Position numbers and translations under genes: made by a program. The notes below the pieces were generated by a model that was given only the letters and a program-made list of their open reading frames with translations, was not told where the DNA came from and made no database searches. From Erythrobacter insulae (GTDB lineage Bacteria; Pseudomonadota; Alphaproteobacteria; Sphingomonadales; Sphingomonadaceae), in NCBI RefSeq assembly GCF_007004095.1, contig NZ_VHJK01000001.1, positions 1,616,501 through 1,680,500 on the forward strand: DNA of 64,000 nt, given 5' to 3'. Each line of letters starts with the position of its first letter. The stretch's first letter is position 1. This document shows positions 1 to 64,000 of the stretch, piece by piece.

Positions 1-2
1 CG

Positions 3-563
3 CTGGAGCGGATGAAGGCAAATCAGCTGTCGGCGCTGGATGTTGATCACAAATTCGGCACAGTGGGCGCGGTGGCGCTCGACATGGACGGCAATCTCGC
101 CGCGGGGACATCAACTGGCGGGATGACGGGCAAACGCTGGGGCCGGATCGGCGATGCGCCGGTCATCGGAGCTGGAACGTACGCCGATAATCGCAGCTGC
201 GCGGTTTCGGCAACGGGGTGGGGCGAATACTTCATCCGTGTCGGCGTGGCGCAGGAGATTTGCACGCGGTTGCGCTATCGCTTTCAGATTGATCTCAATG
301 CCGCGCAATTGACAGTCCCCAAGGACAAAGAAGGCAATCCATCCTACTATATCCACTCCTACGAAATGCCACTCAGCCTAGAGGCGGCTCAGGAAGAAGC
401 GGACATCGTTATGTCTGATGTAAAGGATCTGGGCGGCGATGGAGGGGTTATTCTGGTGACGCGGGAAGGCCACGCGCTCTACAGCTTTAACACAACCGGC
501 ATGTACCGAGGCCGCGCGACCAGCGACGGGGTAAACGAAGTTGCGATTTTCGCTGCGGAGTGA
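3..563 (+). CDS. Isoaspartyl peptidase / L-asparaginase, C-terminal part (truncated by window edge)
   Basis: This is the 3' part of an N-terminal-nucleophile hydrolase of the plant-type asparaginase/isoaspartyl peptidase family. The frame is open to the left edge, so the alpha subunit lies outside the window. The sequence GTVGAVALD carries the conserved Gly-Thr cleavage point; this threonine becomes the nucleophile of the beta subunit after self-cleavage. Further on, STGG and the motif GAGTYADN match the substrate-binding part of the beta subunit. Family members remove beta-aspartyl residues from peptides and hydrolyse asparagine. The true start cannot be seen. The next gene is convergent, 15 bases away. 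The family call is firm; substrate preference cannot be read from the sequence. Confidence 0.9.
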   Translation: MERMKANQLSALDVDHKFGTVGAVALDMDGNLAAGTSTGGMTGKRWGRIGDAPVIGAGTYADNRSCAVSATGWGEYFIRVGVAQEICTRLRYRFQIDLNAAQLTVPKDKEGNPSYYIHSYEMPLSLEAAQEEADIVMSDVKDLGGDGGVILVTREGHALYSFNTTGMYRGRATSDGVNEVAIFAAE

Positions 564-578
564 CGCTGCAATTTGCTG

Positions 579-1490
579 CTAGAATGGCAGAATTCGGTCT
601 CTTCGGGCGAAATCAGCGATGATTTCGCCCACCCGCGCCAAGGCTGTTTCTGACGTCGGATCAATGCCTTTATGCGTCTCACGAGCCCGGAAATAGGTCG
701 CGAATGTGATCGGCGGGTGTTTTTCAGGTTCGACAAAACCGATATCAACATACAGGCTGCCCATGCCTGGCCAGATCGAGGTGCCGGTCTTGTCGCCCGA
801 ACGCCATTCATCCGGCAACCCTGCACGGACACGGCGCATTCCCGTGGATGTATCGGTCATCCATTGGCGCAGCATGGATTGCTCGGATGCGGGCAGAACA
901 TCGCCAAAGGCAATTTTTGCAACGGTGCGGGCCATGGCAGAGGGCGTAGTCGTATCGCGGACCTCCGTGATGGGCACGTTGTTTAGCGCAGGTTCCATCC
1001 GGTCGAGGCGGCTGGTTTCATCGCCAATCGAGCGCCAGAAACCTGTCATTGCTTGCGGTCCGCCCACTTCACGCAACAGAATATTCGCAGCCGCATTGTC
1101 GGAAAATTTCTGCACGGCTTCGGCCAGTTCGAGGAGTGTTGCGCCTTCGCCCAGCCGCTCTGTCGTGAAAGGAGAAACAGACATGAGCGCGTCTCGCGTC
1201 CATGTTACTCGCCGGTCCAGACTGTCCTGTCCCGCCGCATTCCGCGCCAGCACCATCGCGGCTAGCGACAGTTTGAAAGAGGAACAATGGCCGAACCGCC
1301 TATCCCGGTTCAGGCCGACGCAATAGCCGGTGGCTGTATCATAAATCTCTGCACCCAGCATGCCATTGGCCGCCGCCTCTGCAATGCGCAGCTTTGCCGT
1401 CAACCGTCCCAGCGGGCTCTGATCCGGCGGAAGGCATGCCGATGCACCAAGTGCGAGTGTTCCACCCATAAAAGCGCGCCGCCGGATCAT
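579..1490 (-). CDS. bla: Class A beta-lactamase, probable Tat-exported lipoprotein
   Basis: A serine beta-lactamase that hydrolyses beta-lactams outside the inner membrane. With the start at 1490 (303 aa) the key residues fall exactly at standard Ambler positions: S70-S-F-K73, S130-D-N132, E166 with N170, and K234-T-G236. The N-terminus is MIRRRAF followed by a hydrophobic stretch and Cys19, suggesting twin-arginine export and lipid attachment; the lipobox (ASAC) is only fair. The start at 1490 is preferred over 1511 because its ATG overlaps the stop of the upstream GNAT remnant as ATGA. Residue 69 is Cys but residue 238 is Ser, so the disulfide of class A carbapenemases is absent. The gene is the last of the MoxR operon, an unusual position. 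No blaR/blaI or ampR regulator is nearby. The spectrum cannot be predicted. Confidence 0.93.
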   Translation of the reverse strand: MIRRRAFMGGTLALGASACLPPDQSPLGRLTAKLRIAEAAANGMLGAEIYDTATGYCVGLNRDRRFGHCSSFKLSLAAMVLARNAAGQDSLDRRVTWTRDALMSVSPFTTERLGEGATLLELAEAVQKFSDNAAANILLREVGGPQAMTGFWRSIGDETSRLDRMEPALNNVPITEVRDTTTPSAMARTVAKIAFGDVLPASEQSMLRQWMTDTSTGMRRVRAGLPDEWRSGDKTGTSIWPGMGSLYVDIGFVEPEKHPPITFATYFRARETHKGIDPTSETALARVGEIIADFARRDRILPF

Positions 1491-1732
1491 GCGAGATGTT
1501 TCTCCATACAAAGGTCGTATTCGTCAGCGCCATAGTCGCCGAAAGCGCGGCATTGGGCAAATCCGAACGCTTCATCAAGGTGGACGGCGGGGCGAAAAGG
1601 CGCAGTCCGGCCGTTTTTCAGACTTAACCACGTATATTCGCGCGCTTCAGGCACCTTGATTAGATGAAGACACGGCGGACCCAGCGCATCATGGCCTGAT
1701 AGGTCATCCGGCTGGATATCGAATTGCGTCAT
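1487..1732 (-). pseudogene. GNAT N-acetyltransferase with most of its core deleted (81 aa remnant)
   Basis: The reading frame begins like a GNAT acetyltransferase (FDIQPDDLSGHDAL) and ends like the end of the same family (EAREYTWLSLKNG, then AFGFAQCRAFGDY and a final MEK). From my memory of the family, a normal protein is about 150 to 160 residues. Roughly 70 to 80 residues are missing between about residues 17 and 22, including the acetyl-CoA-binding Q/RxxGxG/A loop. The frame stays open, so it may still be translated, but it should not acetylate anything. It overlaps the upstream RDD gene and the downstream bla gene by ATGA on both sides. It may persist only because it carries translational coupling. 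Confidence 0.7.
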
Positions 1733-2649
1733 GAGAACTTGTTGGCCTTGCGTTTGCCAAAGCGCATATCGCCTTCGAGCTTGGCGCGCAGCTGAGCATA
1801 GAATGCCTCCAGAAATGCGCGCTCGTCTCCTGCACCCGGATCCCAGCCAATTTTGCGGCAGATGGTTTCATGGACCGCCGAAAGCGCATCGGTTTGATTG
1901 TCGCGCAGCATCCGTTCCAGCGTCTGCAATTCATGCTCGCCATAGATCGAAAGCTCTGCATCCCCAAAGGCATAGCGTGCGCCTGTGATTGCGCTTGATC
2001 CCTTGGCCGCGGCCCCCTGGGTCGAAAGAGCCTGGGCAAGTTTGGTGCGCGGGGCTTCGACCACCCATGTCCCCGCAATTACATCCCCTGCGCGCAAAGC
2101 GTCTTTGTTGAAAAAGGGAAACAGCATGAAGATGAGAAACCAGATCAACCCGGCGATCCCGGCATTGCCCGCCGCGCCGCTTGGGGCGACCATGATGAAA
2201 ACGAACGGCATGAACAGTTCGATATCCCGCAGCAAATTACGCGCAATGACCGCTTCGGGGGTTAACCTGCCGCCGTTGCGGGAGGCCACTCTGATACCGA
2301 CAATCCGTTTTCCAAAAGTCGCGCCTCGCGGGCCCAATTCCATACTCAGAAAATACGCATAGCGGGCCAGGAAGCCGAGCAAAATGAGGATGATGAACAG
2401 GAATTCTGCAGCACCAGAAACGCTCTGCTCCATCGCATTGGCGGCGTCTTCGAACAGACCGCCGAGGATCAGCATCAGAATGATCTGCACCGCCATCAGC
2501 GCCAGCGAGATAAACACAAAATCGAGTATCAATGCGCCAATGCGCGATCCACGCGCGGCGATTGTCATCGGGATCGCCAGCCCCTCTGGCGTGATCAATG
2601 TGCGTTCGCGTTTGCGATCGACCGATATCGCTTTGGCTGCTGGATTCAT
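1729..2649 (-). CDS. RDD family membrane protein
   Basis: A 306-residue protein with an RDD domain of about three to four membrane segments (around residues 33-60, 75-100 and 140-170), followed by a long soluble tail of about 120 residues. The RDD signature is visible as RGSRIGALILDF and, later, GPRGATFGKRIVGIRV. The function of RDD proteins is poorly defined; some act in ion transport. The start at 2649 is chosen because it overlaps the upstream gene's stop as ATGA and begins right before the conserved domain; the longer frame to 2976 lies inside the upstream gene. It belongs to the MoxR operon, where RDD and SpoIIM-like proteins commonly accompany MoxR and DUF58. Confidence 0.85.
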   Translation of the reverse strand: MNPAAKAISVDRKRERTLITPEGLAIPMTIAARGSRIGALILDFVFISLALMAVQIILMLILGGLFEDAANAMEQSVSGAAEFLFIILILLGFLARYAYFLSMELGPRGATFGKRIVGIRVASRNGGRLTPEAVIARNLLRDIELFMPFVFIMVAPSGAAGNAGIAGLIWFLIFMLFPFFNKDALRAGDVIAGTWVVEAPRTKLAQALSTQGAAAKGSSAITGARYAFGDAELSIYGEHELQTLERMLRDNQTDALSAVHETICRKIGWDPGAGDERAFLEAFYAQLRAKLEGDMRFGKRKANKFS

Positions 2650-3737
2650 TGGCCATCTTCTGCGCGTTGCGGTTGATAGACAAAGAAATACGCAATCCAG
2701 AACAGCAGAAACGCGCCGCCGATCAGGTAACGGCTTGCGGCTCCTTCGACCAATTGGCGCGGGAAAGCTTCGAGCATCGCGGCCACAACCATCATCAGGA
2801 CAACACCGACCATAACAACCGCGCCGCGCCGGCCGCTTTCGGAAGCCGCGTCTAGAATGGAGCGTTCTCCGGGAAAGGCCATGGAGCGGCCAATGTGCAG
2901 ACCCGCAGCCCCTGACAAAAGGATGCCGAACAATTCTGTGGTCCCATGAACGCTTAACCAAGCGCCAAATTCCCATCCCAATCCGGCGCTGGCAAACAGC
3001 CAGACCATCGCGCCCAGCATCGCCATATTGTGAATCAGCAAAAGCAACGAGGGGATACCGAACGCAAACCCGAGAGCAAATGCGAGGATGCAGACGCCTG
3101 CATTAATGCTGAAAAGATAAGCGGCAAAGACCGATAAACCGGCTGTTTCGTTTTCAACTTCTATGGTCTCAAGCAAGACGTCCCGGCTGGCTCCCGGTAC
3201 ACGGCCATCTGAAAGATTGGTTGGTACAAGGCGGTAATACCAGTCGGTATTCTGCAGAACGAGAAGCCAACCAACCAGCGCGCCTGCAACCATCACGAAT
3301 AATGCAATACACACGTCGAGCCATATTTCGCGCACGGCCCGGCTCCAGCCGCCCAGAAAGAATTCGCGCAGCCACCCAAATAAGCCTTTGCGCGGACCGT
3401 AAACCTGAAACCAGGCGCGCTGAACGAGGCTTTCCAGATACGTCAGTGTCGCCGCATCAAGAGTGGTCTCGCGCGCCACGGAAAGGCTTGATGCAGCGGT
3501 CCGATAAAGGGTCGGCAAAGCAAGCAGGTCCTCATCGGTGATCCTGCGTGTTCCGCCTTTTTCCATAGCGACAACAATATCTTCGAGCCTGCGCCAGTCG
3601 CCTTCGCGCTCCAGTCGGAACCGGTCCGACCGCAGGGCCGCACTTTCGATATCTGCAGGCGCTTCAATCTCGCCCCTGCCGAACCACGATCCGATCCGGT
3701 GCTTTACGCCCGCAGCAGTGGTTAAAGGAGCGCTCAT
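2646..3737 (-). CDS. Stage II sporulation protein M-like integral membrane protein
   Basis: A 363-residue protein with a soluble N-terminal part of about 130 residues and a membrane part with about six hydrophobic segments. The membrane part contains the family's conserved region around AFALGFAFGIPSLLLLIHN and VHGTTELFGILLSGAAG. This is the SpoIIM/DUF95 family; outside spore formers it is found beside MoxR ATPases and its job is unknown. The start at 3737 (MSAPLTT) overlaps the DUF58 stop as ATGA. The product may form a membrane complex with the RDD, DUF58 and MoxR proteins, which is inferred from conserved gene order. Confidence 0.85.
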   Translation of the reverse strand: MSAPLTTAAGVKHRIGSWFGRGEIEAPADIESAALRSDRFRLEREGDWRRLEDIVVAMEKGGTRRITDEDLLALPTLYRTAASSLSVARETTLDAATLTYLESLVQRAWFQVYGPRKGLFGWLREFFLGGWSRAVREIWLDVCIALFVMVAGALVGWLLVLQNTDWYYRLVPTNLSDGRVPGASRDVLLETIEVENETAGLSVFAAYLFSINAGVCILAFALGFAFGIPSLLLLIHNMAMLGAMVWLFASAGLGWEFGAWLSVHGTTELFGILLSGAAGLHIGRSMAFPGERSILDAASESGRRGAVVMVGVVLMMVVAAMLEAFPRQLVEGAASRYLIGGAFLLFWIAYFFVYQPQRAEDGQ

Positions 3738-5074
3738 CCGATGGCCTCGCTGTTCTTGATCGCGAAGTAGCGGTCGATCAGCTGGTATCCGATCTGATCC
3801 CATGGTGCCTCAACCACATTGACACCCATACGGCGCAGGCGTTGCAGCACCACGGCACGCTGGGTCGCCAGTGTATCGGCGGTGACACTGCGGGCGAGTG
3901 TGGCGATATCTCCGGGTTCTTCGCTGACGAAAGTCTCAAGCTCGCTATCGGCAATCGTGACAAACAAGACGAGATGTTTCTCGACGAGCCTGCCAATGCT
4001 TTCGATCATCATTTCCGCCGCGGTCGGATCAGTGAAATCGGAAAACAGCACAACCATCGAGCGCCGCTGAAGTTTTGCTGTCAGGGTTGCCAGAGCCAGA
4101 GTGAAATTGGGCTCGCTCGCTTCGTAATCAAGTGCGGCAGCGGCGCTCTGCAAGCGATGAAAAGATCGGCTGTTTGAAGCGAATGGCGTCAAGACCTGCG
4201 GGCGCTGGGCAAAGCCGAACAGCGATACTTTATCGCCTCCTTTAAGAGCGACATAAGCGCATGTGAGCGCGGCAGAGACGGCTCTATCGATGCGCGGCAT
4301 GCCATCAACCGGTTCGCACATGGCCTGTCCGCAATCAAACGCAAAGACGATCTGATTGTTGCGCTCGCTTTCATTTTCGCGAGCGTAAAGGTGGTTGTGC
4401 CGCGCACTTGCTTTCCAATCGATGCGGCGCCGGTCCATTCCTGCTTCGTATTCCGACAAGGCCTCAAATTGAGTGCCTTCGCCGCGAATCCGGCGCGCGA
4501 TCAGGCCGTTTTGCGAATTGCGAAGAAACGTCTGCAATTCGCGGCTGCGAACAGGGGAGAGGTCTGGCCAGATGCGCAGCTCTTTATCCAGCGACTGGAT
4601 CGTCTGCCGCGCGCCAAGGCCCAAAGGCCCTGTCCACCGCAGCCAGGCGCGCGAGATTGTTGCCGTTCCGCGCCGCGTTGGAAACACATCAAAAGCACCG
4701 CTATACGTGTCTGTGTCTTCATCCTTAAGCAGCGTGAGATTTGCACGGCCAGACTGGCCTAGGCGCGGATCAAATTCGACGGCAGCCTCGGGACCAAAGG
4801 CGGCCTGCCGGTTAAAGCGGGCGAACACTTCGATCGGGGTCGCCTGACCAACTTCTGTATCGGCCGGTAGCTGGACGATCCATTCGCGGCATGTCCCTGC
4901 GAGCAACGCATCCAAAATGATGAGAGCGATTAATACGATCGCTGCAGCCGGCGCGGCCACCCACATTTGCGGCGCAAGCGCCGCGATCACAATCGCGACC
5001 GGAGCAAACGCCGCAATCAGCCAAGCTGCGCGCTCTGTTGGCACAAGAGGAAGGTTGGGGCGGGGCAGCGCCAT
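3734..5074 (-). CDS. DUF58 domain protein (MoxR partner, vWA-like)
   Basis: A 446-residue protein with two N-terminal membrane segments (about residues 16-60), a beta-rich middle, and a DUF58 domain. The DUF58 signature is clear around residues 190-220: GEGTQFEALSEYEAGMDRR, then IDWKASAR. The last third looks like a von Willebrand A fold with FAFDCGQ and VLFSDFTDP as its metal-site-like strands. DUF58 proteins are encoded beside MoxR ATPases almost everywhere and are thought to be their partners or clients in assembling or activating envelope or redox proteins. The gene starts 4 bases after the moxR stop and overlaps the SpoIIM-like gene. Confidence 0.9.
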   Translation of the reverse strand: MALPRPNLPLVPTERAAWLIAAFAPVAIVIAALAPQMWVAAPAAAIVLIALIILDALLAGTCREWIVQLPADTEVGQATPIEVFARFNRQAAFGPEAAVEFDPRLGQSGRANLTLLKDEDTDTYSGAFDVFPTRRGTATISRAWLRWTGPLGLGARQTIQSLDKELRIWPDLSPVRSRELQTFLRNSQNGLIARRIRGEGTQFEALSEYEAGMDRRRIDWKASARHNHLYARENESERNNQIVFAFDCGQAMCEPVDGMPRIDRAVSAALTCAYVALKGGDKVSLFGFAQRPQVLTPFASNSRSFHRLQSAAAALDYEASEPNFTLALATLTAKLQRRSMVVLFSDFTDPTAAEMMIESIGRLVEKHLVLFVTIADSELETFVSEEPGDIATLARSVTADTLATQRAVVLQRLRRMGVNVVEAPWDQIGYQLIDRYFAIKNSEAIG

Positions 5075-5078
5075 CAGA

Positions 5079-6041
5079 CTAACGCGGCGCCTCGGTGCTT
5101 TCGACCAGTTCAGCGACCAGAGCCTCTATGTCGCGCCCTTCGATTTCAGCAGCCGGGCTGAGTGTCAGACGGTGGCGCAGAACAGGAACGGCGAGCGCTT
5201 TGACATCGTCCGGGATGGCATAGGCGCGTCCGGCCAGCGCGGCGCGCGCGCGAGCCGCATTGGCAAGCATGACGGCGGCACGCGGGCTGGCACCGACGGC
5301 GAGTTCTGCGTGTTCACGCGTCGCTCTGATCAACTGCACGACATATTGCGTGATCTCTTTGGCTACGGTGACATGTTGAAGCGCGGAACTGGCCGCGACC
5401 AATTGATTGGTGTTGGCGACAGCTTTGACACCCAAATCGGCCGGACGCTGCGGCCCTTGGCGCTTACCGAAATCGGTAACGATCCGGGTTTCCTCAGCTT
5501 CATCAGGATACTCGACCAGGAGTTTAAACAGGAACCGGTCAAGCTGTGCCTCGGGCAAAGGATAAACGCCCTGGTTCTCAATCGGGTTCTGGGTGGCGAC
5601 CACCATAAAGCGCGGCGGCAATTGGTGTGTTTCCCCATCCAGTGTGACGCGCCGTTCCTGCATCGCTTCGAGCAAGGCGGCCTGCGTCTTGGGCGGCGTC
5701 CGGTTGATTTCATCGGCGAGCAGCACCTCGCAGAAAATCGGGCCGCGCGTTAGCGTGAACTGACTGGTCTGAAAATTGAACAGGTTGGAACCAAGAATAT
5801 CGCCCGGCAAAAGGTCAGGTGTGAATTGGATCCGTCCAAAATCAAGGCCCAGCGCCGCTGCGAAACTGTTCGCCAGAAAGGTTTTGGCTGTTCCCGGAGG
5901 GCCTTCCAGCAGCACGTGCCCTTCGCTGACCATCGCAACCAGCAATTGTTCGATTATCTCATTTTGACCGACTACGGCCTTTGCTATTTCGGCGCGGATC
6001 GCATCGGCCAAAGTGCGCAATTCGTCTAGGCTCATGCTCAT
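5079..6041 (-). CDS. MoxR family AAA+ ATPase
   Basis: A 320-residue AAA+ ATPase of the MoxR group. Walker A is GPPGTAKT (around residues 46-53), Walker B is LLADEINR (around 111-118), and the sensor region follows as [20 protein letters not shown]. The C-terminal lid domain carries [18 protein letters not shown], typical of MoxR. These enzymes act as chaperones that insert cofactors or remodel vWA-domain partners. The start ATG overlaps the upstream DUF4350 stop. It is the core of the operon DUF4129-DUF4350-MoxR-DUF58-SpoIIM-RDD. Confidence 0.95.
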
Positions 6042-7315
6042 TTCGCAAGTTTCCCTTCAAGCTCTCTCAGCGCCTGTGCGGCGCGTAGTATTTCGGTGGA
6101 TGATCGGGCTTCGCGCAACCGATCTGCGCGAAGCGAATAGGGTTCTTCTTCGGGCAAACGCACCGCGAGCGCCGCATCAATCGCTTCGGCATCATGCTTT
6201 ATCAATCCAAGCCGGCTCGCCAGCCGCCGGGCAGACAAATCGGCATAGGGCGCGGCAAGCAAACCAAACCGCCTGGCCCGGACAATCAGGCCAGCTCCAT
6301 TGCTCACCAGCTGTTTTTTGCCAAATGCAATTTCCGGACCGCCAATCGCAGCAGGGCCAAATCGCAAAAATGCGCGCCACGCGATGCTCAGCATCGCCAG
6401 TATCAGGCACAATGTGGCCGCCAGAAAGGGCGGTCGAAACGCGAGCGTCAGAAGATTTTCCGCGCCGCCAAATCCATTCAGAGTCAAATCAAAGGTAACG
6501 GCAGAATAATCGCCTTCATATCCAGCCTGCTGGACAAGCGCGATGGCTGCGGCTGCGTTTTCTTGGCGGGATAGACCGTAATTGTTCACCAGATCGGGTT
6601 CGACGACAAAGACTGTCCAATGGGCATTGTTGTAATATTCGCTGTCTTCCTCGCCCAGCACGCTTAGCGCAAGAATATGCCCGCTTTGATCGGTGATCAA
6701 AGGGTCATGCAGGGCGCTTTGTTCGGCATAGGCGATGGTCTTGGTCGGCACCTCTCCGCTTTGATCCAGCCCGCTCCACTGCGGCACTTCATCGTCTTCC
6801 AGAGTTTCGATTTTCTGCGTCAGAGCAAAGGGTGCCGGAAGCTCGCTGGTCCACTGGAGGGTGTTGGCGCTGCCAAGTGCAACCCAGCCGTCTTTGAATT
6901 TATCGGCAGTTTCGGCGGGCAAATTGTTAGGCGGGCCGCTGGCCGACCATTTGGGCAAAATGACCATCGTCGGCCCCAGATAATCGCGTGCCTCCAGGAT
7001 TTGCGCGATGTCTTCGGGATCGGAATAGAGCGGCGGTGTAAGGATAAGAAGATCGGTGGTTTCGAGCCCGCTTGGTGTGCGTGACAGCGTGACGTCGAAC
7101 TGTTCATTCTCAAGCAGTCTGACAAGGCCCGCATAGCCATTCAAACCTGTCGCGCTGGCATGAGCAGCCCCGGTATTGCCGCGATCACCGGTGTCGCCGG
7201 CGCTGATGAAATACAGCAACGCGATAAAGGCGGCAAAGCCGACCAGCACGATGCCCAGCACCCCTGCGCGGCTGAATGGAGAGGCGGATCGCCGTGCCGA
7301 GGCGGTGCCGGTCAT
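6038..7315 (-). CDS. DUF4350 domain membrane protein
   Basis: A 425-residue protein with an N-terminal membrane anchor (about residues 16-40), an extracytoplasmic alpha/beta domain of about 230 residues, and a second membrane segment ([16 protein letters not shown], around residue 290), followed by a cytoplasmic helical tail. The soluble part begins with the DUF4350 pattern ([18 protein letters not shown]) and has the strand-loop LLILTPP. DUF4350 proteins are always close to MoxR and DUF4129 genes; their function is unknown. The start at 7315 overlaps the DUF4129 stop as ATGA; the track of open frame upstream of it lies within that gene. Confidence 0.83.
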
Positions 7316-8022
7316 GCGCGGCTTCCGATTTTGACGAGAGCAAATTCGGTGTAGGCTGCGCGCGCTGCCTCCCAATCGCTTTGATCGAGTGAGCGCAGCG
7401 CGAATAGACTGCGCTCCACGCGTTCGGAAATTGTTCCGAAGGCCCGACGGGCTGCGTCAGACAAAGCGGGCAGGGAGGCAAGCTCTCTTGCGGTGCTCGA
7501 CGGCTCAACCCATTCCGGTTTGGCCGCAGCGATATGGCCAACACTGCGTTGCAGCAGCAGCCGGGTGGCCTCGGCATAGCGCCCTTCGGCCGCCAACCGG
7601 TCGGCATCTTCCAGCAGCGACAGCGTTTCACTGCGGCTGGGAGCCCATTCGGGTTCGCCGCGGGCAGCCCGGTTTGCCTGTTCAGCGCGCCGTTTGCGGC
7701 TGACCGGCCCAATCGTTCGGAAAAGGATGTAGCCCGCAAACGCAATGGCGAGCGCCAAGAGAACCCATTGCAATACGGGCCAAGACGCCCCGATCAATGC
7801 GCCGATAGGGGCCAGCAATTCTGCGAGGAAGCCAAACAATGCATCGAGCGCTTGCTCTATAAAATTGGGCTCACGCGGCTCGATCGGCGGAATATCGACA
7901 GGTTCGAATTGTATGTCGCTATCGCTGCGGACATCGTCCCAACTTTCCAGCGCAGCATTTGTGGCGCTCGCGCTTGTATCAGCACGCGTTTCGACAGGCA
8001 AAGACGAGGCTGCGTTGGTCAT
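7312..8022 (-). CDS. DUF4129 domain protein, first gene of the MoxR operon
   Basis: A 236-residue protein with an acidic N-terminal tail, one or two membrane segments (about residues 58-102, including WVLLALAIAFAGYILF) and a cytoplasmic C-terminal domain. The C-terminal half carries the DUF4129 pattern: repeated short helices around LLEDADRLAAEGRYAEATRL and a final RSLFALRSLDQSDWEAAR. The domain is known only from association with MoxR operons. It is the first gene of the leftward operon; 59 bases separate it from the end of pheA, so it may be transcribed from its own promoter or by read-through from pheA. Confidence 0.82.
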   Translation of the reverse strand: MTNAASSLPVETRADTSASATNAALESWDDVRSDSDIQFEPVDIPPIEPREPNFIEQALDALFGFLAELLAPIGALIGASWPVLQWVLLALAIAFAGYILFRTIGPVSRKRRAEQANRAARGEPEWAPSRSETLSLLEDADRLAAEGRYAEATRLLLQRSVGHIAAAKPEWVEPSSTARELASLPALSDAARRAFGTISERVERSLFALRSLDQSDWEAARAAYTEFALVKIGSRA

Positions 8023-8081
8023 CCATCGTTGGTGGTGGCACGGCTAAAGGCGCGGCGCAACAGCGCATTAAAGCAAACGCT

Positions 8082-8975
8082 CTAACCGCGCGCTCTGGCC
8101 TGTTCATAGGTGCCCAGAATCCGCAATTCCTTGGAATAAAACGCACATTCCTCAAGCGCCCGGTCAACAGCCGGGTTGCCCGGCGCCCCGATAATATCGG
8201 CATAAAACATCGTTGCGGAAAAACTCGCGCCTTTTTGATAGCTTTCCAGCTTGGTCATATTGACGCCGTTGGTCGCAAAGCCGCCCATCGCCTTATACAG
8301 GGCCGCCGGAATGTTCTTTACCTCGAAAACGAAGGTGGTGATTGCCTGCTTGTCCGGTGACACCGGCTGCGCCGCTGCATCGTTCGCCAGAATAACAAAC
8401 CGCGTCATATTATCATGACTGTCCTCGACATTGGTTTCGGCAATGTCGAGATTGTACAGCTCGGCCGCAATTGCAGGTGCGATCGCGGCAAGTTTTGGAT
8501 CGCCTTTTTCCGAAACAAAGGCGGCAGCGCCTGCCGTATCGGCGTGGCTGAGCGGAACAATGCCGCGTTCCCGCAGGAACAGGCGCGATTGACCCAGCGC
8601 CTGAGGGTGGCTGTACGCGACCTCAAACGGACCTTTGCCGATACCCATCAAAGCATGGTGGATCGGCATGAAATATTCACCGACAATCGTCAGCCCGCTT
8701 TCTGGCAACAGAAAGTGGATGTCGGCGACGCGGCCGTGTTGAGAATTTTCAATCGGAATAATCGCCTGACCTGCGCGGCCATCTTTCACCGCCTCCAGGG
8801 CGTCTTCGAAACTGAAGCAGGGAAGGGGCAGGGCATCCGGCCTCGCCTCTCTGGCGGCGCGATGCGAATTTGCGCCGGGCGATCCTTGAAATGCGATAGC
8901 GCGCGGCGGATCGGCTTCGGCTTCTGTACGAAGCTGATCTACGATGGCGAGAGCTGGTCCGGGAAAACTGCGCAT
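8082..8975 (-). CDS. pheA: Prephenate dehydratase
   Basis: A 297-residue monofunctional prephenate dehydratase, which converts prephenate to phenylpyruvate in phenylalanine synthesis. The catalytic domain shows FQGSPGANSHRAA at the start, IPIENSQHGRV around residues 75-85, and the TRF motif as NMTRFVIL. The C-terminal ACT regulatory domain follows, with KLESYQKG where most enzymes have ESRP; this variant is usual in alphaproteobacteria. There is no chorismate mutase domain. The start at 8975 (MRSFPGPAL) was chosen because the family begins about 20 residues before the GSPG motif; the longer frame to 9101 would overlap the divergent cytochrome gene. Confidence 0.94.
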   Translation of the reverse strand: MRSFPGPALAIVDQLRTEAEADPPRAIAFQGSPGANSHRAAREARPDALPLPCFSFEDALEAVKDGRAGQAIIPIENSQHGRVADIHFLLPESGLTIVGEYFMPIHHALMGIGKGPFEVAYSHPQALGQSRLFLRERGIVPLSHADTAGAAAFVSEKGDPKLAAIAPAIAAELYNLDIAETNVEDSHDNMTRFVILANDAAAQPVSPDKQAITTFVFEVKNIPAALYKAMGGFATNGVNMTKLESYQKGASFSATMFYADIIGAPGNPAVDRALEECAFYSKELRILGTYEQARARG

Positions 8976-9094
8976 GATACGCGCTTTGCTAGTGCGGCAA
9001 AGCAGCCGCGGCAAGCCCGGTTGCGCGTTATGCAATGATAGATGTTGCGATCTCTCTTGCAAGCAGCGGAGCCGGGCATTAATGGACCGCACAG

Positions 9095-9772
9095 ATGACA
9101 CAGAAAAACTCTTCGGAAGCGACGCCCGTAGCCGCCAATGGCGGTGGCGATATGTTCAACACAGCAGCGGGCTGGGTGCTGTTCGCAGCAGGTCTGGGCC
9201 TCGGCCTTTCGATTCTCAGCGGGAAATTTTTCCACGCTGACAGTCCTGAGATGCCGGAAAAGCCCGGTTATTTCATCGCGGAGCCAGAGGGACCGGCAGA
9301 CGGACCTGCGGAAATCAGTCTTCCCGAAGCGATTTCATTGGTGTCGGCCGCAGATGGCGAGAAAGTTTTTGCCAAGTGTCAGGCCTGTCACAATGTCGCG
9401 CAGGGCGGTCCTAACGGAATCGGCCCCAATCTGCATGGCGTCATGGGCGCAGCTTTCGCCAGCAAAGCCGGGTTTGGCTATTCGTCCGCGCTTTCAAGCG
9501 CCGGTGGCAACTGGGGCTGGGAAGAAATGGATGCGTGGCTCAAATCACCCAAAGGTTACGTAAACGGAACTTCGATGAGCTTTGCCGGTCTCGGCAAAAT
9601 CGAAGACCGCGCGGCAGTTGCGCTGTACCTCAATGAAAATGGCGGCAGCCTTACGCCTCCGGAATTCACGCCTGTCGCCGAAGAGGACGCGGCTGCTGAA
9701 GCCGGGGCAGAAGGCGAAGCAGCAGCTGAGCAGGATGCAGCGGCGCAAACCGAAGAAGCGCCCGCCGAATAA
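9095..9772 (+). CDS. Membrane-anchored c-type cytochrome (CycM/c552-like)
   Basis: A 225-residue cytochrome c with an uncleaved N-terminal anchor (about residues 22-45, AAGWVLFAAGLGLGLSILSG) and one haem-binding motif CQACH (about 93-97). The axial methionine is probably in GTSMSFAGL near residue 158. This layout matches CycM-type cytochromes that carry electrons between the bc1 complex and the terminal oxidase. The last 40 residues are an unusual Ala/Glu-rich acidic tail (AAEAGAEGEAAAEQDAAAQ) of low complexity. The gene is divergent from pheA and convergent with rlmE, with a shared terminator hairpin after it. Confidence 0.92.
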   Translation: MTQKNSSEATPVAANGGGDMFNTAAGWVLFAAGLGLGLSILSGKFFHADSPEMPEKPGYFIAEPEGPADGPAEISLPEAISLVSAADGEKVFAKCQACHNVAQGGPNGIGPNLHGVMGAAFASKAGFGYSSALSSAGGNWGWEEMDAWLKSPKGYVNGTSMSFAGLGKIEDRAAVALYLNENGGSLTPPEFTPVAEEDAAAEAGAEGEAAAEQDAAAQTEEAPAE

Positions 9773-9778
9773 TCTGTC

Positions 9779-9805
9779 AAAGGGGCGCGATTATTCGCGC
9801 CCTTT
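9779..9805 (+). terminator. Hairpin between convergent cytochrome c and rlmE genes
   Basis: An inverted repeat, AAAGG(G)GCGCG against CGCGCCCTTT with one bulged G and a six-base loop, lies at the meeting point of two convergent genes. It overlaps the last codons of rlmE. The T-run is short, so termination is likely but not certain. Confidence 0.6.
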
Positions 9806-10456
9806 GAACCCTTGAGCCACGACATACCATTCGGACGAATCCTTGCGACTCGCCGGCGGTTTGGCATGTTTGACTGTCTTGAAGTGTTTCTTGAGCAGAG
9901 CCAGCAAATCGGCGTCTGTTCCCCCTGCCAGCACTTTTGCGACGAACGATCCACCTTTTTCCAGCGTCTCTGTCGCAAACCATGCTCCCGCTTCGACCAG
10001 TGCCATAGTGCGCAAATGATCGGTCTGTTTATGGCCGACAGTGTTCGCCGCCATGTCTGACAGGACCAGATCGGGGGCACCCTCCAGCGCATCCTCCAAT
10101 GCTGCGGGTGCAGCATCGTCCATAAAGTCCATCTCGAAAATGGTGACGCCTTCAATCGGCTCGGTTGGTAGCAAATCGATCCCGACAACATTCGCTTTGG
10201 GAGATTTTGCCCGAACCACCTGAGCCCAGCCGCCCGGAGCAATGCCAAGGTCAACCACGCGCTTTGACCCCCGAATCAAACCGAACCTGTCATCCAGTTC
10301 AATGAGTTTGTATGCCGCGCGGCTGCGATAGCCATCGGCCTTGGCCTTTTTGACGTATGGATCATTAAGCTGACGCTGAAGCCAGCGGATCGACGATTCG
10401 CTGCGCTTCTTTGCTGTCTTGACCCGTTTTTCAGGATCCCGGCCGGAACGCGCCAT
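9791..10456 (-). CDS. rlmE: 23S rRNA (uridine-2'-O)-methyltransferase RlmE/FtsJ
   Basis: A 221-residue SAM-dependent methyltransferase that methylates U2552 of 23S rRNA during late assembly of the large subunit. The K-D-K-E catalytic set is visible: Lys in SRAAYKL (about residue 50), Asp in LVLSDMAANTVG, Lys in FVAKVLAGG, and Glu in SSEWYVVAQG. The SAM loop is VVDLGIAPGGWAQV. Length is normal for the family. The ATG shares one base with the stop of the upstream ppx gene, so the two are co-translated. Confidence 0.96.
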   Translation of the reverse strand: MARSGRDPEKRVKTAKKRSESSIRWLQRQLNDPYVKKAKADGYRSRAAYKLIELDDRFGLIRGSKRVVDLGIAPGGWAQVVRAKSPKANVVGIDLLPTEPIEGVTIFEMDFMDDAAPAALEDALEGAPDLVLSDMAANTVGHKQTDHLRTMALVEAGAWFATETLEKGGSFVAKVLAGGTDADLLALLKKHFKTVKHAKPPASRKDSSEWYVVAQGFKGRE

Positions 10457-11694
10457 TATTCTGCCTTGCCTATTCGATTGTCATGCAGCGCCTTGAGCGC
10501 CCTTTCGCTTTGCCGTTCTGCCGCCATCAGGCTGCGCAGAATGCCTTCGCGAATTCCCCGGTCGGCCACGCCGAGCCGTTCGGCTGGCCACAGGTCCAAA
10601 ATGGATTCAAGTATGGCACACCCGGCCACAACCAGATCGGCACGGTCATTGCCAATACACGGCAATGTACAGCGATCTTCCGGCGACATTGCAGACAAAC
10701 TGCCACTGATATCGCGCATCGCGTCCGAGGGAACGATCAAACCGTCCACCGCTTTGCGATCATAATGCGGCAATTCCAGATGCAAGCTCGCCAAGGTTGT
10801 CACCGTCCCGCTCGTGCCCAAAAGACGGATATCATCTTGGGTGGCCGCATCGGCAATCCGATCCGCAAAAGGGGCAAAGCTGCCCGATACGATTTCGCGC
10901 ATCTTGGCATAGCGAGCCATTCTTGCATCGCGATTGTTTTCCCCGCGTCCGACAGTATCGGTGAGTGATACGACGCCCCACGGCACGCTTTGCCAATCAA
11001 TGATTCGCGGAATTTTGCCGCCGGGTTTCAGCAGCACGAGTTCTGTCGAACCCCCACCGATATCAAAGATCATCGCCGGACCTTCGCCCTGTTCCAGCAA
11101 GATGTGACAGCCCAGAACCGCCAGCCGCGCTTCTTCTTCAGCGGTGATTATATCAAGCGCAATGCCGGTTTCGTTGCGCACGCGCTCTATAAATGCCGGA
11201 CCATTGGCAGCGCGGCGGCATGCCTCGGTCGCGACGGATCGGGCAAGCCGCACCTTGCGCCGGCGCAATTTGTCAGCGCAAACCGATAAAGCGCCCAAGG
11301 CGCGGTCCATCGCTTCATCGGACAGTTTGCCCGTCGTCGCCAGATTTTCGCCCAGTTTCACAACCCGGCTAAACGCGTCGATCACGGTAAAATCCTTGCC
11401 AGAAGGGCGGGCAATCAAAAGCCGGCAATTATTCGTGCCAAGGTCAAGCGCGGCATAGGCCTCACCCGGACGATGCCCGTTATGCGCTGCCTGCGGCTTA
11501 CCATTCGGTGTCTGATTTAGGGGTGAACCCTGATTTTCGGATTGGCAATGCGCGCGGGTTTGCCCTTTGGCGCAATCGCTTTTTCCATCATGCCGGAAGG
11601 GACGTTTGTAGCGAAAATCAGCTACTTTGCCGGACCTGCGGCCCCTTTTCTTACCAGCTTTTTTATCTGCGTCCGGCGGATGAGCGGCCGCCAT
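10456..11694 (-). CDS. ppx: Ppx/GppA family exopolyphosphatase
   Basis: An ASKHA-fold phosphatase that degrades polyphosphate and/or pppGpp. Motifs: YAALDLGTNNCRLLIARP (phosphate 1 loop, around residue 80), EEEARLAVLG, the second phosphate loop FDIGGGSTELVLL and GTSGTVTTLA. The family core begins only at about residue 78; the first 77 residues are basic and of low complexity (KKAGKKRGRRSGK). The extension may be real or an over-long start; no ATG lies between them, so a later start would need GTG, TTG or CTG. It precedes rlmE with a one-base stop/start overlap. Confidence 0.9.
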   Translation of the reverse strand: MAAAHPPDADKKAGKKRGRRSGKVADFRYKRPFRHDGKSDCAKGQTRAHCQSENQGSPLNQTPNGKPQAAHNGHRPGEAYAALDLGTNNCRLLIARPSGKDFTVIDAFSRVVKLGENLATTGKLSDEAMDRALGALSVCADKLRRRKVRLARSVATEACRRAANGPAFIERVRNETGIALDIITAEEEARLAVLGCHILLEQGEGPAMIFDIGGGSTELVLLKPGGKIPRIIDWQSVPWGVVSLTDTVGRGENNRDARMARYAKMREIVSGSFAPFADRIADAATQDDIRLLGTSGTVTTLASLHLELPHYDRKAVDGLIVPSDAMRDISGSLSAMSPEDRCTLPCIGNDRADLVVAGCAILESILDLWPAERLGVADRGIREGILRSLMAAERQSERALKALHDNRIGKAE

Positions 11695-11861
11695 AATACT
11701 GTATCTTTCATCTCACTCGCACGAATATGGCACGAGCACCTGAGGCCAGAGCTAACTCATGCGGGCAGCAAGAGCAAGCGAGCCGGGCCTTGACTGTGCT
11801 GCAACGCGAAACTAGGAGGCGCGCTCTCGCGCTGAGGGTTGCCGTTTATCCCCCCGCGTAA

Positions 11862-11935
11862 TGCCCCGTCGTCTAATGGTAAGACTACGGACTCTGACTC
11901 CGTCAATTGAGGTTCGAATCCTCACGGGGCATCCA
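11862..11935 (+). tRNA. tRNA-Gln (anticodon CTG)
   Basis: A full cloverleaf is visible: acceptor arms TGCCCCG (11862-11868) and CGGGGCA (11925-11931), anticodon stem ACGGA/TCCGT with the loop CTCTGAC giving anticodon CTG at 11894-11896, and the T arm GAGGTTCGAATCCTC. The 3' CCA is encoded. A possible promoter with TTGACT at 11790-11795 lies upstream. The rest of the gap from 11697 to 11999 holds nothing else that I can recognise. Confidence 0.97.
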
Positions 11936-11999
11936 TTTTCAACCATGCGCTGCCAAACGTCGCCTTGCCGATGCACTTGCGCGCGCCTAGGGGTTCGCC

Positions 12000-12872
12000 A
12001 TGACAGAAAAAGACCTGACCGATCATAAGTTTTACCACGCGGGCGAAGAATCGCGTTTCACCGAAGAAGCGCCCGATAAAACGCCCCAGACGGAGCACCC
12101 GGCCTATAAGCTGGCGTTTCGCGACCATGATTTTCTGCTGCGTGATGAATTGCGTCCGGTCCGGTTTCAGCTGGAATTGCTGAAACCCGAAATGCTGCTG
12201 GATGAAGCCCGCGTCGGATCGACCATGGTGATGTACGGATCGGCGCGCATTCCATCATCTGAGCAGGCGCAGGCCAAGATCGATGCCGCAAAAGATGGCA
12301 CCGAATTCGAACAGAAAGTCGCCGGTCGTTTGGCCGAAAAAGCCAAATATTACGATGAAGCGTATAAGCTCGCCCGGCTCATAACGGAAAAAGCCATTAT
12401 CGAGGACGGCAAACGTCAGTTTGTCATCACGACCGGCGGTGGCCCTTCGATTATGGAGGCAGGCAATCGCGGGGCAAGCGATGCAGGCGGAGAGTCCATC
12501 GGCCTGAACATTGTGTTGCCGCACGAACAGGCGCCAAACCCGTATGTCACGCCATATCTGTCGCTAAACTTCCACTATTTCGCGCTGCGCAAGATGCACT
12601 TTCTTCTTCGCGCGCGCGCTGTTGCGGTGTTCCCCGGCGGTTTCGGAACATTTGATGAATTCTTTGAACTGCTGACGCTGATTCAGACCGGCAAGATGAA
12701 GGCTGTGCCCATCCTGTTATTTGGCAAGGATTTCTGGACCCGCGTCGTCGATTTTGATGCGATTGCGGAAGAAGGCACGATTTCGAAGAAAGATCTGGAG
12801 CTGTTCCGCTGGTGTGAAACCGCAGATGAAGCCTGGGATCACATTTCCGAATTTTACGACCTCAAAAGCTAA
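12000..12872 (+). CDS. LOG family (TIGR00730-like) Rossmann-fold protein
   Basis: A 290-residue protein of the LOG/lysine-decarboxylase-like superfamily. The conserved motifs are MVMYGSARI, TGGGPSIMEAGNRGA (about residues 142-156), and the diagnostic PGGFGTFDEFFE (about 214-225). Family members hydrolyse nucleotide 5'-monophosphates; some release cytokinin bases. The protein is longer than the common 190-residue LOG proteins because of about 70 extra N-terminal residues, which fits the group often annotated as TIGR00730 in sphingomonads. The exact substrate is not clear. The stop overlaps the end of a leftward desaturase remnant by 4 bases. Confidence 0.88.
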   Translation: MTEKDLTDHKFYHAGEESRFTEEAPDKTPQTEHPAYKLAFRDHDFLLRDELRPVRFQLELLKPEMLLDEARVGSTMVMYGSARIPSSEQAQAKIDAAKDGTEFEQKVAGRLAEKAKYYDEAYKLARLITEKAIIEDGKRQFVITTGGGPSIMEAGNRGASDAGGESIGLNIVLPHEQAPNPYVTPYLSLNFHYFALRKMHFLLRARAVAVFPGGFGTFDEFFELLTLIQTGKMKAVPILLFGKDFWTRVVDFDAIAEEGTISKKDLELFRWCETADEAWDHISEFYDLKS

Positions 12873-13020
12873 AGCGGGACTTGTTCGATCAAGTCGTCCC
12901 GGGCGCTCTGCGCGCGGTGATTGTTATGCCAACACTCGCCATAGGTGATGAGGCCAAGGCCACGCAGGTTTGATGCCTGAATTCTCGCGCCTTTGATCAT
13001 CCAGCGTCGTCGACCCGGAT
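12869..13020 (-). pseudogene. 3' remnant of an acyl-CoA/fatty acid desaturase gene
   Basis: The leftward frame ending at 12869 gives a 43-residue tail (from 13000) that reads like the end of a delta-9 type desaturase: GARIQASNLRGLGLITYG, followed by ECWHNNHRAQSAR. This covers the third histidine box, normally WHNNHHA, with the last His changed to Arg. The similarity begins around 13015 (RRRW) and fades before the stop; the rest of the gene is gone and the space upstream is thiD. Length and lost histidine both show it is not functional. The assignment is from remembered family sequences, not from a search. Confidence 0.65.
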
Positions 13021-13031
13021 CACCGGCTCCA

Positions 13032-13841
13032 TCACAGTTTGCGAACTGCCTGATGGCCCAACGGCCCGTTGCCAAGCCCATAGCCGGGCGCGTTCTCGAT
13101 AGCCTCACGGACAAAGTTTCGCCCAAGCCGCACAGCATGTTCAAGCGGCTGCCCATGGCCCAGCAAAGTCGCGATTGCCGAGGATAAAGTGCATCCCGTA
13201 CCATGCGTATGCCGCGTATCGATCCGTGCGTGGTCGAATTGAACGGCACGCGCATCGGGTACATAGAGAATGTCGATGATGCGGGCATCGCTGGTATGCC
13301 CGCCTTTTGCGAGCACGGCCGCCCCTGTGTCTTCACCCAATTCCTGCGCCGCCTCCGCCATTTGTGACGAATTATCGAGGCTGCGCTCAAGCAAATGCGC
13401 AAGCTCTGGCAGGTTTGGGGTTATCAAATCGGCACGCGGGAACAGCATTTCGCGCATCGCAGCGATTGCATCCTGCGCGATCAATGTCGCGCCGCTGGTT
13501 GCGACCATAACCGGGTCCAGCACAACCGGCACGGCGTTATCAATCAGCGCGAGCCCTTCGGTTACGGCGGTGATGATCTCCACATCGTGGAGCATCCCGA
13601 TCTTGATAGCGTCGACCCCGATATCATTCACGCACGAGGCAATCTGCTCGCGCACGATGGCTCCGCCCATGGGGGCGATTGCCTGAACGCCGACGCTGTT
13701 TTGCGCTGTGACCGTCGTAATCGCGCTCATGGCATAACCGCCGAGCATCGTGATTGTTTTTATGTCTGCCTGGATACCTGCTCCGCCGGAGGAATCCGAC
13801 CCGGCGATAGCCAGAATACGGGGAGGGCGGGTCTCGCTCAC
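13032..13841 (-). CDS. thiD: Hydroxymethylpyrimidine (phosphate) kinase
   Basis: A 269-residue ribokinase-family enzyme that phosphorylates HMP and HMP-P for thiamine synthesis. Near the N-terminus is AGSDSSGGAGIQADIKT, the HMP-binding motif; GGYAMSAITTVTAQN follows. The C-terminal ATP site shows THGTGCTLSSAIA (about residues 211-223), with the catalytic Asp of the family replaced by Thr-Gly-Cys context as usual in ThiD. The start overlaps the DUF1272 stop as ATGA, so it is part of the glmM-DUF1272-thiD operon. No TPP riboswitch was seen in front of the operon. Confidence 0.94.
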   Translation of the reverse strand: MSETRPPRILAIAGSDSSGGAGIQADIKTITMLGGYAMSAITTVTAQNSVGVQAIAPMGGAIVREQIASCVNDIGVDAIKIGMLHDVEIITAVTEGLALIDNAVPVVLDPVMVATSGATLIAQDAIAAMREMLFPRADLITPNLPELAHLLERSLDNSSQMAEAAQELGEDTGAAVLAKGGHTSDARIIDILYVPDARAVQFDHARIDTRHTHGTGCTLSSAIATLLGHGQPLEHAVRLGRNFVREAIENAPGYGLGNGPLGHQAVRKL

Positions 13842-14062
13842 CCTTTGAACTTTCTGGTGGTGGATGGTGGGTATTCTTCGTGAAGTTTCGCGGCCCGTGT
13901 TGGCCGGTCCATCAATTCACCCCCGCAGTTGGGGCATTGATCGTCCAATTCCTCCGCACAAGTGGCACAGAATGTACACTCAAAGCTGCAGATGAATGCA
14001 CCGGGAGCCTCGGCAGGAACATCGGTGCCGCAGCGTTCGCAATCGGGGCGCATTTCCAACAT
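13838..14062 (-). CDS. DUF1272 small zinc-ribbon protein
   Basis: A 74-residue protein starting MLEMRPDCERCG, the usual start of DUF1272. It has four Cys pairs (CERC, CSFEC, CATC, CPNC), consistent with binding zinc. The function of the family is unknown. I chose the start at 14062 over 14104 because the family begins with this motif and because the longer frame runs into glmM. It sits between glmM (15-base gap) and thiD (ATGA overlap). Confidence 0.88.
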   Translation of the reverse strand: MLEMRPDCERCGTDVPAEAPGAFICSFECTFCATCAEELDDQCPNCGGELMDRPTRAAKLHEEYPPSTTRKFKG

Positions 14063-14076
14063 ACCAGATGCTACGC

Positions 14077-15414
14077 TTATGCCGCCGCGCGCACAGCGTC
14101 GCATACGCGGTCAACCACCGCTTCGACCTGAGACTGGTCGTCGCCTTCGGCCATAACGCGAATAACGGGCTCTGTGCCTGACGGACGAATGACGAGGCGG
14201 CCTTTGCCCTCCAGCTCGGCTTCGGCCTCGGCGATGACCGCTTTGACTGTTTCGTTTTCAAGCGGCGCTCCGCCGGAATATCGGACATTCTTGAGCAATT
14301 GCGGCACCGGATCGAACAGATGCAAAATCTCGCTGGCGGGCCGTTTGGATCGAACCAGGCTGGTGAGCACCCGCAGAGCGGCAACTGTGCCGTCGCCCGT
14401 GGTCGAATGGTCCAACATGATCATGTGGCCCGATTGCTCGCCGCCAATATTAAACCCGCCTTCTTTCATCCGTTCCAGCACATAGCGATCACCGACTTTG
14501 GTGCGCTCAAGTGTAAGCCCCTTCGAGGCCAGATACCGCTCCAGCCCCAGATTCGACATGACGGTGGAAACGATGCCGCCGCCTCTGAGTGAACCCTTTT
14601 CGTGCATTCGCGTCGCGATCAAAGCCATGATCTGATCACCGTCGACCGCGCGGCCTTTCTCGTCGACTACGATCAGGCGGTCGGCATCTCCGTCCAGAGC
14701 GATCCCGATATGCGCCTGTTCTTCGACGACGCGGGCCTGGAGAGCTTCGATGGCGGTGGATCCCACGCCATCATTGATATTTACGCCGTTCGGATTCACG
14801 CCCAGCGCAATAACGTCTGCGCCCAATTCCCAAATTGCCGACGGGGCCACCTGATAGGCGGCGCCATGCGCGCAATCGACAACCACTTTCAGGCCGTCAA
14901 ACCGCACTTCGCTCGCCACGGAATCCTTGACCGCGTGGATGTAGCGTCCGCGCGCGTCTTCGATCCGGCGGGCGCGGCCAATCTTCTCCGCGGGGGCAAG
15001 GGGGATCTCGGTTTCGATCAGACGTTCGATTTCAGCTTCGGCTGCGTCGGACAATTTGAAACCGTCGGGGCCAAACAGTTTGATTCCATTATCGGCGTAT
15101 AAATTATGGCTGGCCGAAATCATGACCCCCATATCAGCGCGCATTTCCCGCGTAAGCAAAGCGATTGCCGGGGTTGGCAGGGGGCCGGTCATAATCACAT
15201 CGATCCCGACGCTTGTGAAACCGGCGACCAGTGCGCTTTCGACCATATAGCCGGAAAGACGCGTGTCTTTACCAATCACAACGCGGTGACGATGGCCGCC
15301 GCGGACGAAGTGCCGCCCTGCGGCCTGCCCGACCTTCATTGCTGTTTCGGCTGTCATTATGCCAGAATTGGTGCGACCCCGGATCCCGTCAGTGCCAAAG
15401 AACTTGCGTGCCAT
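14077..15414 (-). CDS. glmM: Phosphoglucosamine mutase
   Basis: A 445-residue alpha-D-phosphohexomutase that interconverts glucosamine-6-P and glucosamine-1-P on the way to UDP-GlcNAc for peptidoglycan and LPS. The start is [13 protein letters not shown], the phosphoserine loop is GVMISASHN (about residues 96-104), the metal loop is ALDGDADRL (about 240-248), the sugar loop is GGEQSGHMI, and the phosphate-binding end is [14 protein letters not shown]. Length and motifs are all normal. It is the first gene of a leftward operon with DUF1272 and thiD, divergent from the symporter. Confidence 0.96.
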
Positions 15415-15529
15415 GCTCGAAAGAGCTCCTTCAATGATCGGTCGTATTTGTCAGGCGCTTCTGGCGCGGTTATCGCGCAAAGTGAAGAGCGTGAACGTAA
15501 AGATTTGCACGTAACAGGGGTTCGTTTCA

Positions 15530-16819
15530 GTGAGCAATAATGATCGGGCAGGTTTTGACCGTGCATCGCAAGATAATTTTGAGCTGATAGCGATCCGTCT
15601 TCCGGTGATCGCGACCTTTGTTGCTTTGATCGCTGGGCTGGGTTTTGGCGTGGTTCTGGCCGGGGGCGGGATCGCCCAAGGATTGCAGGATTTTATCGCT
15701 TTGGTCGGGACATTGTGGCTGCGGGCATTGCAGATGACGATCATCCCGCTCGTTGCGAGCCTGTTGGTGCTGGGTATTGCGCAAATGATCGCAGCGGCAA
15801 GAGCCGGCGCAGCGGCGGTCAAATTCTTGCTGCTGGTGTTCGGTGTGTTGATCGCGGGCGGAATTTTCACTGCATTGGTGATGCCGTTGGTCCTGCAAGC
15901 GGTTCCAATCCCCGAAGCGGCCAGCGGTTTCATGGCAGCCGTGCCCGATGACAAGCAACAGGTGCCGGGTATTCTGGACTTTGCCGCATCGCTTATCGCG
16001 CCCAACATGATTGCCGCAGCGGCGGAGACTGCGATGCTTCCGCTCACCATTTTCTTTGCGCTGTTTGCGATTGCCATCGCGAAATTGCCCGCCAATCAAA
16101 ATGCAACTATGCTTGGTTTTTTCCATGCACTTGCGAACGCCATGTTGATGATTATCGGCTGGGTCTTGTGGATCGCTCCGATCGGCGTGTTTGCGCTGGC
16201 GTTTGGGGTCGGCATGCGGAGCGGCGGCGGAGCATTCGCTGCGCTGGCACATTACATATTGATCATTTCCGCGATGGGCGGATTTATTCTGGTCTTGGCA
16301 TATGTGATTGCGTTTGCCCTTGGCGGGATCAATCCGCTTCGTTTTGCCAAAGCGATCACCCCGGCTCAGGCTGTTGCGGTATCAACGCAAAGCTCGCTCG
16401 CCAGCCTTCCCGCCATGCTCGACAGCGCGACCCGTTTGAAATTGCGGGCCGAGACAAGCGAATTCGTTTTGCCGTTGGCCGTTGCGATTTTCCGTTCGAC
16501 CAGTGTTGCGATGAATCTGGCCGTGGCGCTTTACGTTGCAGCGCTGGCTGGAATTGATGTTCCAGTTTCGTTGATGGTGGTCGGTATTCTGATCGCTGTG
16601 ATCATCAGTATCGGATCAGTGAGTTTGCCGGGGTCGATCAGCTTTGTCGTTTCGATCGGCCCGATCGCTTTGGCTATGGGTATACCGATAGAGCCGCTGG
16701 CGTTGCTCGTGGCGGTTGAAATGATACCCGACATCATGCGCACGCTGGCCAATGTCACCATGAACGTCGCCGTGGCATCAGCTGTGGATCAGGGCGGAGC
16801 GGATACAGCAACCGATTAA
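15530..16819 (+). CDS. Dicarboxylate/amino acid:cation symporter (SDF/DAACS family)
   Basis: A 429-residue membrane transporter of the sodium:dicarboxylate symporter family, with about eight membrane segments and two re-entrant hairpins. The serine-rich hairpin is seen as VSTQSSLASLPAML (about residues 285-298), equivalent to the SSxxTLP motif of GltP; the second as SIGSVSLPGSISFV. Members take up C4-dicarboxylates, glutamate or aspartate with H+ or Na+. The start codon is GTG. The stop codon overlaps that of the convergent ecfG gene (TTAA at 16816-16819), so transcripts of the two genes must run into each other. Confidence 0.88.
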   Translation: MSNNDRAGFDRASQDNFELIAIRLPVIATFVALIAGLGFGVVLAGGGIAQGLQDFIALVGTLWLRALQMTIIPLVASLLVLGIAQMIAAARAGAAAVKFLLLVFGVLIAGGIFTALVMPLVLQAVPIPEAASGFMAAVPDDKQQVPGILDFAASLIAPNMIAAAAETAMLPLTIFFALFAIAIAKLPANQNATMLGFFHALANAMLMIIGWVLWIAPIGVFALAFGVGMRSGGGAFAALAHYILIISAMGGFILVLAYVIAFALGGINPLRFAKAITPAQAVAVSTQSSLASLPAMLDSATRLKLRAETSEFVLPLAVAIFRSTSVAMNLAVALYVAALAGIDVPVSLMVVGILIAVIISIGSVSLPGSISFVVSIGPIALAMGIPIEPLALLVAVEMIPDIMRTLANVTMNVAVASAVDQGGADTATD

Positions 16820-17439
16820 CTTTTTGCTGCGGCGATCCCTCTACCGGCAGCGACTTCATCGAGTTCTTCAAGGATCGCGCGGTGCGCGGTTGCATCATCA
16901 ATCGACCGCTGGGGAATATCGCCGTCGGCCAACATTGAATTCAATGTTGCGCGGGCGCGTCCCACACGGCTTTTGATTGTACCAACTGCGCAGCCGCAAA
17001 TCTCGGCTGCTTCATCATACGAGAAACCGCCTGCACCAACGAGCAACAATGCCTCGCGGCGTTCTGGCGGCAGGGTTAGCAACGCGCGGTGCATATCGGA
17101 AAGGTGAATGGGTTCTTCCTGTCCAGCAGGCGCGGTCAGGATGCGTTCGGCGACGCCTTCATCATACTCGCCGCGGAAACGGTTGCGGCGCATATCGGTA
17201 AGATAGGCGTTGCGTAGAATGACAAAAGTCCACGCCCGCATCGATGTGCCCGGTTCAAACCGATCCTGCGCGGCCCACGCTTTCAGCATGGTTTCCTGCA
17301 CAAGATCATCGGCCATATCGGGCCGCCCGCAAAGACCGCGCGCAAACGCACGCAAATGGGGGACGACTTCGGTTAGCTCGCGCTTAAACGCTGCTCTTTC
17401 TGCCGGGGTGCGTTCTGGCAGAGGTTTTTTCTCTGCCAT
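16816..17439 (-). CDS. ecfG: General stress response ECF sigma factor EcfG
   Basis: A 207-residue ECF sigma factor. Region 2 shows DMADDLVQETMLKAW and the region 2.4 part around FVILRNAYLTDMRRNRF; region 4 shows LTLPPERREALLLVGAGGF followed by SYDEAAEICGCAVGTIKSR. It directs RNA polymerase to GGAAC-N16-CGTT promoters under stress. It is held inactive by NepR, encoded just upstream with a one-base TGATG overlap, and freed when phospho-PhyR captures NepR. One such promoter precedes nepR, so the operon should be self-activating. Confidence 0.95.
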   Translation of the reverse strand: MAEKKPLPERTPAERAAFKRELTEVVPHLRAFARGLCGRPDMADDLVQETMLKAWAAQDRFEPGTSMRAWTFVILRNAYLTDMRRNRFRGEYDEGVAERILTAPAGQEEPIHLSDMHRALLTLPPERREALLLVGAGGFSYDEAAEICGCAVGTIKSRVGRARATLNSMLADGDIPQRSIDDATAHRAILEELDEVAAGRGIAAAKS

Positions 17440-17627
17440 CAGGCTTTTTTTCCTTCGTCGGTATCGCTCTCATCGAGCTGCGCGAGCAGATCCATAAAGC
17501 TGTCTGGCAAGGGTTCATCGACAACCGAATCGTATAGCTGGCGCAAGCCGCCTGCCCAATCGGGTGTTTCACCACCGTCCGTGTCTTTGTGGGCTTCTTC
17601 GCCCTTTTCGTTATTCTTCGAAGCCAT
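17439..17627 (-). CDS. nepR: Anti-sigma factor NepR
   Basis: A 62-residue protein with the NepR core GGLRQLYDSVVDEPLPDSFM and following LLAQLDE (residues about 26-52), flanked by disordered charged ends. NepR binds EcfG in unstressed cells and swaps to PhyR when PhyR is phosphorylated. It is encoded directly before ecfG, with TGATG overlap, and has a clear EcfG-type promoter upstream. This order (nepR-ecfG, kinase, phyR) is typical of sphingomonads. Confidence 0.93.
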   Translation of the reverse strand: MASKNNEKGEEAHKDTDGGETPDWAGGLRQLYDSVVDEPLPDSFMDLLAQLDESDTDEGKKA

Positions 17628-17712
17628 TGGCTCGACAAAATCCCTAATTTATTGCTGGCCCGTGGCCATACCGCTCGCGGTGAGTGCAGAGCATTTTATT
17701 CTCTGTAATGGG

Positions 17713-17737
17713 AACGATGCGGTGTCTGTTTGGTTCC
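17713..17737 (-). promoter_or_regulatory. EcfG-type promoter of nepR-ecfG (GGAAC-N16-CGTT)
   Basis: On the minus strand GGAAC (17737-17733) is followed after exactly 16 bases by CGTT (17716-17713), the consensus of the alphaproteobacterial stress sigma factor. Transcription would begin near 17706, about 80 bases before nepR. The element is nearly mirrored: on the plus strand GGAAC at 17711-17715 is followed after 16 bases by GGTT, a weak match facing the kinase gene. Confidence 0.85.
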
Positions 17738-17758
17738 GTCCAGACGGATTAGCAGATT

Positions 17759-19516
17759 GTGAGCATGGACGCCAAAACAACGGATAGGCAACACGAAGGC
17801 CATGACCGGCCCGAGGGTTCCGGGGTTCGGGAAACCCCAATCGGCCCGCTTATTGGTCGGGGCCGTGTGCGCCTTTGGCTGCTCAACTACCCGCGTGCCA
17901 TTCCGCTCGCAATTTTCGCAGCCATAGCTGCCATCACCGCGCTCAGCGTTTTTTCGGTCGAGCGCAGCGAACGCGTAAGCGAAACAGCGCAGATGCGCGA
18001 ACAGGCACAGTCGATTGCTTCGGAGCTTGAGCGGCGGGGGAACAGTTTTTCTTCGTATCTTCGCGCAGGTGCCGCCCTGTTTTCCAGTGTCGACGAAGTC
18101 AGCCCAAAGGTTTTTCGCCAGTTTGTCAGCGAGCTAAGGGTCAACCTTGATTACAAAGGCGCAGAGGGGATCGGATGGATAACGGTTGTTCCCAGCGGAG
18201 GAGAGGCGGCATTTCTTGAACAGTCCCGCATGTCCCAACCTGATTTTCCAGATATCCGGCCCGAAATCGGCGCATCACCCAGGCGCACTGCGCCGGTCAC
18301 ATATTTTTCACCCGACTCCGCCCGCACCCGCGGGCTCCTTGGTCTGGACATGTACACCGATCCTGTCCGCGCCGCAGCGATGGACGAAGCAAGGCGCACT
18401 GTGCAGCCCACCGCCTCTGGCAGGGTTGAACCGATTGTTGATGGCGCAGGGTCCGGCTCTGAATTCATGATCTTCATGCCTGTCTATAACGGTGAACCCT
18501 CGCAAAGGGATATCGATGAAAGCCTCGCCGGATATGTCTACAGCCCCTTTAACGCGGCGCGTTTCCTTGATGCGGCGATCCAGCGCACGGCATCGGGCGA
18601 TTTGGATGTCCGGCTTTACGACGGCTTAGTGGACGAAGATCTCAGGCTTGCGGGGGGACACACCGAAGGGCCGATGACGCACCATATCGAAGAGACGGTG
18701 GTTATCGCCAATCGCGAATTGGTGCTTGTGGTCGAAACCGACACCACCCGCGTCCTGGCACCATTATCAATGGTGACCCTTTTGTTCGGGCTCGCGCTTG
18801 CGTCTCTTCTTATGCTGCTGGCGCGTTTGATAACGCAGCAGGCCCATGAGGATCGCGAAAGGCTCGCGTTTTACGAAGAACAGCATTCGATCCGGAATTC
18901 ACTCAGCCGCGAGCTCAATCACCGGGTCAAAAATACATTGGCGAATGTTCTATCGATCGTTTCGCTAACCCGCAGACGCGCGACCAATCTGGACGATTTT
19001 GCTGACAGTCTGGAAGGGCGCGTGCGCTCTTTATCCGCGACTCACGATCTTCTCACCGGAAGCGATTGGGGGACGACCGCTATGAGCCAGGTGATAGAGG
19101 CCGAGCTGCAGCATTTCCGCAGCAACACCGACAGTTCTTTTACGGTTGATGGACCAGCGGTTGAGCTTGCACCCAATGATGCCCTGTCATTCGGATTGGC
19201 CGTGCATGAGCTCGCAACCAACGCTGCAAAATTCGGCGCGCTCAGCACGTCCGACGGGCGAGTTGCGATCCAGTGGAGATTGATTGACGATAATCTTGTA
19301 GAGGTCGAATGGACGGAAACGGGAGGGCCAATCGTCGAACCGCCGCAAAAGCGCGGCTTTGGCCTTGATCTGATTGAGAAAATCGTCGCGCATGAGCTCA
19401 AGCAGCCCGTGGAGCTGCATTTTGACGAGACCGGCGTGCGTTGCACTTTGCGTGTTCCCGTGCGGCAGCGCAGCGCGTTTCAAATCCGTCAAACTACGGA
19501 TCAGGGCAAGGGTTGA
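17759..19516 (+). CDS. CHASE-domain sensor histidine kinase, HisKA_2 type
   Basis: A 585-residue membrane kinase. The first membrane segment is at about residues 45-65 (AIPLAIFAAIAAITALSVF). A periplasmic CHASE domain of about 250 residues follows (GIGWITVVPSGG, then the GLLGLDMYTDP motif). The second membrane segment is at about 340-365. The kinase part has the HisKA_2 phosphoacceptor ELNHRVKNTLANVLSIVSL and an ATPase domain with FGLAVHELATNAAKFGALS and GFGLDLIEKIV. HWE/HisKA_2 kinases phosphorylate PhyR-type regulators, and its position between nepR-ecfG and phyR supports that role. The start is GTG 17759 or ATG 17765. It is convergent with phyR, 6 bases apart. The ligand is unknown. Confidence 0.9.
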   Translation: MSMDAKTTDRQHEGHDRPEGSGVRETPIGPLIGRGRVRLWLLNYPRAIPLAIFAAIAAITALSVFSVERSERVSETAQMREQAQSIASELERRGNSFSSYLRAGAALFSSVDEVSPKVFRQFVSELRVNLDYKGAEGIGWITVVPSGGEAAFLEQSRMSQPDFPDIRPEIGASPRRTAPVTYFSPDSARTRGLLGLDMYTDPVRAAAMDEARRTVQPTASGRVEPIVDGAGSGSEFMIFMPVYNGEPSQRDIDESLAGYVYSPFNAARFLDAAIQRTASGDLDVRLYDGLVDEDLRLAGGHTEGPMTHHIEETVVIANRELVLVVETDTTRVLAPLSMVTLLFGLALASLLMLLARLITQQAHEDRERLAFYEEQHSIRNSLSRELNHRVKNTLANVLSIVSLTRRRATNLDDFADSLEGRVRSLSATHDLLTGSDWGTTAMSQVIEAELQHFRSNTDSSFTVDGPAVELAPNDALSFGLAVHELATNAAKFGALSTSDGRVAIQWRLIDDNLVEVEWTETGGPIVEPPQKRGFGLDLIEKIVAHELKQPVELHFDETGVRCTLRVPVRQRSAFQIRQTTDQGKG

Positions 19517-19522
19517 AAGCCC

Positions 19523-20317
19523 TCAATCAAGCGGGCGGGTGGACCCGAAAAACAAAGCCTGACTAATCGCGGCGCGCACCGTCTTTTCCTGAAATGGTTT
19601 GGTTACCAGATAGGTGGGCTCTGGCCGGTCGCCTGTAAGCAGGCGTTCCGGATACGCCGTTATAAAGATCACCGGCACCTTTGCGATGGCAAGGATATCA
19701 TCGACCGCGTCCAGTCCCGAAGATCCATCGGCAAGCTGAATGTCCGCCAGAACGAGGCCCGGCATCTTTTCTTCGACCACTTGCTGTGCCTGAGTGCGCG
19801 TTGCAGCCGTCCCGCAGATTTCATGGCCGATACCGCTGACAAGGTCTTCAAGCTGCATCGAGATAAGCGGTTCGTCTTCGATGATCAGCACCGAAGTCGC
19901 CTGTTCGCGATCGATTTCACTGACCGCTTCGGCGATGAGCGATTCGATATCGGCGACATCCATATCCATAATCTGGGCGGCTTGTGCAGGAGAAAAGTCT
20001 TCCAGCGTCGTAAGCAACAATGCCTGACGGTTGAGCGGTGTGATCGCGCCAAGCCGGGCCTGGGCACCGATTTCATGCTCACCGCTTGCTGCTGTGCCGG
20101 CATCCGCATCAAGATAGGCGCTGGCCCAGACTTTGTTGAACGCGCGGTATAGCGGAATGCGTCCACCTTCGAGCGATGCTTTCAAATCTTCATCGGCAAG
20201 CGCGGCCTCGAGCGTTGCCCGGACAAAGGCATCGCCGGTCGCCTGTGATCCAGTCAATGCGCGCGCATAGCGGCGAAGGAATGGAAGGTTTGCTGCAACT
20301 TGTTGACCTAAAGACAT
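19523..20317 (-). CDS. phyR: Stress response regulator PhyR (sigma-like domain plus receiver)
   Basis: A 264-residue anti-anti-sigma regulator. Residues 1-130 form a sigma-factor-like domain (ANLPFLRRYARALTG at the start, LTTLEDFSPAQAAQIM in the region-4-like part) that cannot bind promoters but binds NepR. Residues about 140-260 are a receiver domain with the acidic pocket LIIEDEPLIS, the phosphorylation Asp in LVLADIQLADG (about residue 195), the conserved Thr in FITAYPE and Lys in VTKPFQE. When phosphorylated, it sequesters NepR and frees EcfG. I see no clear EcfG promoter directly in front of it. Confidence 0.95.
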   Translation of the reverse strand: MSLGQQVAANLPFLRRYARALTGSQATGDAFVRATLEAALADEDLKASLEGGRIPLYRAFNKVWASAYLDADAGTAASGEHEIGAQARLGAITPLNRQALLLTTLEDFSPAQAAQIMDMDVADIESLIAEAVSEIDREQATSVLIIEDEPLISMQLEDLVSGIGHEICGTAATRTQAQQVVEEKMPGLVLADIQLADGSSGLDAVDDILAIAKVPVIFITAYPERLLTGDRPEPTYLVTKPFQEKTVRAAISQALFFGSTRPLD

Positions 20318-20501
20318 AATTTCTCGCTGTTATGAACTTGTGAGCCTAGCATAGCCTGGCCGTCGCTCAGGTCCATAGCGTGTTGAAACGCTGACGTCTC
20401 CACTCCAGATGAATTCAGGCATGAGCGGGGAGGCCCGATCTTTCAGCGTCACGTTAAAGATCGGTTCGGATCAAAAAATTCGAAAAATAATTCAAACTGC
20501 G

Positions 20502-20526
20502 GGAACCGCATCTTGGTGCGCGCATT
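20502..20526 (+). promoter_or_regulatory. EcfG-like promoter (GGAAC-N16-CATT) in front of a candidate small RNA
   Basis: GGAAC at 20502-20506 is followed after 16 bases by CATT at 20523-20526, one mismatch from CGTT. The predicted start of transcription, about 7 bases on, falls at 20533, exactly at the base of the first hairpin of the candidate RNA. Confidence 0.6.
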
Positions 20527-20532
20527 TTGCTA

Positions 20533-20619
20533 TTATCACCGCCGAGACCCCCCTCCCGTCCAAGCGGCTGGTGATACGATCCCGAAAGGCCTCCACTTTC
20601 CCAAGTGGAGGCCTTTTTT
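20533..20619 (+). ncRNA. Candidate stress-induced small RNA beside phyR
   Basis: No believable protein is encoded on the plus strand in the 320-base gap between phyR and the next gene, yet the gap holds a complete RNA gene layout. It has an EcfG-like promoter, then a hairpin TATCACC-GCCG (20534-20544) pairing with CGGC-T-GGTGATA (20565-20576) around a 20-base C-rich loop containing CCCCCCTCCCG. It ends with a perfect 14-bp terminator stem followed by six T. The loop can pair with Shine-Dalgarno sequences, as in known alphaproteobacterial CCUCC-loop small RNAs. Predicted size is about 87 bases. The gene is inferred; no family name is assigned. Confidence 0.7.
20585..20619 (+). terminator. Strong Rho-independent terminator of the small RNA
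   Basis: A perfect 14-bp stem AAAGGCCTCCACTT/AAGTGGAGGCCTTT (20585-20598 and 20603-20616) with a TCCC loop and a run of six T on the plus strand. The T-run orientation points to a plus-strand transcript, and the only one available is the small RNA. On the minus strand it could also stop read-through from the gene ending at 20638. Confidence 0.9.
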
Positions 20620-20637
20620 GTCGGATCACCGCGCGTG

Positions 20638-21795
20638 TCAGAGCGATTTTTCGTAGATCGTGTATTCCCGGTTTACCGCGCTTTGAATGGTATCAGCGAT
20701 TGCGATCATGCCCTGATTGTCTTTGAGCACCCATCCCAGCTCTCCCCGCGTCGATTCAAAAGTGCTTGCTGCATGTTTGCGGATCGCGCTGATCATCATA
20801 AATGCAAGCTGGCTGGCCATGCGAGTGTTATGCATTTCTTTCAGCACTCCCATCAACGGAACCCGCATTCCTGATCCGCGCGGTTTTTTGATCCAGCGCA
20901 GCATATGGAGCCAACCGAACGGGAAAAGTTTGCCGTTGATCTTGGCTAACGGGTCATTGATGTCCGGGAATGTGAGCATGAAAGCCACGGGTCGTCCGTC
21001 GACCTCGGCAATCATGTTCAGATCTTCGTGAATGATCGTTTTCAATTTCTTGCCGGCATAGGCGACTTCATCGGGTGTAAAAGGCACAAAGCCCCAATTG
21101 TCTGACCATGCATCGTTCAGGATCGACAAGACGATTTCGGCTTCCTCATCCCAGCGTGCTTTGCGCACGGGCCGGATATTGATCCGTTCATTGCGCTCCC
21201 CCGACTTCACGATCCGCTGGATTAGCGGTGAGAATTCCTTGCTGATATCCAGATCATAGGTGAACAAGGTTTGCGCAGCCTGATAACCTTTCGCTTCGAT
21301 CCACGCGGCATAATGTGCAGGGTGATGGCCCATCATGATCATCGGAGGGTGATCTTGGCCATGCACCAGCAATCCCGGCTCTTCCCAGATCGACAGCGAA
21401 ATGGGCCCTACGACCCGGGTCATGCCTTGGCTGCGTAGCCAAGTTTCGGCTTCTTGGATCAGAGCATGGGCGGCGCTTTCGTCTTCGGCATCGAAATATC
21501 CGAACATCCCGGTGCCCGGACCAAAGCCCTGACTGGCGGGCATTTGCAGAGCGAGCTCATCAATATGCGCTGAAATTCTGCCGACCGGAATACCTTTGCG
21601 GTAAGCAATCATGAACTGCGCGCGGGCATGCCCGAAGAATGGATTTTTGTCCGGGTTTACCAGTTCGAGCTGTTCGCTGCGCAATTGCGGCACCGAATTC
21701 GGGGTTTTAGCGGCAAAATCCCGTCCGACATCCACGAACCGAGCGCGGCCACGCTTGCCCTTGATCATCTCAATGCTTATTTGAGCGTCCGTCAC
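20638..21795 (-). CDS. GNAT-fold-like protein of unknown function (YghO-like)
   Basis: A 385-residue soluble protein that resembles the large two-domain GNAT-like proteins (E. coli YghO type) found in many proteobacteria. Visible parts are an N-terminal segment ending RGRARFVDVGRDF, a middle with RVVGPISLSIWEEPGLLV typical of this group, and a C-terminal domain with the acetyltransferase-like strands IAEVDGRPVAFMLTFPDIN. No standard Q/RxxGxG/A acetyl-CoA loop is obvious. The start is GTG at 21795; an ATG at 21768 is also possible. It is divergent from a fatty acid desaturase, which may hint at a lipid role, but this is only context. Confidence 0.75.
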   Translation of the reverse strand: MTDAQISIEMIKGKRGRARFVDVGRDFAAKTPNSVPQLRSEQLELVNPDKNPFFGHARAQFMIAYRKGIPVGRISAHIDELALQMPASQGFGPGTGMFGYFDAEDESAAHALIQEAETWLRSQGMTRVVGPISLSIWEEPGLLVHGQDHPPMIMMGHHPAHYAAWIEAKGYQAAQTLFTYDLDISKEFSPLIQRIVKSGERNERINIRPVRKARWDEEAEIVLSILNDAWSDNWGFVPFTPDEVAYAGKKLKTIIHEDLNMIAEVDGRPVAFMLTFPDINDPLAKINGKLFPFGWLHMLRWIKKPRGSGMRVPLMGVLKEMHNTRMASQLAFMMISAIRKHAASTFESTRGELGWVLKDNQGMIAIADTIQSAVNREYTIYEKSL

Positions 21796-21940
21796 GCGAT
21801 ATATCCCGTATTATTATTTTGATTGATGTTACATGTGCCCCGTTATCGGGTCTACGCGCAAGTCAGTCGATTACTCTTGCCAACATATCCAATTTGGCGC
21901 TGCCGCCTTTTTTACGGTAAAGCCAACGACAGTGAAACCG

Positions 21941-23041
21941 ATGAACCCACAATCTGCCTCAATTCCTGCATCCGACGCAGCACAAGACGCGCCTTTGGCG
22001 CGGCGCGCGACGCGTGTCGATTTTCAAACCGAAGATGATAAAGATATGCTGCGCGCGGCCCGTGATCTGACGAAGGATCTGGGCGAAGCGAAGCCGGGCA
22101 TTTATTGGCCCGACATGCTGATATCTGCCGGAATTGGCTATGGCGGCATTGCGACTGCTATTCTCACCGATAACATTGCGATTGCCATTGCCGCCGGGAT
22201 TGCGGCATCGCTCGCGCTTTATCGCGCGCTGATGTTCATCCATGAACTTACACATATTCGCAGTGATGCTTTGCCCGGCTTCCGTTTGGGCTGGAACCTG
22301 ATCGTTGGCATCCCGATGCTCACGCCAAGTTTCATGTATGAAGGTGTGCACGTGATCCACCACAAGCGGACTCAATACGGCACAATCGAAGACCCTGAAT
22401 ATCTTCCTTTGGCTTTGATGAAGCCGTGGAGCCTGCCTGTTTTCGTGCTGGTCGCTCTGCTCGCGCCACTGGCGTTGATCGTTCGGTTCGGAATACTGGT
22501 CCCGCTGGGTCTTTTCATTCCGCCTGTGCGCAATTTCGTATGGCAGCGTTTTTCGGCGCTTTCGATCAATCCCGATTTCCGGCGCAAGGCCCCGACGGGC
22601 AAGCTGATCAAACGGGTCCGCTGGCAAGAGGCCGCAGCGAGCATCTGGGCGATTGCAGTCCTGCTAAGCCCGCTCGTTTTCGACTGGCGCCCATTATTGA
22701 CTGCTCTGGCGATTTTTTCTGTGACGGCGGTTCTTAATCAGCTGCGCACTCTGGTTGCGCATCTGTGGGAAAACGAAGGCGAACCGATGACAGTGACCGC
22801 TCAATTTCTGGACAGCGTCAATGTGCCGCCGCCGGGCCGAATCGCCGAAGTGTGGGCGCCTGTCGGTTTGCGGTATCATGCGTTGCATCACCTGATGCCG
22901 TCTATGCCGTATCATGACCTGCCCGAGGCGCACCGGCGCTTGAAAAGCGAGCTGGGTGATCAATCGACCTATGATGGTGCCAATCATGCTGGAATGTTCC
23001 CGCTGGTAGGCCGCATTGCGCGCAGCACCATGATACGCTGA
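21941..23041 (+). CDS. Membrane fatty acid desaturase
   Basis: A 366-residue di-iron membrane desaturase. The three histidine boxes are HELTH (about residues 103-107), HVIHH (about 139-143) and YHALHHL (about 320-326). Hydrophobic segments lie between them, as expected for the family. It inserts double bonds in acyl chains, or acts on related substrates such as carotenoids; the exact substrate cannot be told. The start at 21941 (MNPQSA) is preferred; the longer frame from 21833 adds 36 residues unlike the family. It ends 20 bases before the convergent GNAT gene. Confidence 0.88.
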   Translation: MNPQSASIPASDAAQDAPLARRATRVDFQTEDDKDMLRAARDLTKDLGEAKPGIYWPDMLISAGIGYGGIATAILTDNIAIAIAAGIAASLALYRALMFIHELTHIRSDALPGFRLGWNLIVGIPMLTPSFMYEGVHVIHHKRTQYGTIEDPEYLPLALMKPWSLPVFVLVALLAPLALIVRFGILVPLGLFIPPVRNFVWQRFSALSINPDFRRKAPTGKLIKRVRWQEAAASIWAIAVLLSPLVFDWRPLLTALAIFSVTAVLNQLRTLVAHLWENEGEPMTVTAQFLDSVNVPPPGRIAEVWAPVGLRYHALHHLMPSMPYHDLPEAHRRLKSELGDQSTYDGANHAGMFPLVGRIARSTMIR

Positions 23042-23061
23042 GCGTTAGGCTCCGCGTGTAT

Positions 23062-23586
23062 TCAATCGAGAAAATGGATCATTGCACAGCGCCGCGCTGC
23101 GGGTAGGCCGTCATCTGCTTCATTAGCGAGTTCTCCCGCCAGGCGGGGATGTGCGTCCAGTGCAGTCACCTCTTCAAACCCGAGCTTGCGGTAGAACGGA
23201 CCATTCCATGCGAGGTCGCGGAAGGTTGTCAGCGTGAGCGCTTTGAAGCCAGAATTGCGGGCATCTATCTGACATGCTCGGACTAAGCCTGCGCCAATGC
23301 CTTTGCCTTGATGGGCGGGAAGAACGTCCATCTCCCAGATATGCAATTCGCGCCGGAATGGCTGTGCGGCAAGAAATCCGACCATTTGATCACCGACAAA
23401 GCTGACAAGGCAGTGGCCTTTTCGGATCAGACCGCGCAGTTCATCTGCCTGCCAGTGATCGCTGAAATCGAAATTGGCGAGATCAGGATCGTCTGCAAAC
23501 TTTGCCGAGGCAGCGATTTCGATATCCGGCATCGCGTCTGCATCTGTCTGGCGCGCAAGGCGCAAAGACCAATTTGCCCTGCTCAT
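23062..23586 (-). CDS. GNAT family N-acetyltransferase
   Basis: A 174-residue complete GNAT acetyltransferase. The core strand MVGFLAAQPFRRELHIWEMDVLP leads into the acetyl-CoA loop AHQGKGIGAGLV (about residues 97-108), and the last motif PFYRKLGFEEV is intact. The acceptor substrate is not predictable. Its start overlaps the lptG stop as ATGA, so it is the last gene of the lptF-lptG operon. Confidence 0.88.
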   Translation of the reverse strand: MSRANWSLRLARQTDADAMPDIEIAASAKFADDPDLANFDFSDHWQADELRGLIRKGHCLVSFVGDQMVGFLAAQPFRRELHIWEMDVLPAHQGKGIGAGLVRACQIDARNSGFKALTLTTFRDLAWNGPFYRKLGFEEVTALDAHPRLAGELANEADDGLPAARRCAMIHFLD

Positions 23587-24680
23587 TCCTCGGTTCGGAT
23601 CAAGACTGTTTCACCCACGAGCAGAAACAGGAAAAATGGCGCCCATGCCGCAAGGAATGGCGGATACCCGCCGAAACTGCCCATTGCCAGCGCCGCATTA
23701 TCGACCACAAAATACGCAAATCCAAGCGCCATCCCGATGATCGCGCGCACAAATAGCTGGCCAGACCGTGCAAGTCCGAATGCCGCGATAGAGCCGAGCA
23801 GCGGCATCAAAATCGAAGAGAGCGGCCCTGAAATCCGGTGCCACCAATTCGCCCGCATTTCGGACGTGCGTCTGCCAACTGCGTCAAATTCGTCAATTGT
23901 CTCCGACAGTTCCCAGAACGATAGGCCATCCGGGTCCACCGATTGCAAATCGATCTGTTCGGGCGTCAAAGCCGCGCCCACTACCATTTCATCGATTGCT
24001 TCGGTTTCGGCGCTGCCGACATCGAAGCGGACCGGATTTTCCAGAGCCCAGCCGGGTCCTGCATATCGCGCAGAGCTTGCCCGGATCTGTTCGCGGATAA
24101 TGCCGCTAGGCCCGCGTTCATACCAAGTCACATCGTCCAGCGTGATAGCCGCGCCGCTACCAACCAGCGTAGCTGCCGTGAGGATATTGACGCCATCTGT
24201 CAGATAGACGTTTGTTCGAACACCAGTGTCTTCGGGGATGGGGCCATATTGAACCGCATCCCAAGCCTTCAAAGTTGTATTGGCCCGGGTCACGACCCGT
24301 TCGTTGAAAGCGAAGCTGAGGGCAGCGACAACAGCAGCGGTCAGCAATAACGGCGCCAGCACCTGATGCGCGGAAAGCCCTGCGGCCTTCATGGCCACAA
24401 CTTCGCTGTTCTGGTTGAGCGTGACCAGCGTGATCAGCGTCGCCAACAACACCGAATACGGCAAAAAGCGGGAAATGAGCTGCGGAATGCGCAGACCAAC
24501 ATATTTAAGAATTTCGCCTTGCCCGTTCCCCTCCGGCGTAAGGATGCGCCCGGTTGCCGACAGCAGATCGAGCGCCATCAGCACCAATACCAGCATGACC
24601 AGCACGGCAAGGATCCGCACCACAAACATCTTTGCCAGATAGAGCGTCAGCGACCGTGAAGGGAAAAAATCGAGCTGCAT
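23583..24680 (-). CDS. lptG: LPS export ABC transporter permease LptG
   Basis: A 365-residue permease of the YjgP/YjgQ family. It has three N-terminal membrane segments (about residues 15-40, 60-90 and 100-125), a periplasmic beta-jellyroll of about 160 residues and three C-terminal segments from about 280. The coupling region shows NQNSEVVAMKAAGLS, the contact site with the LptB ATPase. With LptF it drives lipopolysaccharide from the inner membrane to the LptA bridge. It follows lptF by 20 bases. Confidence 0.93.
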   Translation of the reverse strand: MQLDFFPSRSLTLYLAKMFVVRILAVLVMLVLVLMALDLLSATGRILTPEGNGQGEILKYVGLRIPQLISRFLPYSVLLATLITLVTLNQNSEVVAMKAAGLSAHQVLAPLLLTAAVVAALSFAFNERVVTRANTTLKAWDAVQYGPIPEDTGVRTNVYLTDGVNILTAATLVGSGAAITLDDVTWYERGPSGIIREQIRASSARYAGPGWALENPVRFDVGSAETEAIDEMVVGAALTPEQIDLQSVDPDGLSFWELSETIDEFDAVGRRTSEMRANWWHRISGPLSSILMPLLGSIAAFGLARSGQLFVRAIIGMALGFAYFVVDNAALAMGSFGGYPPFLAAWAPFFLFLLVGETVLIRTEE

Positions 24681-24700
24681 TATGAAACGCCTATGGCCGT

Positions 24701-25975
24701 CTATTCAGCCGGAGACAATTGCGGATCTGCGTCTTCGGGAAGGGCTGTCTTGGGCCTTCGGCGCTTGAAGAGTTTGCTGATGCCTTTGCCGATCTTCGCA
24801 AATACGCTTTCCAGCGCTCCGATTGCCTGACCGCCGGGGACATAGGCAACCCGGTAATACATCCAGATGATCAATGCGGCGAAGATCACAAACGGCCCCC
24901 AAAGCGCGACAACGGGATCAATCCGGCCAAGCGTCGCGACGTCTTCCCCATATTGGTTTACCTTGTGATACGCGACGACCATGATGATCGAGACAAACAC
25001 GCCAAGCGCGCTCGTTGATCGTTTGGGCGGTATCGCGAGGCTGACGGCTAGAAGCGGCATCAAGAACATCATCACAATTTCGACCAGACGGAAATTGAAA
25101 GTGGCCAGACTGGCATCGCGTTCGGCATCTGCACTGGTTTCGCTCCAACCGATGCGCAGGAGCTCTGGCAATATAAACTCGCGTGTCGCATCGCCGCGAG
25201 CGCGGAAATCTTCGATTGCTGGCAAATCGATCGGCAGATCATGGCGGCTGAAAGACAGAACGCGCGGTGTTTCGCTGCCGGTATCCTGAACGATGGTGCC
25301 TTCGGACAACCGCAAGATGATCGTATTGGGATCATCTGTTGTCGCCATGAATGTGCCTTCGCGGGCGCTGATGGAAAGGACCTGTTTTTTCTCGTTAGCG
25401 ACGCGGGCAAAGATGCCTTTCAGCTTTTGACCGTTATCTTCGCTTTCCTCAATCCGCAGCGCCATCCGGTCTGCCAAAGTGGTGAACTCTCCCACTTTGA
25501 TTGAGGCGCCGAGCGCGCCAGAGCGCAGCTCGTACTCCATCTGCTGATAGTAATAATTGCTAAGCGGCTGGACATAGAAGACCAACGCGACATTGATTGC
25601 CACCAACACCAATGTGATCGCATAGGGCATCCGCAGCATCCGCCAGTAGGACAGACCGACTGCGCGCATCGTATCCAGCTCACTTGAGGTTGCGAGCTTG
25701 CGAAAGGCGAGCAGGACGCCAAGAAGCAGGCCCAATGGGATCGCGAGGCTGGCATATTCCGGGATCAAAGCGCCAAGCATTTTGAAGACCACCCCGATCG
25801 GGCCGCCTTCAACAGCGACAAAATCGAACAGCCGCAGCATCTTGTCGAGCGTCAGCAGCGAAGCCGCGAGCGCAAACACGCCCAGCATCGGCACGATCAC
25901 CAGCCGGAAAATATACCGGTCAACACTGGGGATGAACTTCAGCACGGTTGGATCATTGCCCTTCGCTTTGCGCAA
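24701..25975 (-). CDS. lptF: LPS export ABC transporter permease LptF
   Basis: A 424-residue LptF permease with the same 3-TM, jellyroll, 3-TM layout as LptG. The coupling helix reads ATSSELDTMRAVGLS (about residues 90-104). The C-terminus has about 40 extra charged residues (KLFKRRRPKTALPEDAD). The start is uncertain: the frame begins with TTG at 25975 and there is no ATG before the conserved IPSVDRYIFRL; a GTG at 25945 is a good alternative. LPS export needs LptB, LptC and LptA, which are not in the window. Confidence 0.92.
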   Translation of the reverse strand: MRKAKGNDPTVLKFIPSVDRYIFRLVIVPMLGVFALAASLLTLDKMLRLFDFVAVEGGPIGVVFKMLGALIPEYASLAIPLGLLLGVLLAFRKLATSSELDTMRAVGLSYWRMLRMPYAITLVLVAINVALVFYVQPLSNYYYQQMEYELRSGALGASIKVGEFTTLADRMALRIEESEDNGQKLKGIFARVANEKKQVLSISAREGTFMATTDDPNTIILRLSEGTIVQDTGSETPRVLSFSRHDLPIDLPAIEDFRARGDATREFILPELLRIGWSETSADAERDASLATFNFRLVEIVMMFLMPLLAVSLAIPPKRSTSALGVFVSIIMVVAYHKVNQYGEDVATLGRIDPVVALWGPFVIFAALIIWMYYRVAYVPGGQAIGALESVFAKIGKGISKLFKRRRPKTALPEDADPQLSPAE

Positions 25976-26047
25976 TTTCGATTGGTGCGACCGCCATAGC
26001 GCGAAATTATCGCGTGGTCATGTATTCTTGCCAATGGCGGGACTGTC

Positions 26048-26554
26048 TTACCAGAACCGGCTGCCGGGCCCGCCTTTGAATGGCCCTGCTTCATATTGAC
26101 TGATCCAGCCGCCATAGAATTGGCCAGGCTGCGGCGTGATCACTTCTCCATCGACCAGACATTGATCGAACGGATCAGGATAAAAGGCGAGATGGTCTTT
26201 GATACCGGCAAAGCTCGGTGTTGGAGCAGGATAGGACCATGCAGCCCCCGCCAGCCGGCCGCTATCCATGACTACATCCCAATAACGCGCCTGGCCTTTC
26301 CATTCGCAAAGACTGCGCTTTGCATTTGGTTCAAGGCATTCCAACCGCACATCGGCAGGCGGGATATAATACGTCGGCGGATGGCTGGTTTCGAGGGTAC
26401 GCCATGCCTGTGTGCTATCGGCGAGCACAATATTGTTGTGAATGATTTGGATTCTGCGCGGTGTCGGCTCGCAGATTGCCGGACGCGGATAATCCCAGAC
26501 GCTTTCCTGACCGGGGCCGATCGGATCGGGGTCAGGATGGCCGAACATGCTCAC
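26048..26554 (-). CDS. DUF427 domain protein
   Basis: A 168-residue soluble protein with a single DUF427 domain: ADSTQAWRTLETSHPPTYY (about residues 45-63), YIPPADVRLECLEP, and the typical CEWKGQARYWDV (about 83-94). The fold is known but the function is not. It lies 9 bases downstream of clpS and is probably transcribed with it, which would place it under the stress promoter at 27036-27060. Confidence 0.88.
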   Translation of the reverse strand: MSMFGHPDPDPIGPGQESVWDYPRPAICEPTPRRIQIIHNNIVLADSTQAWRTLETSHPPTYYIPPADVRLECLEPNAKRSLCEWKGQARYWDVVMDSGRLAGAAWSYPAPTPSFAGIKDHLAFYPDPFDQCLVDGEVITPQPGQFYGGWISQYEAGPFKGGPGSRFW

Positions 26555-26563
26555 ACGTCTGCC

Positions 26564-26965
26564 TTAGGCCTTTTCAAGTGTGCACTGCAGCGGGTGCTGG
26601 TTTTGTTTTGCAAAATCCATCACCTGATTCACTTTGGTTTCAGCGACCTCGTAAGTGAAAATGCCGCACACTCCCACGCCCTTTTGATGCACATGCAGCA
26701 TAACTCGGGTCGCTTGCTCGATATCCATCGAGAAAAACCGTTTAAGGACCATAACGACGAACTCCATCGGGGTGTAATCGTCATTCAGAAGCAGAACTTT
26801 GTATTGGCTGGGTTTTTTCGGTTTTGTGCGGGTCTTCGTCGCAATCCCGGCCTCCCCGTCTGTCCCGGTATCGCCATCTTTCCCGCCATCACCATCATCC
26901 GCGCAAAGCGGACGCAGCAAAACCGGCAGGCTGATTGGTTCAAGATGGGGACGGATCTGTGCCAT
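26564..26965 (-). CDS. clpS: ATP-dependent Clp protease adaptor ClpS
   Basis: A 133-residue N-recognin that delivers N-degron proteins to ClpAP. The core (about residues 52-133) has [17 protein letters not shown], the N-end-rule pocket residues in this segment, and [20 protein letters not shown]. The first 50 residues are an unusual acidic Gly/Asp-rich extension ([16 protein letters not shown]) ahead of a basic KTRTKPKKP linker; ClpS usually has a much shorter disordered tail. A perfect EcfG promoter lies about 70 bases upstream, which suggests stress control. clpA is not in the window. Confidence 0.95.
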
Positions 26966-27035
26966 GAGGCTCCATTATGGGATTCGTATCTGTGATCGCA
27001 AGAGGCATCACGCATCGCATAGCGTAAGTTGGCTT

Positions 27036-27060
27036 AACGAGATGTGCGGTAAGATGTTCC
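27036..27060 (-). promoter_or_regulatory. EcfG-type promoter of clpS (GGAAC-N16-CGTT)
   Basis: On the minus strand GGAAC (27060-27056) and CGTT (27039-27036) are separated by exactly 16 bases. Both elements match the consensus perfectly. Transcription would start near 27029, about 64 bases before the clpS ATG. Nothing else on this strand lies between the promoter and clpS. Confidence 0.82.
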
Positions 27061-27084
27061 ATTCGCGCCAAGAGCCGGGAATAG

Positions 27085-27118
27085 AAAAAGGCCGGATAAA
27101 CCATAGGTCTATCCGGCC
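27085..27118 (-). terminator. Terminator after the phasin gene
   Basis: On the minus strand GGCCGGATA (27118-27110) pairs with TATCCGGCC (27098-27090) around an 11-base loop and is followed by TTTTT (27089-27085). It ends the phasin transcript before the clpS promoter. Confidence 0.88.
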
Positions 27119-27186
27119 CGGCGCCTAGCGCCCATTTCATAAACCGGGATTGGGAGAGAGGAGAGGCCCGGTTCAGAAAGGAATTC

Positions 27187-28011
27187 TTACGCGGCTTTCG
27201 AGATTTTCTCGGCAGCAACGCTTACGCGGTTCGAAATTGGTGCGAACGCATCGTTGTAGAGTTTGACCCAAGCTTCGGTGCGCTTCGAACCGTAGCCGAC
27301 GACTGCGTCGAAGTTACGACGTACAAGCTCGCCCTGCAGCTGAAAGAGTTCGGTTGGCGACTTTACAGCAACCATTTTCTTGGCGTCTGCAGTTACGATC
27401 TCAACAACGCTCTTGCCGGTTTCGACATTGTCCTTGGCCAGCTCTTGTGCGCCGGAGAAAAGGATCTTGCCGCTTTCGACGACAGCTTCGACGTTTGCTT
27501 TGTTGAATTCACCGAATTCACCGGCGAACTCGCCTGCATTGCCATAAGCAGCTTTGAGGCGCTCTTGTGCAGTTGCGGCCATTTCCTTGGCGGTGGCGGT
27601 GAAATCGTTCTTTTCTGCGGTTGCCATGATGGTTTCCTTAAGTTTGGTGACCGGATTGGTGGTCGTTGTTTTGGGGGCTGCTTTTTTCGCAGCAATTTTA
27701 GCCTTCGAGGCAGGTGCTTTTTTCGCAGCTGGCTTTTTGGCTGGTGTTTTCTTCGCAGCGGGCTTTGCAGGCGTTTTGGCTACAACGGCTTTTTTCACCG
27801 GAGCTTTTTTCGCCGCTGGCTTTTTCGCAGGAGTGCGTTTCGCCGGAGCTTTTACTGCTTCTTTCACAGCGGCCACTTTCGGGGCTGGCTTCGGAGCATC
27901 TGCCTGAACCGCGTCTGCTACCTTTGCTGCACTTGCAGTTTTAGCAGCAGCGTCTTCATACGCTTTTTCAGTCGCTGCATCGATCTTCGATTGAGTGTTG
28001 GCGTCTGCCAT
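27187..28011 (-). CDS. Phasin with an N-terminal Lys/Ala/Pro-rich, histone H1-like region
   Basis: A 274-residue two-part protein. Residues about 1-128 are low complexity and very basic, with repeats of AKKPAAKK and AKKTPAKK; residues about 130-274 form a phasin domain (ATAQERLKAAYGNAGEFAGE, then SGAQELAKDNVETGKSV). Phasins coat polyhydroxyalkanoate granules. The basic part resembles the DNA-binding tails of PhaF/PhaM-type proteins, which tie granules to the nucleoid; here it is at the N-terminus instead of the C-terminus. An internal ATG exists just before the phasin part (MATAEKNDF, about 27627), so a second shorter product is possible. The gene follows phaC and has its own promoter with a repressor-like operator pair. 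Confidence 0.88.
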   Translation of the reverse strand: MADANTQSKIDAATEKAYEDAAAKTASAAKVADAVQADAPKPAPKVAAVKEAVKAPAKRTPAKKPAAKKAPVKKAVVAKTPAKPAAKKTPAKKPAAKKAPASKAKIAAKKAAPKTTTTNPVTKLKETIMATAEKNDFTATAKEMAATAQERLKAAYGNAGEFAGEFGEFNKANVEAVVESGKILFSGAQELAKDNVETGKSVVEIVTADAKKMVAVKSPTELFQLQGELVRRNFDAVVGYGSKRTEAWVKLYNDAFAPISNRVSVAAEKISKAA

Positions 28012-28028
28012 AATTTCCTCGCTTCATG

Positions 28029-28089
28029 TTGCAGTGCACAAAATAGGCATTGCAGCAGCGAAGTCAAGAATTTTTTGTGCAGTGCACAA
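28029..28089 (-). promoter_or_regulatory. Phasin promoter flanked by two TGC/GCA operator sites
   Basis: On the minus strand TTGACT (28067-28062) and TATTTT (28045-28040), 16 bases apart, form a sigma70-type promoter. Site B, TTGTGCAGTGCACAA (28075-28089), is a perfect 7-1-7 palindrome just upstream. Site A, TTGCAGTGCACAA (28029-28041), overlaps the -10 end and the predicted start of transcription. Both are TGC...GCA type, as expected for the PHA-sensing repressor PhaR, whose gene is not in the window. Confidence 0.65.
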
Positions 28090-28127
28090 TTTGTGGCTTA
28101 AGCCCTGATTTTAATGGATATTATGCC

Positions 28128-30080
28128 CTAACGCGTTTGCACATAGCGACCGGGAGCATCTTCAATGACCTGATCTCCGCGTCCGCCGGGCTTGCGTTTG
28201 CCGGTTGCGGGCACACGAACATCATCCTGGCTGTCCAGCCATCCGAGCCAATGCGGCCACCAGCTTCCGGGATGTTCTTCCGCGCTTTCGATATAGGCCT
28301 TTAACGACGGCGCATCGCTATCGCCCAGCCAATACTGGTATTTACCAGCAGAAGGCGGGTTCACCACGCCTGCGATGTGGCCCGATCCGGCGAGCAGAAA
28401 TTCCAGCGGTCCAGAAAAATGATCTGTAATCCGCCAAACACTCTCTGCCGGCGCAATATGATCATCGCGGCCAGCCTGCACAAAGCTGGGCGTTTTGACG
28501 AGCGTAAGGTCAATCGGCGTGCCATCAGCCGAAAGCGCATCGGGCACGACCAGCTTGTTGTCTCTATAAAGATCGCGCAGATAGTCGTTATGCCATTTCG
28601 CAGGCAGATTGGTGACGTCGCCATTCCAATGCAGCAGGTCGAATGCCGGGTACTCTTCGCCAAGCAGGTAATTGTTGACCACATAATTCCAGATCAAGTC
28701 TTTGCCGCGCAGCGCATTGAATGTCGCCGCCAGGTACCGCCCGTCCAGATACCCTTTCTGCGAAAGATTGCCGATCATCTCCAAATGACCGTCTTCGATA
28801 AAATGCTTAAGCTCCCCGCTCTTTTCAAAATCGACCTGAGCGGTGAAGAAGGTCGCGCTTTTCACTTTGTCGGCTTCATCGCGCCTCGCCAACAGCGCGA
28901 GCGTCGCCGCGAGCGTTGTGCCGGCAACGCAGTAACCGATCGCGTGCACATGCGGCACTTGCAAACGGTCACGAACGTGGTCGATCGCTTCAATCTGTGA
29001 TCGGATGTAATCGTCCCACACCGTATCGGCCATGGTTTCATCAGCCGATTTCCAGCTGACTACGAACACAGTCAGCCCCTGATCCACCGCCCATTTGATG
29101 AAGCTCTTTTTCGGCGTCAGATCGAGAATGTAGAAACGATTGATCCACGGCGGAAAGATGATGAGCGGCACTTCATAAACATCCTTCGTTGAAGGACTGT
29201 ATTGAACGAGCTGAAACAGATTGGTCTCATAAACGACCTTGCCCGGTGTCGCAGCCAGATTTTCACCAAGGGTAAAGGCGTCGGGATCGGTGTGGGTCAG
29301 CTGACCGCGTTTCAGATCCGTGATCAGATGGCGCATCCCGCGCACAAGGTTCTGCCCCCGCGTTTCGACAGTGCGTTTCATCACTACGGGGTTTGTCAGG
29401 AGGAAATTGTCCGGGCTCATCGCTTCGGAGAGTGCTGTTACTGCAAATTCCAGCTGCCTGCGCTTTTCCTTGTCCAAGCCGGGCAGGGACCGCACCGATT
29501 GCTGAAAATACTGGGTCAGCATGAGATAGGTTTGATGCAGCAAGGCGAAGGCAGGATGCTCTTGCCATGCGGGGTCGGAAAAACGGCGGTCGTTCAAGGG
29601 AAGCTGCGCGCTACCTGCATTATCAGAGGCCCCGCTGTCAGAGGTCTCGCTTTGTGTGGCTTTCGCAACAAATCGTTCGAACACGCCTTTCCATAGGGCT
29701 AGCGAATCCTGGGCAAGTTTGGCCTGAGCGTCGAATGCACCGGTTGGGAATTGTTTCACCATGCCTTGCGAAATCATCAGCCACTGGGCTGGATCAATCG
29801 GGTTTTTGCCTTTGGTGGCATTCTGGGCCGCGCTCTTTGCCTGATCCGTGACATATTCAAACCACATCTTTTGCAGCTCTGCGCTCGATTTGGCCCAATC
29901 GCCCATTTCTCCGGCTGAAATGCCCTCGGGAAGAAGCGATTTGATGCTGTCGGCAGCGCTGCCCGCCGCGCCGGGCAGGCCATTGCCAAACAATTCGCGC
30001 AATTTTTCTCCACCCATTTCAAAGAATGACGTGAACGCATCGTTGCTGCCAAAGGGGCTGCCGTTGTTATCATTGGCCAT
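28128..30080 (-). CDS. phaC: Class I polyhydroxyalkanoate synthase
   Basis: A 650-residue polymerase that joins 3-hydroxyacyl-CoA units to PHA. The N-terminal domain (to about 250) is typical of class I. The catalytic domain has the lipase-like box GYCVAG with the active Cys, the Asp in AGRDDHIAP, and the His in GSGHIAGVVNPP. WINRFYILDLTPKKSFIKW is also strongly conserved. The C-terminal end is a basic GKRKPGGRGDQ. The gene is upstream of the phasin, 117 bases apart, and divergent from an aminotransferase. phaA and phaB are not in the window. Confidence 0.95.
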   Translation of the reverse strand: MANDNNGSPFGSNDAFTSFFEMGGEKLRELFGNGLPGAAGSAADSIKSLLPEGISAGEMGDWAKSSAELQKMWFEYVTDQAKSAAQNATKGKNPIDPAQWLMISQGMVKQFPTGAFDAQAKLAQDSLALWKGVFERFVAKATQSETSDSGASDNAGSAQLPLNDRRFSDPAWQEHPAFALLHQTYLMLTQYFQQSVRSLPGLDKEKRRQLEFAVTALSEAMSPDNFLLTNPVVMKRTVETRGQNLVRGMRHLITDLKRGQLTHTDPDAFTLGENLAATPGKVVYETNLFQLVQYSPSTKDVYEVPLIIFPPWINRFYILDLTPKKSFIKWAVDQGLTVFVVSWKSADETMADTVWDDYIRSQIEAIDHVRDRLQVPHVHAIGYCVAGTTLAATLALLARRDEADKVKSATFFTAQVDFEKSGELKHFIEDGHLEMIGNLSQKGYLDGRYLAATFNALRGKDLIWNYVVNNYLLGEEYPAFDLLHWNGDVTNLPAKWHNDYLRDLYRDNKLVVPDALSADGTPIDLTLVKTPSFVQAGRDDHIAPAESVWRITDHFSGPLEFLLAGSGHIAGVVNPPSAGKYQYWLGDSDAPSLKAYIESAEEHPGSWWPHWLGWLDSQDDVRVPATGKRKPGGRGDQVIEDAPGRYVQTR

Positions 30081-30246
30081 ACGTTAAACTGTCCTGATTG
30101 GGACGATTCCGGTCAAGGGAATCGCGAAGATGTGCAACTATGCTGTAACTTTAGCGAAAACGCCTTCACACATCGACCGTTAATGGCTTAAATACAAAAT
30201 TACGTCCGCAGCCAGTTTGATTGCGCGGACGAGGGTAGGATGCGCA

Positions 30247-31446
30247 ATGGACGAACAATTTTATCGCATGAAGCGGTTGCCGCCGTATGTAATCGCGGAA
30301 GTTAACGCGATGCGTCATGCCGCGCGTCAGAGCGGGCAGGACATCATCGACCTTGGGATGGGCAATCCAGATCAACCGCCGCCGCAGCATGTGATTGACA
30401 AGCTGTGCGAGGTCGCCGCTAAACCTGATGCACACGGATATTCGCAATCGAAAGGCATACCCGGGCTGCGCCGTGCGCAAGCCAGTTATTACGAACGGCG
30501 CTTTGGCGTTGATCTCGATCCTGAAAACGAAGTCGTTGTGACGATGGGATCGAAAGAAGGGCTGGCCAGTCTTGCCAATGCAATTACCGCGCCGGGCGAT
30601 GTCGTGCTGGCGCCCAACCCGTCTTATCCGATTCACACATTCGGGTTTATAATTGCCGGGGCCACCATTCGTTCTGTCCCGACGACCCCGGACGAAGAAT
30701 ATTGGCGCGCCCTCGAAAGCGCGATGAATTTTACTGTGCCGCGGCCCAGCGTCCTTGTGGTGAGTTATCCCTCCAACCCAACGGCTGAAACGGTCGATCT
30801 GGCGTTCTATGAACGGCTGGTCGCATGGGCGCGCGAAAATCAGGTCTGGGTCCTCTCTGACCTTGCATATTCGGAACTGTATTTTGATGGGGTGCCAACC
30901 CCCTCGATCATGCAGGTAGAGGGCGCAAAAGATGTCGCGGTAGAGTTTACCAGCATGAGCAAAACCTATTCGATGGCCGGATGGCGGATGGGTTTCGCCG
31001 TTGGCAACAAACAGCTTATTGCGGCTCTCACACGGGTGAAATCCTATCTCGATTACGGTGCATTCACTCCGATTCAGGCTGCGGCCTGTGCCGCTTTGAA
31101 CGGTCCGCAAGACATCATCGCTAGCAATCGCGCGCTTTATCAAAAGCGCCGCGATGTCATGGTTGAGGCATTCGGAAGAGCCGGGTGGAATATCCCCGCG
31201 CCTGCAGCATCCATGTTTGCCTGGGCGCCGCTTCCGCCGGAGCTGGTGGAGATGGGTAGCCTCGAATTTTCCAAACAGTTGCTGACCGAGGCTCAAGTCG
31301 CTGTCGCACCGGGTGTGGGATATGGAGAGAAGGGCGAAGGTTTTGTCAGAATTGCCATGGTAGAAAATGAGCAACGACTGAGGCAGGCTGCGCGCAATGT
31401 TAAGCGTTACCTATCGTCATTGGGAATAAAGGCTCCGCAAACTTAG
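30247..31446 (+). CDS. Class I/II aminotransferase (AlaC/LL-DAP aminotransferase-like)
   Basis: A 399-residue PLP-dependent fold type I aminotransferase. The start is MDEQFYRMKRLPPYVI; IIDLGMGNPDQPPP follows, typical of the AlaC/YfdZ group. PLP contacts are visible as YPSNPTAETV, SDLAYSELYFDG and the Schiff-base Lys in SMSKTYSMAGWRMGF (about residue 237). The substrate-binding Arg is in FVRIAMVENEQRLRQA. The likely reaction is glutamate-pyruvate or related transamination. The start at 30247 is preferred over 30217. The gene is divergent from phaC. Confidence 0.9.
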   Translation: MDEQFYRMKRLPPYVIAEVNAMRHAARQSGQDIIDLGMGNPDQPPPQHVIDKLCEVAAKPDAHGYSQSKGIPGLRRAQASYYERRFGVDLDPENEVVVTMGSKEGLASLANAITAPGDVVLAPNPSYPIHTFGFIIAGATIRSVPTTPDEEYWRALESAMNFTVPRPSVLVVSYPSNPTAETVDLAFYERLVAWARENQVWVLSDLAYSELYFDGVPTPSIMQVEGAKDVAVEFTSMSKTYSMAGWRMGFAVGNKQLIAALTRVKSYLDYGAFTPIQAAACAALNGPQDIIASNRALYQKRRDVMVEAFGRAGWNIPAPAASMFAWAPLPPELVEMGSLEFSKQLLTEAQVAVAPGVGYGEKGEGFVRIAMVENEQRLRQAARNVKRYLSSLGIKAPQT

Positions 31447-31549
31447 CCTATGGATTCAACGGCTAAGCAACTTCTTTAAAAAGGAGGGAGCAAAGTTGTG
31501 TAATATGCATTAACTTATAGCACAGGCTTTTTATTTGATGGAGGATCGG

Positions 31550-32176
31550 ATGCCGCCCGAAGCGGCGCGGCCGTTGACCGAAAGGCAGCGGGCCGTGATC
31601 AAACGAATTGACCGGCGAATGCCCATAAAGGTGATCGCTCAGGAACTCGGCGTATCCGAGACCCGGATTAACCAGCATATCCGGGCCTTGAAAGATATCT
31701 ACAGTGCAGGCAGCCTTGGTGATCTTGTTGAAATCTATAGGGCTTCGACAAAGGCAGAACGGGAAGAGGCGGGCTCTTCCCCCTCTGATCGCCCCCCCTC
31801 TAAACAGGATGCGGACAGCGACCCTTCAGCCAGCGAGCAAAAGGACTTCACGGAATCTGTATATAGTAAAAATCAGGTCCCTGACTTAGGCAAAATCGGC
31901 GATACGGATTTCCGGGTCGACCGGGGAGAGCTCGTGATGAGCGACGTTCTCCCGCTGATCGAGCAGGCGCCTTGGCTGCGTTCTGGCGAACCAAAGGTCG
32001 TCCCCGGGGTGCTCGACGGCGAACATGCCGTTCTGTTTCGCCTCGCTGCTATTATCAGCATCGCATTCGGCGTTCTTGCCGCGGTGGTGCTGTCCGTTAC
32101 GGCAGCGGTCGCATTGAGCGAGGCAATGGACGGCACAGCGCGCGTCCCCGTGGATGAAGTTAAACCCTCCGCCTGA
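31550..32176 (+). CDS. LuxR-type HTH protein with a C-terminal membrane anchor
   Basis: A 208-residue protein. Residues about 8-62 are a GerE/LuxR-type helix-turn-helix (LTERQRAVIKRIDRRMPIKV, then IAQELGVSETRINQHIRAL). A polar Ser/Asp-rich linker follows to about 155. Residues about 162-192 are one membrane segment (LAAIISIAFGVLAAVVLSV). The DNA-binding head would be in the cytoplasm, tied to the membrane by its tail. There is no receiver or ligand domain. The start at 31550 follows a GGAGG at 31540-31544; the frame opens earlier at 31535. It is the first gene of the five-gene cassette. The role is unknown, and signalling by release or clustering is only a hypothesis. Confidence 0.78.
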   Translation: MPPEAARPLTERQRAVIKRIDRRMPIKVIAQELGVSETRINQHIRALKDIYSAGSLGDLVEIYRASTKAEREEAGSSPSDRPPSKQDADSDPSASEQKDFTESVYSKNQVPDLGKIGDTDFRVDRGELVMSDVLPLIEQAPWLRSGEPKVVPGVLDGEHAVLFRLAAIISIAFGVLAAVVLSVTAAVALSEAMDGTARVPVDEVKPSA

Positions 32177-32199
32177 GCATGGGGGGCAGGAGATTCCCG

Positions 32200-32550
32200 A
32201 TGACCGATCGCGTACTTAATGATGCCCAAAACCTCAAAAAACTGATCCGCGAAGCAGAAGCGCTTGCAGATGAATCCATGATCGCCTTTGCGCGCCTGAA
32301 ACAGGCGATGCTGGCCGCCCGCCAGAATCCGGGCGTTGAAGTGGACACCGGACAGCGCGCTTTGATGCGCCTCAATCAGGCAGAAGGCCAGGCAATGGCA
32401 ATGTCCACAAGCCTGCTGCGTGTTCACGATGAGCTGAGCAAGGTTGCTCGTGAGAAGATGGGCGGCGACGAAAAGATTCCAACGGAGTTCGGCCCAGAAG
32501 CCCTTGCTTCTCTAGATGATGAGCAATTTTCAGTAACCGAACCAACTTAA
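32200..32550 (+). CDS. Small helical cytoplasmic protein of unknown function
   Basis: A 116-residue protein without signal or membrane segments. Most of it looks alpha-helical (AQNLKKLIREAEALADESM, then LRVHDELSKVAREKMG), so a helical bundle or coiled coil is likely. The start at 32200 has AGGAG eight bases before it, unlike the ATG at 32179. It lies 23 bases after the HTH-TM gene and 14 bases before the membrane protein gene, so it belongs to the same transcript. I do not recognise the family. Confidence 0.65.
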   Translation: MTDRVLNDAQNLKKLIREAEALADESMIAFARLKQAMLAARQNPGVEVDTGQRALMRLNQAEGQAMAMSTSLLRVHDELSKVAREKMGGDEKIPTEFGPEALASLDDEQFSVTEPT

Positions 32551-32564
32551 TAAGATCGGCAGCG

Positions 32565-33089
32565 ATGTTCGAAACAGTATTAGAATATCGCGTCGAATTT
32601 CAGCGTCTTGCCAGCATCTTATTGATGCTGGCAGCACTGAAATGGGGGAGCGCCCCGGAAAGAGCGGTAACGTTGGTTTTTGCGGTTTTGTTCACTTTAC
32701 CGCTTTCGGCGTTCGAATTTTGGGCCGAAGGACCCCTGATATTTAGCGGTAGCGGTTCGATTTACATAGCCCTCGATTTAGTCGCTTTGGCCCTGTTTCT
32801 TGCGATAGCGCTAAATGCCAACCGAACTTACACTTTATGGATCGCAGGTTTCCAGATCGTGCCGCTTGCATCCCACTTGGTGAGAGGCGTCGTCGATGCG
32901 GTGTCACCGCTAGCCTACGCTGTTCTTGCGATCGGTCCGTCGTATTTTCAGTTGATCCTGATGGGTGGAGGTCTCTTGTTTCATATCCGCCGAAAGAAAC
33001 GATATGGCGAGTATCGCGCTTGGCGTGTGCAATCATTTGCTCCTTTTAATTCAAAGACTAAGCCTGCAGGCCTCAGGAGCCAGTTATGA
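32565..33089 (+). CDS. Polytopic membrane protein of unknown function
   Basis: A 174-residue protein with about five hydrophobic segments (around residues 14-30, 33-52, 66-86, 90-110 and 118-140) and a basic C-terminal tail (HIRRKKRYGEYRAWR). No transporter or enzyme motif is visible. The stop overlaps the start of the RadC/JAB gene as ATGA, which strongly suggests co-translation. The function is unknown; the position suggests a membrane component of the cassette. Confidence 0.7.
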   Translation: MFETVLEYRVEFQRLASILLMLAALKWGSAPERAVTLVFAVLFTLPLSAFEFWAEGPLIFSGSGSIYIALDLVALALFLAIALNANRTYTLWIAGFQIVPLASHLVRGVVDAVSPLAYAVLAIGPSYFQLILMGGGLLFHIRRKKRYGEYRAWRVQSFAPFNSKTKPAGLRSQL

Positions 33090-33508
33090 GTGCTGTTTTG
33101 GACCGGCCGAACAATCCGACTTCTGATTTGCGCAACCAGAACAGCGCTTCGATGATCGATTACCTTCGCCGTATGATCCTGACCGAGCCGGTTGAACGAG
33201 AGCGTTTTCACGCGATCTTTCTAGATGGGGCGCGGACCTATCTCAGCGATACACAACTGGGCGCTGGCGGCAGCGCGTTTTTATCGGTCAGAATGCGCGA
33301 TCTGTTCGGGCTTGCTCTTGGTCTGGGAGCGCAAGGGTTGATCGTTGCCCATAATCACCCATCCGGAGATTGCCGGCCCAGTCGGCTGGATATCGAAGCG
33401 ACCAAGCGGATGAATGAAATTGCCACCGCTCTTGATATCGAATTGATTGATCATCTCATCATCACTGATCGTGCGCTGTATTCGATGCGCGCAGGGGGGC
33501 ATATGTGA
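33086..33508 (+). CDS. RadC-like JAB (MPN+) domain protein, short form
   Basis: A 140-residue protein consisting almost only of a RadC-type JAB domain. The metal motif is intact: HNHPSGDCRPSRLD matches HxHx7SxxD (about residues 90-103), followed by IEATKRMNEIATALDIEL and IDHLIIT. The helix-hairpin-helix half of standard RadC (about 220 aa) is missing. JAB domains of other families are zinc peptidases or deubiquitinase-like; RadC itself has no firmly established reaction. The gene overlaps both neighbours (ATGA before, GTGA after). It could be a protease acting on a partner in this cassette, which is a guess. Confidence 0.85.
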   Translation: MSAVLDRPNNPTSDLRNQNSASMIDYLRRMILTEPVERERFHAIFLDGARTYLSDTQLGAGGSAFLSVRMRDLFGLALGLGAQGLIVAHNHPSGDCRPSRLDIEATKRMNEIATALDIELIDHLIITDRALYSMRAGGHM

Positions 33509-33900
33509 ACTCCAATGCAGCGTATACGATCTTTCCAGACGGTGACACGCTTATCCCTCGGTTTCGCGTAGCGGGCGACGTTACCCTCGATCTTATTCAT
33601 CGTGACGGGCGGGTTGAGGCCAAGTGGATCGGCTTTCATCCGCGCGAGTTTGAATTGCTGTGGCGGTTGGCAGAAACACCGGGCCGGCCCATGACAAAAA
33701 AGCAGTTGCTGGCTGACGTCTGGAGGCTCGATTTTGAACCGGAAAGCAATAGCGTTGCTGTCCATGTGGCTCGGGTCAGGGCGAAGCTTTCTACCTACGG
33801 GCTTGATGCGATATTGGTCACCCATCCAGAAGGCGGCTATTTCCTCGATGTCCCGCCAGAGCCAAGCGCGTTTTCGTTTGGAGCGCCCAAGAGCACTTAA
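33505..33900 (+). CDS. Stand-alone OmpR/PhoB-type winged helix DNA-binding protein
   Basis: A 131-residue protein with a C-terminal Trans_reg_C winged helix (about residues 40-118): FHPREFELLWRLAETPGRPM, then KKQLLADVW, NSVAVHVARVRAKL and the wing GGYFLD. It lacks the usual receiver domain. The N-terminal 35 residues look beta-rich (IPRFRVAGDVTLDLI). The start is GTG and overlaps the JAB gene stop. It may be the DNA-binding output or autoregulator of the cassette. Confidence 0.85.
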   Translation: MNSNAAYTIFPDGDTLIPRFRVAGDVTLDLIHRDGRVEAKWIGFHPREFELLWRLAETPGRPMTKKQLLADVWRLDFEPESNSVAVHVARVRAKLSTYGLDAILVTHPEGGYFLDVPPEPSAFSFGAPKST

Positions 33901-34013
33901 ACATGGCTGATAAGGGCGCGTGGTTCGTCTGATCGTGATATAGGCTGGACCAGTTCAAAGCGCGGCGATAGTTTCATGGAAACAATCTGCAACACTCAAT
34001 CGAGGTACCCCCT

Positions 34014-34832
34014 ATGTCTCATGCTCCCACACTGGCCGCCAATGATCGTGTCTCGATTGATCTGGCCGAAAACGGCGTCGCGCAGGTTCGCCTGACGCGC
34101 GGTGACAAGATGAATGCCCTCGATCCGGAAATGTTTGAACGGATTATCGAGGCCGGCTCGGCTCTTCACAGCATGAAAGGCCTGCGTGCGGTGGTTCTGT
34201 CGGGCGAGGGGAAGGCGTTCTGCGCTGGTCTCGACACCGCGAGCTTTGCCCGCACGCCAAGCCCGGACGAACCCGATCTGACTGAGCGTACCTATGGCAA
34301 TTCCAACAAGTTTCAGCAGGTCGCGATGCAATGGCGCAAACTGCCGGTACCGGTCATCGCGTCAATGCACGGCGTGTGTTTCGGAGGCGGATTGCAGATT
34401 GCCAGCGGCGCCGACATTCGGATCGCGCACCCTGAAACACGTATGGCCATCATGGAACTGAAATGGGGCCTCGTGCCGGACATGGGCGGTTATGCCCTGT
34501 GGCGCGGTCTCGTTCGCGATGATGTCCTGCGTGAGCTTATTTATACAAACCGCGAATTCAGCGGCGAAGAAGCACAGAGCCTTGGTCTGGCGACCTACAC
34601 CGATACCGATCCGCTCGCGCGGGCAACAGCGATCGCCAGCGAGATTGCCAACCGCAATCCGCACGCAATCCGCGCGGCCAAACGCTTGCAGGCCAGCATG
34701 TTGGAACGGGGCACCGATGCCATCCTGTTAGAAGAAAGCATCGAGCAGCATGCGATCATGCGCACAAAAAATCAGGTCGAAGCGGTCATGGCCGGAATGG
34801 CCAAGCGCGCGCCGTCATTCGAGGACGTGTAA
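34014..34832 (+). CDS. Enoyl-CoA hydratase/isomerase (crotonase) family protein
   Basis: A 272-residue crotonase-fold enzyme. The CoA and oxyanion-hole regions are GEGKAFCAGLD (about residues 62-72) and HGVCFGGGLQIASGADIRIA (about 120-139). MAIMELKWGLVPDMGGY follows, where the usual second catalytic Glu position has Asp next to Met-Gly-Gly. It may act in beta-oxidation or a related acyl-CoA reaction. The next gene, a thioesterase, is convergent, 8 bases away. Confidence 0.88.
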   Translation: MSHAPTLAANDRVSIDLAENGVAQVRLTRGDKMNALDPEMFERIIEAGSALHSMKGLRAVVLSGEGKAFCAGLDTASFARTPSPDEPDLTERTYGNSNKFQQVAMQWRKLPVPVIASMHGVCFGGGLQIASGADIRIAHPETRMAIMELKWGLVPDMGGYALWRGLVRDDVLRELIYTNREFSGEEAQSLGLATYTDTDPLARATAIASEIANRNPHAIRAAKRLQASMLERGTDAILLEESIEQHAIMRTKNQVEAVMAGMAKRAPSFEDV

Positions 34833-34840
34833 CGCGCCGC

Positions 34841-35620
34841 TCAACCGAATATGGCGACGCATTGAATGCCGTCGAGCACCTGTTTCCCGTTGGCATCCCA
34901 CATTCTTAGCCGTTCAGATGAATAGCCAGCATCGGCGTGCTGGCTGGCATTTTCGGCAAGATACCAACCGCCCTCGGATTGCGTATTCGGGTCGAGTACA
35001 TTGAACGACCAATTGATTGAGCTGATCGGGCCCACGCGCGGCATGATCCGCATTGCGCCCGGCGGCATGACATCGCCCATCAGGACAAGCTTGCTTACCG
35101 GATCAAGCTCGTGTTCCTCGATTAATCGCGCCCAGCGACGAACGGTCGCACCGTGATCGTCGCCTTTGGTCTGGCCATAGCGAAGTTCGAAATTGTTCTG
35201 GATGAATGCCGGACCTTGCCCCTTCATCGCAGCGGGATTGTCTGCAGGCGCTCCCGGCCACGCAACCGGCGCATCGGCAGATCGCATAGCATTGGGTTCA
35301 CGCTCTGCCGCGAACAGCCAGAATGCAGTCAACGCGAGCTTTCCCTCTGAATGGATTTCGGTCCTCACCTGGGTGACATTGCGGCCCTGCCGTAAAATCT
35401 CGGCGCTCAATTCGATATCTTTTCCAACTGGCGCCACAAAACCGATCTGCGCAGCGCGAAGCGGGGGCAAATCCGGGAATGCCCGCTGTGCAATGGTGAA
35501 GGCAACCAATGCCGAAGCGCCGCCGTAAAGCGTGCGTCCTTGCATCCATTCATTCGCGTGGGTCAGGTGAGCGGTACCGGATTGGCCGGTGACAGGTTCT
35601 AGAAGGCTGGCAATAGTCAT
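34841..35620 (-). CDS. Acyl-CoA thioesterase family protein (double hotdog)
   Basis: A 259-residue protein with two hotdog halves, as in TesB-like and PaaI-related thioesterases. Near the start is NEWMQGRTLYGGASALVAF, the usual substrate-pocket helix, and the second half shows GPISSINWSFNVL followed by GWYLAENASQHADAGYSS. It probably hydrolyses acyl-CoA. I chose the start at 35620 (MTIASLL); the open frame extends to 35755, but the extra part is not like the family. It is convergent with the enoyl-CoA hydratase gene. Confidence 0.82.
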   Translation of the reverse strand: MTIASLLEPVTGQSGTAHLTHANEWMQGRTLYGGASALVAFTIAQRAFPDLPPLRAAQIGFVAPVGKDIELSAEILRQGRNVTQVRTEIHSEGKLALTAFWLFAAEREPNAMRSADAPVAWPGAPADNPAAMKGQGPAFIQNNFELRYGQTKGDDHGATVRRWARLIEEHELDPVSKLVLMGDVMPPGAMRIMPRVGPISSINWSFNVLDPNTQSEGGWYLAENASQHADAGYSSERLRMWDANGKQVLDGIQCVAIFG

Positions 35621-35811
35621 GCCGCTGTAGTTGCCCATATACGCGCATGGGTCCAGATTGACGTTGCGGAATGTCGACCATCCGCCGCGGGGCGGCTGAC
35701 GAAATATTTGCAGACTGACACTCAATTGCGAATGCCGCATTGCCTTTACTGACACGAATCGCTAGTGCGCGGCCTTCGTTTGTCCCTTCATGCAAAAGGG
35801 GTAGGCGGCTC

Positions 35812-35885
35812 GGCCCGATGGCGGAGTGGTTACGCAGAGGACTGCAAATCCTTGCACGCCGGTTCGATTCCGGCTCGGGCCTCCA
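35812..35885 (+). tRNA. tRNA-Cys (anticodon GCA)
   Basis: The acceptor stem is GGCCCGA (35812-35818) with TCGGGCC (35875-35881), followed by T and an encoded CCA. The anticodon stem-loop GAGGA-CTGCAAA-TCCTT gives GCA, and the T arm CCGGTTCGATTCCGG is perfect. Confidence 0.96.
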
Positions 35886-35933
35886 CCTTTTTGAAACCGC
35901 GCATGGTCATGCACCACAGGCCCTGCGCCCGGC

Positions 35934-36009
35934 GCCGCTTTAGCTCAGGTGGTAGAGCACATCATTCGTAATGATGGGGTCAGAGGTTCGAGTCCTCTAA
36001 GCGGCACCA
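35934..36009 (+). tRNA. tRNA-Thr (anticodon CGT)
   Basis: The acceptor stem GCCGCTT (35934-35940) pairs with AAGCGGC (35999-36005), then A and an encoded CCA. The anticodon stem-loop is CATCA-TTCGTAA-TGATG, giving CGT. The T arm is AGAGGTTCGAGTCCTCT. It is 48 bases after tRNA-Cys, so both are probably one transcript. The next 99 bases to the efflux operon hold nothing that I recognise. Confidence 0.96.
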
Positions 36010-36108
36010 CCCACTCTCGGCAGCATTTCCTGCGGCATTAAGCGGAACGGTTGTTCGGCTGGTCATGCCAGCGGGCATCGGCGTTGGGCATCTTGGCTGT
36101 GGCTAGGC

Positions 36109-37500
36109 CTATAGCTCGGCCTCCTGTGGCTCGGCCCGAGGGGGCACGTCGCTACCGACTGCTGAATACAGCTGGACATAGGACTGGGAGAGGTCGGCCT
36201 CTCCATCAATCAACGCTTCGCGGCTGGAGATCAGCTGGCGTTGCACATCGAGCACATCGAAAAGCGAGGCGAGCCCTTCGCGGTAGAGCGCATTGGACTG
36301 ATTGAATGCCGCCTCGCTTTCGGCGACTGCCTTTTCAAGCTCTTCCTTGCGTTCGCGGGCCGATGCGATTGCTGCAATCGCGCTTTCGACCTCTGCCAGT
36401 GTTTCCAGCAGGCTTTGACGATAATCGGCTACTTCTGCCTGCAAATCGGCTTTGGCGGCGTCCACCTCGGCTTTTCGTCGCCCGCCATCGAAAACCGGGA
36501 TGTCGAGCGCAGTGGCCAAACTTGCGAGTGCCCGAGCGAACAGGCCTTCCACGCTGCCATCACCCAGAAGCAAACCGCCGGATAGGGCAAACGCGGGCAA
36601 CAGGTCTGCGCGCTCAATCCCGACATTGGCCGCCGCCGCCGCCACATCCGCTTCCGCCAGCAGCAAATCGGGCCGCCTGCGAAGGAGGTCCGCCGGAATA
36701 CCGATGGCGGGACCTTCCCGGTAGTCCGGGATTGAGACCGAATTGCCGGTTGGAGGGACCGCAGAGGGCGGGTCCCCGACAAGCACAGACAGCGCATTTG
36801 CCGCGCGGGCTCTGGCGAGTTGCAGAGGGCCGCGCTGCGCTCGTGTGCGGGCCACATCGGCTGCTGCGCGCCGCACATCCAGATTGGATGACAAGCCCGC
36901 TTCAAAGCGCAGATTCACGATCCGCAATGTTTGTTGCTGAAGATCGGTCGATTGATCGAGCAGTTCGAGACGCGCGCCAGAGCGCTTCAATTCGATATGC
37001 TGGCTCGTCACCGCTGCAGCGATCAGGCGGCGCTGATCGGCCAGAAAATAGGCTGCACCGTCAGCATTCGCCAGCGCGCGCGCCGTTTCGGCTGATAGTC
37101 GCCCGTTAAAATCAATGGTCCAGCTTCCAAAGAGCCCCGCGCGCGATCCGCTGAAAGTGTTTCCGCCATCATCCAGAGCGCCATCGGCGGAAAACTGGCC
37201 ATCTACAGAAGGAAGTAGATCGGATTGTTCGGCGCGAATGATCGCTTTGGCTGCGAGGAGACGCTGGCGTGATGCCTCAAGCGACTGATTTCGCTTAAGC
37301 GCTTTCTCAACCAGCGCATCGAGTTGCTCATCCTCGAACCCGCGCCACCACACGTCATCAAGCCCGGCAGGCGGACGCGTGTCGGCATAGTATTCAGAGG
37401 GCAGGGCGATGCCGCTGGCCGGTTGAACGTCAGGGATCGACGGGCCGGCGCATCCGCTTGCCATTGCTGCGATGACTAACGGGAGAAATATCCGGGTCAT
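36109..37500 (-). CDS. Outer membrane efflux lipoprotein (OprM/NodT family)
   Basis: A 463-residue TolC-like channel. The signal peptide MTRIFLPLVIAAMASGC ends with a lipobox. Two repeated outer membrane efflux domains follow (around residues 60-240 and 260-445), rich in long helices such as LVEKALKRNQSLEASRQRLL. RRRPDLLLAEADVAAAAANV is the typical NodT-type motif. It is the third gene of a tripartite RND operon and starts with a 4-base overlap of the pump gene stop. Confidence 0.93.
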   Translation of the reverse strand: MTRIFLPLVIAAMASGCAGPSIPDVQPASGIALPSEYYADTRPPAGLDDVWWRGFEDEQLDALVEKALKRNQSLEASRQRLLAAKAIIRAEQSDLLPSVDGQFSADGALDDGGNTFSGSRAGLFGSWTIDFNGRLSAETARALANADGAAYFLADQRRLIAAAVTSQHIELKRSGARLELLDQSTDLQQQTLRIVNLRFEAGLSSNLDVRRAAADVARTRAQRGPLQLARARAANALSVLVGDPPSAVPPTGNSVSIPDYREGPAIGIPADLLRRRPDLLLAEADVAAAAANVGIERADLLPAFALSGGLLLGDGSVEGLFARALASLATALDIPVFDGGRRKAEVDAAKADLQAEVADYRQSLLETLAEVESAIAAIASARERKEELEKAVAESEAAFNQSNALYREGLASLFDVLDVQRQLISSREALIDGEADLSQSYVQLYSAVGSDVPPRAEPQEAEL

Positions 37501-40500
37501 GCCGGAGCCGTGACCGTTTTCGCGGAGTGCTGTTCATCCTCGTCAAGCTCGCGTTCCAAACGAGCCAGATCGACGCTCCGCAGTTTTCCGAATGGAGCGA
37601 TCAAAGCGTAGAGGGCGGGCACGAGGAAAAGCGTAAACAGCGCCGCAATTGCCAGCCCGCCGAAAATCACCCACCCGATGGCTTCGCGTGCCTCTGCCCC
37701 TGCGCCGCTGGCCAGCACAAGCGGCACGGCACCCAGAACTGTCGAGATCAAGGTCATGGCAATCGGGCGCAGCCGGATACTGGCCGCGTCGGCAATCGCC
37801 GTTGGCACATCGGCACCCTCGTTGCGGCGCTGATCGGCAAATTCCACCATCAGAATGCCGTTCTTCGCCATGAGGCCGATCAACATCACCAACCCGATCT
37901 GCGAATAGATATTCAGCGAAGTACCGGAAAGGAACATTGCATAAATCGCGGCAGCCAGAGCAAAGGGGATCGATGCAAGGATCACAAAGGGGCTAGACAG
38001 GCTTTCAAACTGGGCAACCAAAACCAGAAACACGATCAGAAGCGCAAAGGCATAGGTGAGCAGCAATTCGTTCGAGCTTTCCTCAAGCTGCTCCGCCTCT
38101 CCTCTTAGAATAATGTCGATATCCTCAGCGACCGAAGCGTCGGTCAGGCGCTCCATTTCCGCCACCGCATCAGCCAGGGCAATACCGGGCGCGATCACGG
38201 CCTCCACTTCGATTGCCCGGCGCTGCTCTGTCCGGTCGAGTTCGGCAGCAATACCTTGCTCGGTAAACTGGGTCAGGGACGAGACGGGCACGAGAGCGCC
38301 AGTGCCGCTGCGCACGTAAAGATTGCCGAGGTCGCTTGGGCGGGTAATCACGGCCGCTTCGGAGGTGAGGAAAATCGGTATCGCCTGATCCGCGACATTC
38401 AAATCGACCACTTCTGTACCATCGACCATTGTGCGCAGGGTCAGCGCCAGATCATCAAGGTCCACCCCCAGATCGGACGCGCGGGCGCGGTCAATTCCGA
38501 TTGAAAGTTGCGGCTGCGTGGGTTGATACGAGATTTCGGGGTCTGAGAGGATAGTCGAATCCGTTTCAATCGCATCGGCCAAAGCGCGCGCAGAACGATA
38601 GATCCCTTCGTAATCGTCACCGGTAAGGGCAACTTCAAGGCCGCCTCCGCCGCCTCTGCCACCGCTTAAAGTGCCGCGTCCCCGCGCCGAAGCACGCGAC
38701 CCCGGTATCGCATCCAGCGGATCGCCAAGCGAGCGGACAATCTCCGTTTGGCTGCGATCGCGCTCGCCCCAATCCGAAAGATTGGCTGTTACCTGTATCC
38801 GGTTTGGGTCGTATCGTCCGACGATTGACAGAGTATTTTCAACCTCGCCGCTTTCAAGCAGCGGCTCGATCACCTGTTCAATCTCGTCCATTTCCTTGTC
38901 CATAAATGCAAGGCCGACACCGTCAGGCCCGCTGGCCCAGACGTAGAAAGTTGACCGGTCTTCGTCCGGGACCAGTTCCTGTTCGATTTGCGAGTACATG
39001 ATGCCCGCGCCAACGACCACAATCAGCGATAGACCGACCGTGCGCCATGGGTGAACAATGCATCCGGCGACTGCGGATTGATACCGCGCGGCTGCTTTTT
39101 GCGCCCATGCAAGGAGGCGCGGATGCGGCTCTGCATTGTCTCCGCCAAGATCGATCTTGGCTGCCAGCGCAGGCACCAGCGAGACCGCCACGAATGTCGA
39201 AAGAATGACAGCCACCGCCAGAACGAACCCGAATTCGCGGAACAGTCGCCCCGTTTCCGAGGGCAGGAAGCTGATCGGAATGAATACGGACACCAACACC
39301 GCCGTTGTTGCGATGACAGCAAAGTACACCTGCCGCGTGCCAAGCACCGCAGCGGCTTTTTTGCCCAAGCCATCTTCTTTCTGCAGGCGCTGTGCGTTTT
39401 CCAGAACCACGATGGAATCATCCACGATCAAACCTGTCGCCAGAACCAGTGCGAGCAGCGTCAGAAGGTTGATCGAAAATCCGAGCAGCCAGATACCGGC
39501 GATCACGCCGATCAATGCGATGGGGATCGACGCGCTTGGAATAAGCGTGGGTTTGAGATGGCCAAAGAACAGGAATATCACGATCATGACCACCGCGACT
39601 GTCAGCACGAGTGTTATCAGGACGCCTTGAACCGATACCTGAATGAAGGCCGCATCATCCGATATCACGCGCAAGTCGATATCATCGAACCGGGAATCAA
39701 TCCGTTCCACTGTGCTTCGGGTCGCGTTGGAAATTGCAATCGTGTTCGAGTTGGCCTGGCGGATTACTCCCAGTCCGATGACCGGTTCTCCGTCCAGCCT
39801 GACATAGCTGGTCGCGTCGGCTGGTGCGAAATACGCCTCTGCCACGTCGCCGATGCGCACTTCGTTTTGTACGATTACATCCGCAATCAGGGCCGGATCG
39901 GCCGCGTTGGCTTCTGCCCGAACCACCAATTCCTGCGCGTCTGAGCGGAACGAACCAACCGGTGTGTCAAACGGCGCCTGCTCCAACGCAGCGGCCACAT
40001 CGGTCATCGTCAGGCCATACCGTGCAAGACGGGCCGGATCGACCACGACACGCATTTGGCGCTCGCGCGTGCCGAATGTGTCGATACTGGCCACGCCATC
40101 GGCCGCTAGCAATTCCGGAATGATATCGTTCTCGACGATCCGGGTCAGCTCGACCACGTCATACCGGTCGCTCAACACTGCGAGCGTCATGATCGATTCC
40201 GCATCCGCATCGGCTTTTACGACGCGGACCTGTTCTACGCGGTCTGGCAATTCGCGCGTTACGCGGCTTACGGCTTCGCGAATATCGGACGCGGCCGCAT
40301 CAAGATCCGTGCCCGGATTGAATTCAACCCGAATTCGTGTCCCGTTTTCCTCACTTGATGACCGGATTTGACGTACGCCGTTGACGCGCGCGGCCGCATT
40401 TTCAAGCACCGACGTGACTTCTGCGTCCATTGTCTCGGGCGCGGCGCCGGGCAAGGTGGCGCTTACGGTGACGACCGGGCGATCGACGTTCGGCAATTCG

Positions 40501-40610
40501 CGCACTTCTGTGCCCAGCAGGGCTGCAACCCCCGCAATCACGATCAACAGGTTCAAGACCATAATCATGAGCGGTCGCTTTACGGCGAGCAGGGGGAGGT
40601 CGGTTTTCAT
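37497..40610 (-). CDS. RND efflux pump inner membrane subunit (AcrB/MdtB-like HAE family)
   Basis: A 1037-residue resistance-nodulation-division transporter with 12 membrane segments and two large periplasmic loops. The first segment region and pore part read ELPNVDRPVVTVSATLPGA. TM4 has GLIVDDSIVVLENAQR, carrying the proton-relay Asp pair of AcrB. The repeat in the second half has the matching ASIPFALAAAIYAMFLSG. Sequence features place it among drug-exporting (HAE1) pumps, not heavy-metal pumps. The middle loop carries a short glycine-rich run (GGRGGGGG) near residue 650. It overlaps both the membrane fusion and outer membrane genes by 4 bases. Confidence 0.93.
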   Translation of the reverse strand: MKTDLPLLAVKRPLMIMVLNLLIVIAGVAALLGTEVRELPNVDRPVVTVSATLPGAAPETMDAEVTSVLENAAARVNGVRQIRSSSEENGTRIRVEFNPGTDLDAAASDIREAVSRVTRELPDRVEQVRVVKADADAESIMTLAVLSDRYDVVELTRIVENDIIPELLAADGVASIDTFGTRERQMRVVVDPARLARYGLTMTDVAAALEQAPFDTPVGSFRSDAQELVVRAEANAADPALIADVIVQNEVRIGDVAEAYFAPADATSYVRLDGEPVIGLGVIRQANSNTIAISNATRSTVERIDSRFDDIDLRVISDDAAFIQVSVQGVLITLVLTVAVVMIVIFLFFGHLKPTLIPSASIPIALIGVIAGIWLLGFSINLLTLLALVLATGLIVDDSIVVLENAQRLQKEDGLGKKAAAVLGTRQVYFAVIATTAVLVSVFIPISFLPSETGRLFREFGFVLAVAVILSTFVAVSLVPALAAKIDLGGDNAEPHPRLLAWAQKAAARYQSAVAGCIVHPWRTVGLSLIVVVGAGIMYSQIEQELVPDEDRSTFYVWASGPDGVGLAFMDKEMDEIEQVIEPLLESGEVENTLSIVGRYDPNRIQVTANLSDWGERDRSQTEIVRSLGDPLDAIPGSRASARGRGTLSGGRGGGGGLEVALTGDDYEGIYRSARALADAIETDSTILSDPEISYQPTQPQLSIGIDRARASDLGVDLDDLALTLRTMVDGTEVVDLNVADQAIPIFLTSEAAVITRPSDLGNLYVRSGTGALVPVSSLTQFTEQGIAAELDRTEQRRAIEVEAVIAPGIALADAVAEMERLTDASVAEDIDIILRGEAEQLEESSNELLLTYAFALLIVFLVLVAQFESLSSPFVILASIPFALAAAIYAMFLSGTSLNIYSQIGLVMLIGLMAKNGILMVEFADQRRNEGADVPTAIADAASIRLRPIAMTLISTVLGAVPLVLASGAGAEAREAIGWVIFGGLAIAALFTLFLVPALYALIAPFGKLRSVDLARLERELDEDEQHSAKTVTAPA

Positions 40611-41662
40611 TGCGCCGGTTCGGTTTCGACCTGGGCGGCGGGCCGTTCCATCGGCTTGACCAGTTCGACCGCCTGACCTTCGCGGACTTTCTGGACCCCT
40701 TCCACGATGATCAATGTGCCTTTTTCAACCTGTGCATCAAGCAAGGCCAACCCATCGCGGCGTGAGGCAATCGTTACCGGAACGCGCTGCGCTTTGCCGT
40801 CACGAACTGCGAAGATCGATGATCCATCCCCGCTCCAGACGACCGATGCTTCGGGCACTGCAGCGCGCAGCTGTCCCGAACCGACAAAGCGGACACTGAA
40901 ACTCATTCCCGGTCGAAAGCTGTCATCCTGATTGCTGATTAAAGAACGCACCGTGTAGCTTCGCTGCTCTTGCTCGATAGTGCTGTCGACTGCTTCGACT
41001 TTGGCGGCAATGGTTCGGTCCGGTTTAGAGAAGGGGACAACTTCAACAGTCCCGCCGGGCTTTAATCGTTGGAACACCGATTCCGGCGCGTTGAAATCCA
41101 CAAATAATCTGCTGCGCTGGTCGAGCTGCGCGATCAGGGTGGTCGGTGTCACCCGGTCACCGACGTCGATCTCGGACAGGCTGATATGCCCTGAAAAGGG
41201 CGCGCGGATCGTGCGTTCTGCCAGCGCGTCCTGCGCCAGATCACGTTGGATTTGAGCAGCGGCAAGGGCCGTTTCACCCTCTTCAATCTGGCTTTCCGAT
41301 AGTGCGCCTGTATCTTCGATCCGCCGATAGCGGGACAGCAATTGTTCGGCTTCCTTCACGCGGACCTGCGCAAGGCGCAGCGCAAGGCGCTCTGAACGGG
41401 AATCCAGCTCGATCAGCGATTGTCCTGATTGAACGAAACTTCCCGCAGAAAAGCGTACTTTGCGCACTTGTCCGGAAACTTCGGGATATAGTTCGGCCGA
41501 TCGTGTCGCGCGCGCGGTGCCGATTGCCTCGATCACTTCTTCTTCTGCGAGGAGCTCGACTGGCTCGGCCACGACCGTGACCGAACGTTCCTCGCGGTCT
41601 GCGCTTTCGCCTGCACATGCAGAGAGCAGCAACAGTGCCGCAAAGGATAATGGTACGCGCAT
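40607..41662 (-). CDS. RND efflux periplasmic adaptor (membrane fusion) lipoprotein
   Basis: A 351-residue HlyD-family adaptor. The start at 41662 gives a lipoprotein signal (MRVPLSFAALLLLSAC). The lipoyl half-motifs are LYPEVSGQVRKVRFSAGSFV and TIRAPFSGHISLSEIDVGD, with a helical hairpin between them (about residues 75-135). The C-terminal barrel domains follow. It bridges the RND pump and the outer membrane channel. It is the first gene of the operon; no TetR or MarR repressor is beside it. The open frame runs to 41728, but the lipoprotein start is clearly better. Confidence 0.92.
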   Translation of the reverse strand: MRVPLSFAALLLLSACAGESADREERSVTVVAEPVELLAEEEVIEAIGTARATRSAELYPEVSGQVRKVRFSAGSFVQSGQSLIELDSRSERLALRLAQVRVKEAEQLLSRYRRIEDTGALSESQIEEGETALAAAQIQRDLAQDALAERTIRAPFSGHISLSEIDVGDRVTPTTLIAQLDQRSRLFVDFNAPESVFQRLKPGGTVEVVPFSKPDRTIAAKVEAVDSTIEQEQRSYTVRSLISNQDDSFRPGMSFSVRFVGSGQLRAAVPEASVVWSGDGSSIFAVRDGKAQRVPVTIASRRDGLALLDAQVEKGTLIIVEGVQKVREGQAVELVKPMERPAAQVETEPAQ

Positions 41663-41801
41663 ACGTTTCGCTGTCTCTGAAGTTAAAGAGCTTAGTTGAG
41701 TAATCTCTGGTGACCTGAGGAGTTCCAAAACGCATTTGCGAGCGCTCGCCTTTACAGCGCGCTTCGATCATTTTTTGAGGCCGCCGCGAGGCTGGTGAAA
41801 C

Positions 41802-41846
41802 TTGACAATTGAAGCTCCAAACAGATACACACTTTATGTAAGTTTG
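41802..41846 (+). promoter_or_regulatory. Putative promoter and operator of the sulfide oxidation operon
   Basis: TTGACA at 41802-41807 is a perfect -35 element, with GATACA (41824-41829) or ATACAC as a modest -10. Overlapping the -10 area is an imperfect inverted repeat: CAAAC (41818-41822) and GTTTG (41842-41846) outside, TACA (41826-41829) and TGTA (41837-41840) inside. ArsR-family sulfur sensors (BigR/SqrR) bind this kind of AT-rich palindrome; no such gene is in the window. Confidence 0.4.
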
Positions 41847-41858
41847 ATGGAGTTTAAG

Positions 41859-42791
41859 ATGATTCGCGCCGAAGATGCCTTGGCGGCAGCAGCCGATCAA
41901 ATCACCCGTGCTCAACAGAACAAGGGTCTGCGTCCGACGATTGCGGGCTTTTTTGACGAGTCGACCAATACGGTAACCTACGTGGTTAGCGATCCGACCT
42001 CGAAAGAGGCCGCGATTATCGACTCGGTTCTGGATTTTGAAGCCGCGTCTGGCCGCACATCATACGGTTCGGCTGATCGCGTGATCGAATACATCAATTC
42101 GAATAATTTGAAAGTGATGTGGCATATAGAGACTCATGCCCATGCTGATCATATCTCGGCTGCGCCCTATCTTCAGGAAAAGCTGGGCGGCAAGCTGGCA
42201 ATCGGTCGCGAGATCATTCGGGTGCAGGACGTATTCGGAAAGCTGTTCAATGCTGGCACCGATTTTGAGCGGGACGGATCGCAGTTTGATCATCTGTTTG
42301 TAGACGGCGAAACATTCAAGATTGGCGAGCTGGAAGGTATTGCCCTTCATGTTCCCGGTCACACGCCGGCTGACATGGCCTTTATTATCGGCGATGCCGC
42401 GTTTGTCGGCGACACGATTTTCATGCCGGATTTTGGCACCGCCAGAGCGGATTTTCCCGGCGGCGACGCGCGGCAATTGTTCCAGTCTATCCGGCGCCTG
42501 CTTTCCCTGCCGGACGCAACCCGTCTGTTCCTGTGCCATGATTACAAGGCGCCGGGGCGCGATGAGTTTGCGTGGGAAACCACGGTCAAGCAGCAGCGTG
42601 AGGACAATGTGCACGTAAAAGACGGTGTGACCGAAGATGAGTTCGTTGAAATGCGGAACAGCCGCGATGCAACTCTCGCAATGCCAGCGCTGATCATGCC
42701 ATCGGTGCAGGTCAATATCCGCGGCGGCCGCCTGCCGGAACCCGAAGATAACGGCGTAAGTTACATCAAAATCCCGGTGAACGCGGTATGA
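41859..42791 (+). CDS. MBL-fold hydrolase, persulfide dioxygenase (ETHE1/Blh-like)
   Basis: A 310-residue metallo-beta-lactamase fold protein. The metal motif is THAHADH (about residues 90-96), with HVPGHTPADMAF and GDTIFMPDFGTARADFPGG as later ligand segments; FLCHDYKAPG carries the last His. This matches glutathione-persulfide dioxygenases, which turn GSSH to sulfite. The start at 41859 is chosen because TGGAG stands six bases before it; the open frame goes to 41802. It is the first gene of the sulfide operon and overlaps pmpA as ATGA. Confidence 0.9.
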   Translation: MIRAEDALAAAADQITRAQQNKGLRPTIAGFFDESTNTVTYVVSDPTSKEAAIIDSVLDFEAASGRTSYGSADRVIEYINSNNLKVMWHIETHAHADHISAAPYLQEKLGGKLAIGREIIRVQDVFGKLFNAGTDFERDGSQFDHLFVDGETFKIGELEGIALHVPGHTPADMAFIIGDAAFVGDTIFMPDFGTARADFPGGDARQLFQSIRRLLSLPDATRLFLCHDYKAPGRDEFAWETTVKQQREDNVHVKDGVTEDEFVEMRNSRDATLAMPALIMPSVQVNIRGGRLPEPEDNGVSYIKIPVNAV

Positions 42792-43237
42792 GCTTGCCCG
42801 GATTTCCTGATGCGACCCCTCTCGCAGGGCTGGGCGGCGGCGTGCTGATCGGTGTCGCTGCCGCGCTTATGCTGCTGGGTGCGGGCCGCATCGCCGGTGT
42901 CTCCGGAATCGCCGCGCGTGCGACCGGGATGAGCGATAGCAGCCTGCCCAGAATTTCAGCCTGGCTGTTCCTTTTGGGGCTGCCGGCTGGCGCGCTCATC
43001 GTCACTGCGGTGATGGGACAATTTGAACCCAGCTTTGCCAGCCCTGTCGTGCTTGTGATTGCGGGGCTGTTGGTGGGTGCAGGGACGCGCCTCGGCAGCG
43101 GCTGTACCAGTGGCCATGGCGTTTGCGGGATGAGCCGCCTTTCGCCGCGCTCTCTGGTTGCAACGGCCACCTTTATGGCATCCGGCATTGCGACAGTTGC
43201 GATTATGAATGCCTTTGGATGGGAGGTGTTGTCATGA
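42788..43237 (+). CDS. YeeE/YedE family sulfur-compound transporter, PmpA-like half
   Basis: A 149-residue membrane protein with four hydrophobic segments. The motif GSGCTSGHGVCGMSRLSPRS (about residues 102-121) is the hallmark of the YeeE/YedE (DUF395) family, with Cys residues in the pore. In other bacteria PmpA and PmpB work together with persulfide dioxygenase. The protein may move thiosulfate, sulfite or another sulfur species. It overlaps both neighbours as ATGA. Confidence 0.87.
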   Translation: MSLPGFPDATPLAGLGGGVLIGVAAALMLLGAGRIAGVSGIAARATGMSDSSLPRISAWLFLLGLPAGALIVTAVMGQFEPSFASPVVLVIAGLLVGAGTRLGSGCTSGHGVCGMSRLSPRSLVATATFMASGIATVAIMNAFGWEVLS

Positions 43238-43653
43238 TTTCTCGCCAACTTCCGATTCTTGTTTCGGGTGTCCTGTTTGGTGCCGGTTTGACTTTGGGCG
43301 GCATGACCGACCCGGCGCGCGTTCGCGGATTTCTTGATCTGTTTGGCGATTGGGACCCGACCTTGGCGTTTGTCATGGGCGGGGCGGTGATCGTCATGGC
43401 AATTGCCTGGTGGTTGCAGCCAAAACTGGCGCGGCCGCTCTTCGCTGATGCGTTTGCTCTGCCTTCGCGCAGAGATTTGACGCCGAAACTGATCGGTGGC
43501 TCGGCGTTGTTCGGTATCGGTTGGGGTGTTGCGGGCCTGTGCCCCGGACCGGGTGTTGCCGCATTGGTGATCGAGCCGGTTTCTGCCGCGATTTTCGTCA
43601 CCGCGATGCTTGCCGGGATGTTTCTCGTGCGTCTGACAGAAAGCGACACCTGA
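43234..43653 (+). CDS. YeeE/YedE family transporter, PmpB-like half (DUF6691)
   Basis: A 139-residue membrane protein, the second half of a split YeeE/YedE transporter. GVLFGAGLTLGGMTDPARVR (about residues 11-30) and GIGWGVAGLCPGPGVAAL (about 92-109) are the conserved pore motifs, the latter holding one Cys. The start overlaps the pmpA stop as ATGA, and its stop shares a base with the next start (TGATG). The tight coupling with PmpA fits a heterodimer. Confidence 0.87.
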   Translation: MISRQLPILVSGVLFGAGLTLGGMTDPARVRGFLDLFGDWDPTLAFVMGGAVIVMAIAWWLQPKLARPLFADAFALPSRRDLTPKLIGGSALFGIGWGVAGLCPGPGVAALVIEPVSAAIFVTAMLAGMFLVRLTESDT

Positions 43654-44063
43654 TGGATATTCGCAGCGTAAATGCCGGGCTTTCTGTAGCGCCTCAAATT
43701 CAACCCGATGAAATGGCAAGCGTGGCCGAGCGCGGATTTGTAGCCATCATCTGCAACCGGCCCGATGGTGAGGAAGCCGGGCAGCCGCGCATCGACGAGA
43801 TGCGCGACGCTGCACAGGCTGCGGGGTTGGCATTTCATCACATTCCTGTTGCAGGCGGTGCATTTCCGGACTCTGCAATATCAGCTTTTCGTGCGGTCAG
43901 ACGCGGGACGCAAGGACCCGTTCTGGCCTATTGCCGCACTGGTACACGCTCCATCACACTGGAAACATTAGCCAATCCAGATGGCATCGATCCATCCGAA
44001 CGGATCAAGCAAGCGGCGGCTGCGGGCTATGATCTGACCGCGATTAGCGAAGCGTTACACTGA
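43653..44063 (+). CDS. TIGR01244 family sulfurtransferase / DSP-PTPase-like protein
   Basis: A 136-residue protein of the family that is often fused to the persulfide dioxygenase (the Blh N-terminal part). The active-site loop is YCRTGTRS (about residues 89-96), with the CxxxxR pattern of phosphatases and rhodanese-like enzymes. GFVAIICNRPDGEE is the family's first motif. It probably handles persulfide sulfur. Here it is a separate gene inside the sulfide operon. Confidence 0.87.
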   Translation: MDIRSVNAGLSVAPQIQPDEMASVAERGFVAIICNRPDGEEAGQPRIDEMRDAAQAAGLAFHHIPVAGGAFPDSAISAFRAVRRGTQGPVLAYCRTGTRSITLETLANPDGIDPSERIKQAAAAGYDLTAISEALH

Positions 44064-44098
44064 GGGCGGGCTCTGTTTAACGAATTGGGAGAATTCCG

Positions 44099-45322
44099 AT
44101 GTCCGCTTCACACACAATTGTCGTCATTGGCGGCGGCTCGGCAGGAATTGCTGCGGCGTCATCCTTGCTCAAGCGCAAGCCCGGCCTTGATATAGCCATC
44201 GTCGAGCCCGGCGATACGCATGCTTATCAACCCGGCTGGACGATGGTGGGCGCAGGCGTCGTTGATGCCGATGTCACTCGCCGGCCCATGTCGAGCGTCA
44301 TGCCAAAAGGTGTTACGTGGCTGAAGGTGGCGGCGAAATCGTTTCAGCCAGAGAGCAATCAAGTCACCCTCGAAGATGGTTCGACGGTTAAATATGAAGC
44401 GCTTGTCGTTGCACCGGGCATCCGTTTGGCCTGGGAGCAGATCGAGGGGCTTGAAGCAACGCTGGGAAAGAACGGGGTCACGTCCAATTACCGCTATGAT
44501 CTGGCTTCTTACACGTGGGAACTGGTTCAGGGCCTGAAACAGGGCCACGCCATTTTCACTCAACCACCGATGCCCATCAAATGCGCAGGCGCCCCGCAAA
44601 AGTCGATGTATCTGTCCTGCGATTACTGGATGCGCAGCGGTGTTCTGGATCAGATCGAAGTAGAATTCGACAATGCCGGCGGAGTGTTATTCGGCGTTGC
44701 TGATTATGTTCCGGCATTGATGGGCTATGTCGAAAAATACGATGTGGACCTCAGATTTGGCCGGACACTCAAAGCCGTTGATGGGGCCGCGAAACAGGCT
44801 GTATTCGGAACAGAACATGGCGATGAAACGCGCGATTTTGACATGCTGCATGTTGTGCCGCCGCAAGTCGCCCCGCAATTTCTTGCCGACAGTCCGCTAG
44901 CAGCCGAAAGCGGTTTTACCGATGTCGATCAGCATACATTGCAGCATGTCCGGTATCCCAATGTATTCGGGCTCGGTGATGGAGGCTCCACACCCAATGC
45001 CAAGACAATGGCAGCGGCGCGCAAGCAAGCGCCGGTTGTTGCGGTCAATGTCTTGCAGCAGCTTGGCGGAAAAGGGCCGCGGGCCGGGTATGACGGATAT
45101 GGATCCTGCCCTTTGACGGTCGAGCGCGGGAAAATTGTCCTTGCCGAATTTGGTTATGGCGGGAAACTGATGCCGAGTTTTCCAAGCTGGCTGATCGACG
45201 GGACCAAGCCTGCCCGCCTGTCATGGATGCTTAAAGCCGATGCTTTGCCCTGGATCTATTGGAACGGTATGCTGAAAGGGCGCGAATGGCTGGCCGGCCC
45301 CGGCGGGCTGATTGCGCAATAG
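44099..45322 (+). CDS. sqr: Sulfide:quinone oxidoreductase
   Basis: A 407-residue FAD flavoprotein. The nucleotide-binding motif is VVIGGGSAGIAAASSLL, followed by AYQPGWTMVGAG, typical of the SQR type related to mitochondrial SQRDL. The cysteines PIKCAGAPQK and YLSCDYWM lie where redox-active Cys are expected. FGLGDGGSTPNAKTMAAARK is the C-terminal FAD motif. The C-terminal 70 residues include hydrophobic and aromatic patches for membrane contact. It oxidises sulfide and passes electrons to quinone; the persulfide product is the substrate of the dioxygenase encoded three genes upstream. Confidence 0.92.
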   Translation: MSASHTIVVIGGGSAGIAAASSLLKRKPGLDIAIVEPGDTHAYQPGWTMVGAGVVDADVTRRPMSSVMPKGVTWLKVAAKSFQPESNQVTLEDGSTVKYEALVVAPGIRLAWEQIEGLEATLGKNGVTSNYRYDLASYTWELVQGLKQGHAIFTQPPMPIKCAGAPQKSMYLSCDYWMRSGVLDQIEVEFDNAGGVLFGVADYVPALMGYVEKYDVDLRFGRTLKAVDGAAKQAVFGTEHGDETRDFDMLHVVPPQVAPQFLADSPLAAESGFTDVDQHTLQHVRYPNVFGLGDGGSTPNAKTMAAARKQAPVVAVNVLQQLGGKGPRAGYDGYGSCPLTVERGKIVLAEFGYGGKLMPSFPSWLIDGTKPARLSWMLKADALPWIYWNGMLKGREWLAGPGGLIAQ

Positions 45323-45341
45323 ACGCGGCTTATCAGGATAC

Positions 45342-47105
45342 ATGACTATGCTGGCACGATATCTGCCGATCTTCGAATGGGGTCGGACCTATGATCGAAA
45401 GGTCCTCTCGAATGACCTGATGGCGGCTGTCATTGTCACAATCATGCTCATCCCGCAGAGTTTGGCCTATGCGCTGCTTGCCGGCTTGCCCCCGGTTGTT
45501 GGCCTGTATGCTTCGATCCTGCCTCTTGTGCTCTATGCGATTTTTGGCACCAGCCGGACGCTTGCTGTCGGGCCGGTGGCGGTTATATCGTTAATGACAG
45601 CATCGGCGGCGGGTGCTGTCGCCGATCAGGGAACGGCGCAATATCTCGAAGCCGCCGTAACGCTGGCGATGTTATCGGGTGTCATGCTGGTGATACTGGG
45701 CCTGCTACGGGCCGGTTTCCTCGCAAACCTGCTGTCTCATCCTGTCATTAGCGGGTTTATCACCGCCTCCGGGATCCTGATCGCGACAAGCCAATTGAAA
45801 CATATCCTCGGCGTGAGCGCGGGCGGTGACAACTGGCCCGAAATGCTGGGCGCTTTGGCCGGTGTGATCACCCAAACAAACGTCTGGACCTTTGGGATCG
45901 GGATCTCTGCAACGCTCTTTCTGTTTTGGGTGCGCAAGGGAGCGAAGCCTGCGTTGCAAGCGATCGGGTTGCCTGAACGCGCCGCCGAAATGACTGCGAA
46001 AGCCGGTCCTGTGGCCGCTGTTGCTTTGACGATTTTGGCGGTTCTGGCGTTCGATTTGGATCAGCGCGGTGTCAATCTGGTCGGCGCAATTCCGCAGGGC
46101 TTACCGCCATTTGCTGTCCCTTCGACGGATATCGCTCTGATCGAGAAGCTCTGGGTGCCCGCGCTTCTGATCTCGATCATCGGATTTGTTGAAAGTGTTT
46201 CGGTTGCACAGACGCTGGCGGCCAAACGCCGTCAAAGGATCGCACCGGATCAGGAGTTGGTCGGGCTTGGCGCAGCAAACATCGCCAGCGCATTTTCCGG
46301 CGGGTATCCCGTAACCGGCGGCTTTGCCCGCTCTGCGGTGAACTTTGATGCGGGCGCACAGACACCGGCGGCGGGTGCCTTCACCGCTGTCGGCATCGCT
46401 TTGGCGACTCTGTTTCTGACGCCGCTGTTGTTCTCGCTTCCGATTGCAACTCTTGCAGCGACCATCATTGTTGCCGTCTTGAGCCTGGTTGATCTGAAGA
46501 CGCCCATCAGATTGTGGCGCTATTCCAAGGCTGATTTCGCAGCCCATATCGCCACGACAGCTGTCACATTGATCGCCGGTGTCGAGCTTGGAGTGATCGC
46601 AGGCGTCGCGGTGGGCCTGTTGCTGTATCTTTGGCGTGCCAGTCGGCCGCACGCCGCAATTGTCGGGCGCGTCCCTGAAACCGAACATTTCCGCAATGTT
46701 GAACGCCACGAAGTCTTCACGCTTCCGCATGTTCTTTCGATCCGTATTGATGAAGCGCTCACATACCTCAATGCCCGCTGGCTTGAGGAATATGTCCTTG
46801 AACAAGTCGCCGACCGGCCTCCTGTGCGCCATGTTATCTTGATGTGCAGCGCGGTGAATGAAGTGGACGCTTCGGGTTTGGAAAGTCTGGAGGCAATCAA
46901 CCACAGGCTCGGTGATGGCGGGATCGGATTGCATTTGTCCGAGGTGAAGGGCCCTGTCATGGACCGCATAAAGCGCACGCATTTCCTTGAAGAACTCAAC
47001 GGCAAAGTCTTTCTTTCTCAGGACCGGGCCTTTGCAGAAGTGGCCAAGGACACCGGCGAACCGCCTGAACCGGTCGATCATTACATGGCGCGCGGCCTGA
47101 TCTGA
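45342..47105 (+). CDS. SulP family anion transporter with STAS domain
   Basis: A 587-residue transporter with 10-14 membrane segments and a C-terminal STAS domain (about residues 450-560). AAVIVTIMLIPQSLAYALLA (residues about 29-48) is the SulP signature, and PVTGGFARSAVNFDAGA is the conserved second motif. The STAS part shows VILMCSAVNEVDASGLESLE. As the last gene of a sulfide oxidation operon, it may export or import sulfate or sulfite. The start at 45342 follows the sqr stop by 19 bases. Confidence 0.9.
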   Translation: MTMLARYLPIFEWGRTYDRKVLSNDLMAAVIVTIMLIPQSLAYALLAGLPPVVGLYASILPLVLYAIFGTSRTLAVGPVAVISLMTASAAGAVADQGTAQYLEAAVTLAMLSGVMLVILGLLRAGFLANLLSHPVISGFITASGILIATSQLKHILGVSAGGDNWPEMLGALAGVITQTNVWTFGIGISATLFLFWVRKGAKPALQAIGLPERAAEMTAKAGPVAAVALTILAVLAFDLDQRGVNLVGAIPQGLPPFAVPSTDIALIEKLWVPALLISIIGFVESVSVAQTLAAKRRQRIAPDQELVGLGAANIASAFSGGYPVTGGFARSAVNFDAGAQTPAAGAFTAVGIALATLFLTPLLFSLPIATLAATIIVAVLSLVDLKTPIRLWRYSKADFAAHIATTAVTLIAGVELGVIAGVAVGLLLYLWRASRPHAAIVGRVPETEHFRNVERHEVFTLPHVLSIRIDEALTYLNARWLEEYVLEQVADRPPVRHVILMCSAVNEVDASGLESLEAINHRLGDGGIGLHLSEVKGPVMDRIKRTHFLEELNGKVFLSQDRAFAEVAKDTGEPPEPVDHYMARGLI

Positions 47106-47133
47106 TCTCTGGCAAAGCGGGTCAGATCAGGCC
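47094..47133. terminator. Perfect 12-bp hairpin between convergent sulP and hydrolase genes
   Basis: GGCCTGATCTGA (47094-47105) is the exact reverse complement of TCAGATCAGGCC (47122-47133), with a 16-base loop. The stem contains the last codons and stop of sulP. There is no T-run on either side, so it may protect 3' ends instead of ending transcription by the standard mechanism. Confidence 0.6.
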
Positions 47134-47140
47134 TTCGGCC

Positions 47141-48604
47141 CTACAATCCCGGAGGGCTTGAGAAGTCTGGCGCTTCGGCCACGATCCGGTCGGATTTTGC
47201 CGTTTCGCCTCGCATGAATTGATGCATCGCCTCACCAACTTCGGGTGTGGTCATAAACAGATTGTGGCCAGCATTCTCAACGAAGATCTGCTGCACATTG
47301 CGCAGGCCCGCTGTGGCCTCTGCATGGGCCTCTGGATAGGTCCGGCCATCAAGCGATCCGGTGAACATCAAGACCGGCACATCGCCAAACGGCCCATCGC
47401 GAAAATTCGGACCCAGATCGATCTCTTCAAATTCACCAAGCATTTGAGGCATTGGAAAATTGACGTATTTGCCGAGCGGCGACAAATCTGCCTGCCGCTC
47501 GAACGCTTTCATGCGGGCAGGGGTGATGCCGGATGCACGGTCCATCGCCAAAGGCATGGCGGCAAAAGAGATCGGCTGATCCGGTGTCCAGAAGCGCTGA
47601 AAAATTCCAATGGTAAGGGTCGTATCGCCTTCATCAAGCTGCCGGTACATTTCCAGCAGGACCGAGGCATATTGCGGGTCCATGACCAGTCCGCCACCAA
47701 ATTGCTGCAAATGCCGTCTTTGAAGCATCAAATCGTATGTGCCGCCATCCCGTTTGGGGATCGTCAGCTTCATCGGTTCTTTATCCAGCTTGGCATTCAC
47801 CCGCTGCATCAGGCCAACGATATCAGGGTAAAGCGCGCGGGCTTTCGGTTGGGCATTCACAGCCTCCTGCAGGCGCTTGAAATACCCCATCGTTCGCGCT
47901 GGCAGCTTTACCGTCTGATCCAGACCTTCGGTGGCCGCCATAATAACGCGGTCGAGTTCATCGGGGATCGCTGCGATGGAGGCGAGGGCCAGATGACTGC
48001 CATAGGAGATTGACCAGAGCGAGATTTTCTCCGCTCCCAGATGCTGACGCAGATCGGACAAATCCTGAGCGCTTTCGGCGGTGTTGAAGCCGCGCAGATC
48101 ATCACCGCTGGCTTTCCATTGCGCTGCACATTCGCGCGCGGCAAGGCGGTGCCTCTGATCGAATTCGGCGTCGCTGATTACCTCCATCTCGCCAACATTT
48201 ATGCGGGATACGCAGCGTTCCGGGCTGTCGGATTTTCCGGTGCCGCGCTGATCAAATGCGATGACATCCGCGTGCTGGCGCATCGCCATGAACAGCGGAA
48301 AACGCGGGCCGGTCGCTGTATCAATGCCCGATCCACCCGGACCGCCGGATAGATAGACAATCGGGCTGCCCGGCGTATCTGTGGTTGCAGCAAAACGGAC
48401 ATAAGCGATCTTCATGGTGCCGCTGTCGGGATCGCTGCGGTTGACCGGAACCGTCAAAAAGCCCTCAACCGCCTCGACGGTTTCCCCGGTTTGCGTTTCA
48501 AACATGATCGTTTGTTCGTTTGGCGCCGCGATAGCATCTGTTGATCCTAAAGCAGTGGATGCAAGGGCAAGCGCCATAGCGGTGATTAGAGGGGCTGTGT
48601 TCAT
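47141..48604 (-). CDS. Secreted alpha/beta hydrolase (tripeptidyl aminopeptidase/prolyl aminopeptidase-like)
   Basis: A 487-residue exported alpha/beta hydrolase. The start at 48604 gives a signal peptide (MNTAPLITAMALALAST...). The oxyanion loop is LSGGPGGSG (about residues 85-93), followed by FDQRGTGKSD, both typical of S33 peptidases. The nucleophile is Ser in WSISYGSHLA (GxSxG variant), Asp is in GSLDGRTYP, His in AGHNLF. It probably removes amino-terminal residues from peptides in the periplasm. It is divergent from the LytTR gene. Confidence 0.86.
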   Translation of the reverse strand: MNTAPLITAMALALASTALGSTDAIAAPNEQTIMFETQTGETVEAVEGFLTVPVNRSDPDSGTMKIAYVRFAATTDTPGSPIVYLSGGPGGSGIDTATGPRFPLFMAMRQHADVIAFDQRGTGKSDSPERCVSRINVGEMEVISDAEFDQRHRLAARECAAQWKASGDDLRGFNTAESAQDLSDLRQHLGAEKISLWSISYGSHLALASIAAIPDELDRVIMAATEGLDQTVKLPARTMGYFKRLQEAVNAQPKARALYPDIVGLMQRVNAKLDKEPMKLTIPKRDGGTYDLMLQRRHLQQFGGGLVMDPQYASVLLEMYRQLDEGDTTLTIGIFQRFWTPDQPISFAAMPLAMDRASGITPARMKAFERQADLSPLGKYVNFPMPQMLGEFEEIDLGPNFRDGPFGDVPVLMFTGSLDGRTYPEAHAEATAGLRNVQQIFVENAGHNLFMTTPEVGEAMHQFMRGETAKSDRIVAEAPDFSSPPGL

Positions 48605-48747
48605 GCTGTCTCTCCCGATTGGGTGTGAATTCGATAAACCCAAGAATGGCGCAATTGCGCGCTTTTCAAAGGGTTCGATCTGTAAGCGGGGGGTTATGAT
48701 CGCTGAACGGCGGGACTTCCCACTCAGCGGCGGCTATAGAATTTCGC

Positions 48748-50211
48748 GTGTTTCGGATTGCCATTCTTTTCCTGATGAGCCTTGCGCTGCCGGCTGCTGT
48801 CCAGGCGCAGGAGTCGCGGAACTTTATCGACCATCCGATCACCGTTTGCGATGCAGACCCATTGGCAAACAGTCCGCCCGATTTCACAGACCCGGATTGC
48901 CGTATGATGCTTTTCTACGAGGCTGACCCGCAAGACCGGCAGATCTGGATCGAGCTCATATTCGATGCCGATACCGCGATGATCGAAGCGGGCAAGCCGA
49001 TGGGATTGTTCTTTAGTGCCAAGGCATCAAGCGAGGCGTTCCTGAATTCGGTAACGATCGGCGCGAATGGGGTGCCGGGTACTTCGGCTCTAAGCGAAAA
49101 GCCGGGTGATATGGACGCGGTGTTTTTTGTGCCCGAAGGGACGCTGAGGGCGACTGACAACCGATTGGTGATGCGTCTGTCATCCATGAATGGCGGCATC
49201 AATCTGCAATCACCGATCCACGCAGCCTCTATCGCTCCGTATCGCAATCCGCGTCAGCCCGGACCTGCGACATGGTTTGTGTTGATCACATTCGGATTGT
49301 TAATTGCCGCCTGCGTGTATTTCGGGGTGGATTCGATCCGCGCTAAACAGCGCCGGGATTCCGCGGTGATCGCGATGATCGCATTCGCAAGCGCCGCGCA
49401 GCTGGCGGCAGAGGCCGCGCGCGATATTGTGCCATATCCCTATCCGCTTCACGATTTGCGCCTGTCGCTGATCCTGACTTTCGCGATCGCTTTGGGGCTT
49501 AGCTGCACGGCCTATGGGTTGCTCGTCCTTTTCCGCCCGCAAAAGAAAGCGCGCTTGATTGCGCTTTTGGCGCTGTTGGGGGTGATGCTGATGATCACTC
49601 TGTTCCAGCAAGGCTTTGATATCAAAACCGTGCTGGTTTTGCTGTCCGCGTCTCTCGCGATCAGCGCCGCAGGTGTTGTTTCGCGGGCTCAGGGCAACCG
49701 GAATGGGCAATGGTTCGCTTTGGGCGGTGCAATCATCGGTGTCGCTATTTTTGCTCTCGGCGGCCTGTTTCTTGATACGCTGCTTTATCTTTTGATTGCC
49801 GCATTCCTGCTCTGGATGCTTGTTGTGCGGGCGAGGGGTGGGGGCCTGCCTGATCTGGCTGCGATACAGGCGCCAGCGCCCCCGAAGCGGATCGAACTGT
49901 CCAGCAATGGAAAGATCGAGTTTGTTGATACAGGCGAGGTGATACGTTTCAGCGGCGCTGGCGATTATGTCGAAGTGTTTTTGAAGAGCGGAAGGAGCGG
50001 TTTGTCAAACGCGAGCCTGACAGCCTTGGAACGCGAACTGCCAGACACTTTCATCCGCGTTCATCGCTCGCACATTGTCAACGCCGACCATGTGCAATCA
50101 TTGCAGCGTGAAACTGCCGGAACCGGCGAACTACAGATGGCAGACGGCAGCAGTGTACCGATCAGCCGCCGCAATATGGCGAGTGTCAAAAGCGCGCTTG
50201 TGGAGCGATAA
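48748..50211 (+). CDS. 7TM receptor with C-terminal LytTR DNA-binding domain
   Basis: A 487-residue one-component regulator. A signal peptide (FRIAILFLMSLALPAAVQA) is followed by an extracytoplasmic beta-rich domain (to about residue 170), seven hydrophobic segments (about 172-365), and a LytTR domain (about 385-487). The LytTR part has IRFSGAGDYVEVFLKSGR, ELPDTFIRVHRSHIVN and VPISRRNM. The overall design resembles 7TM-DISM receptors, but with the DNA-binding domain on the same chain. It may control a nearby gene such as the divergent peptidase. The start is GTG. Confidence 0.83.
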   Translation: MFRIAILFLMSLALPAAVQAQESRNFIDHPITVCDADPLANSPPDFTDPDCRMMLFYEADPQDRQIWIELIFDADTAMIEAGKPMGLFFSAKASSEAFLNSVTIGANGVPGTSALSEKPGDMDAVFFVPEGTLRATDNRLVMRLSSMNGGINLQSPIHAASIAPYRNPRQPGPATWFVLITFGLLIAACVYFGVDSIRAKQRRDSAVIAMIAFASAAQLAAEAARDIVPYPYPLHDLRLSLILTFAIALGLSCTAYGLLVLFRPQKKARLIALLALLGVMLMITLFQQGFDIKTVLVLLSASLAISAAGVVSRAQGNRNGQWFALGGAIIGVAIFALGGLFLDTLLYLLIAAFLLWMLVVRARGGGLPDLAAIQAPAPPKRIELSSNGKIEFVDTGEVIRFSGAGDYVEVFLKSGRSGLSNASLTALERELPDTFIRVHRSHIVNADHVQSLQRETAGTGELQMADGSSVPISRRNMASVKSALVER

Positions 50212-50407
50212 AGTCAAAGGCCATGGTGCCCGATAAAAATTCGCCCCATCTTCGTGGTTCATCTGCCCGCGATAAATTTGTCGGATTTTTTGACAATCAG
50301 GAGCCTCACGCTCGCCCATTAACCATCGAAAGCACAGAAAACTGCCGTTGGCATACAGATTGCATTCTTTCGCGTTAACGCAATCTAAGACGTTTTAGGA
50401 TATGGAA

Positions 50408-51166
50408 ATGAACACACTCAAAAGCCTTGCAACCGCTTTCGCAATGATTGGTGCGACGATCGCGGCACCCGCATTGGCCGAACCGATCATGCTGGATGCC
50501 GGCGATATCGGGGAGAGCTTTACTGTGACCTATGATGGGTTTGCAGATGGGCAGACCATCGATGGTCTATCAGCAGAGACCGTGTTCACGCTGACCGGTG
50601 TAACCGGTTCAACCTATACCTTCGATTATTCGGTTACCAACACGACAAATTCGGGTGTCGGCTCGCGTATTTCCAGTTTCGCATTCAACACCGATCCTGA
50701 CATCAGCAGCGCGGTTTCGACAGGTGTGTACGATAATGCTGTGACGGATTCGAATTATCCGAACGGCATCGGGACGGTAGATGTCTGCTTTAAGGCTGCA
50801 CGGACCAATTCCTGCGCGGGCAACCGAGAGGGCCTGTTGGCCGGCGAAAGTGGCTCAGGTTCGCTGACACTTAATTTCCTGACGGCGCCGACGACGCTCA
50901 CATTGGATGATTTCTTTGTCCGGTACCAATCAGTAAGGGGCGTGAAAGGCGTTTCTTCGGCCAGCGGTCAGCAAACGAGCACGACCAGCACGTCTACGAC
51001 GACAAGCAGCACGTCTACGACGACAACTAGCACAAGCGGCGGAACACCGGTTCCTGCGCCGGGTGGTATGCTGGGGCTGTTTGCATTGGCGCTTATCGGC
51101 TTTGGCTTGGTCCGTCGCCGTCCGCGCAGCGCCCAGCGCGCTCTGGGCAATCCTGCCTACGCATAA
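50408..51166 (+). CDS. Cistern-family PEP-CTERM protein
   Basis: A 252-residue secreted protein. A signal peptide (LKSLATAFAMIGATIAAPALA) leads to a beta-rich domain that begins GESFTVTYDGFADGQTIDGL and contains VDVCFKAARTNSCAG; it ends with TLTLDDFFVRYQSVRG, all typical of the cistern family. A Ser/Thr-only linker follows, then a sorting end PVPAPGGMLGLFALALIGFG with RRRPR. This is a PEP-CTERM signal in variant form (PAP). Exosortase would process it; none is in the window. The start at 50408 fits AGGA at 50397-50400 better than the ATG at 50402. The linker DNA has a 19-bp imperfect repeat (50979-51039). Confidence 0.82.
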   Translation: MNTLKSLATAFAMIGATIAAPALAEPIMLDAGDIGESFTVTYDGFADGQTIDGLSAETVFTLTGVTGSTYTFDYSVTNTTNSGVGSRISSFAFNTDPDISSAVSTGVYDNAVTDSNYPNGIGTVDVCFKAARTNSCAGNREGLLAGESGSGSLTLNFLTAPTTLTLDDFFVRYQSVRGVKGVSSASGQQTSTTSTSTTTSSTSTTTTSTSGGTPVPAPGGMLGLFALALIGFGLVRRRPRSAQRALGNPAYA

Positions 51167-51196
51167 CGTTCCCTAGTGGGGCTCGCCCCGCTTTAT

Positions 51197-51243
51197 AAAA
51201 AGGCCGCTGAGGGACTGCATCGCAGTTTATCAGCGGCCTTTTT
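51197..51243. terminator. Bidirectional terminator between PEP-CTERM and TPR genes
   Basis: AAAAAGGCCGCTGA (51197-51210) and TCAGCGGCCTTTTT (51230-51243) form a perfect 14-bp stem, with A and T runs on both sides. It can end transcripts of both convergent genes. Confidence 0.9.
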
Positions 51244-51260
51244 CGTTTTGCTTTGCGGGA

Positions 51261-52784
51261 TCAGCCGCGTTTTGCGGCGGCCAGACGGCGCGCTATCGCG
51301 GTATTATCGGGATCGAGCCGCGCTGCCTTTTCCAGCATCCTTAGGCCGCGCGTTCGGTCTTCTCCGGTTTCAAACAAGATCCAGCCCGCAGTATCGAGAA
51401 TGGCCGGATGATCCGGCGCGATATCTACGGCCTGCAAAGCGATGCGGACCGCGTCTTTGTTTTCGCCCAGTTTTGATTTGGCATAGGCGAGATTGTTCAG
51501 AACCATGGCATTCGGTTCAGCGATCCGGGCATTGATCGCTTCATAACTGCCGATCGCCTTGCGCCATTGTTGATTGCGAAGCGCGCTATCCGCCTTGGCC
51601 AATTCACCGCCAAACCATTCCGGCGTCGTTGATTTCTCACGCGCAGCAAACCGCGCCGCAGAGCTGTCACCGGCTGCGCTGGCTGCGTTTGCGGCAATCG
51701 CCAATTCTTCGGGTTTTGCATCAGGCCGTTCGGCGAGACTGCGGATCGTTGCAAGAGCGGCTTTGGGTTCTCCTGCCGCCAGCTCAGCCTCGGCAAGCAG
51801 AGCGCGGGGCTTGCGTAGAAACGGATAGTCTTCAACCAGAGGTTCCAGCCAAATCCGCGCCTGAGCGACCTGACCAACCCGCAACAGGGCAGTGGCGTAG
51901 GTCGCTTGCTTGGATGGATCCTGGCGAAGGGCGGCTTCATGCGGCTGAAGCAGCTCGCGGGCGGTCTGCCATTTGTTTTCTTCGAGTGCGATCCGCGCTT
52001 TGAGATGGATGACATCAATCGAATCTGGAGCGCTTTGGGCCAGCTGGCTTGCGGCTTCTTTTGCCGCTTCAAGCTGTCCCATCTCCCCAAGCGTTGCGGC
52101 CCGTCCCAGCTGTGCGGGGAAGTTTTGAGGGTAAAGCTTTACGGCTCTCTCATAAGCGCCAAGGGTCGCAGGCAGATCAAAAAGCGCCTGATTAACGCGC
52201 GCCGAAACCAGTAGCGCATCGATATTGTCCGGCCCTTGCGCAAGCGCCTGTGAAGCCGTGCCTTGAGCCGCAGCGACATTGCCTTCGAGCAATTGAATTT
52301 GCGCTTTCACGGCAAGCAGGCCGGACCTTTCGCCGGGCAGGGTTTCACCACTGGCGATTGCCCGTTTCGCGGCATCAAGGTCATTCAGCCCCAAATGCGC
52401 CAGCGCGCTCAGGCGTGCGGCATCGGCCGTCTTGGGCTTTGCCACAGTTTCTAAAACGGCATTGAATTCACCGCGCAGCAGCTCGGCCTCTGCCACCAGC
52501 ATAGTGTATTCGGCCGGTTGGTTCGCCTTTGCAATCTGGGAGAGCGAGAGCATCGCGCCCTCTCCATCGCCCATCGCGATTTGGGCCCGCGCAAGCAGCG
52601 TAAGCGCCTCTGTGTCGCCGGGTAAATCTTTCAAAGCCGAAACGGCATAAACCTTCGCGCCTGAATAATCATGGGCGTCATAGCTTGCCTCTGCTTCGGC
52701 CAGCTTTTCCTCTGGCGCAAGGCCGCAGCCGGTCAGCAGTGCAAGCGAGGCGATCCCGGCAAGGGTGATGTGCGTCATTTTCAT
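51261..52784 (-). CDS. TPR-repeat lipoprotein
   Basis: A 507-residue lipoprotein. The signal ends in the lipobox LALLTGC (start chosen at 52784; the open frame goes to 52940). The rest is tetratricopeptide repeats; about ten can be counted, for example DALLVSARVNQALFDLPATL and MVLNNLAYAKSKLGENKDAV. It resembles the PrsT proteins of exosortase/PEP-CTERM systems but is shorter. It is next to, and convergent with, a PEP-CTERM gene, which makes that link worth noting. The function is a protein-binding scaffold by inference. Confidence 0.8.
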   Translation of the reverse strand: MKMTHITLAGIASLALLTGCGLAPEEKLAEAEASYDAHDYSGAKVYAVSALKDLPGDTEALTLLARAQIAMGDGEGAMLSLSQIAKANQPAEYTMLVAEAELLRGEFNAVLETVAKPKTADAARLSALAHLGLNDLDAAKRAIASGETLPGERSGLLAVKAQIQLLEGNVAAAQGTASQALAQGPDNIDALLVSARVNQALFDLPATLGAYERAVKLYPQNFPAQLGRAATLGEMGQLEAAKEAASQLAQSAPDSIDVIHLKARIALEENKWQTARELLQPHEAALRQDPSKQATYATALLRVGQVAQARIWLEPLVEDYPFLRKPRALLAEAELAAGEPKAALATIRSLAERPDAKPEELAIAANAASAAGDSSAARFAAREKSTTPEWFGGELAKADSALRNQQWRKAIGSYEAINARIAEPNAMVLNNLAYAKSKLGENKDAVRIALQAVDIAPDHPAILDTAGWILFETGEDRTRGLRMLEKAARLDPDNTAIARRLAAAKRG

Positions 52785-52840
52785 AAGAGGCACATTACGC
52801 GCAAACCGTGAACTTTCGATAAAACACACGGTTCGGAAAC

Positions 52841-52878
52841 GAAAAAGGCGGAGCAACCCGAAGGTGCCCCGCCTTTTC
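52841..52878 (-). terminator. Terminator after the first TonB-dependent receptor
   Basis: On the minus strand AAAAGGCGG (52877-52869) pairs with CCGCCTTTT (52851-52843), followed by further T. It lies 22 bases after the receptor stop. Reading rightward it could also act on a plus-strand transcript, but none is known there. Confidence 0.85.
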
Positions 52879-52899
52879 AAAGTCCGTCGATGCGGCGCG

Positions 52900-55800
52900 T
52901 TACATAGTAGCGCGGATACCCATGAAGAACAGAGTGCCAACCGGGCTAACCGGATAGGCTTGCTCGGTCACGAAGGGGCTCTCGTTGAACACATTGTTCA
53001 CACCGCCATACACGTTGAACATATCACTCACTTCATAGCTAAAGCTGATGTCGTGAATGAATGTTTCCTTGGTCAGACCATTGGTTGGCGAGAACAGATC
53101 GTTCGCGGTGGTGCCAACATCTTCGATTTCAACCGAACGCAGCGCCTGTCCGTCAAGATAGGTTGTACCCCAGGTTACGCTGAGACGGTCCCAATCCCAT
53201 GTCAGCGAGGCGCGGCCAGCCCATTCAGGACGCTGCAATTCGCCCAGCTCAGGGTCGACCAGTGTCAGATCGCTTGGATCGAAGAAGTTGTTCAGCTTTT
53301 CAACATACGTTCCGCTACCGGCGAGCGTGAACCCGTGGTCAGCGAGGTCAAAGCTGTACCGAGCGCTGAATTCGACACCCGATGTTTCAAGACGGGCAAA
53401 GTTCAATGAAGTCTGACGTAGGAACGTGAAACCCCCTGAGTTGCCGCTACGATCGAACAAATTACAGAAGCTGTTGTTGATGCTCGAGCTATCCACGCAG
53501 TTGTCGACGATATCCTGGGCCGAAACCGTGCTGATCGCGTCCTCGATTTCGATGTTGTAATAATCGACGCTGGCGATGAAGCCGGGGAAGAACGACGGCG
53601 TGAATTGTGCGCCGACTGTCCATGTTGTGGCCGTTTCAACATTCAAATCTTCGTTGCCACTGATCGAACCCGAGAAACGCGCTGTCAGCGGGTCGACATA
53701 AACATACGGGCTGTTTGGTCCGATAGCCGTGACCCCGTCAGCTTCAAATCCATCACCATTTGGATCTCGCGGATCGAAATTGATCGTATTGAAGAAAGCG
53801 GTGCAGTTGGCCTGACGCAGTGCCGCATCGGGCGCTGATTGCAGGTTGCCGGCATCGCATGGATCGACCGGACGGAAGAACGCGCCCTGTGCTGGGTTGA
53901 ACAACTCGTTGATGTTCGGCGCTCGGACCGCACGCGAGTACGTACCGCGGAACAGGATATCTTCTACCGGAGCGTAAAGGCCGTTGACGTTCCATGTGAA
54001 GTTGCCGCCAGCAGTCGAATAGTCAGAGTAACGACCGGCTGCGCTAACCTCGAGGGTTTCGGCAAAAGGTACACCCTGCAGGAACGGCAGACGGATCTCG
54101 CCGAACACTTCGGCCACAGTGAACTCACCGCCAGCATTGTTAATGGTGGTGGATGGATCAAACACGAGCGAGTTTTGCGCATTCGGCAGATCGCGAACGA
54201 GATCGCCAGCATTGCCGTCCGGCGTTGTCACCGGAAGGATGCCAAGGACGAGCGGGTCAAAGTTCGACGTGCTTTGCTCTTCACGGAACTCGAAGCCGCC
54301 AGCAAAGCCAACAGGACCGCCGGGCAATTCGAAGAAAGCGCCGGTATCACCAGCAAAGATCGCACTGAAAACCATCTGTTCGAGCTGGAATTCATTGACG
54401 ATTGTCGCCGTGATAAAGTCGATTGCTTCCTGGCTGATCGCGCCAACCCCGCCAAGAACGTTGGCTGGTTTGCAAGAGCCGTCGCCCGGATTGAAGGTGA
54501 AGAAGCCCGGATCGCCAGCAGGAATACCAAATGGCGTGGTGGCCGGTGCGGTCGGATCAACGTCCGAACGGCAAATTGGATTGCCTGAGATTGGATCGCT
54601 GATCACGTCGATCGCGGCGTAGAAGCGGTCCAAAATCACACGGTTGGCATCCAGAGTTGTCTGGTTGAATTTGCCGTAGTTCGCGCTGATTTCGTAATTG
54701 AAATGGTCGGTGATGTCGCCCTTCACCCCAGCCACGAACCGGAGGGTTTCAAATTCGTTGCGATTGCGGTTTGGACCAAGATCGGTCGGGTCACGGGTAA
54801 GGTAGAGGCCTTCTTGGACGCCGTCACCAAAGAACAATGGCGCTACGAAGTCCTGCAAATCGCCCGTGATAAACGGGTTGTCTGCGCGAATGGTCAGCAA
54901 GTCATAAAAGGTGTTCGGTTGCGCCTGAAATTCGGCTGCGTTCGAAACATACTTGCCTTCGAAGAACACAATCGCTTCTGGCGAAATCTCGTAATTCAGG
55001 TTGGCGTTGACCGACCAGCGCTCCGTTTCCGGGATTAGCGAGTTCGAGTTGAAGTTGTTCTGGATGCCGTCGCCGCCGAACTGGTTAAACAGACCGGTGA
55101 TCTGGCCGTCTTGATAGACGGAAAGGCTGCCATCGGCATTGATAACCGCACAACCACCCGCGAGGCCAAAGGCGCCCGGATTGAACGTGCTGTTATAGCC
55201 GACTGCAGATTCAAGACAGTCAGCGGTGCCATTGTTGTTGATATCGGGGCCATCGCTGAGACCGATATCACCCGGTGCGACAATGCCGCCTGCCGAGGAC
55301 AAGGAGAAACGCGGATCACCAGCGATAAAGCGGCGCGGCGCGTTCAAAGCGCGATTGATCAGCGCCAATTCCGTTGCAGTGGGGGTAAAGCCGGTTGCAT
55401 CGGTATCGATCAGGCCGCCAAGGATGGCTCCGTTGGCGTTGAAGTTTGGCGTATCGGCACCAAGCTCGCCGGTTTGGAAGAACAATGCAGGGTTGGCCTG
55501 ATCATCGAACAAACCGTTGTCGCGCGAAAAGCTGCGCTCGCCAAAACGCAGTTCGTCAGCGCGGGCATATTCACCGGAAATGGTGATGTTGCCGCGGCCG
55601 TCTGCGAAATTGGCACCCCAGGTAAGGTCGCCATTGATACGGAAGGCGTCGCCCTCGGATGAGATACCCGATTGCACGTTTGCCTGAAGACCTTCGAAAT
55701 CATCCTTGAGGACAAAGTTGACCACGCCGGTCACGGCGTCTGCACCGTAAATCGACGATGCACCGCCGGTCAGGGTTTCGACCCGCTCGACCAGAGCGGT

Positions 55801-56256
55801 CGGGATCGAGTTGATGTCAACGATCTGAGCGCCTGCAACGCCAGAAACGTGGCGGCGGCCATTGACCAGAACGAGTGTCCGGCCGGCACCAAGGCCGCGC
55901 AGGTTCAAGGTCGCCTGACCGACCGCAGAACCGAACACACCATCGATCGAGCCTTCGGTCGATGTCGAAGTCGAAAGAGCCGGAATATCGCGCAAGACGT
56001 CAACGACGTCGGCGGTGCCTGACTGGGCAAGCTGTTTGGCTTCGACGGCGAGAATGGGCGCTGGTGAACCGATGTTGGGATCGCGAGCGATGCGCGAACC
56101 GACAACAACAATCGCTTCGCCTTCGGCTTCGGGCGTATCCTGATCGGGTGCCTCTTGAGCGTGCGCGGCGAATGGCATGGCACTGGCTGCGGCGAGGAGG
56201 AGAGCATGGCGTGAGAGCCGGATCGGGCTCGAATTCTTGAGAGTTTGCTTAGTCAT
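52900..56256 (-). CDS. TonB-dependent outer membrane receptor
   Basis: An 1118-residue receptor. The signal peptide ends in AMPFAAHA; a TonB-box-like stretch EAIVVVGSRI follows. The plug domain shows GSADVVDVLRDIPA-like sequence (SGTADVVDVLRDIPALS), LNLRGLGAGRTLVLVNGRR and ALVERVETLTGGASSIYGAD. The rest is a 22-stranded barrel with many Asn/Gly-rich loops, ending GTLFFMGIRATM. The group with LRGLGAGRTLVL is common in sphingomonads and takes up peptides or other large substrates. The start at 56256 fits the signal peptide. The amidohydrolase gene upstream on the same strand may belong to the same pathway. Confidence 0.92.
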   Translation of the reverse strand: MTKQTLKNSSPIRLSRHALLLAAASAMPFAAHAQEAPDQDTPEAEGEAIVVVGSRIARDPNIGSPAPILAVEAKQLAQSGTADVVDVLRDIPALSTSTSTEGSIDGVFGSAVGQATLNLRGLGAGRTLVLVNGRRHVSGVAGAQIVDINSIPTALVERVETLTGGASSIYGADAVTGVVNFVLKDDFEGLQANVQSGISSEGDAFRINGDLTWGANFADGRGNITISGEYARADELRFGERSFSRDNGLFDDQANPALFFQTGELGADTPNFNANGAILGGLIDTDATGFTPTATELALINRALNAPRRFIAGDPRFSLSSAGGIVAPGDIGLSDGPDINNNGTADCLESAVGYNSTFNPGAFGLAGGCAVINADGSLSVYQDGQITGLFNQFGGDGIQNNFNSNSLIPETERWSVNANLNYEISPEAIVFFEGKYVSNAAEFQAQPNTFYDLLTIRADNPFITGDLQDFVAPLFFGDGVQEGLYLTRDPTDLGPNRNRNEFETLRFVAGVKGDITDHFNYEISANYGKFNQTTLDANRVILDRFYAAIDVISDPISGNPICRSDVDPTAPATTPFGIPAGDPGFFTFNPGDGSCKPANVLGGVGAISQEAIDFITATIVNEFQLEQMVFSAIFAGDTGAFFELPGGPVGFAGGFEFREEQSTSNFDPLVLGILPVTTPDGNAGDLVRDLPNAQNSLVFDPSTTINNAGGEFTVAEVFGEIRLPFLQGVPFAETLEVSAAGRYSDYSTAGGNFTWNVNGLYAPVEDILFRGTYSRAVRAPNINELFNPAQGAFFRPVDPCDAGNLQSAPDAALRQANCTAFFNTINFDPRDPNGDGFEADGVTAIGPNSPYVYVDPLTARFSGSISGNEDLNVETATTWTVGAQFTPSFFPGFIASVDYYNIEIEDAISTVSAQDIVDNCVDSSSINNSFCNLFDRSGNSGGFTFLRQTSLNFARLETSGVEFSARYSFDLADHGFTLAGSGTYVEKLNNFFDPSDLTLVDPELGELQRPEWAGRASLTWDWDRLSVTWGTTYLDGQALRSVEIEDVGTTANDLFSPTNGLTKETFIHDISFSYEVSDMFNVYGGVNNVFNESPFVTEQAYPVSPVGTLFFMGIRATM

Positions 56257-56384
56257 TACGTTGCTTGGCCCTTTTTGTTGCATCGCAGCACGTTCGCTCG
56301 TGTGGCCGCTGCGAGTCAAGCTGGAACCACAGCGGCGTTGCGCTTCTGCGGCCCGAGCGGACATATTGTTGCAAATATGCAATA

Positions 56385-56483
56385 ATTACGTTGCGTAATC
56401 TGTGTTCGCCCCGGATCGTGCCGGTGCTCGCATGGGCGCAGCACTGGGCAAAGCGCTGTGCAAAGCGCTGTGCAAAGCACTGG
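56385..56483. repeat. Palindrome and 12-bp tandem repeat between amidohydrolase and receptor
   Basis: ATTACG-TTG-CGTAAT (56385-56399) is a perfect inverted repeat and a possible operator for the receptor gene; its first ten bases, ATTACGTTGC, also occur at 56255-56264 over the start codon. Further on, GCAAAGCGCTGT is repeated three times (56448-56459, 56460-56471 and 56472-56483, the last with two changes), 43 bases after the amidohydrolase stop. No clear promoter was seen in the remaining 270 bases. Confidence 0.55.
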
Positions 56484-56525
56484 CCACCGCATTGTGTATC
56501 TTCCCGAACCAGGCGCGCCGGCGGG

Positions 56526-57803
56526 CTACTCCGATTTGTGCACCGCGCCCTGTTTCATCACGAAGCTCACGTTTTCCAACAGGCTGATATCCGCCAGTGG
56601 GTTGCCGTTCACAGCGATGATATCAGCCGATGCCTTCGGTGCGATAATGCCGACCATACCGGTTTGGCCCAAAGCATCCGCCGCGTTGGATGTTGCGGCG
56701 CGCAATGCTTCTGCCGATGTCATTCCAAACCGAACCATCCGCGATAGCTGGCGCGCATTGTCGCCGTGCGGATAGACGCCGGCATCGGTGCCGAGCACCA
56801 TTTTGACGCCGGCTTCGTGCGCTTTGCGGAAATTGTCGCGCTGGGTTTTGCCCGTCATCCGTTCTTTATCGAGGCTTTCGGGAAGGATGCCCGCTTTCTC
56901 TCCTTCGCCAAGGATGAATTCGGTGACGTAGATATCCATGGAAAGATACGCGCCGGTTTCTTTCGCCAGACGAATGCCTTCGTCATCGATGAAGCTGGCA
57001 TGTTCAATCGTATCTACGCCCGCTTTCAAGGCATTGACGATCCCTTCGGAACCGTGCGCATGGCTTGCGACCTTTAGACCGTGGCTGTGGGCTTCCTCGG
57101 TCAGAGCGGTGAGCTCTTCGATTGTATATTGCGGCGCGCCGACTTTCGTCCCTTTCGACAGGACCCCTCCGGTCGAGCAGGTTTTGATCACATCAACGCC
57201 AAACTTGCGGTTCTTGCGCACTGCCGCGCGCGCAGCCCACGGGCCATCGGCGACGTTTTCACCAACCGCCTCGTATTCAGGGGGAAGCAGGTTGTTGTCC
57301 GAACAATGCCCGCCCGTGATCCCGATGGGCGGCCCGGAAACAAACATCCGCGGCCCCGGAATATCGCCCTCGTTGATCGCATCGCGCAATGCGACATCGC
57401 CGAAACTGCCAGCGCCGACATTTCTAACCGTCGTAAAGCCCGCCATCAAAGTGGTCTTGGCATTCACCACTCCGGTGATCGTTGCACGTTCATCCGAAAT
57501 GGCAAGCCGCCGATAGCCGTGCATATCGCTATCGCTGGTAAGGTGGACGTGCATATCAATTAGGCCGGGCAGAATGGTCTTGCCGGCCAGATCGACATAG
57601 GAGGCATCTTCAATTTGCGGGGCTTCGCCGGTCGATACGCTTTCGATCACGCCATCGACGATCGTGATTACCGGGTCATTGACCAAAGCGCCGCGTTTCA
57701 CATCAACCATTGCGTCCGCTGTCAGGATAACGGTGTCTGCCAGTGCAGCGGCGCTGCAAGTGACAAGGGCGGTAGCGGCAAGAGCGTGATGGACGAGTTT
57801 CAA
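56526..57803 (-). CDS. Exported metal-dependent amidohydrolase (imidazolonepropionase/prolidase-like)
   Basis: A 425-residue amidohydrolase with a signal peptide (LAATALVTCSAAALA). Metal ligands of the superfamily are clear: DMHVHL (about residues 83-88), the carboxylated Lys in VDVIKTCSTGG (about 205), His in ASHAHG and TIEHAS, and the catalytic Asp in GTDAGVYPHG. This subgroup includes Xaa-Pro and Xaa-Arg dipeptidases, so a periplasmic dipeptidase is likely. It is upstream of, and on the same strand as, a TonB-dependent receptor, fitting a peptide uptake pair. Confidence 0.9.
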   Translation of the reverse strand: MKLVHHALAATALVTCSAAALADTVILTADAMVDVKRGALVNDPVITIVDGVIESVSTGEAPQIEDASYVDLAGKTILPGLIDMHVHLTSDSDMHGYRRLAISDERATITGVVNAKTTLMAGFTTVRNVGAGSFGDVALRDAINEGDIPGPRMFVSGPPIGITGGHCSDNNLLPPEYEAVGENVADGPWAARAAVRKNRKFGVDVIKTCSTGGVLSKGTKVGAPQYTIEELTALTEEAHSHGLKVASHAHGSEGIVNALKAGVDTIEHASFIDDEGIRLAKETGAYLSMDIYVTEFILGEGEKAGILPESLDKERMTGKTQRDNFRKAHEAGVKMVLGTDAGVYPHGDNARQLSRMVRFGMTSAEALRAATSNAADALGQTGMVGIIAPKASADIIAVNGNPLADISLLENVSFVMKQGAVHKSE

Positions 57804-57894
57804 GAGCGGTCTCCGGGAATACTATTGGGCCAGTGCGACATGCGCGGCGTAACAGTATTCCCGTAAACGGCAAACAGCGAAAGATTTCTGGTTA

Positions 57895-59058
57895 TCAGTC
57901 GGTTTTGAAAACGTAGACCGGGCCAAGGTCAACTTGCTGCTCTGTCCCGCCGAAATACACCTGGAGTTCCGATCCGCCGGGCGTGAAATCACGCGGGGCC
58001 TGCGTTTCGATTTTGATAAGCTGCCATGCAGTTCCGATTTTGAAACGGTTTGAGGCAAAAGAATCGAACGGCGGGGCGGTGCCCTGAATCCGCGACGCGA
58101 CGACCGCCTTGCCATCTTCTGCGGCTGTGCCGATTGTTTTTGCGGCAATCGCAATGGTCAACTTGTCCCCTTTCGCGATCGCTTGTTCAATCGGTATGGT
58201 TGCATACAGATCGGTCAGATTGGTTCCGGGCTGCGCCACTTCGAAACGGGTTGCTTTCATCATCCAGATTTCTGGTTCGTCGCGATTGGCATAGGTGCCG
58301 GCCGATCCTCCGAATTTCCAGCGGGCTTGCCCCGGATTGTTGATAAGGCTGCCTAGATCCGCCAGTCCGTCCGGCATCTCCAGTTCAGGCGTTTCTGACC
58401 GTGCCGCCGCGACGGTTACAGGGCCTTCTTCGGCGATCTTGGATGCGCCGGAAACGACGATGGCTTGGCCGATTTCGATAATCTGGCGTGTCCGCCCAAA
58501 CTGGATTGATACGATCCCGTCGCTGCTTCGCAATGTCTGTTCCGCTTCGGCGGTGACTTCGTACCACGCCCATTCCTTGCCGATGGACAATGTCTCTTCG
58601 CCAAATCCGGGGAATGGTTCGGCGTTCTGCTGGAACCGGACCCGTACGATCCCGAGACCGTCTGGTGTGTCGGCTTCGACGGTGCGCGCATAAAAGCCGA
58701 CGGTAATCGTCTTGCCGCGCTTCACTTGCTCGGTCAGCGGCACGTTGGTGCCAGCGGTGTAGATGAATTCCGAAGCGCGCTTTATTTCAAAACGGCGCGC
58801 TGCTCCGCCGCCTGGGATGCTGTCATCAACAATCGCGCTCGCTTCCAGATCAGCCCCGTAACTTTGCCAGTCAATGCGCGAGGGATTGTTCACCAGATCG
58901 CCGGGCAATTGCGCATCGAGCGCTTTAAGCTCCGGGCTATCCTGCGCTGCTGCGGGTGCCGCGATCAGGCCCGCTGCCGCGAGACACAAGGCCGCGCCCA
59001 CGATCTTTAGATGCGCTGGTTTTTTCCGATGAGATGCGATTGCTTTGTTGGTTCCCAT
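57895..59058 (-). CDS. Secreted protein with two similar beta-rich (CBM-like) halves
   Basis: A 387-residue protein with a signal peptide (LKIVGAALCLAAAGLIAAPA). After it come two halves of about 155 residues that resemble each other: LVNNPSRIDWQSYGA with TAGTNVPLTEQVKRGKTIT, against LINNPGQARWKFGGS with PGTNLTDLYATIPIEQAIAKG. This points to an internal duplication of a jellyroll-like domain, as in carbohydrate-binding modules of the CBM4/9 type. No catalytic motif is visible. The start at 59058 follows GGAGAGGAT. A LacI-type operator lies 53 bases upstream of the start. The protein may bind polysaccharide at the cell surface for the receptor of this locus. Confidence 0.7.
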   Translation of the reverse strand: MGTNKAIASHRKKPAHLKIVGAALCLAAAGLIAAPAAAQDSPELKALDAQLPGDLVNNPSRIDWQSYGADLEASAIVDDSIPGGGAARRFEIKRASEFIYTAGTNVPLTEQVKRGKTITVGFYARTVEADTPDGLGIVRVRFQQNAEPFPGFGEETLSIGKEWAWYEVTAEAEQTLRSSDGIVSIQFGRTRQIIEIGQAIVVSGASKIAEEGPVTVAAARSETPELEMPDGLADLGSLINNPGQARWKFGGSAGTYANRDEPEIWMMKATRFEVAQPGTNLTDLYATIPIEQAIAKGDKLTIAIAAKTIGTAAEDGKAVVASRIQGTAPPFDSFASNRFKIGTAWQLIKIETQAPRDFTPGGSELQVYFGGTEQQVDLGPVYVFKTD

Positions 59059-59110
59059 GATATCCTCTCCCAGTATTCCAGCGCCTGCCGCCGCAAGCGC
59101 TGCCAAATTC

Positions 59111-59124
59111 AGTTAACGTTCTCA
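59111..59124. promoter_or_regulatory. LacI-family operator-like sequence upstream of the CBM-like gene
   Basis: AGTTAACGTTCTCA matches the LacI/GalR-family pattern TGNNARCGYTNNCA at all fixed positions but the first. It lies in the 136-base gap between the halogenase stop and the CBM-like gene, in the right place for promoter control. A second, perfect match is at 60818-60831. Confidence 0.5.
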
Positions 59125-59194
59125 ATTTGCATCGATTTGTATCGCCTTCAGGCTGAACCCGCGCTTTATCGCCCGGTCATACCCGGTGCGCAGG

Positions 59195-60709
59195 TCATGC
59201 TGCCTTTGCAGGACAATAATTGGCGAGGTAATCGCCATGGCCCGGCATATGCTGCACCAGATAACGGATGGATTGTTCCATCTCGTCGATCTCCTTGCGG
59301 GTGCGGGCATGGTCGATTGCATCGGCCATCGCGTTGTGCCCTTGCATCGCAATGCCCTGACCCATCATGACCGCCGCCCAGCTGGTTTCGGTGAACAGTT
59401 CATCTTCTTCCCTGAAGATTTGCCCGTTCGCTTTGAACAGCTCGATTTTCTCGGTCAGCGAATCGGGCACGTCCATGGTGCGCACGTAATTCCAGAAATC
59501 CGTGTCATCCCGCGATGTCGCGTTGTAATGCAGGATCAGGAAATCCCTGATGCGGCTGTATTCGCGCAGGGTAAGCCGGTTAAAGGCGTCTTGCTGAGTT
59601 TGCGTGATCCCATCCAGCGAAAGCATCGAAATCAGTTTGTTGATGCCGGTGTTCACAAGGTGGATCGAAGTCGATTCGAGCGGCTCCATAAACCCGGCTG
59701 AAAGGCCGAGCGCCACGACATTCTTGTTCCAGAACTTCTTCCGGTAACCGGTCTTGAACCGCAGGAAATTTGGCTCTGCCTGAGGCTTGCCTCTGATGTT
59801 CCCTGTAAGGATATCGAGCGCCTCCTGATCCTCCATGAAATCGCTGCAATAGACATGCCCGTTGCCGTTGCGGTGCTGCAACGGGACCTGCCATTGCCAG
59901 CCAGCCTTGTGCGCTGTGGCGCGCGTGAACGGCGGAGGCGGGCTGCCATCGTCCCGTTTGCAGGGCAGGGCTACGGCGCGGTTGCACGGCAGCCAGTGGG
60001 ACCAATCTTCGTATCCGGTTTCAAGGGCTTCCTCGATCAGCAAGCCCCTAAAGCCAGAGCAATCAATAAACAGATCGCCTTCGATGACGCCGCCTTCTTC
60101 CAGTTTTACAGAGGTTACGAAGCCGCTTTCTGAATCGAGCTGGACGTCGCAAATCTTGCCTTCCTTACGCACCACGCCGCGCTGTTCAGCGTATTTGCGC
60201 AGGAACATCGCATATTGTCCGGCATCCAGATGATAGGCGTAATTAACCGGCGGCAAATCATCGCGCGTTTTCTGATAATCTTCGCTGCGGGCAAATTTGC
60301 CGAAATGGGCGGCCATCGTTTCGACATTGAAAACCTGAATGGGGCGGTTGTCACCGCTATTGGCGAGCCGGTGCCAGATGTGATGAAACGAAATCCCGCC
60401 CATCGCATATCCATAGGCCCCGAACGGGTGAATATAGCTGTCCCCGATCTTGCCCCAGTTTTCGAACTGGATGCCCAGCTTGAACGAGCCTTGTACCGAG
60501 GCGAGCATTTCGCGTTCGTCGATTTCGAGCAGTTCGTTGAATTCGACAAACGGCGGGATCGTTGCTTCGCCCACACCGACCGTCCCGATCTGTTCCGATT
60601 CGATCAGTGTGATCCCGAGCTCGCGATTCTGTTTAAGCCGCGAAAGCGCAGCAGCAGCCATCCAGCCCGCAGTTCCGCCGCCAACGATGATGATGTTTTG
60701 TATTGCCAT
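59195..60709 (-). CDS. Tryptophan halogenase family flavoprotein
   Basis: A 504-residue FAD-dependent halogenase-like protein. The FAD motif is IIIVGGGTAGWMAAAAL (residues about 7-23), GVGEATIPP follows, and SFKLGIQFENW carries the Lys equivalent to the catalytic Lys79 of PrnA. WQWQVPLQHR matches the WxWxIP motif that marks the flavin-dependent halogenases, and MEPLESTSIHL closes the active-site region. In many sphingomonads and Caulobacter such genes sit beside TonB receptors with no known halogenated product, so the true substrate is unknown. The start at 60709 is right before the FAD motif. It is divergent from the second receptor. Confidence 0.9.
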   Translation of the reverse strand: MAIQNIIIVGGGTAGWMAAAALSRLKQNRELGITLIESEQIGTVGVGEATIPPFVEFNELLEIDEREMLASVQGSFKLGIQFENWGKIGDSYIHPFGAYGYAMGGISFHHIWHRLANSGDNRPIQVFNVETMAAHFGKFARSEDYQKTRDDLPPVNYAYHLDAGQYAMFLRKYAEQRGVVRKEGKICDVQLDSESGFVTSVKLEEGGVIEGDLFIDCSGFRGLLIEEALETGYEDWSHWLPCNRAVALPCKRDDGSPPPPFTRATAHKAGWQWQVPLQHRNGNGHVYCSDFMEDQEALDILTGNIRGKPQAEPNFLRFKTGYRKKFWNKNVVALGLSAGFMEPLESTSIHLVNTGINKLISMLSLDGITQTQQDAFNRLTLREYSRIRDFLILHYNATSRDDTDFWNYVRTMDVPDSLTEKIELFKANGQIFREEDELFTETSWAAVMMGQGIAMQGHNAMADAIDHARTRKEIDEMEQSIRYLVQHMPGHGDYLANYCPAKAA

Positions 60710-60817
60710 TTGATCCTCTGCCCGCGGCTTTTTTAATACGATGCGCCTTACACACATCGAGGTGTGGGCAAAATCCCACACTCCCAATCTGCATTATGAA
60801 GTTTATATTGCAAGTCT

Positions 60818-60831
60818 TGTGAACGCTAACA
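60818..60831. promoter_or_regulatory. LacI-family operator between halogenase and receptor
   Basis: TGTGAACGCTAACA fits the LacI/GalR-family pattern TGNNARCGYTNNCA at every fixed position. It lies about midway in the 197-base space between the divergent halogenase and receptor genes and could control both. No LacI-type gene is inside the window. Confidence 0.6.
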
Positions 60832-60853
60832 ATTTTCGCTAGCCACCCAATAG

Positions 60854-60884
60854 CCCAACAATGGGTATGAACCCAATTATGGGG
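60854..60884 (+). repeat. Repeated CCCA/TGGG arms in the leader of the second receptor gene
   Basis: Two 13-bp near-copies, CCCAACAATGGGT (60854-60866) and CCCAATTATGGGG (60872-60884), stand 18 bases apart. The arms can pair within each copy or between them (TGGGT-ATGA-ACCCA at 60862-60875), so alternative hairpins are possible just upstream of GGAGG (60891-60895). This might be an operator or a leader RNA element; no known riboswitch matches. Confidence 0.45.
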
Positions 60885-60906
60885 TCTTGGGGAGGTTTAG
60901 ATAAAC

Positions 60907-63900
60907 ATGAAGACGGCTCGTATTGCGCCTTCACGGCGCTTCTTTGCATTGAGCACTGCGTCCGGTTTGGCGATGTCCGCCATGATCGCGACTCCGGCTC
61001 TTGCGCAGGATGCAGATCAGGATGGGGAAACCGAAGAGGTTGCTCCGGCTGGCGAAGGTAACGCCATTATCGTTGAGGGTTTCCGCGCTTCGCTTAAGAA
61101 CGCGCAGAACATCAAACGTAATGCTGACACCTTTGTTGATGCAATCACCGCAGAAGATATCGGCGCGCTGCCTGACCGTTCGGTCGCAGAGGCGCTGCAA
61201 CGTATTCCGGGTGTCAACATTGGCCGGTTTGAAAATCCGAGCGATCCGGACCGTTTCTCGGTCGAGGGCACCGGGGTTATCATTCGCGGTCTGCCATTCG
61301 TTCGTTCAGAGCTGAATGGCCGCGATATTTTCTCCGCCACTGGCGGGCGCGTGCTCAGCTTTAACGATGTTTCGCCAGAGCTTCTGGGCCGCGTCGAGGT
61401 CTTCAAAAACGTAACAGCCGATATGGTTGATGGCGGTATCGCCGGTACCGTGAACCTGGTTACGCGTAAGCCGCTGGATAATCTCGGCACTCGCCTGTCC
61501 GGTACTATCGAAGGCAATGTCGGTGATCTGGCTCAAGAATGGTCGCCAGGTTTCTCGCTGCTCGGTTCGACAACATTTGAAGCTGGCGATGGTCACACCA
61601 TTGGCGTTCAGTTCGGCTATGCCAACTCGGAACTCGTAAGCCGTACTGATGCGACGCAGCTGACCGACCCTTGCTATCGCGCGGACACGCTTGACGGCCC
61701 ATGTTTCCGTACTCGTGCGGTGGGATCGGGCGGTTTCGGTGATCCGACCGGTTTTGATTCGTCGAATTTCCCGCCTGCCGGGACTGTTCTGTCGCCCAAA
61801 GGCGCGGGTGTTCGCTCCACTGAGTTAACGCGTAATCGTGAGGCGTGGTCGTCTGTTCTTCAGTACGAGAGCCCTGACCGCAATTTCGCCGTTACATTCG
61901 AGTGGCTGCGTTCCGATACTTCGTTCCGCACCGAGGAATTCGCTGCTCTCGCGCTTGTCAACAATGACGCGTGGTTCGCCGTTCCTGCCGCTGGAAGTAC
62001 CTGGGCATTTGACCAGAATGGTGTGTTCCAATCCGGAACGCTGACCCAAACGCTCGGCGATTCCGGTTTCTCACCTTGGTTTGGTTTGAACACCGAATTG
62101 CTCCGCTTTGAACGTCTAACCGATTCGAAGACCGAAGATCTGTCGTTCGACATCGATTGGAACATCACGGATCGTTTGCGCGTAAACTTTGAAGCGCAAA
62201 GAATCTCTTCGGACCTGCGTCAGGATAGTGCGATCGGTACGATGGCCACTTTCTCGGACGTGCGCATCGATGCGACCGGAAAAACACCGCAGGTTGAATT
62301 CATCAGCCCTCAAGGTGCTCCGAGCGATCTCTTCAGCAATCCAGATTATACGTATTTCTGGTTCCTGCTGGACAGCCGCGCACGCAACGAAGGCGATCTG
62401 GACAGTCTGCGTGCTGATTTCGAATATGACATCAGCGACGAAGGTTTCCTGAAAAGCGCTCGCTTTGGTGCACGCTGGTCTGATCGCAACCGGATTACCC
62501 GTGATACGAACTTCACCAACTGGGGTTCGCTTGGTGCACCATGGACCGGTCGTAATGGCCAGTGGGGCGCTACTGGTGGGTTCTTTGGTCCGGGCGGCGG
62601 CGCTTATCCGGCAGATTTCCCGGCGGCTGCGGGTTACCGCACGCCTTTCGCGGATAACTTCCAGCGCGGCAACGCTCCTGTTCCGCTCGAAGCCGGTGGC
62701 GGCTTCTTCTTCGGCGGTGACGATCTGATCGGCGAATATCTTGCAGGGACTACATCTCAGCAAGGTCAGGACATCGCAGCGTTCAGTTTCCCGAACTTCC
62801 TGCCCGGCCAAACTTGGTCGCCTTTGGCTGATGGTTTCACCGATGGTCAGATTTCGGATGTGGCTGAAGAAACACAAGCCGCATATGCCCGTTTCGATTA
62901 CGGAATGGACTTTGATAACGGTTGGGTTCTCGAAGGTAACTTCGGCGTCCGTTATGTCGACACGACTGTGAGAAGCAACGGCGACATCTCGTTCCCGTCT
63001 CCGGTCAACTTCTTCGACGGAGTCGTCCCGGGTCAGGCAGCGGATGGTATTGTCCAGGTCAACGAACTTCAGTTCTCTTGCGACAACAATCCTAATCCGA
63101 ATTCAACCATTGCCTATTGTGGTTTGTCCGACGCCAGAAAGGCTGAATTCGTCTCTGCGATCACCGGAGCGCGGATCATCGATGATCGCGACATCACATT
63201 CGATCATTGGCTGCCAAGCTTCAACGCGAAGCTGGATATCGGTAACGGCCTGTTGTTCCGTGCAGCGGTTTCAAAAGGAATCTCGCGACCGGACCTCGCG
63301 TTGTTCCGCGCTGGCGGGCAGATTGTTGACAACACCGGTAACTTGCTGGCCGAAGGCACGCTCGACACCGGTCCGTTGTTCCAGATCGGTACGGGTAACC
63401 GCAACGTTCAGGCGACCGAATCGTGGAATTACGATCTCTCGGTCGAATGGTACTTTGATGATGTCGGCTCGCTGACGCTCTCTGGTTTCGTCAAGGATCT
63501 GACAGGTATTGTCAGCAACGGGGTCGATTTGGTCGATTATCCGAGCGGCAATGGCGATGTTCCGATCCGGGTCGATGGACCAACGAACGTGCTTGGCGGA
63601 ACTCTGAAAGGTGTCGAGGTTGCGTATCAGCAGACTTATGACTTCCTGCCGGGACCGCTCGATGGATTGGGTGCGCAGCTGACATACACCTATGTCGATG
63701 CGGGTGACTTCACCAACTCAGACCTCGATAACAACCGAGGTACGTTTGCATCGCTCCAGCCGCTCGAAGGTGTGTCCAAGCACACAGTCAACGCGACCTT
63801 GTTCTATGAAAAAGGTCCGCTGTCTGCACGTACAGCCTATAACTGGCGTTCGGAATTCCTGATCACACCGCGTGACAGCATCTTCCCGTTCTCGCCAATC

Positions 63901-64000
63901 TGGCAGGAATCCACGGGTCAGCTTGACGCGTCGATCTTCTATGCGGTGACCGACTTCCTCAAGCTCGGTGTGCAGGGTGTGAACTTGCTGGATGAAGTGA
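60907..64000 (+). CDS. TonB-dependent receptor (TonB-Xanth-Caul type), truncated by window edge
   Basis: At least 1031 residues are encoded and the frame is open to the right edge. A signal peptide ends in MIATPALAQD. The TonB-box-like part is NAIIVEGFRASLKNAQNIKR, followed by the plug: ADTFVDAITAEDIGALPDRS, VAEALQRIPGVNI, VIIRGLPFVRSELNGRD and NVTADMVDGGIAGTVNLVTR. This is the TIGR01782-type receptor of Xanthomonas and Caulobacter relatives, mostly used for carbohydrates. The end of the window falls within the last barrel strands (QGVNLLDEV), so only a short piece is missing. It is divergent from the halogenase and has a LacI-type operator upstream. Confidence 0.93.
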   Translation, partial: MKTARIAPSRRFFALSTASGLAMSAMIATPALAQDADQDGETEEVAPAGEGNAIIVEGFRASLKNAQNIKRNADTFVDAITAEDIGALPDRSVAEALQRIPGVNIGRFENPSDPDRFSVEGTGVIIRGLPFVRSELNGRDIFSATGGRVLSFNDVSPELLGRVEVFKNVTADMVDGGIAGTVNLVTRKPLDNLGTRLSGTIEGNVGDLAQEWSPGFSLLGSTTFEAGDGHTIGVQFGYANSELVSRTDATQLTDPCYRADTLDGPCFRTRAVGSGGFGDPTGFDSSNFPPAGTVLSPKGAGVRSTELTRNREAWSSVLQYESPDRNFAVTFEWLRSDTSFRTEEFAALALVNNDAWFAVPAAGSTWAFDQNGVFQSGTLTQTLGDSGFSPWFGLNTELLRFERLTDSKTEDLSFDIDWNITDRLRVNFEAQRISSDLRQDSAIGTMATFSDVRIDATGKTPQVEFISPQGAPSDLFSNPDYTYFWFLLDSRARNEGDLDSLRADFEYDISDEGFLKSARFGARWSDRNRITRDTNFTNWGSLGAPWTGRNGQWGATGGFFGPGGGAYPADFPAAAGYRTPFADNFQRGNAPVPLEAGGGFFFGGDDLIGEYLAGTTSQQGQDIAAFSFPNFLPGQTWSPLADGFTDGQISDVAEETQAAYARFDYGMDFDNGWVLEGNFGVRYVDTTVRSNGDISFPSPVNFFDGVVPGQAADGIVQVNELQFSCDNNPNPNSTIAYCGLSDARKAEFVSAITGARIIDDRDITFDHWLPSFNAKLDIGNGLLFRAAVSKGISRPDLALFRAGGQIVDNTGNLLAEGTLDTGPLFQIGTGNRNVQATESWNYDLSVEWYFDDVGSLTLSGFVKDLTGIVSNGVDLVDYPSGNGDVPIRVDGPTNVLGGTLKGVEVAYQQTYDFLPGPLDGLGAQLTYTYVDAGDFTNSDLDNNRGTFASLQPLEGVSKHTVNATLFYEKGPLSARTAYNWRSEFLITPRDSIFPFSPIWQESTGQLDASIFYAVTDFLKLGVQGVNLLDEV

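Follow-up and report, generated by a model that had tools for sequence, protein, structure and literature searches.

Beside phyR in the window (the whole 64,000-nucleotide stretch of Erythrobacter insulae DNA analyzed here) lies an element that is very probably a non-coding small RNA gene dependent on the sigma factor EcfG. We consider it likely that its product is a GsrN-like RNA of the Erythrobacter/Novosphingobium branch that acts in trans, with the mRNA of a fasciclin-domain protein as its proposed target. The gene anatomy, conservation, promoter, synteny, and target complementarity described below were established by comparison of genome sequences.

Anatomy of the predicted small RNA gene

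The features of the gene, in window coordinates, are:

20483..20491, plus strand: A/T-rich upstream element (enriched in A/T over -51 to -43, counted from 20534, in 101 genomes)
20502..20506, plus strand: -35 element GGAAC of the predicted EcfG promoter (101/101 genomes at -32, within 2 nt)
20523..20526, plus strand: -10 element CATT (CGTT, CGTA, GGTT, or CTTT in a few relatives)
20534..20619, plus strand: predicted small RNA, ~86 nt, non-coding (covariance model match of 108 bits)
20534..20576, plus strand: 5' hairpin with an 11-bp interrupted stem (fold; pairing across 99 distinct sequences)
20545..20564, plus strand: C-rich loop of 20 nt, AGACCCCCCTCCCGTCCAAG, predicted to be the pairing region (all 101 sequences have the core CCCCCTCCCGT)
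20585..20619, plus strand: intrinsic terminator (compensatory changes at 14/15 pairs of the helix, 99 distinct sequences)

Read directly from the window, GGAAC-N16-CATT spans 20502-20526 on the plus strand, and the position of the -10 element would set the transcription start at 20534. The 5' hairpin begins at that base and pairs TATCACC-GCCG with CGGC-T-GGTGATA around the loop, while the terminator has a perfect 14-bp stem (AAAGGCCTCCACTT / AAGTGGAGGCCTTT) closed by TCCC. The first-pass annotation had recorded the promoter pattern, hairpin, C-rich loop, and terminator, and each was found where it had been placed; its account of the terminator as a perfect 14-bp stem with six T holds for the stem, three of the six T being already paired within it. 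The gap that holds the RNA is bounded by the start of phyR (minus strand, 20317) and the end of the next gene (minus strand, 20638) and, as that annotation had also proposed, contains no credible protein reading frame. A 92-nt fold of the region gave z = -7.3, with equal stability in 0 of 200 shuffles, and an Rfam search of the RNA region returned zero matches at the gathering threshold. Taken alone, the promoter pattern is not significant, with one occurrence in 64 kb against 2.05 expected; as about two would arise by chance in this length, the promoter claim rests on the comparison with relatives.

Conservation and distribution among relatives

In a sample of 251 genomes from the GTDB family of the window, a 131-base query detected an element of 86-91 nt in 103. 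Thirty of these 103 carrier genomes served to build a covariance model, which separated carriers (57.9 to 113 bits) from weak matches (36 bits or less), with no score in between, and in a scan of 385 genomes of the class strong matches were confined to the window's family. Among the matches listed, a pattern scan placed carriers in Erythrobacter, Qipengyuania, Porphyrobacter, Altererythrobacter, Pelagerythrobacter, and Croceicoccus, with further ones in Croceibacterium, Tsuneonella, Pontixanthobacter, Aurantiacibacter, Novosphingobium, and others; the carriers are marine and freshwater bacteria.

In all 101 sequences compared, GGAAC is found at -32 relative to the base of the hairpin, give or take 2 nt. 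The -10 element reads CATT in 91, CGTT in four, CGTA in two, and GGTT and CTTT in one each, with two unmatched; a CATT/CGTT-type element is thus present in 99/101. Information content across the 101 genomes peaks at GGAAC, at the -10 element, and at the A/T-rich tract from -51 to -43, and peaks at the two boxes over a mostly unconserved spacer are, at the level of sequence, the pattern expected of a promoter. It is this retention in relatives, and not the pattern in the window alone, that makes the promoter convincing.

The 5' hairpin and its loop form the most conserved part of the RNA. The core CCCCCTCCCGT occurs in 101/101 sequences, and the two helices of the hairpin are 98.8% and 99.7% paired over 99 distinct sequences. 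Because the stem is nearly invariant it offers few compensatory changes: its second pair appears as A-U, G-U, and G-C across relatives, and in four sequences an A-U replaces the outer G-C pair of the inner helix. In the terminator, 14/15 pairs carry compensatory changes across the 99 distinct sequences. Over the whole structure we counted 175 double-change cells against 31 in shuffles, and 98.5% standard pairs against 90.9%. Conservation of the terminator alone, against which the first-pass annotation had set its reading, did not occur; GGAAC, the -10 element, the stem pairing, and the loop are all kept.

Among family genomes without a strong match, 23 were checked, of which 18 (17 genera) contain PhyR and five do not. 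As the RNA was not detected in these 18 PhyR-bearing genomes, it is no universal part of the response. We sought a gene with an EcfG promoter, a C-rich element, and a terminator beside phyR in the PhyR genomes without the RNA and found none that was convincing; EcfG-type boxes of the form GGAACC-N-TTTTTTGTTT recur beside phyR in these genomes and, by our assignment, probably front a divergent nepR-ecfG. The five include G182, a complete genome of the window's genus that gave neither a PhyR match at E 1e-20 nor the small RNA and seems to have lost the core switch of its general stress response; G007, G021, G026, and G155 likewise have neither a PhyR match nor the RNA.

The phyR locus

The neighboring genes of the stress locus are:

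19523..20317, minus strand: phyR, divergent neighbor (Pfam PhyR_sigma2, PhyR_sigma-like, and Response_reg; NCBIfam NF006623 PhyR)
17759..19516, plus strand: CHASE-HWE histidine kinase of the stress locus
17439..17627, minus strand: nepR, anti-sigma factor (Pfam NepR)
16816..17439, minus strand: ecfG sigma factor (open frame; relatives' copies beside nepR 78-93% identical)
17713..17737, minus strand: second EcfG-type promoter, GGAAC-N16-CGTT, before nepR-ecfG (same GGAAC motif at 17737)

All 100 fetched loci have phyR on the same side of the RNA and in the same orientation, and ecfG and nepR lie within 5 kb in 82/100. In the 80 named loci GGAAC is always present upstream of the RNA, and phyR is no more than 2 kb away in 71, the remaining nine being near the edge of the sequence stretch. 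The locus tie in every fetched relative and the invariant GGAAC support the earlier proposal that a small RNA gene driven by an EcfG-type promoter of its own lies beside phyR. Since nepR-ecfG is preceded by GGAAC-N16-CGTT, the RNA promoter is of a class that suits the sigma factor of the adjacent locus; the -10 of the RNA is mostly CATT, as against CGTT before nepR-ecfG, which counts against our preferred explanation. The promoter before nepR-ecfG is itself as expected for autoregulation.

The downstream gene (window 20638-21795) is common to 100/100 loci and always on the strand opposite to the RNA, which therefore is not its leader. In the window this gene (minus strand) encodes a conserved 385-aa protein with no Pfam or NCBIfam match. 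In many carriers a minus-strand gene for a receiver-domain response regulator (e.g., L071:5163-5789) lies between the RNA and the downstream gene; it is absent from the window. Where the gap between the RNA and the downstream gene is long, the longest frame is on the minus strand in 70/77, and those printed are mostly receiver-like. At L072 a Crp/Fnr-type regulator (L072:4112-4912, cNMP_binding and HTH_Crp_2) lies between phyR and the RNA, an example of loci in which phyR is ~1 kb away instead of ~0.2 kb and the RNA keeps its own promoter.

Target predictions

We scanned the start regions of 983 predicted genes, from 1.19 Mb of the 2.99 Mb genome. The fasciclin-domain gene was picked from a ranked list, and it, katG, and cysK were the only candidates followed across genomes, single candidates being traced through 20 carriers. 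The most likely target found, judging from complementarity, is the mRNA of a secreted fasciclin-domain protein encoded behind a SigK/RskA-type sigma/anti-sigma pair. The gene (G000:C1:472606-473172) follows a SigK-like sigma factor, which scores below the SigK family cut-off, and an RskA-domain anti-sigma factor, and its leader carries a short hairpin, GCAAG...CTTGC. Within the window's genus the loop of this hairpin reads CGGGAGGGG, CGGGAGGG, or ACGGGAGG; other genera have GGACGGG. The two forms represent two registers of CTTGGACGGGAGGGGGGTCTC, the complement of the RNA loop. At least seven contiguous complementary bases were found in the leaders of 23/28 carriers, which are phylogenetically non-independent, against 2.2 expected from dinucleotide shuffles; the site is absent in 5/28, including both genomes of one genus. 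For katG, cysK, phyR, ecfG, nepR, and the downstream gene, 4 to 37% of leaders hold a complement of at least 7 nt, and none of the four kinase leaders scanned does; across the leaders of seven other genes the range was 0-37%, compared with 23/28 for fasciclin. Just upstream of the hairpin is a conserved TGCATCC...CGTAACT element resembling, on visual reading, an ECF promoter, which would place the hairpin near the 5' end of the mRNA; the Shine-Dalgarno sequence of the gene is free, downstream of the hairpin. The fasciclin leader of G182, a genome lacking both phyR and the RNA, keeps the stem with a non-complementary GAAAGG as its loop, a single case; in two further genomes without the RNA the fasciclin site is missing.

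The two other candidates were rejected as conserved targets. For cysK, an 11-nt perfect complement in the window's genome is not kept in 17 orthologues. This complement, GGGAGGGGGGT, lies in the leader of the cysteine synthase-like gene at G000:C1:359607 (minus strand) and is found in the window's genome only; the gene is possibly, from its sequence, a species-specific target. For katG, detected above the family threshold in 19 of the 20 carriers examined, the 19 leaders share no conserved G-rich site; a 7-nt complement is present in 7/19, mostly as TTGGACG inside a conserved ATTAATCGATTGGAC, and the last complementary base varies. The ATTAATCGATTGGAC element is conserved upstream of katG (L380-L398), is perhaps an OxyR site, and in several genomes overlaps the RNA-loop complement with its last bases, probably by chance.

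Relationship to known small RNAs and alternative explanations

The first-pass annotation had suggested that the element would add an RNA arm to the PhyR-NepR-EcfG response; as a first such arm it is not supported, since GsrN already fills that role. GsrN of Caulobacter crescentus is a SigT-dependent RNA of ~100 nt with an exposed 5' loop of six C and a terminator, is usually encoded near ecfG-nepR-phyR in Caulobacteraceae, and activates katG by pairing with the initial 7 nt of its mRNA (Tien et al. 2018, PMC5869019). BLASTn matches to GsrN were limited to Caulobacteraceae, Erythrobacter litoralis served as an outgroup with no apparent gsrN-like gene, and GsrN-like RNAs were proposed in Rhizobiaceae and Brucella from intergenic transcription, an EcfG promoter, and locus position (PMC5869019, Figure 9). 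The latter resemble the RNA described here in C-rich 5' loop, EcfG promoter, and locus position and differ in belonging to other families. With GsrN itself our RNA shares an EcfG/SigT-type promoter, an exposed C-rich 5' loop, a terminator, proximity to the stress locus, and, as predicted here, pairing at an mRNA 5' end; GsrN proper is defined also by cleavage to a stable 5' isoform and by Hfq dependence. Given a near-consensus EcfG promoter directly upstream, the proximity of ecfG-nepR-phyR, and a C-rich 5' loop, we describe the RNA as GsrN-like, probably so by analogy in how it works, and not as an established GsrN orthologue. With it, the response's RNA arm reaches into a branch whose representative had been described as lacking an apparent GsrN-like gene. 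We found no description of the phyR-adjacent RNA in the open-access literature, and an earlier report elsewhere is possible.

That the RNA is a true orthologue of GsrN whose main job is still katG activation appears quite unlikely. Promoter class, C-rich 5' loop, similar size, and locus proximity are in common, and katG is present in nearly all carriers tested, but its leaders lack a conserved site and no sequence link to Caulobacter is established. The GsrN target sites GUCGGGGGUG and UCAAGUCGGGGC would imply a GsrN loop of about CCCCCGACUUGA, as against ACCCCCCUCCCGUCCAA here, and in the scan of 385 class genomes the covariance model matched strongly within its own family alone, Caulobacteraceae not being known to be represented among those genomes. 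In Rfam, the best weak full-length match on the strand was the Caulobacter small RNA CC1840 (RF01521), similar in its 5' C-rich hairpin and terminator, which at 27.9 bits falls short of the cut-off of 50 and had no match in 10 relatives or 372 class genomes; the alphaproteobacterial small RNA ar14 (RF02344) covers the region with a weak match of 23 bits, below its cut-off of 58.8.

A different proposal, made in the first-pass annotation, was general anti-Shine-Dalgarno repression, in which the CCUCC of the loop masks the ribosome-binding sites of many mRNAs. The loop does hold CCCUCCC, and some genes of the genome have fully complementary start regions (e.g., cgggaggggtttcatATG), but across the 983 start regions complementarity to the loop did not exceed that to shuffled versions of it (13/983 stronger than -22 kcal/mol, compared with 15-34), and the best conserved site is in a 5' hairpin upstream of a free Shine-Dalgarno sequence, which argues against masking; we regard such a role as unlikely. 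The near-invariance of the loop could also be that of a protein site, the RNA serving as a sponge that titrates an RNA-binding protein with no mRNA pairing. We judge this very improbable, since the fasciclin leader changes register (GGACGGG or CGGGAGGGG) with complementarity to the RNA loop kept, which fits base pairing better. The strong terminator in a short gap might suggest an untranslated leader, attenuator, or mere terminator for the neighboring genes, an idea barely credible for an element that has its own promoter in 101/101 sequences, faces a gene on the opposite strand in 100/100 loci, and is most conserved in its 5' hairpin and loop.

Proposed mechanism

As a GsrN-like RNA acting in trans, the element would operate as follows. 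Under stress, PhyR would remove NepR from EcfG, and the freed EcfG would start a transcript of ~86 nt at 20534. A stable 5' hairpin would display the unpaired C-rich loop, with the terminator forming the 3' end, and the loop would base-pair with G-rich loops that target mRNAs carry close to their 5' ends. At the fasciclin mRNA, such pairing may stabilize or activate the message, by analogy with GsrN on katG; this is the sign we favor, and repression may instead be the outcome of 5'-end pairing. That the gene is transcribed, that this depends on EcfG, that the RNA pairs with its targets in the cell, and which way it would regulate them are all inferred. A further proposal, which we advance tentatively as possible though somewhat less than probable, is that this undescribed family (Erythrobacteraceae and Novosphingobium) joins two sigma-factor systems through a kissing complex with the 5' hairpin of the fasciclin mRNA behind the SigK/RskA-type pair, the register shifting between genera with complementarity kept and decaying where the RNA is lost. 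One RNA loop and one mRNA hairpin with two natural registers make a sharp test case, to which the natural loss of both switch and RNA within the same genus adds.

Weak matches elsewhere in the class

Four weak class-wide matches of the covariance model were set aside. L037 and L038 resemble, on visual reading, terminators behind coding sequence, L040 is without comparable anatomy, and L039 has a C-rich hairpin without the GGAAC element. The L039 match (L039:1501-1569), from another family, consists of the hairpin (CCTGATCCCCCCCTCCCTGCAATCAGG) and a terminator with no GGAAC upstream, and is possibly a different small RNA of the CCUCC type.
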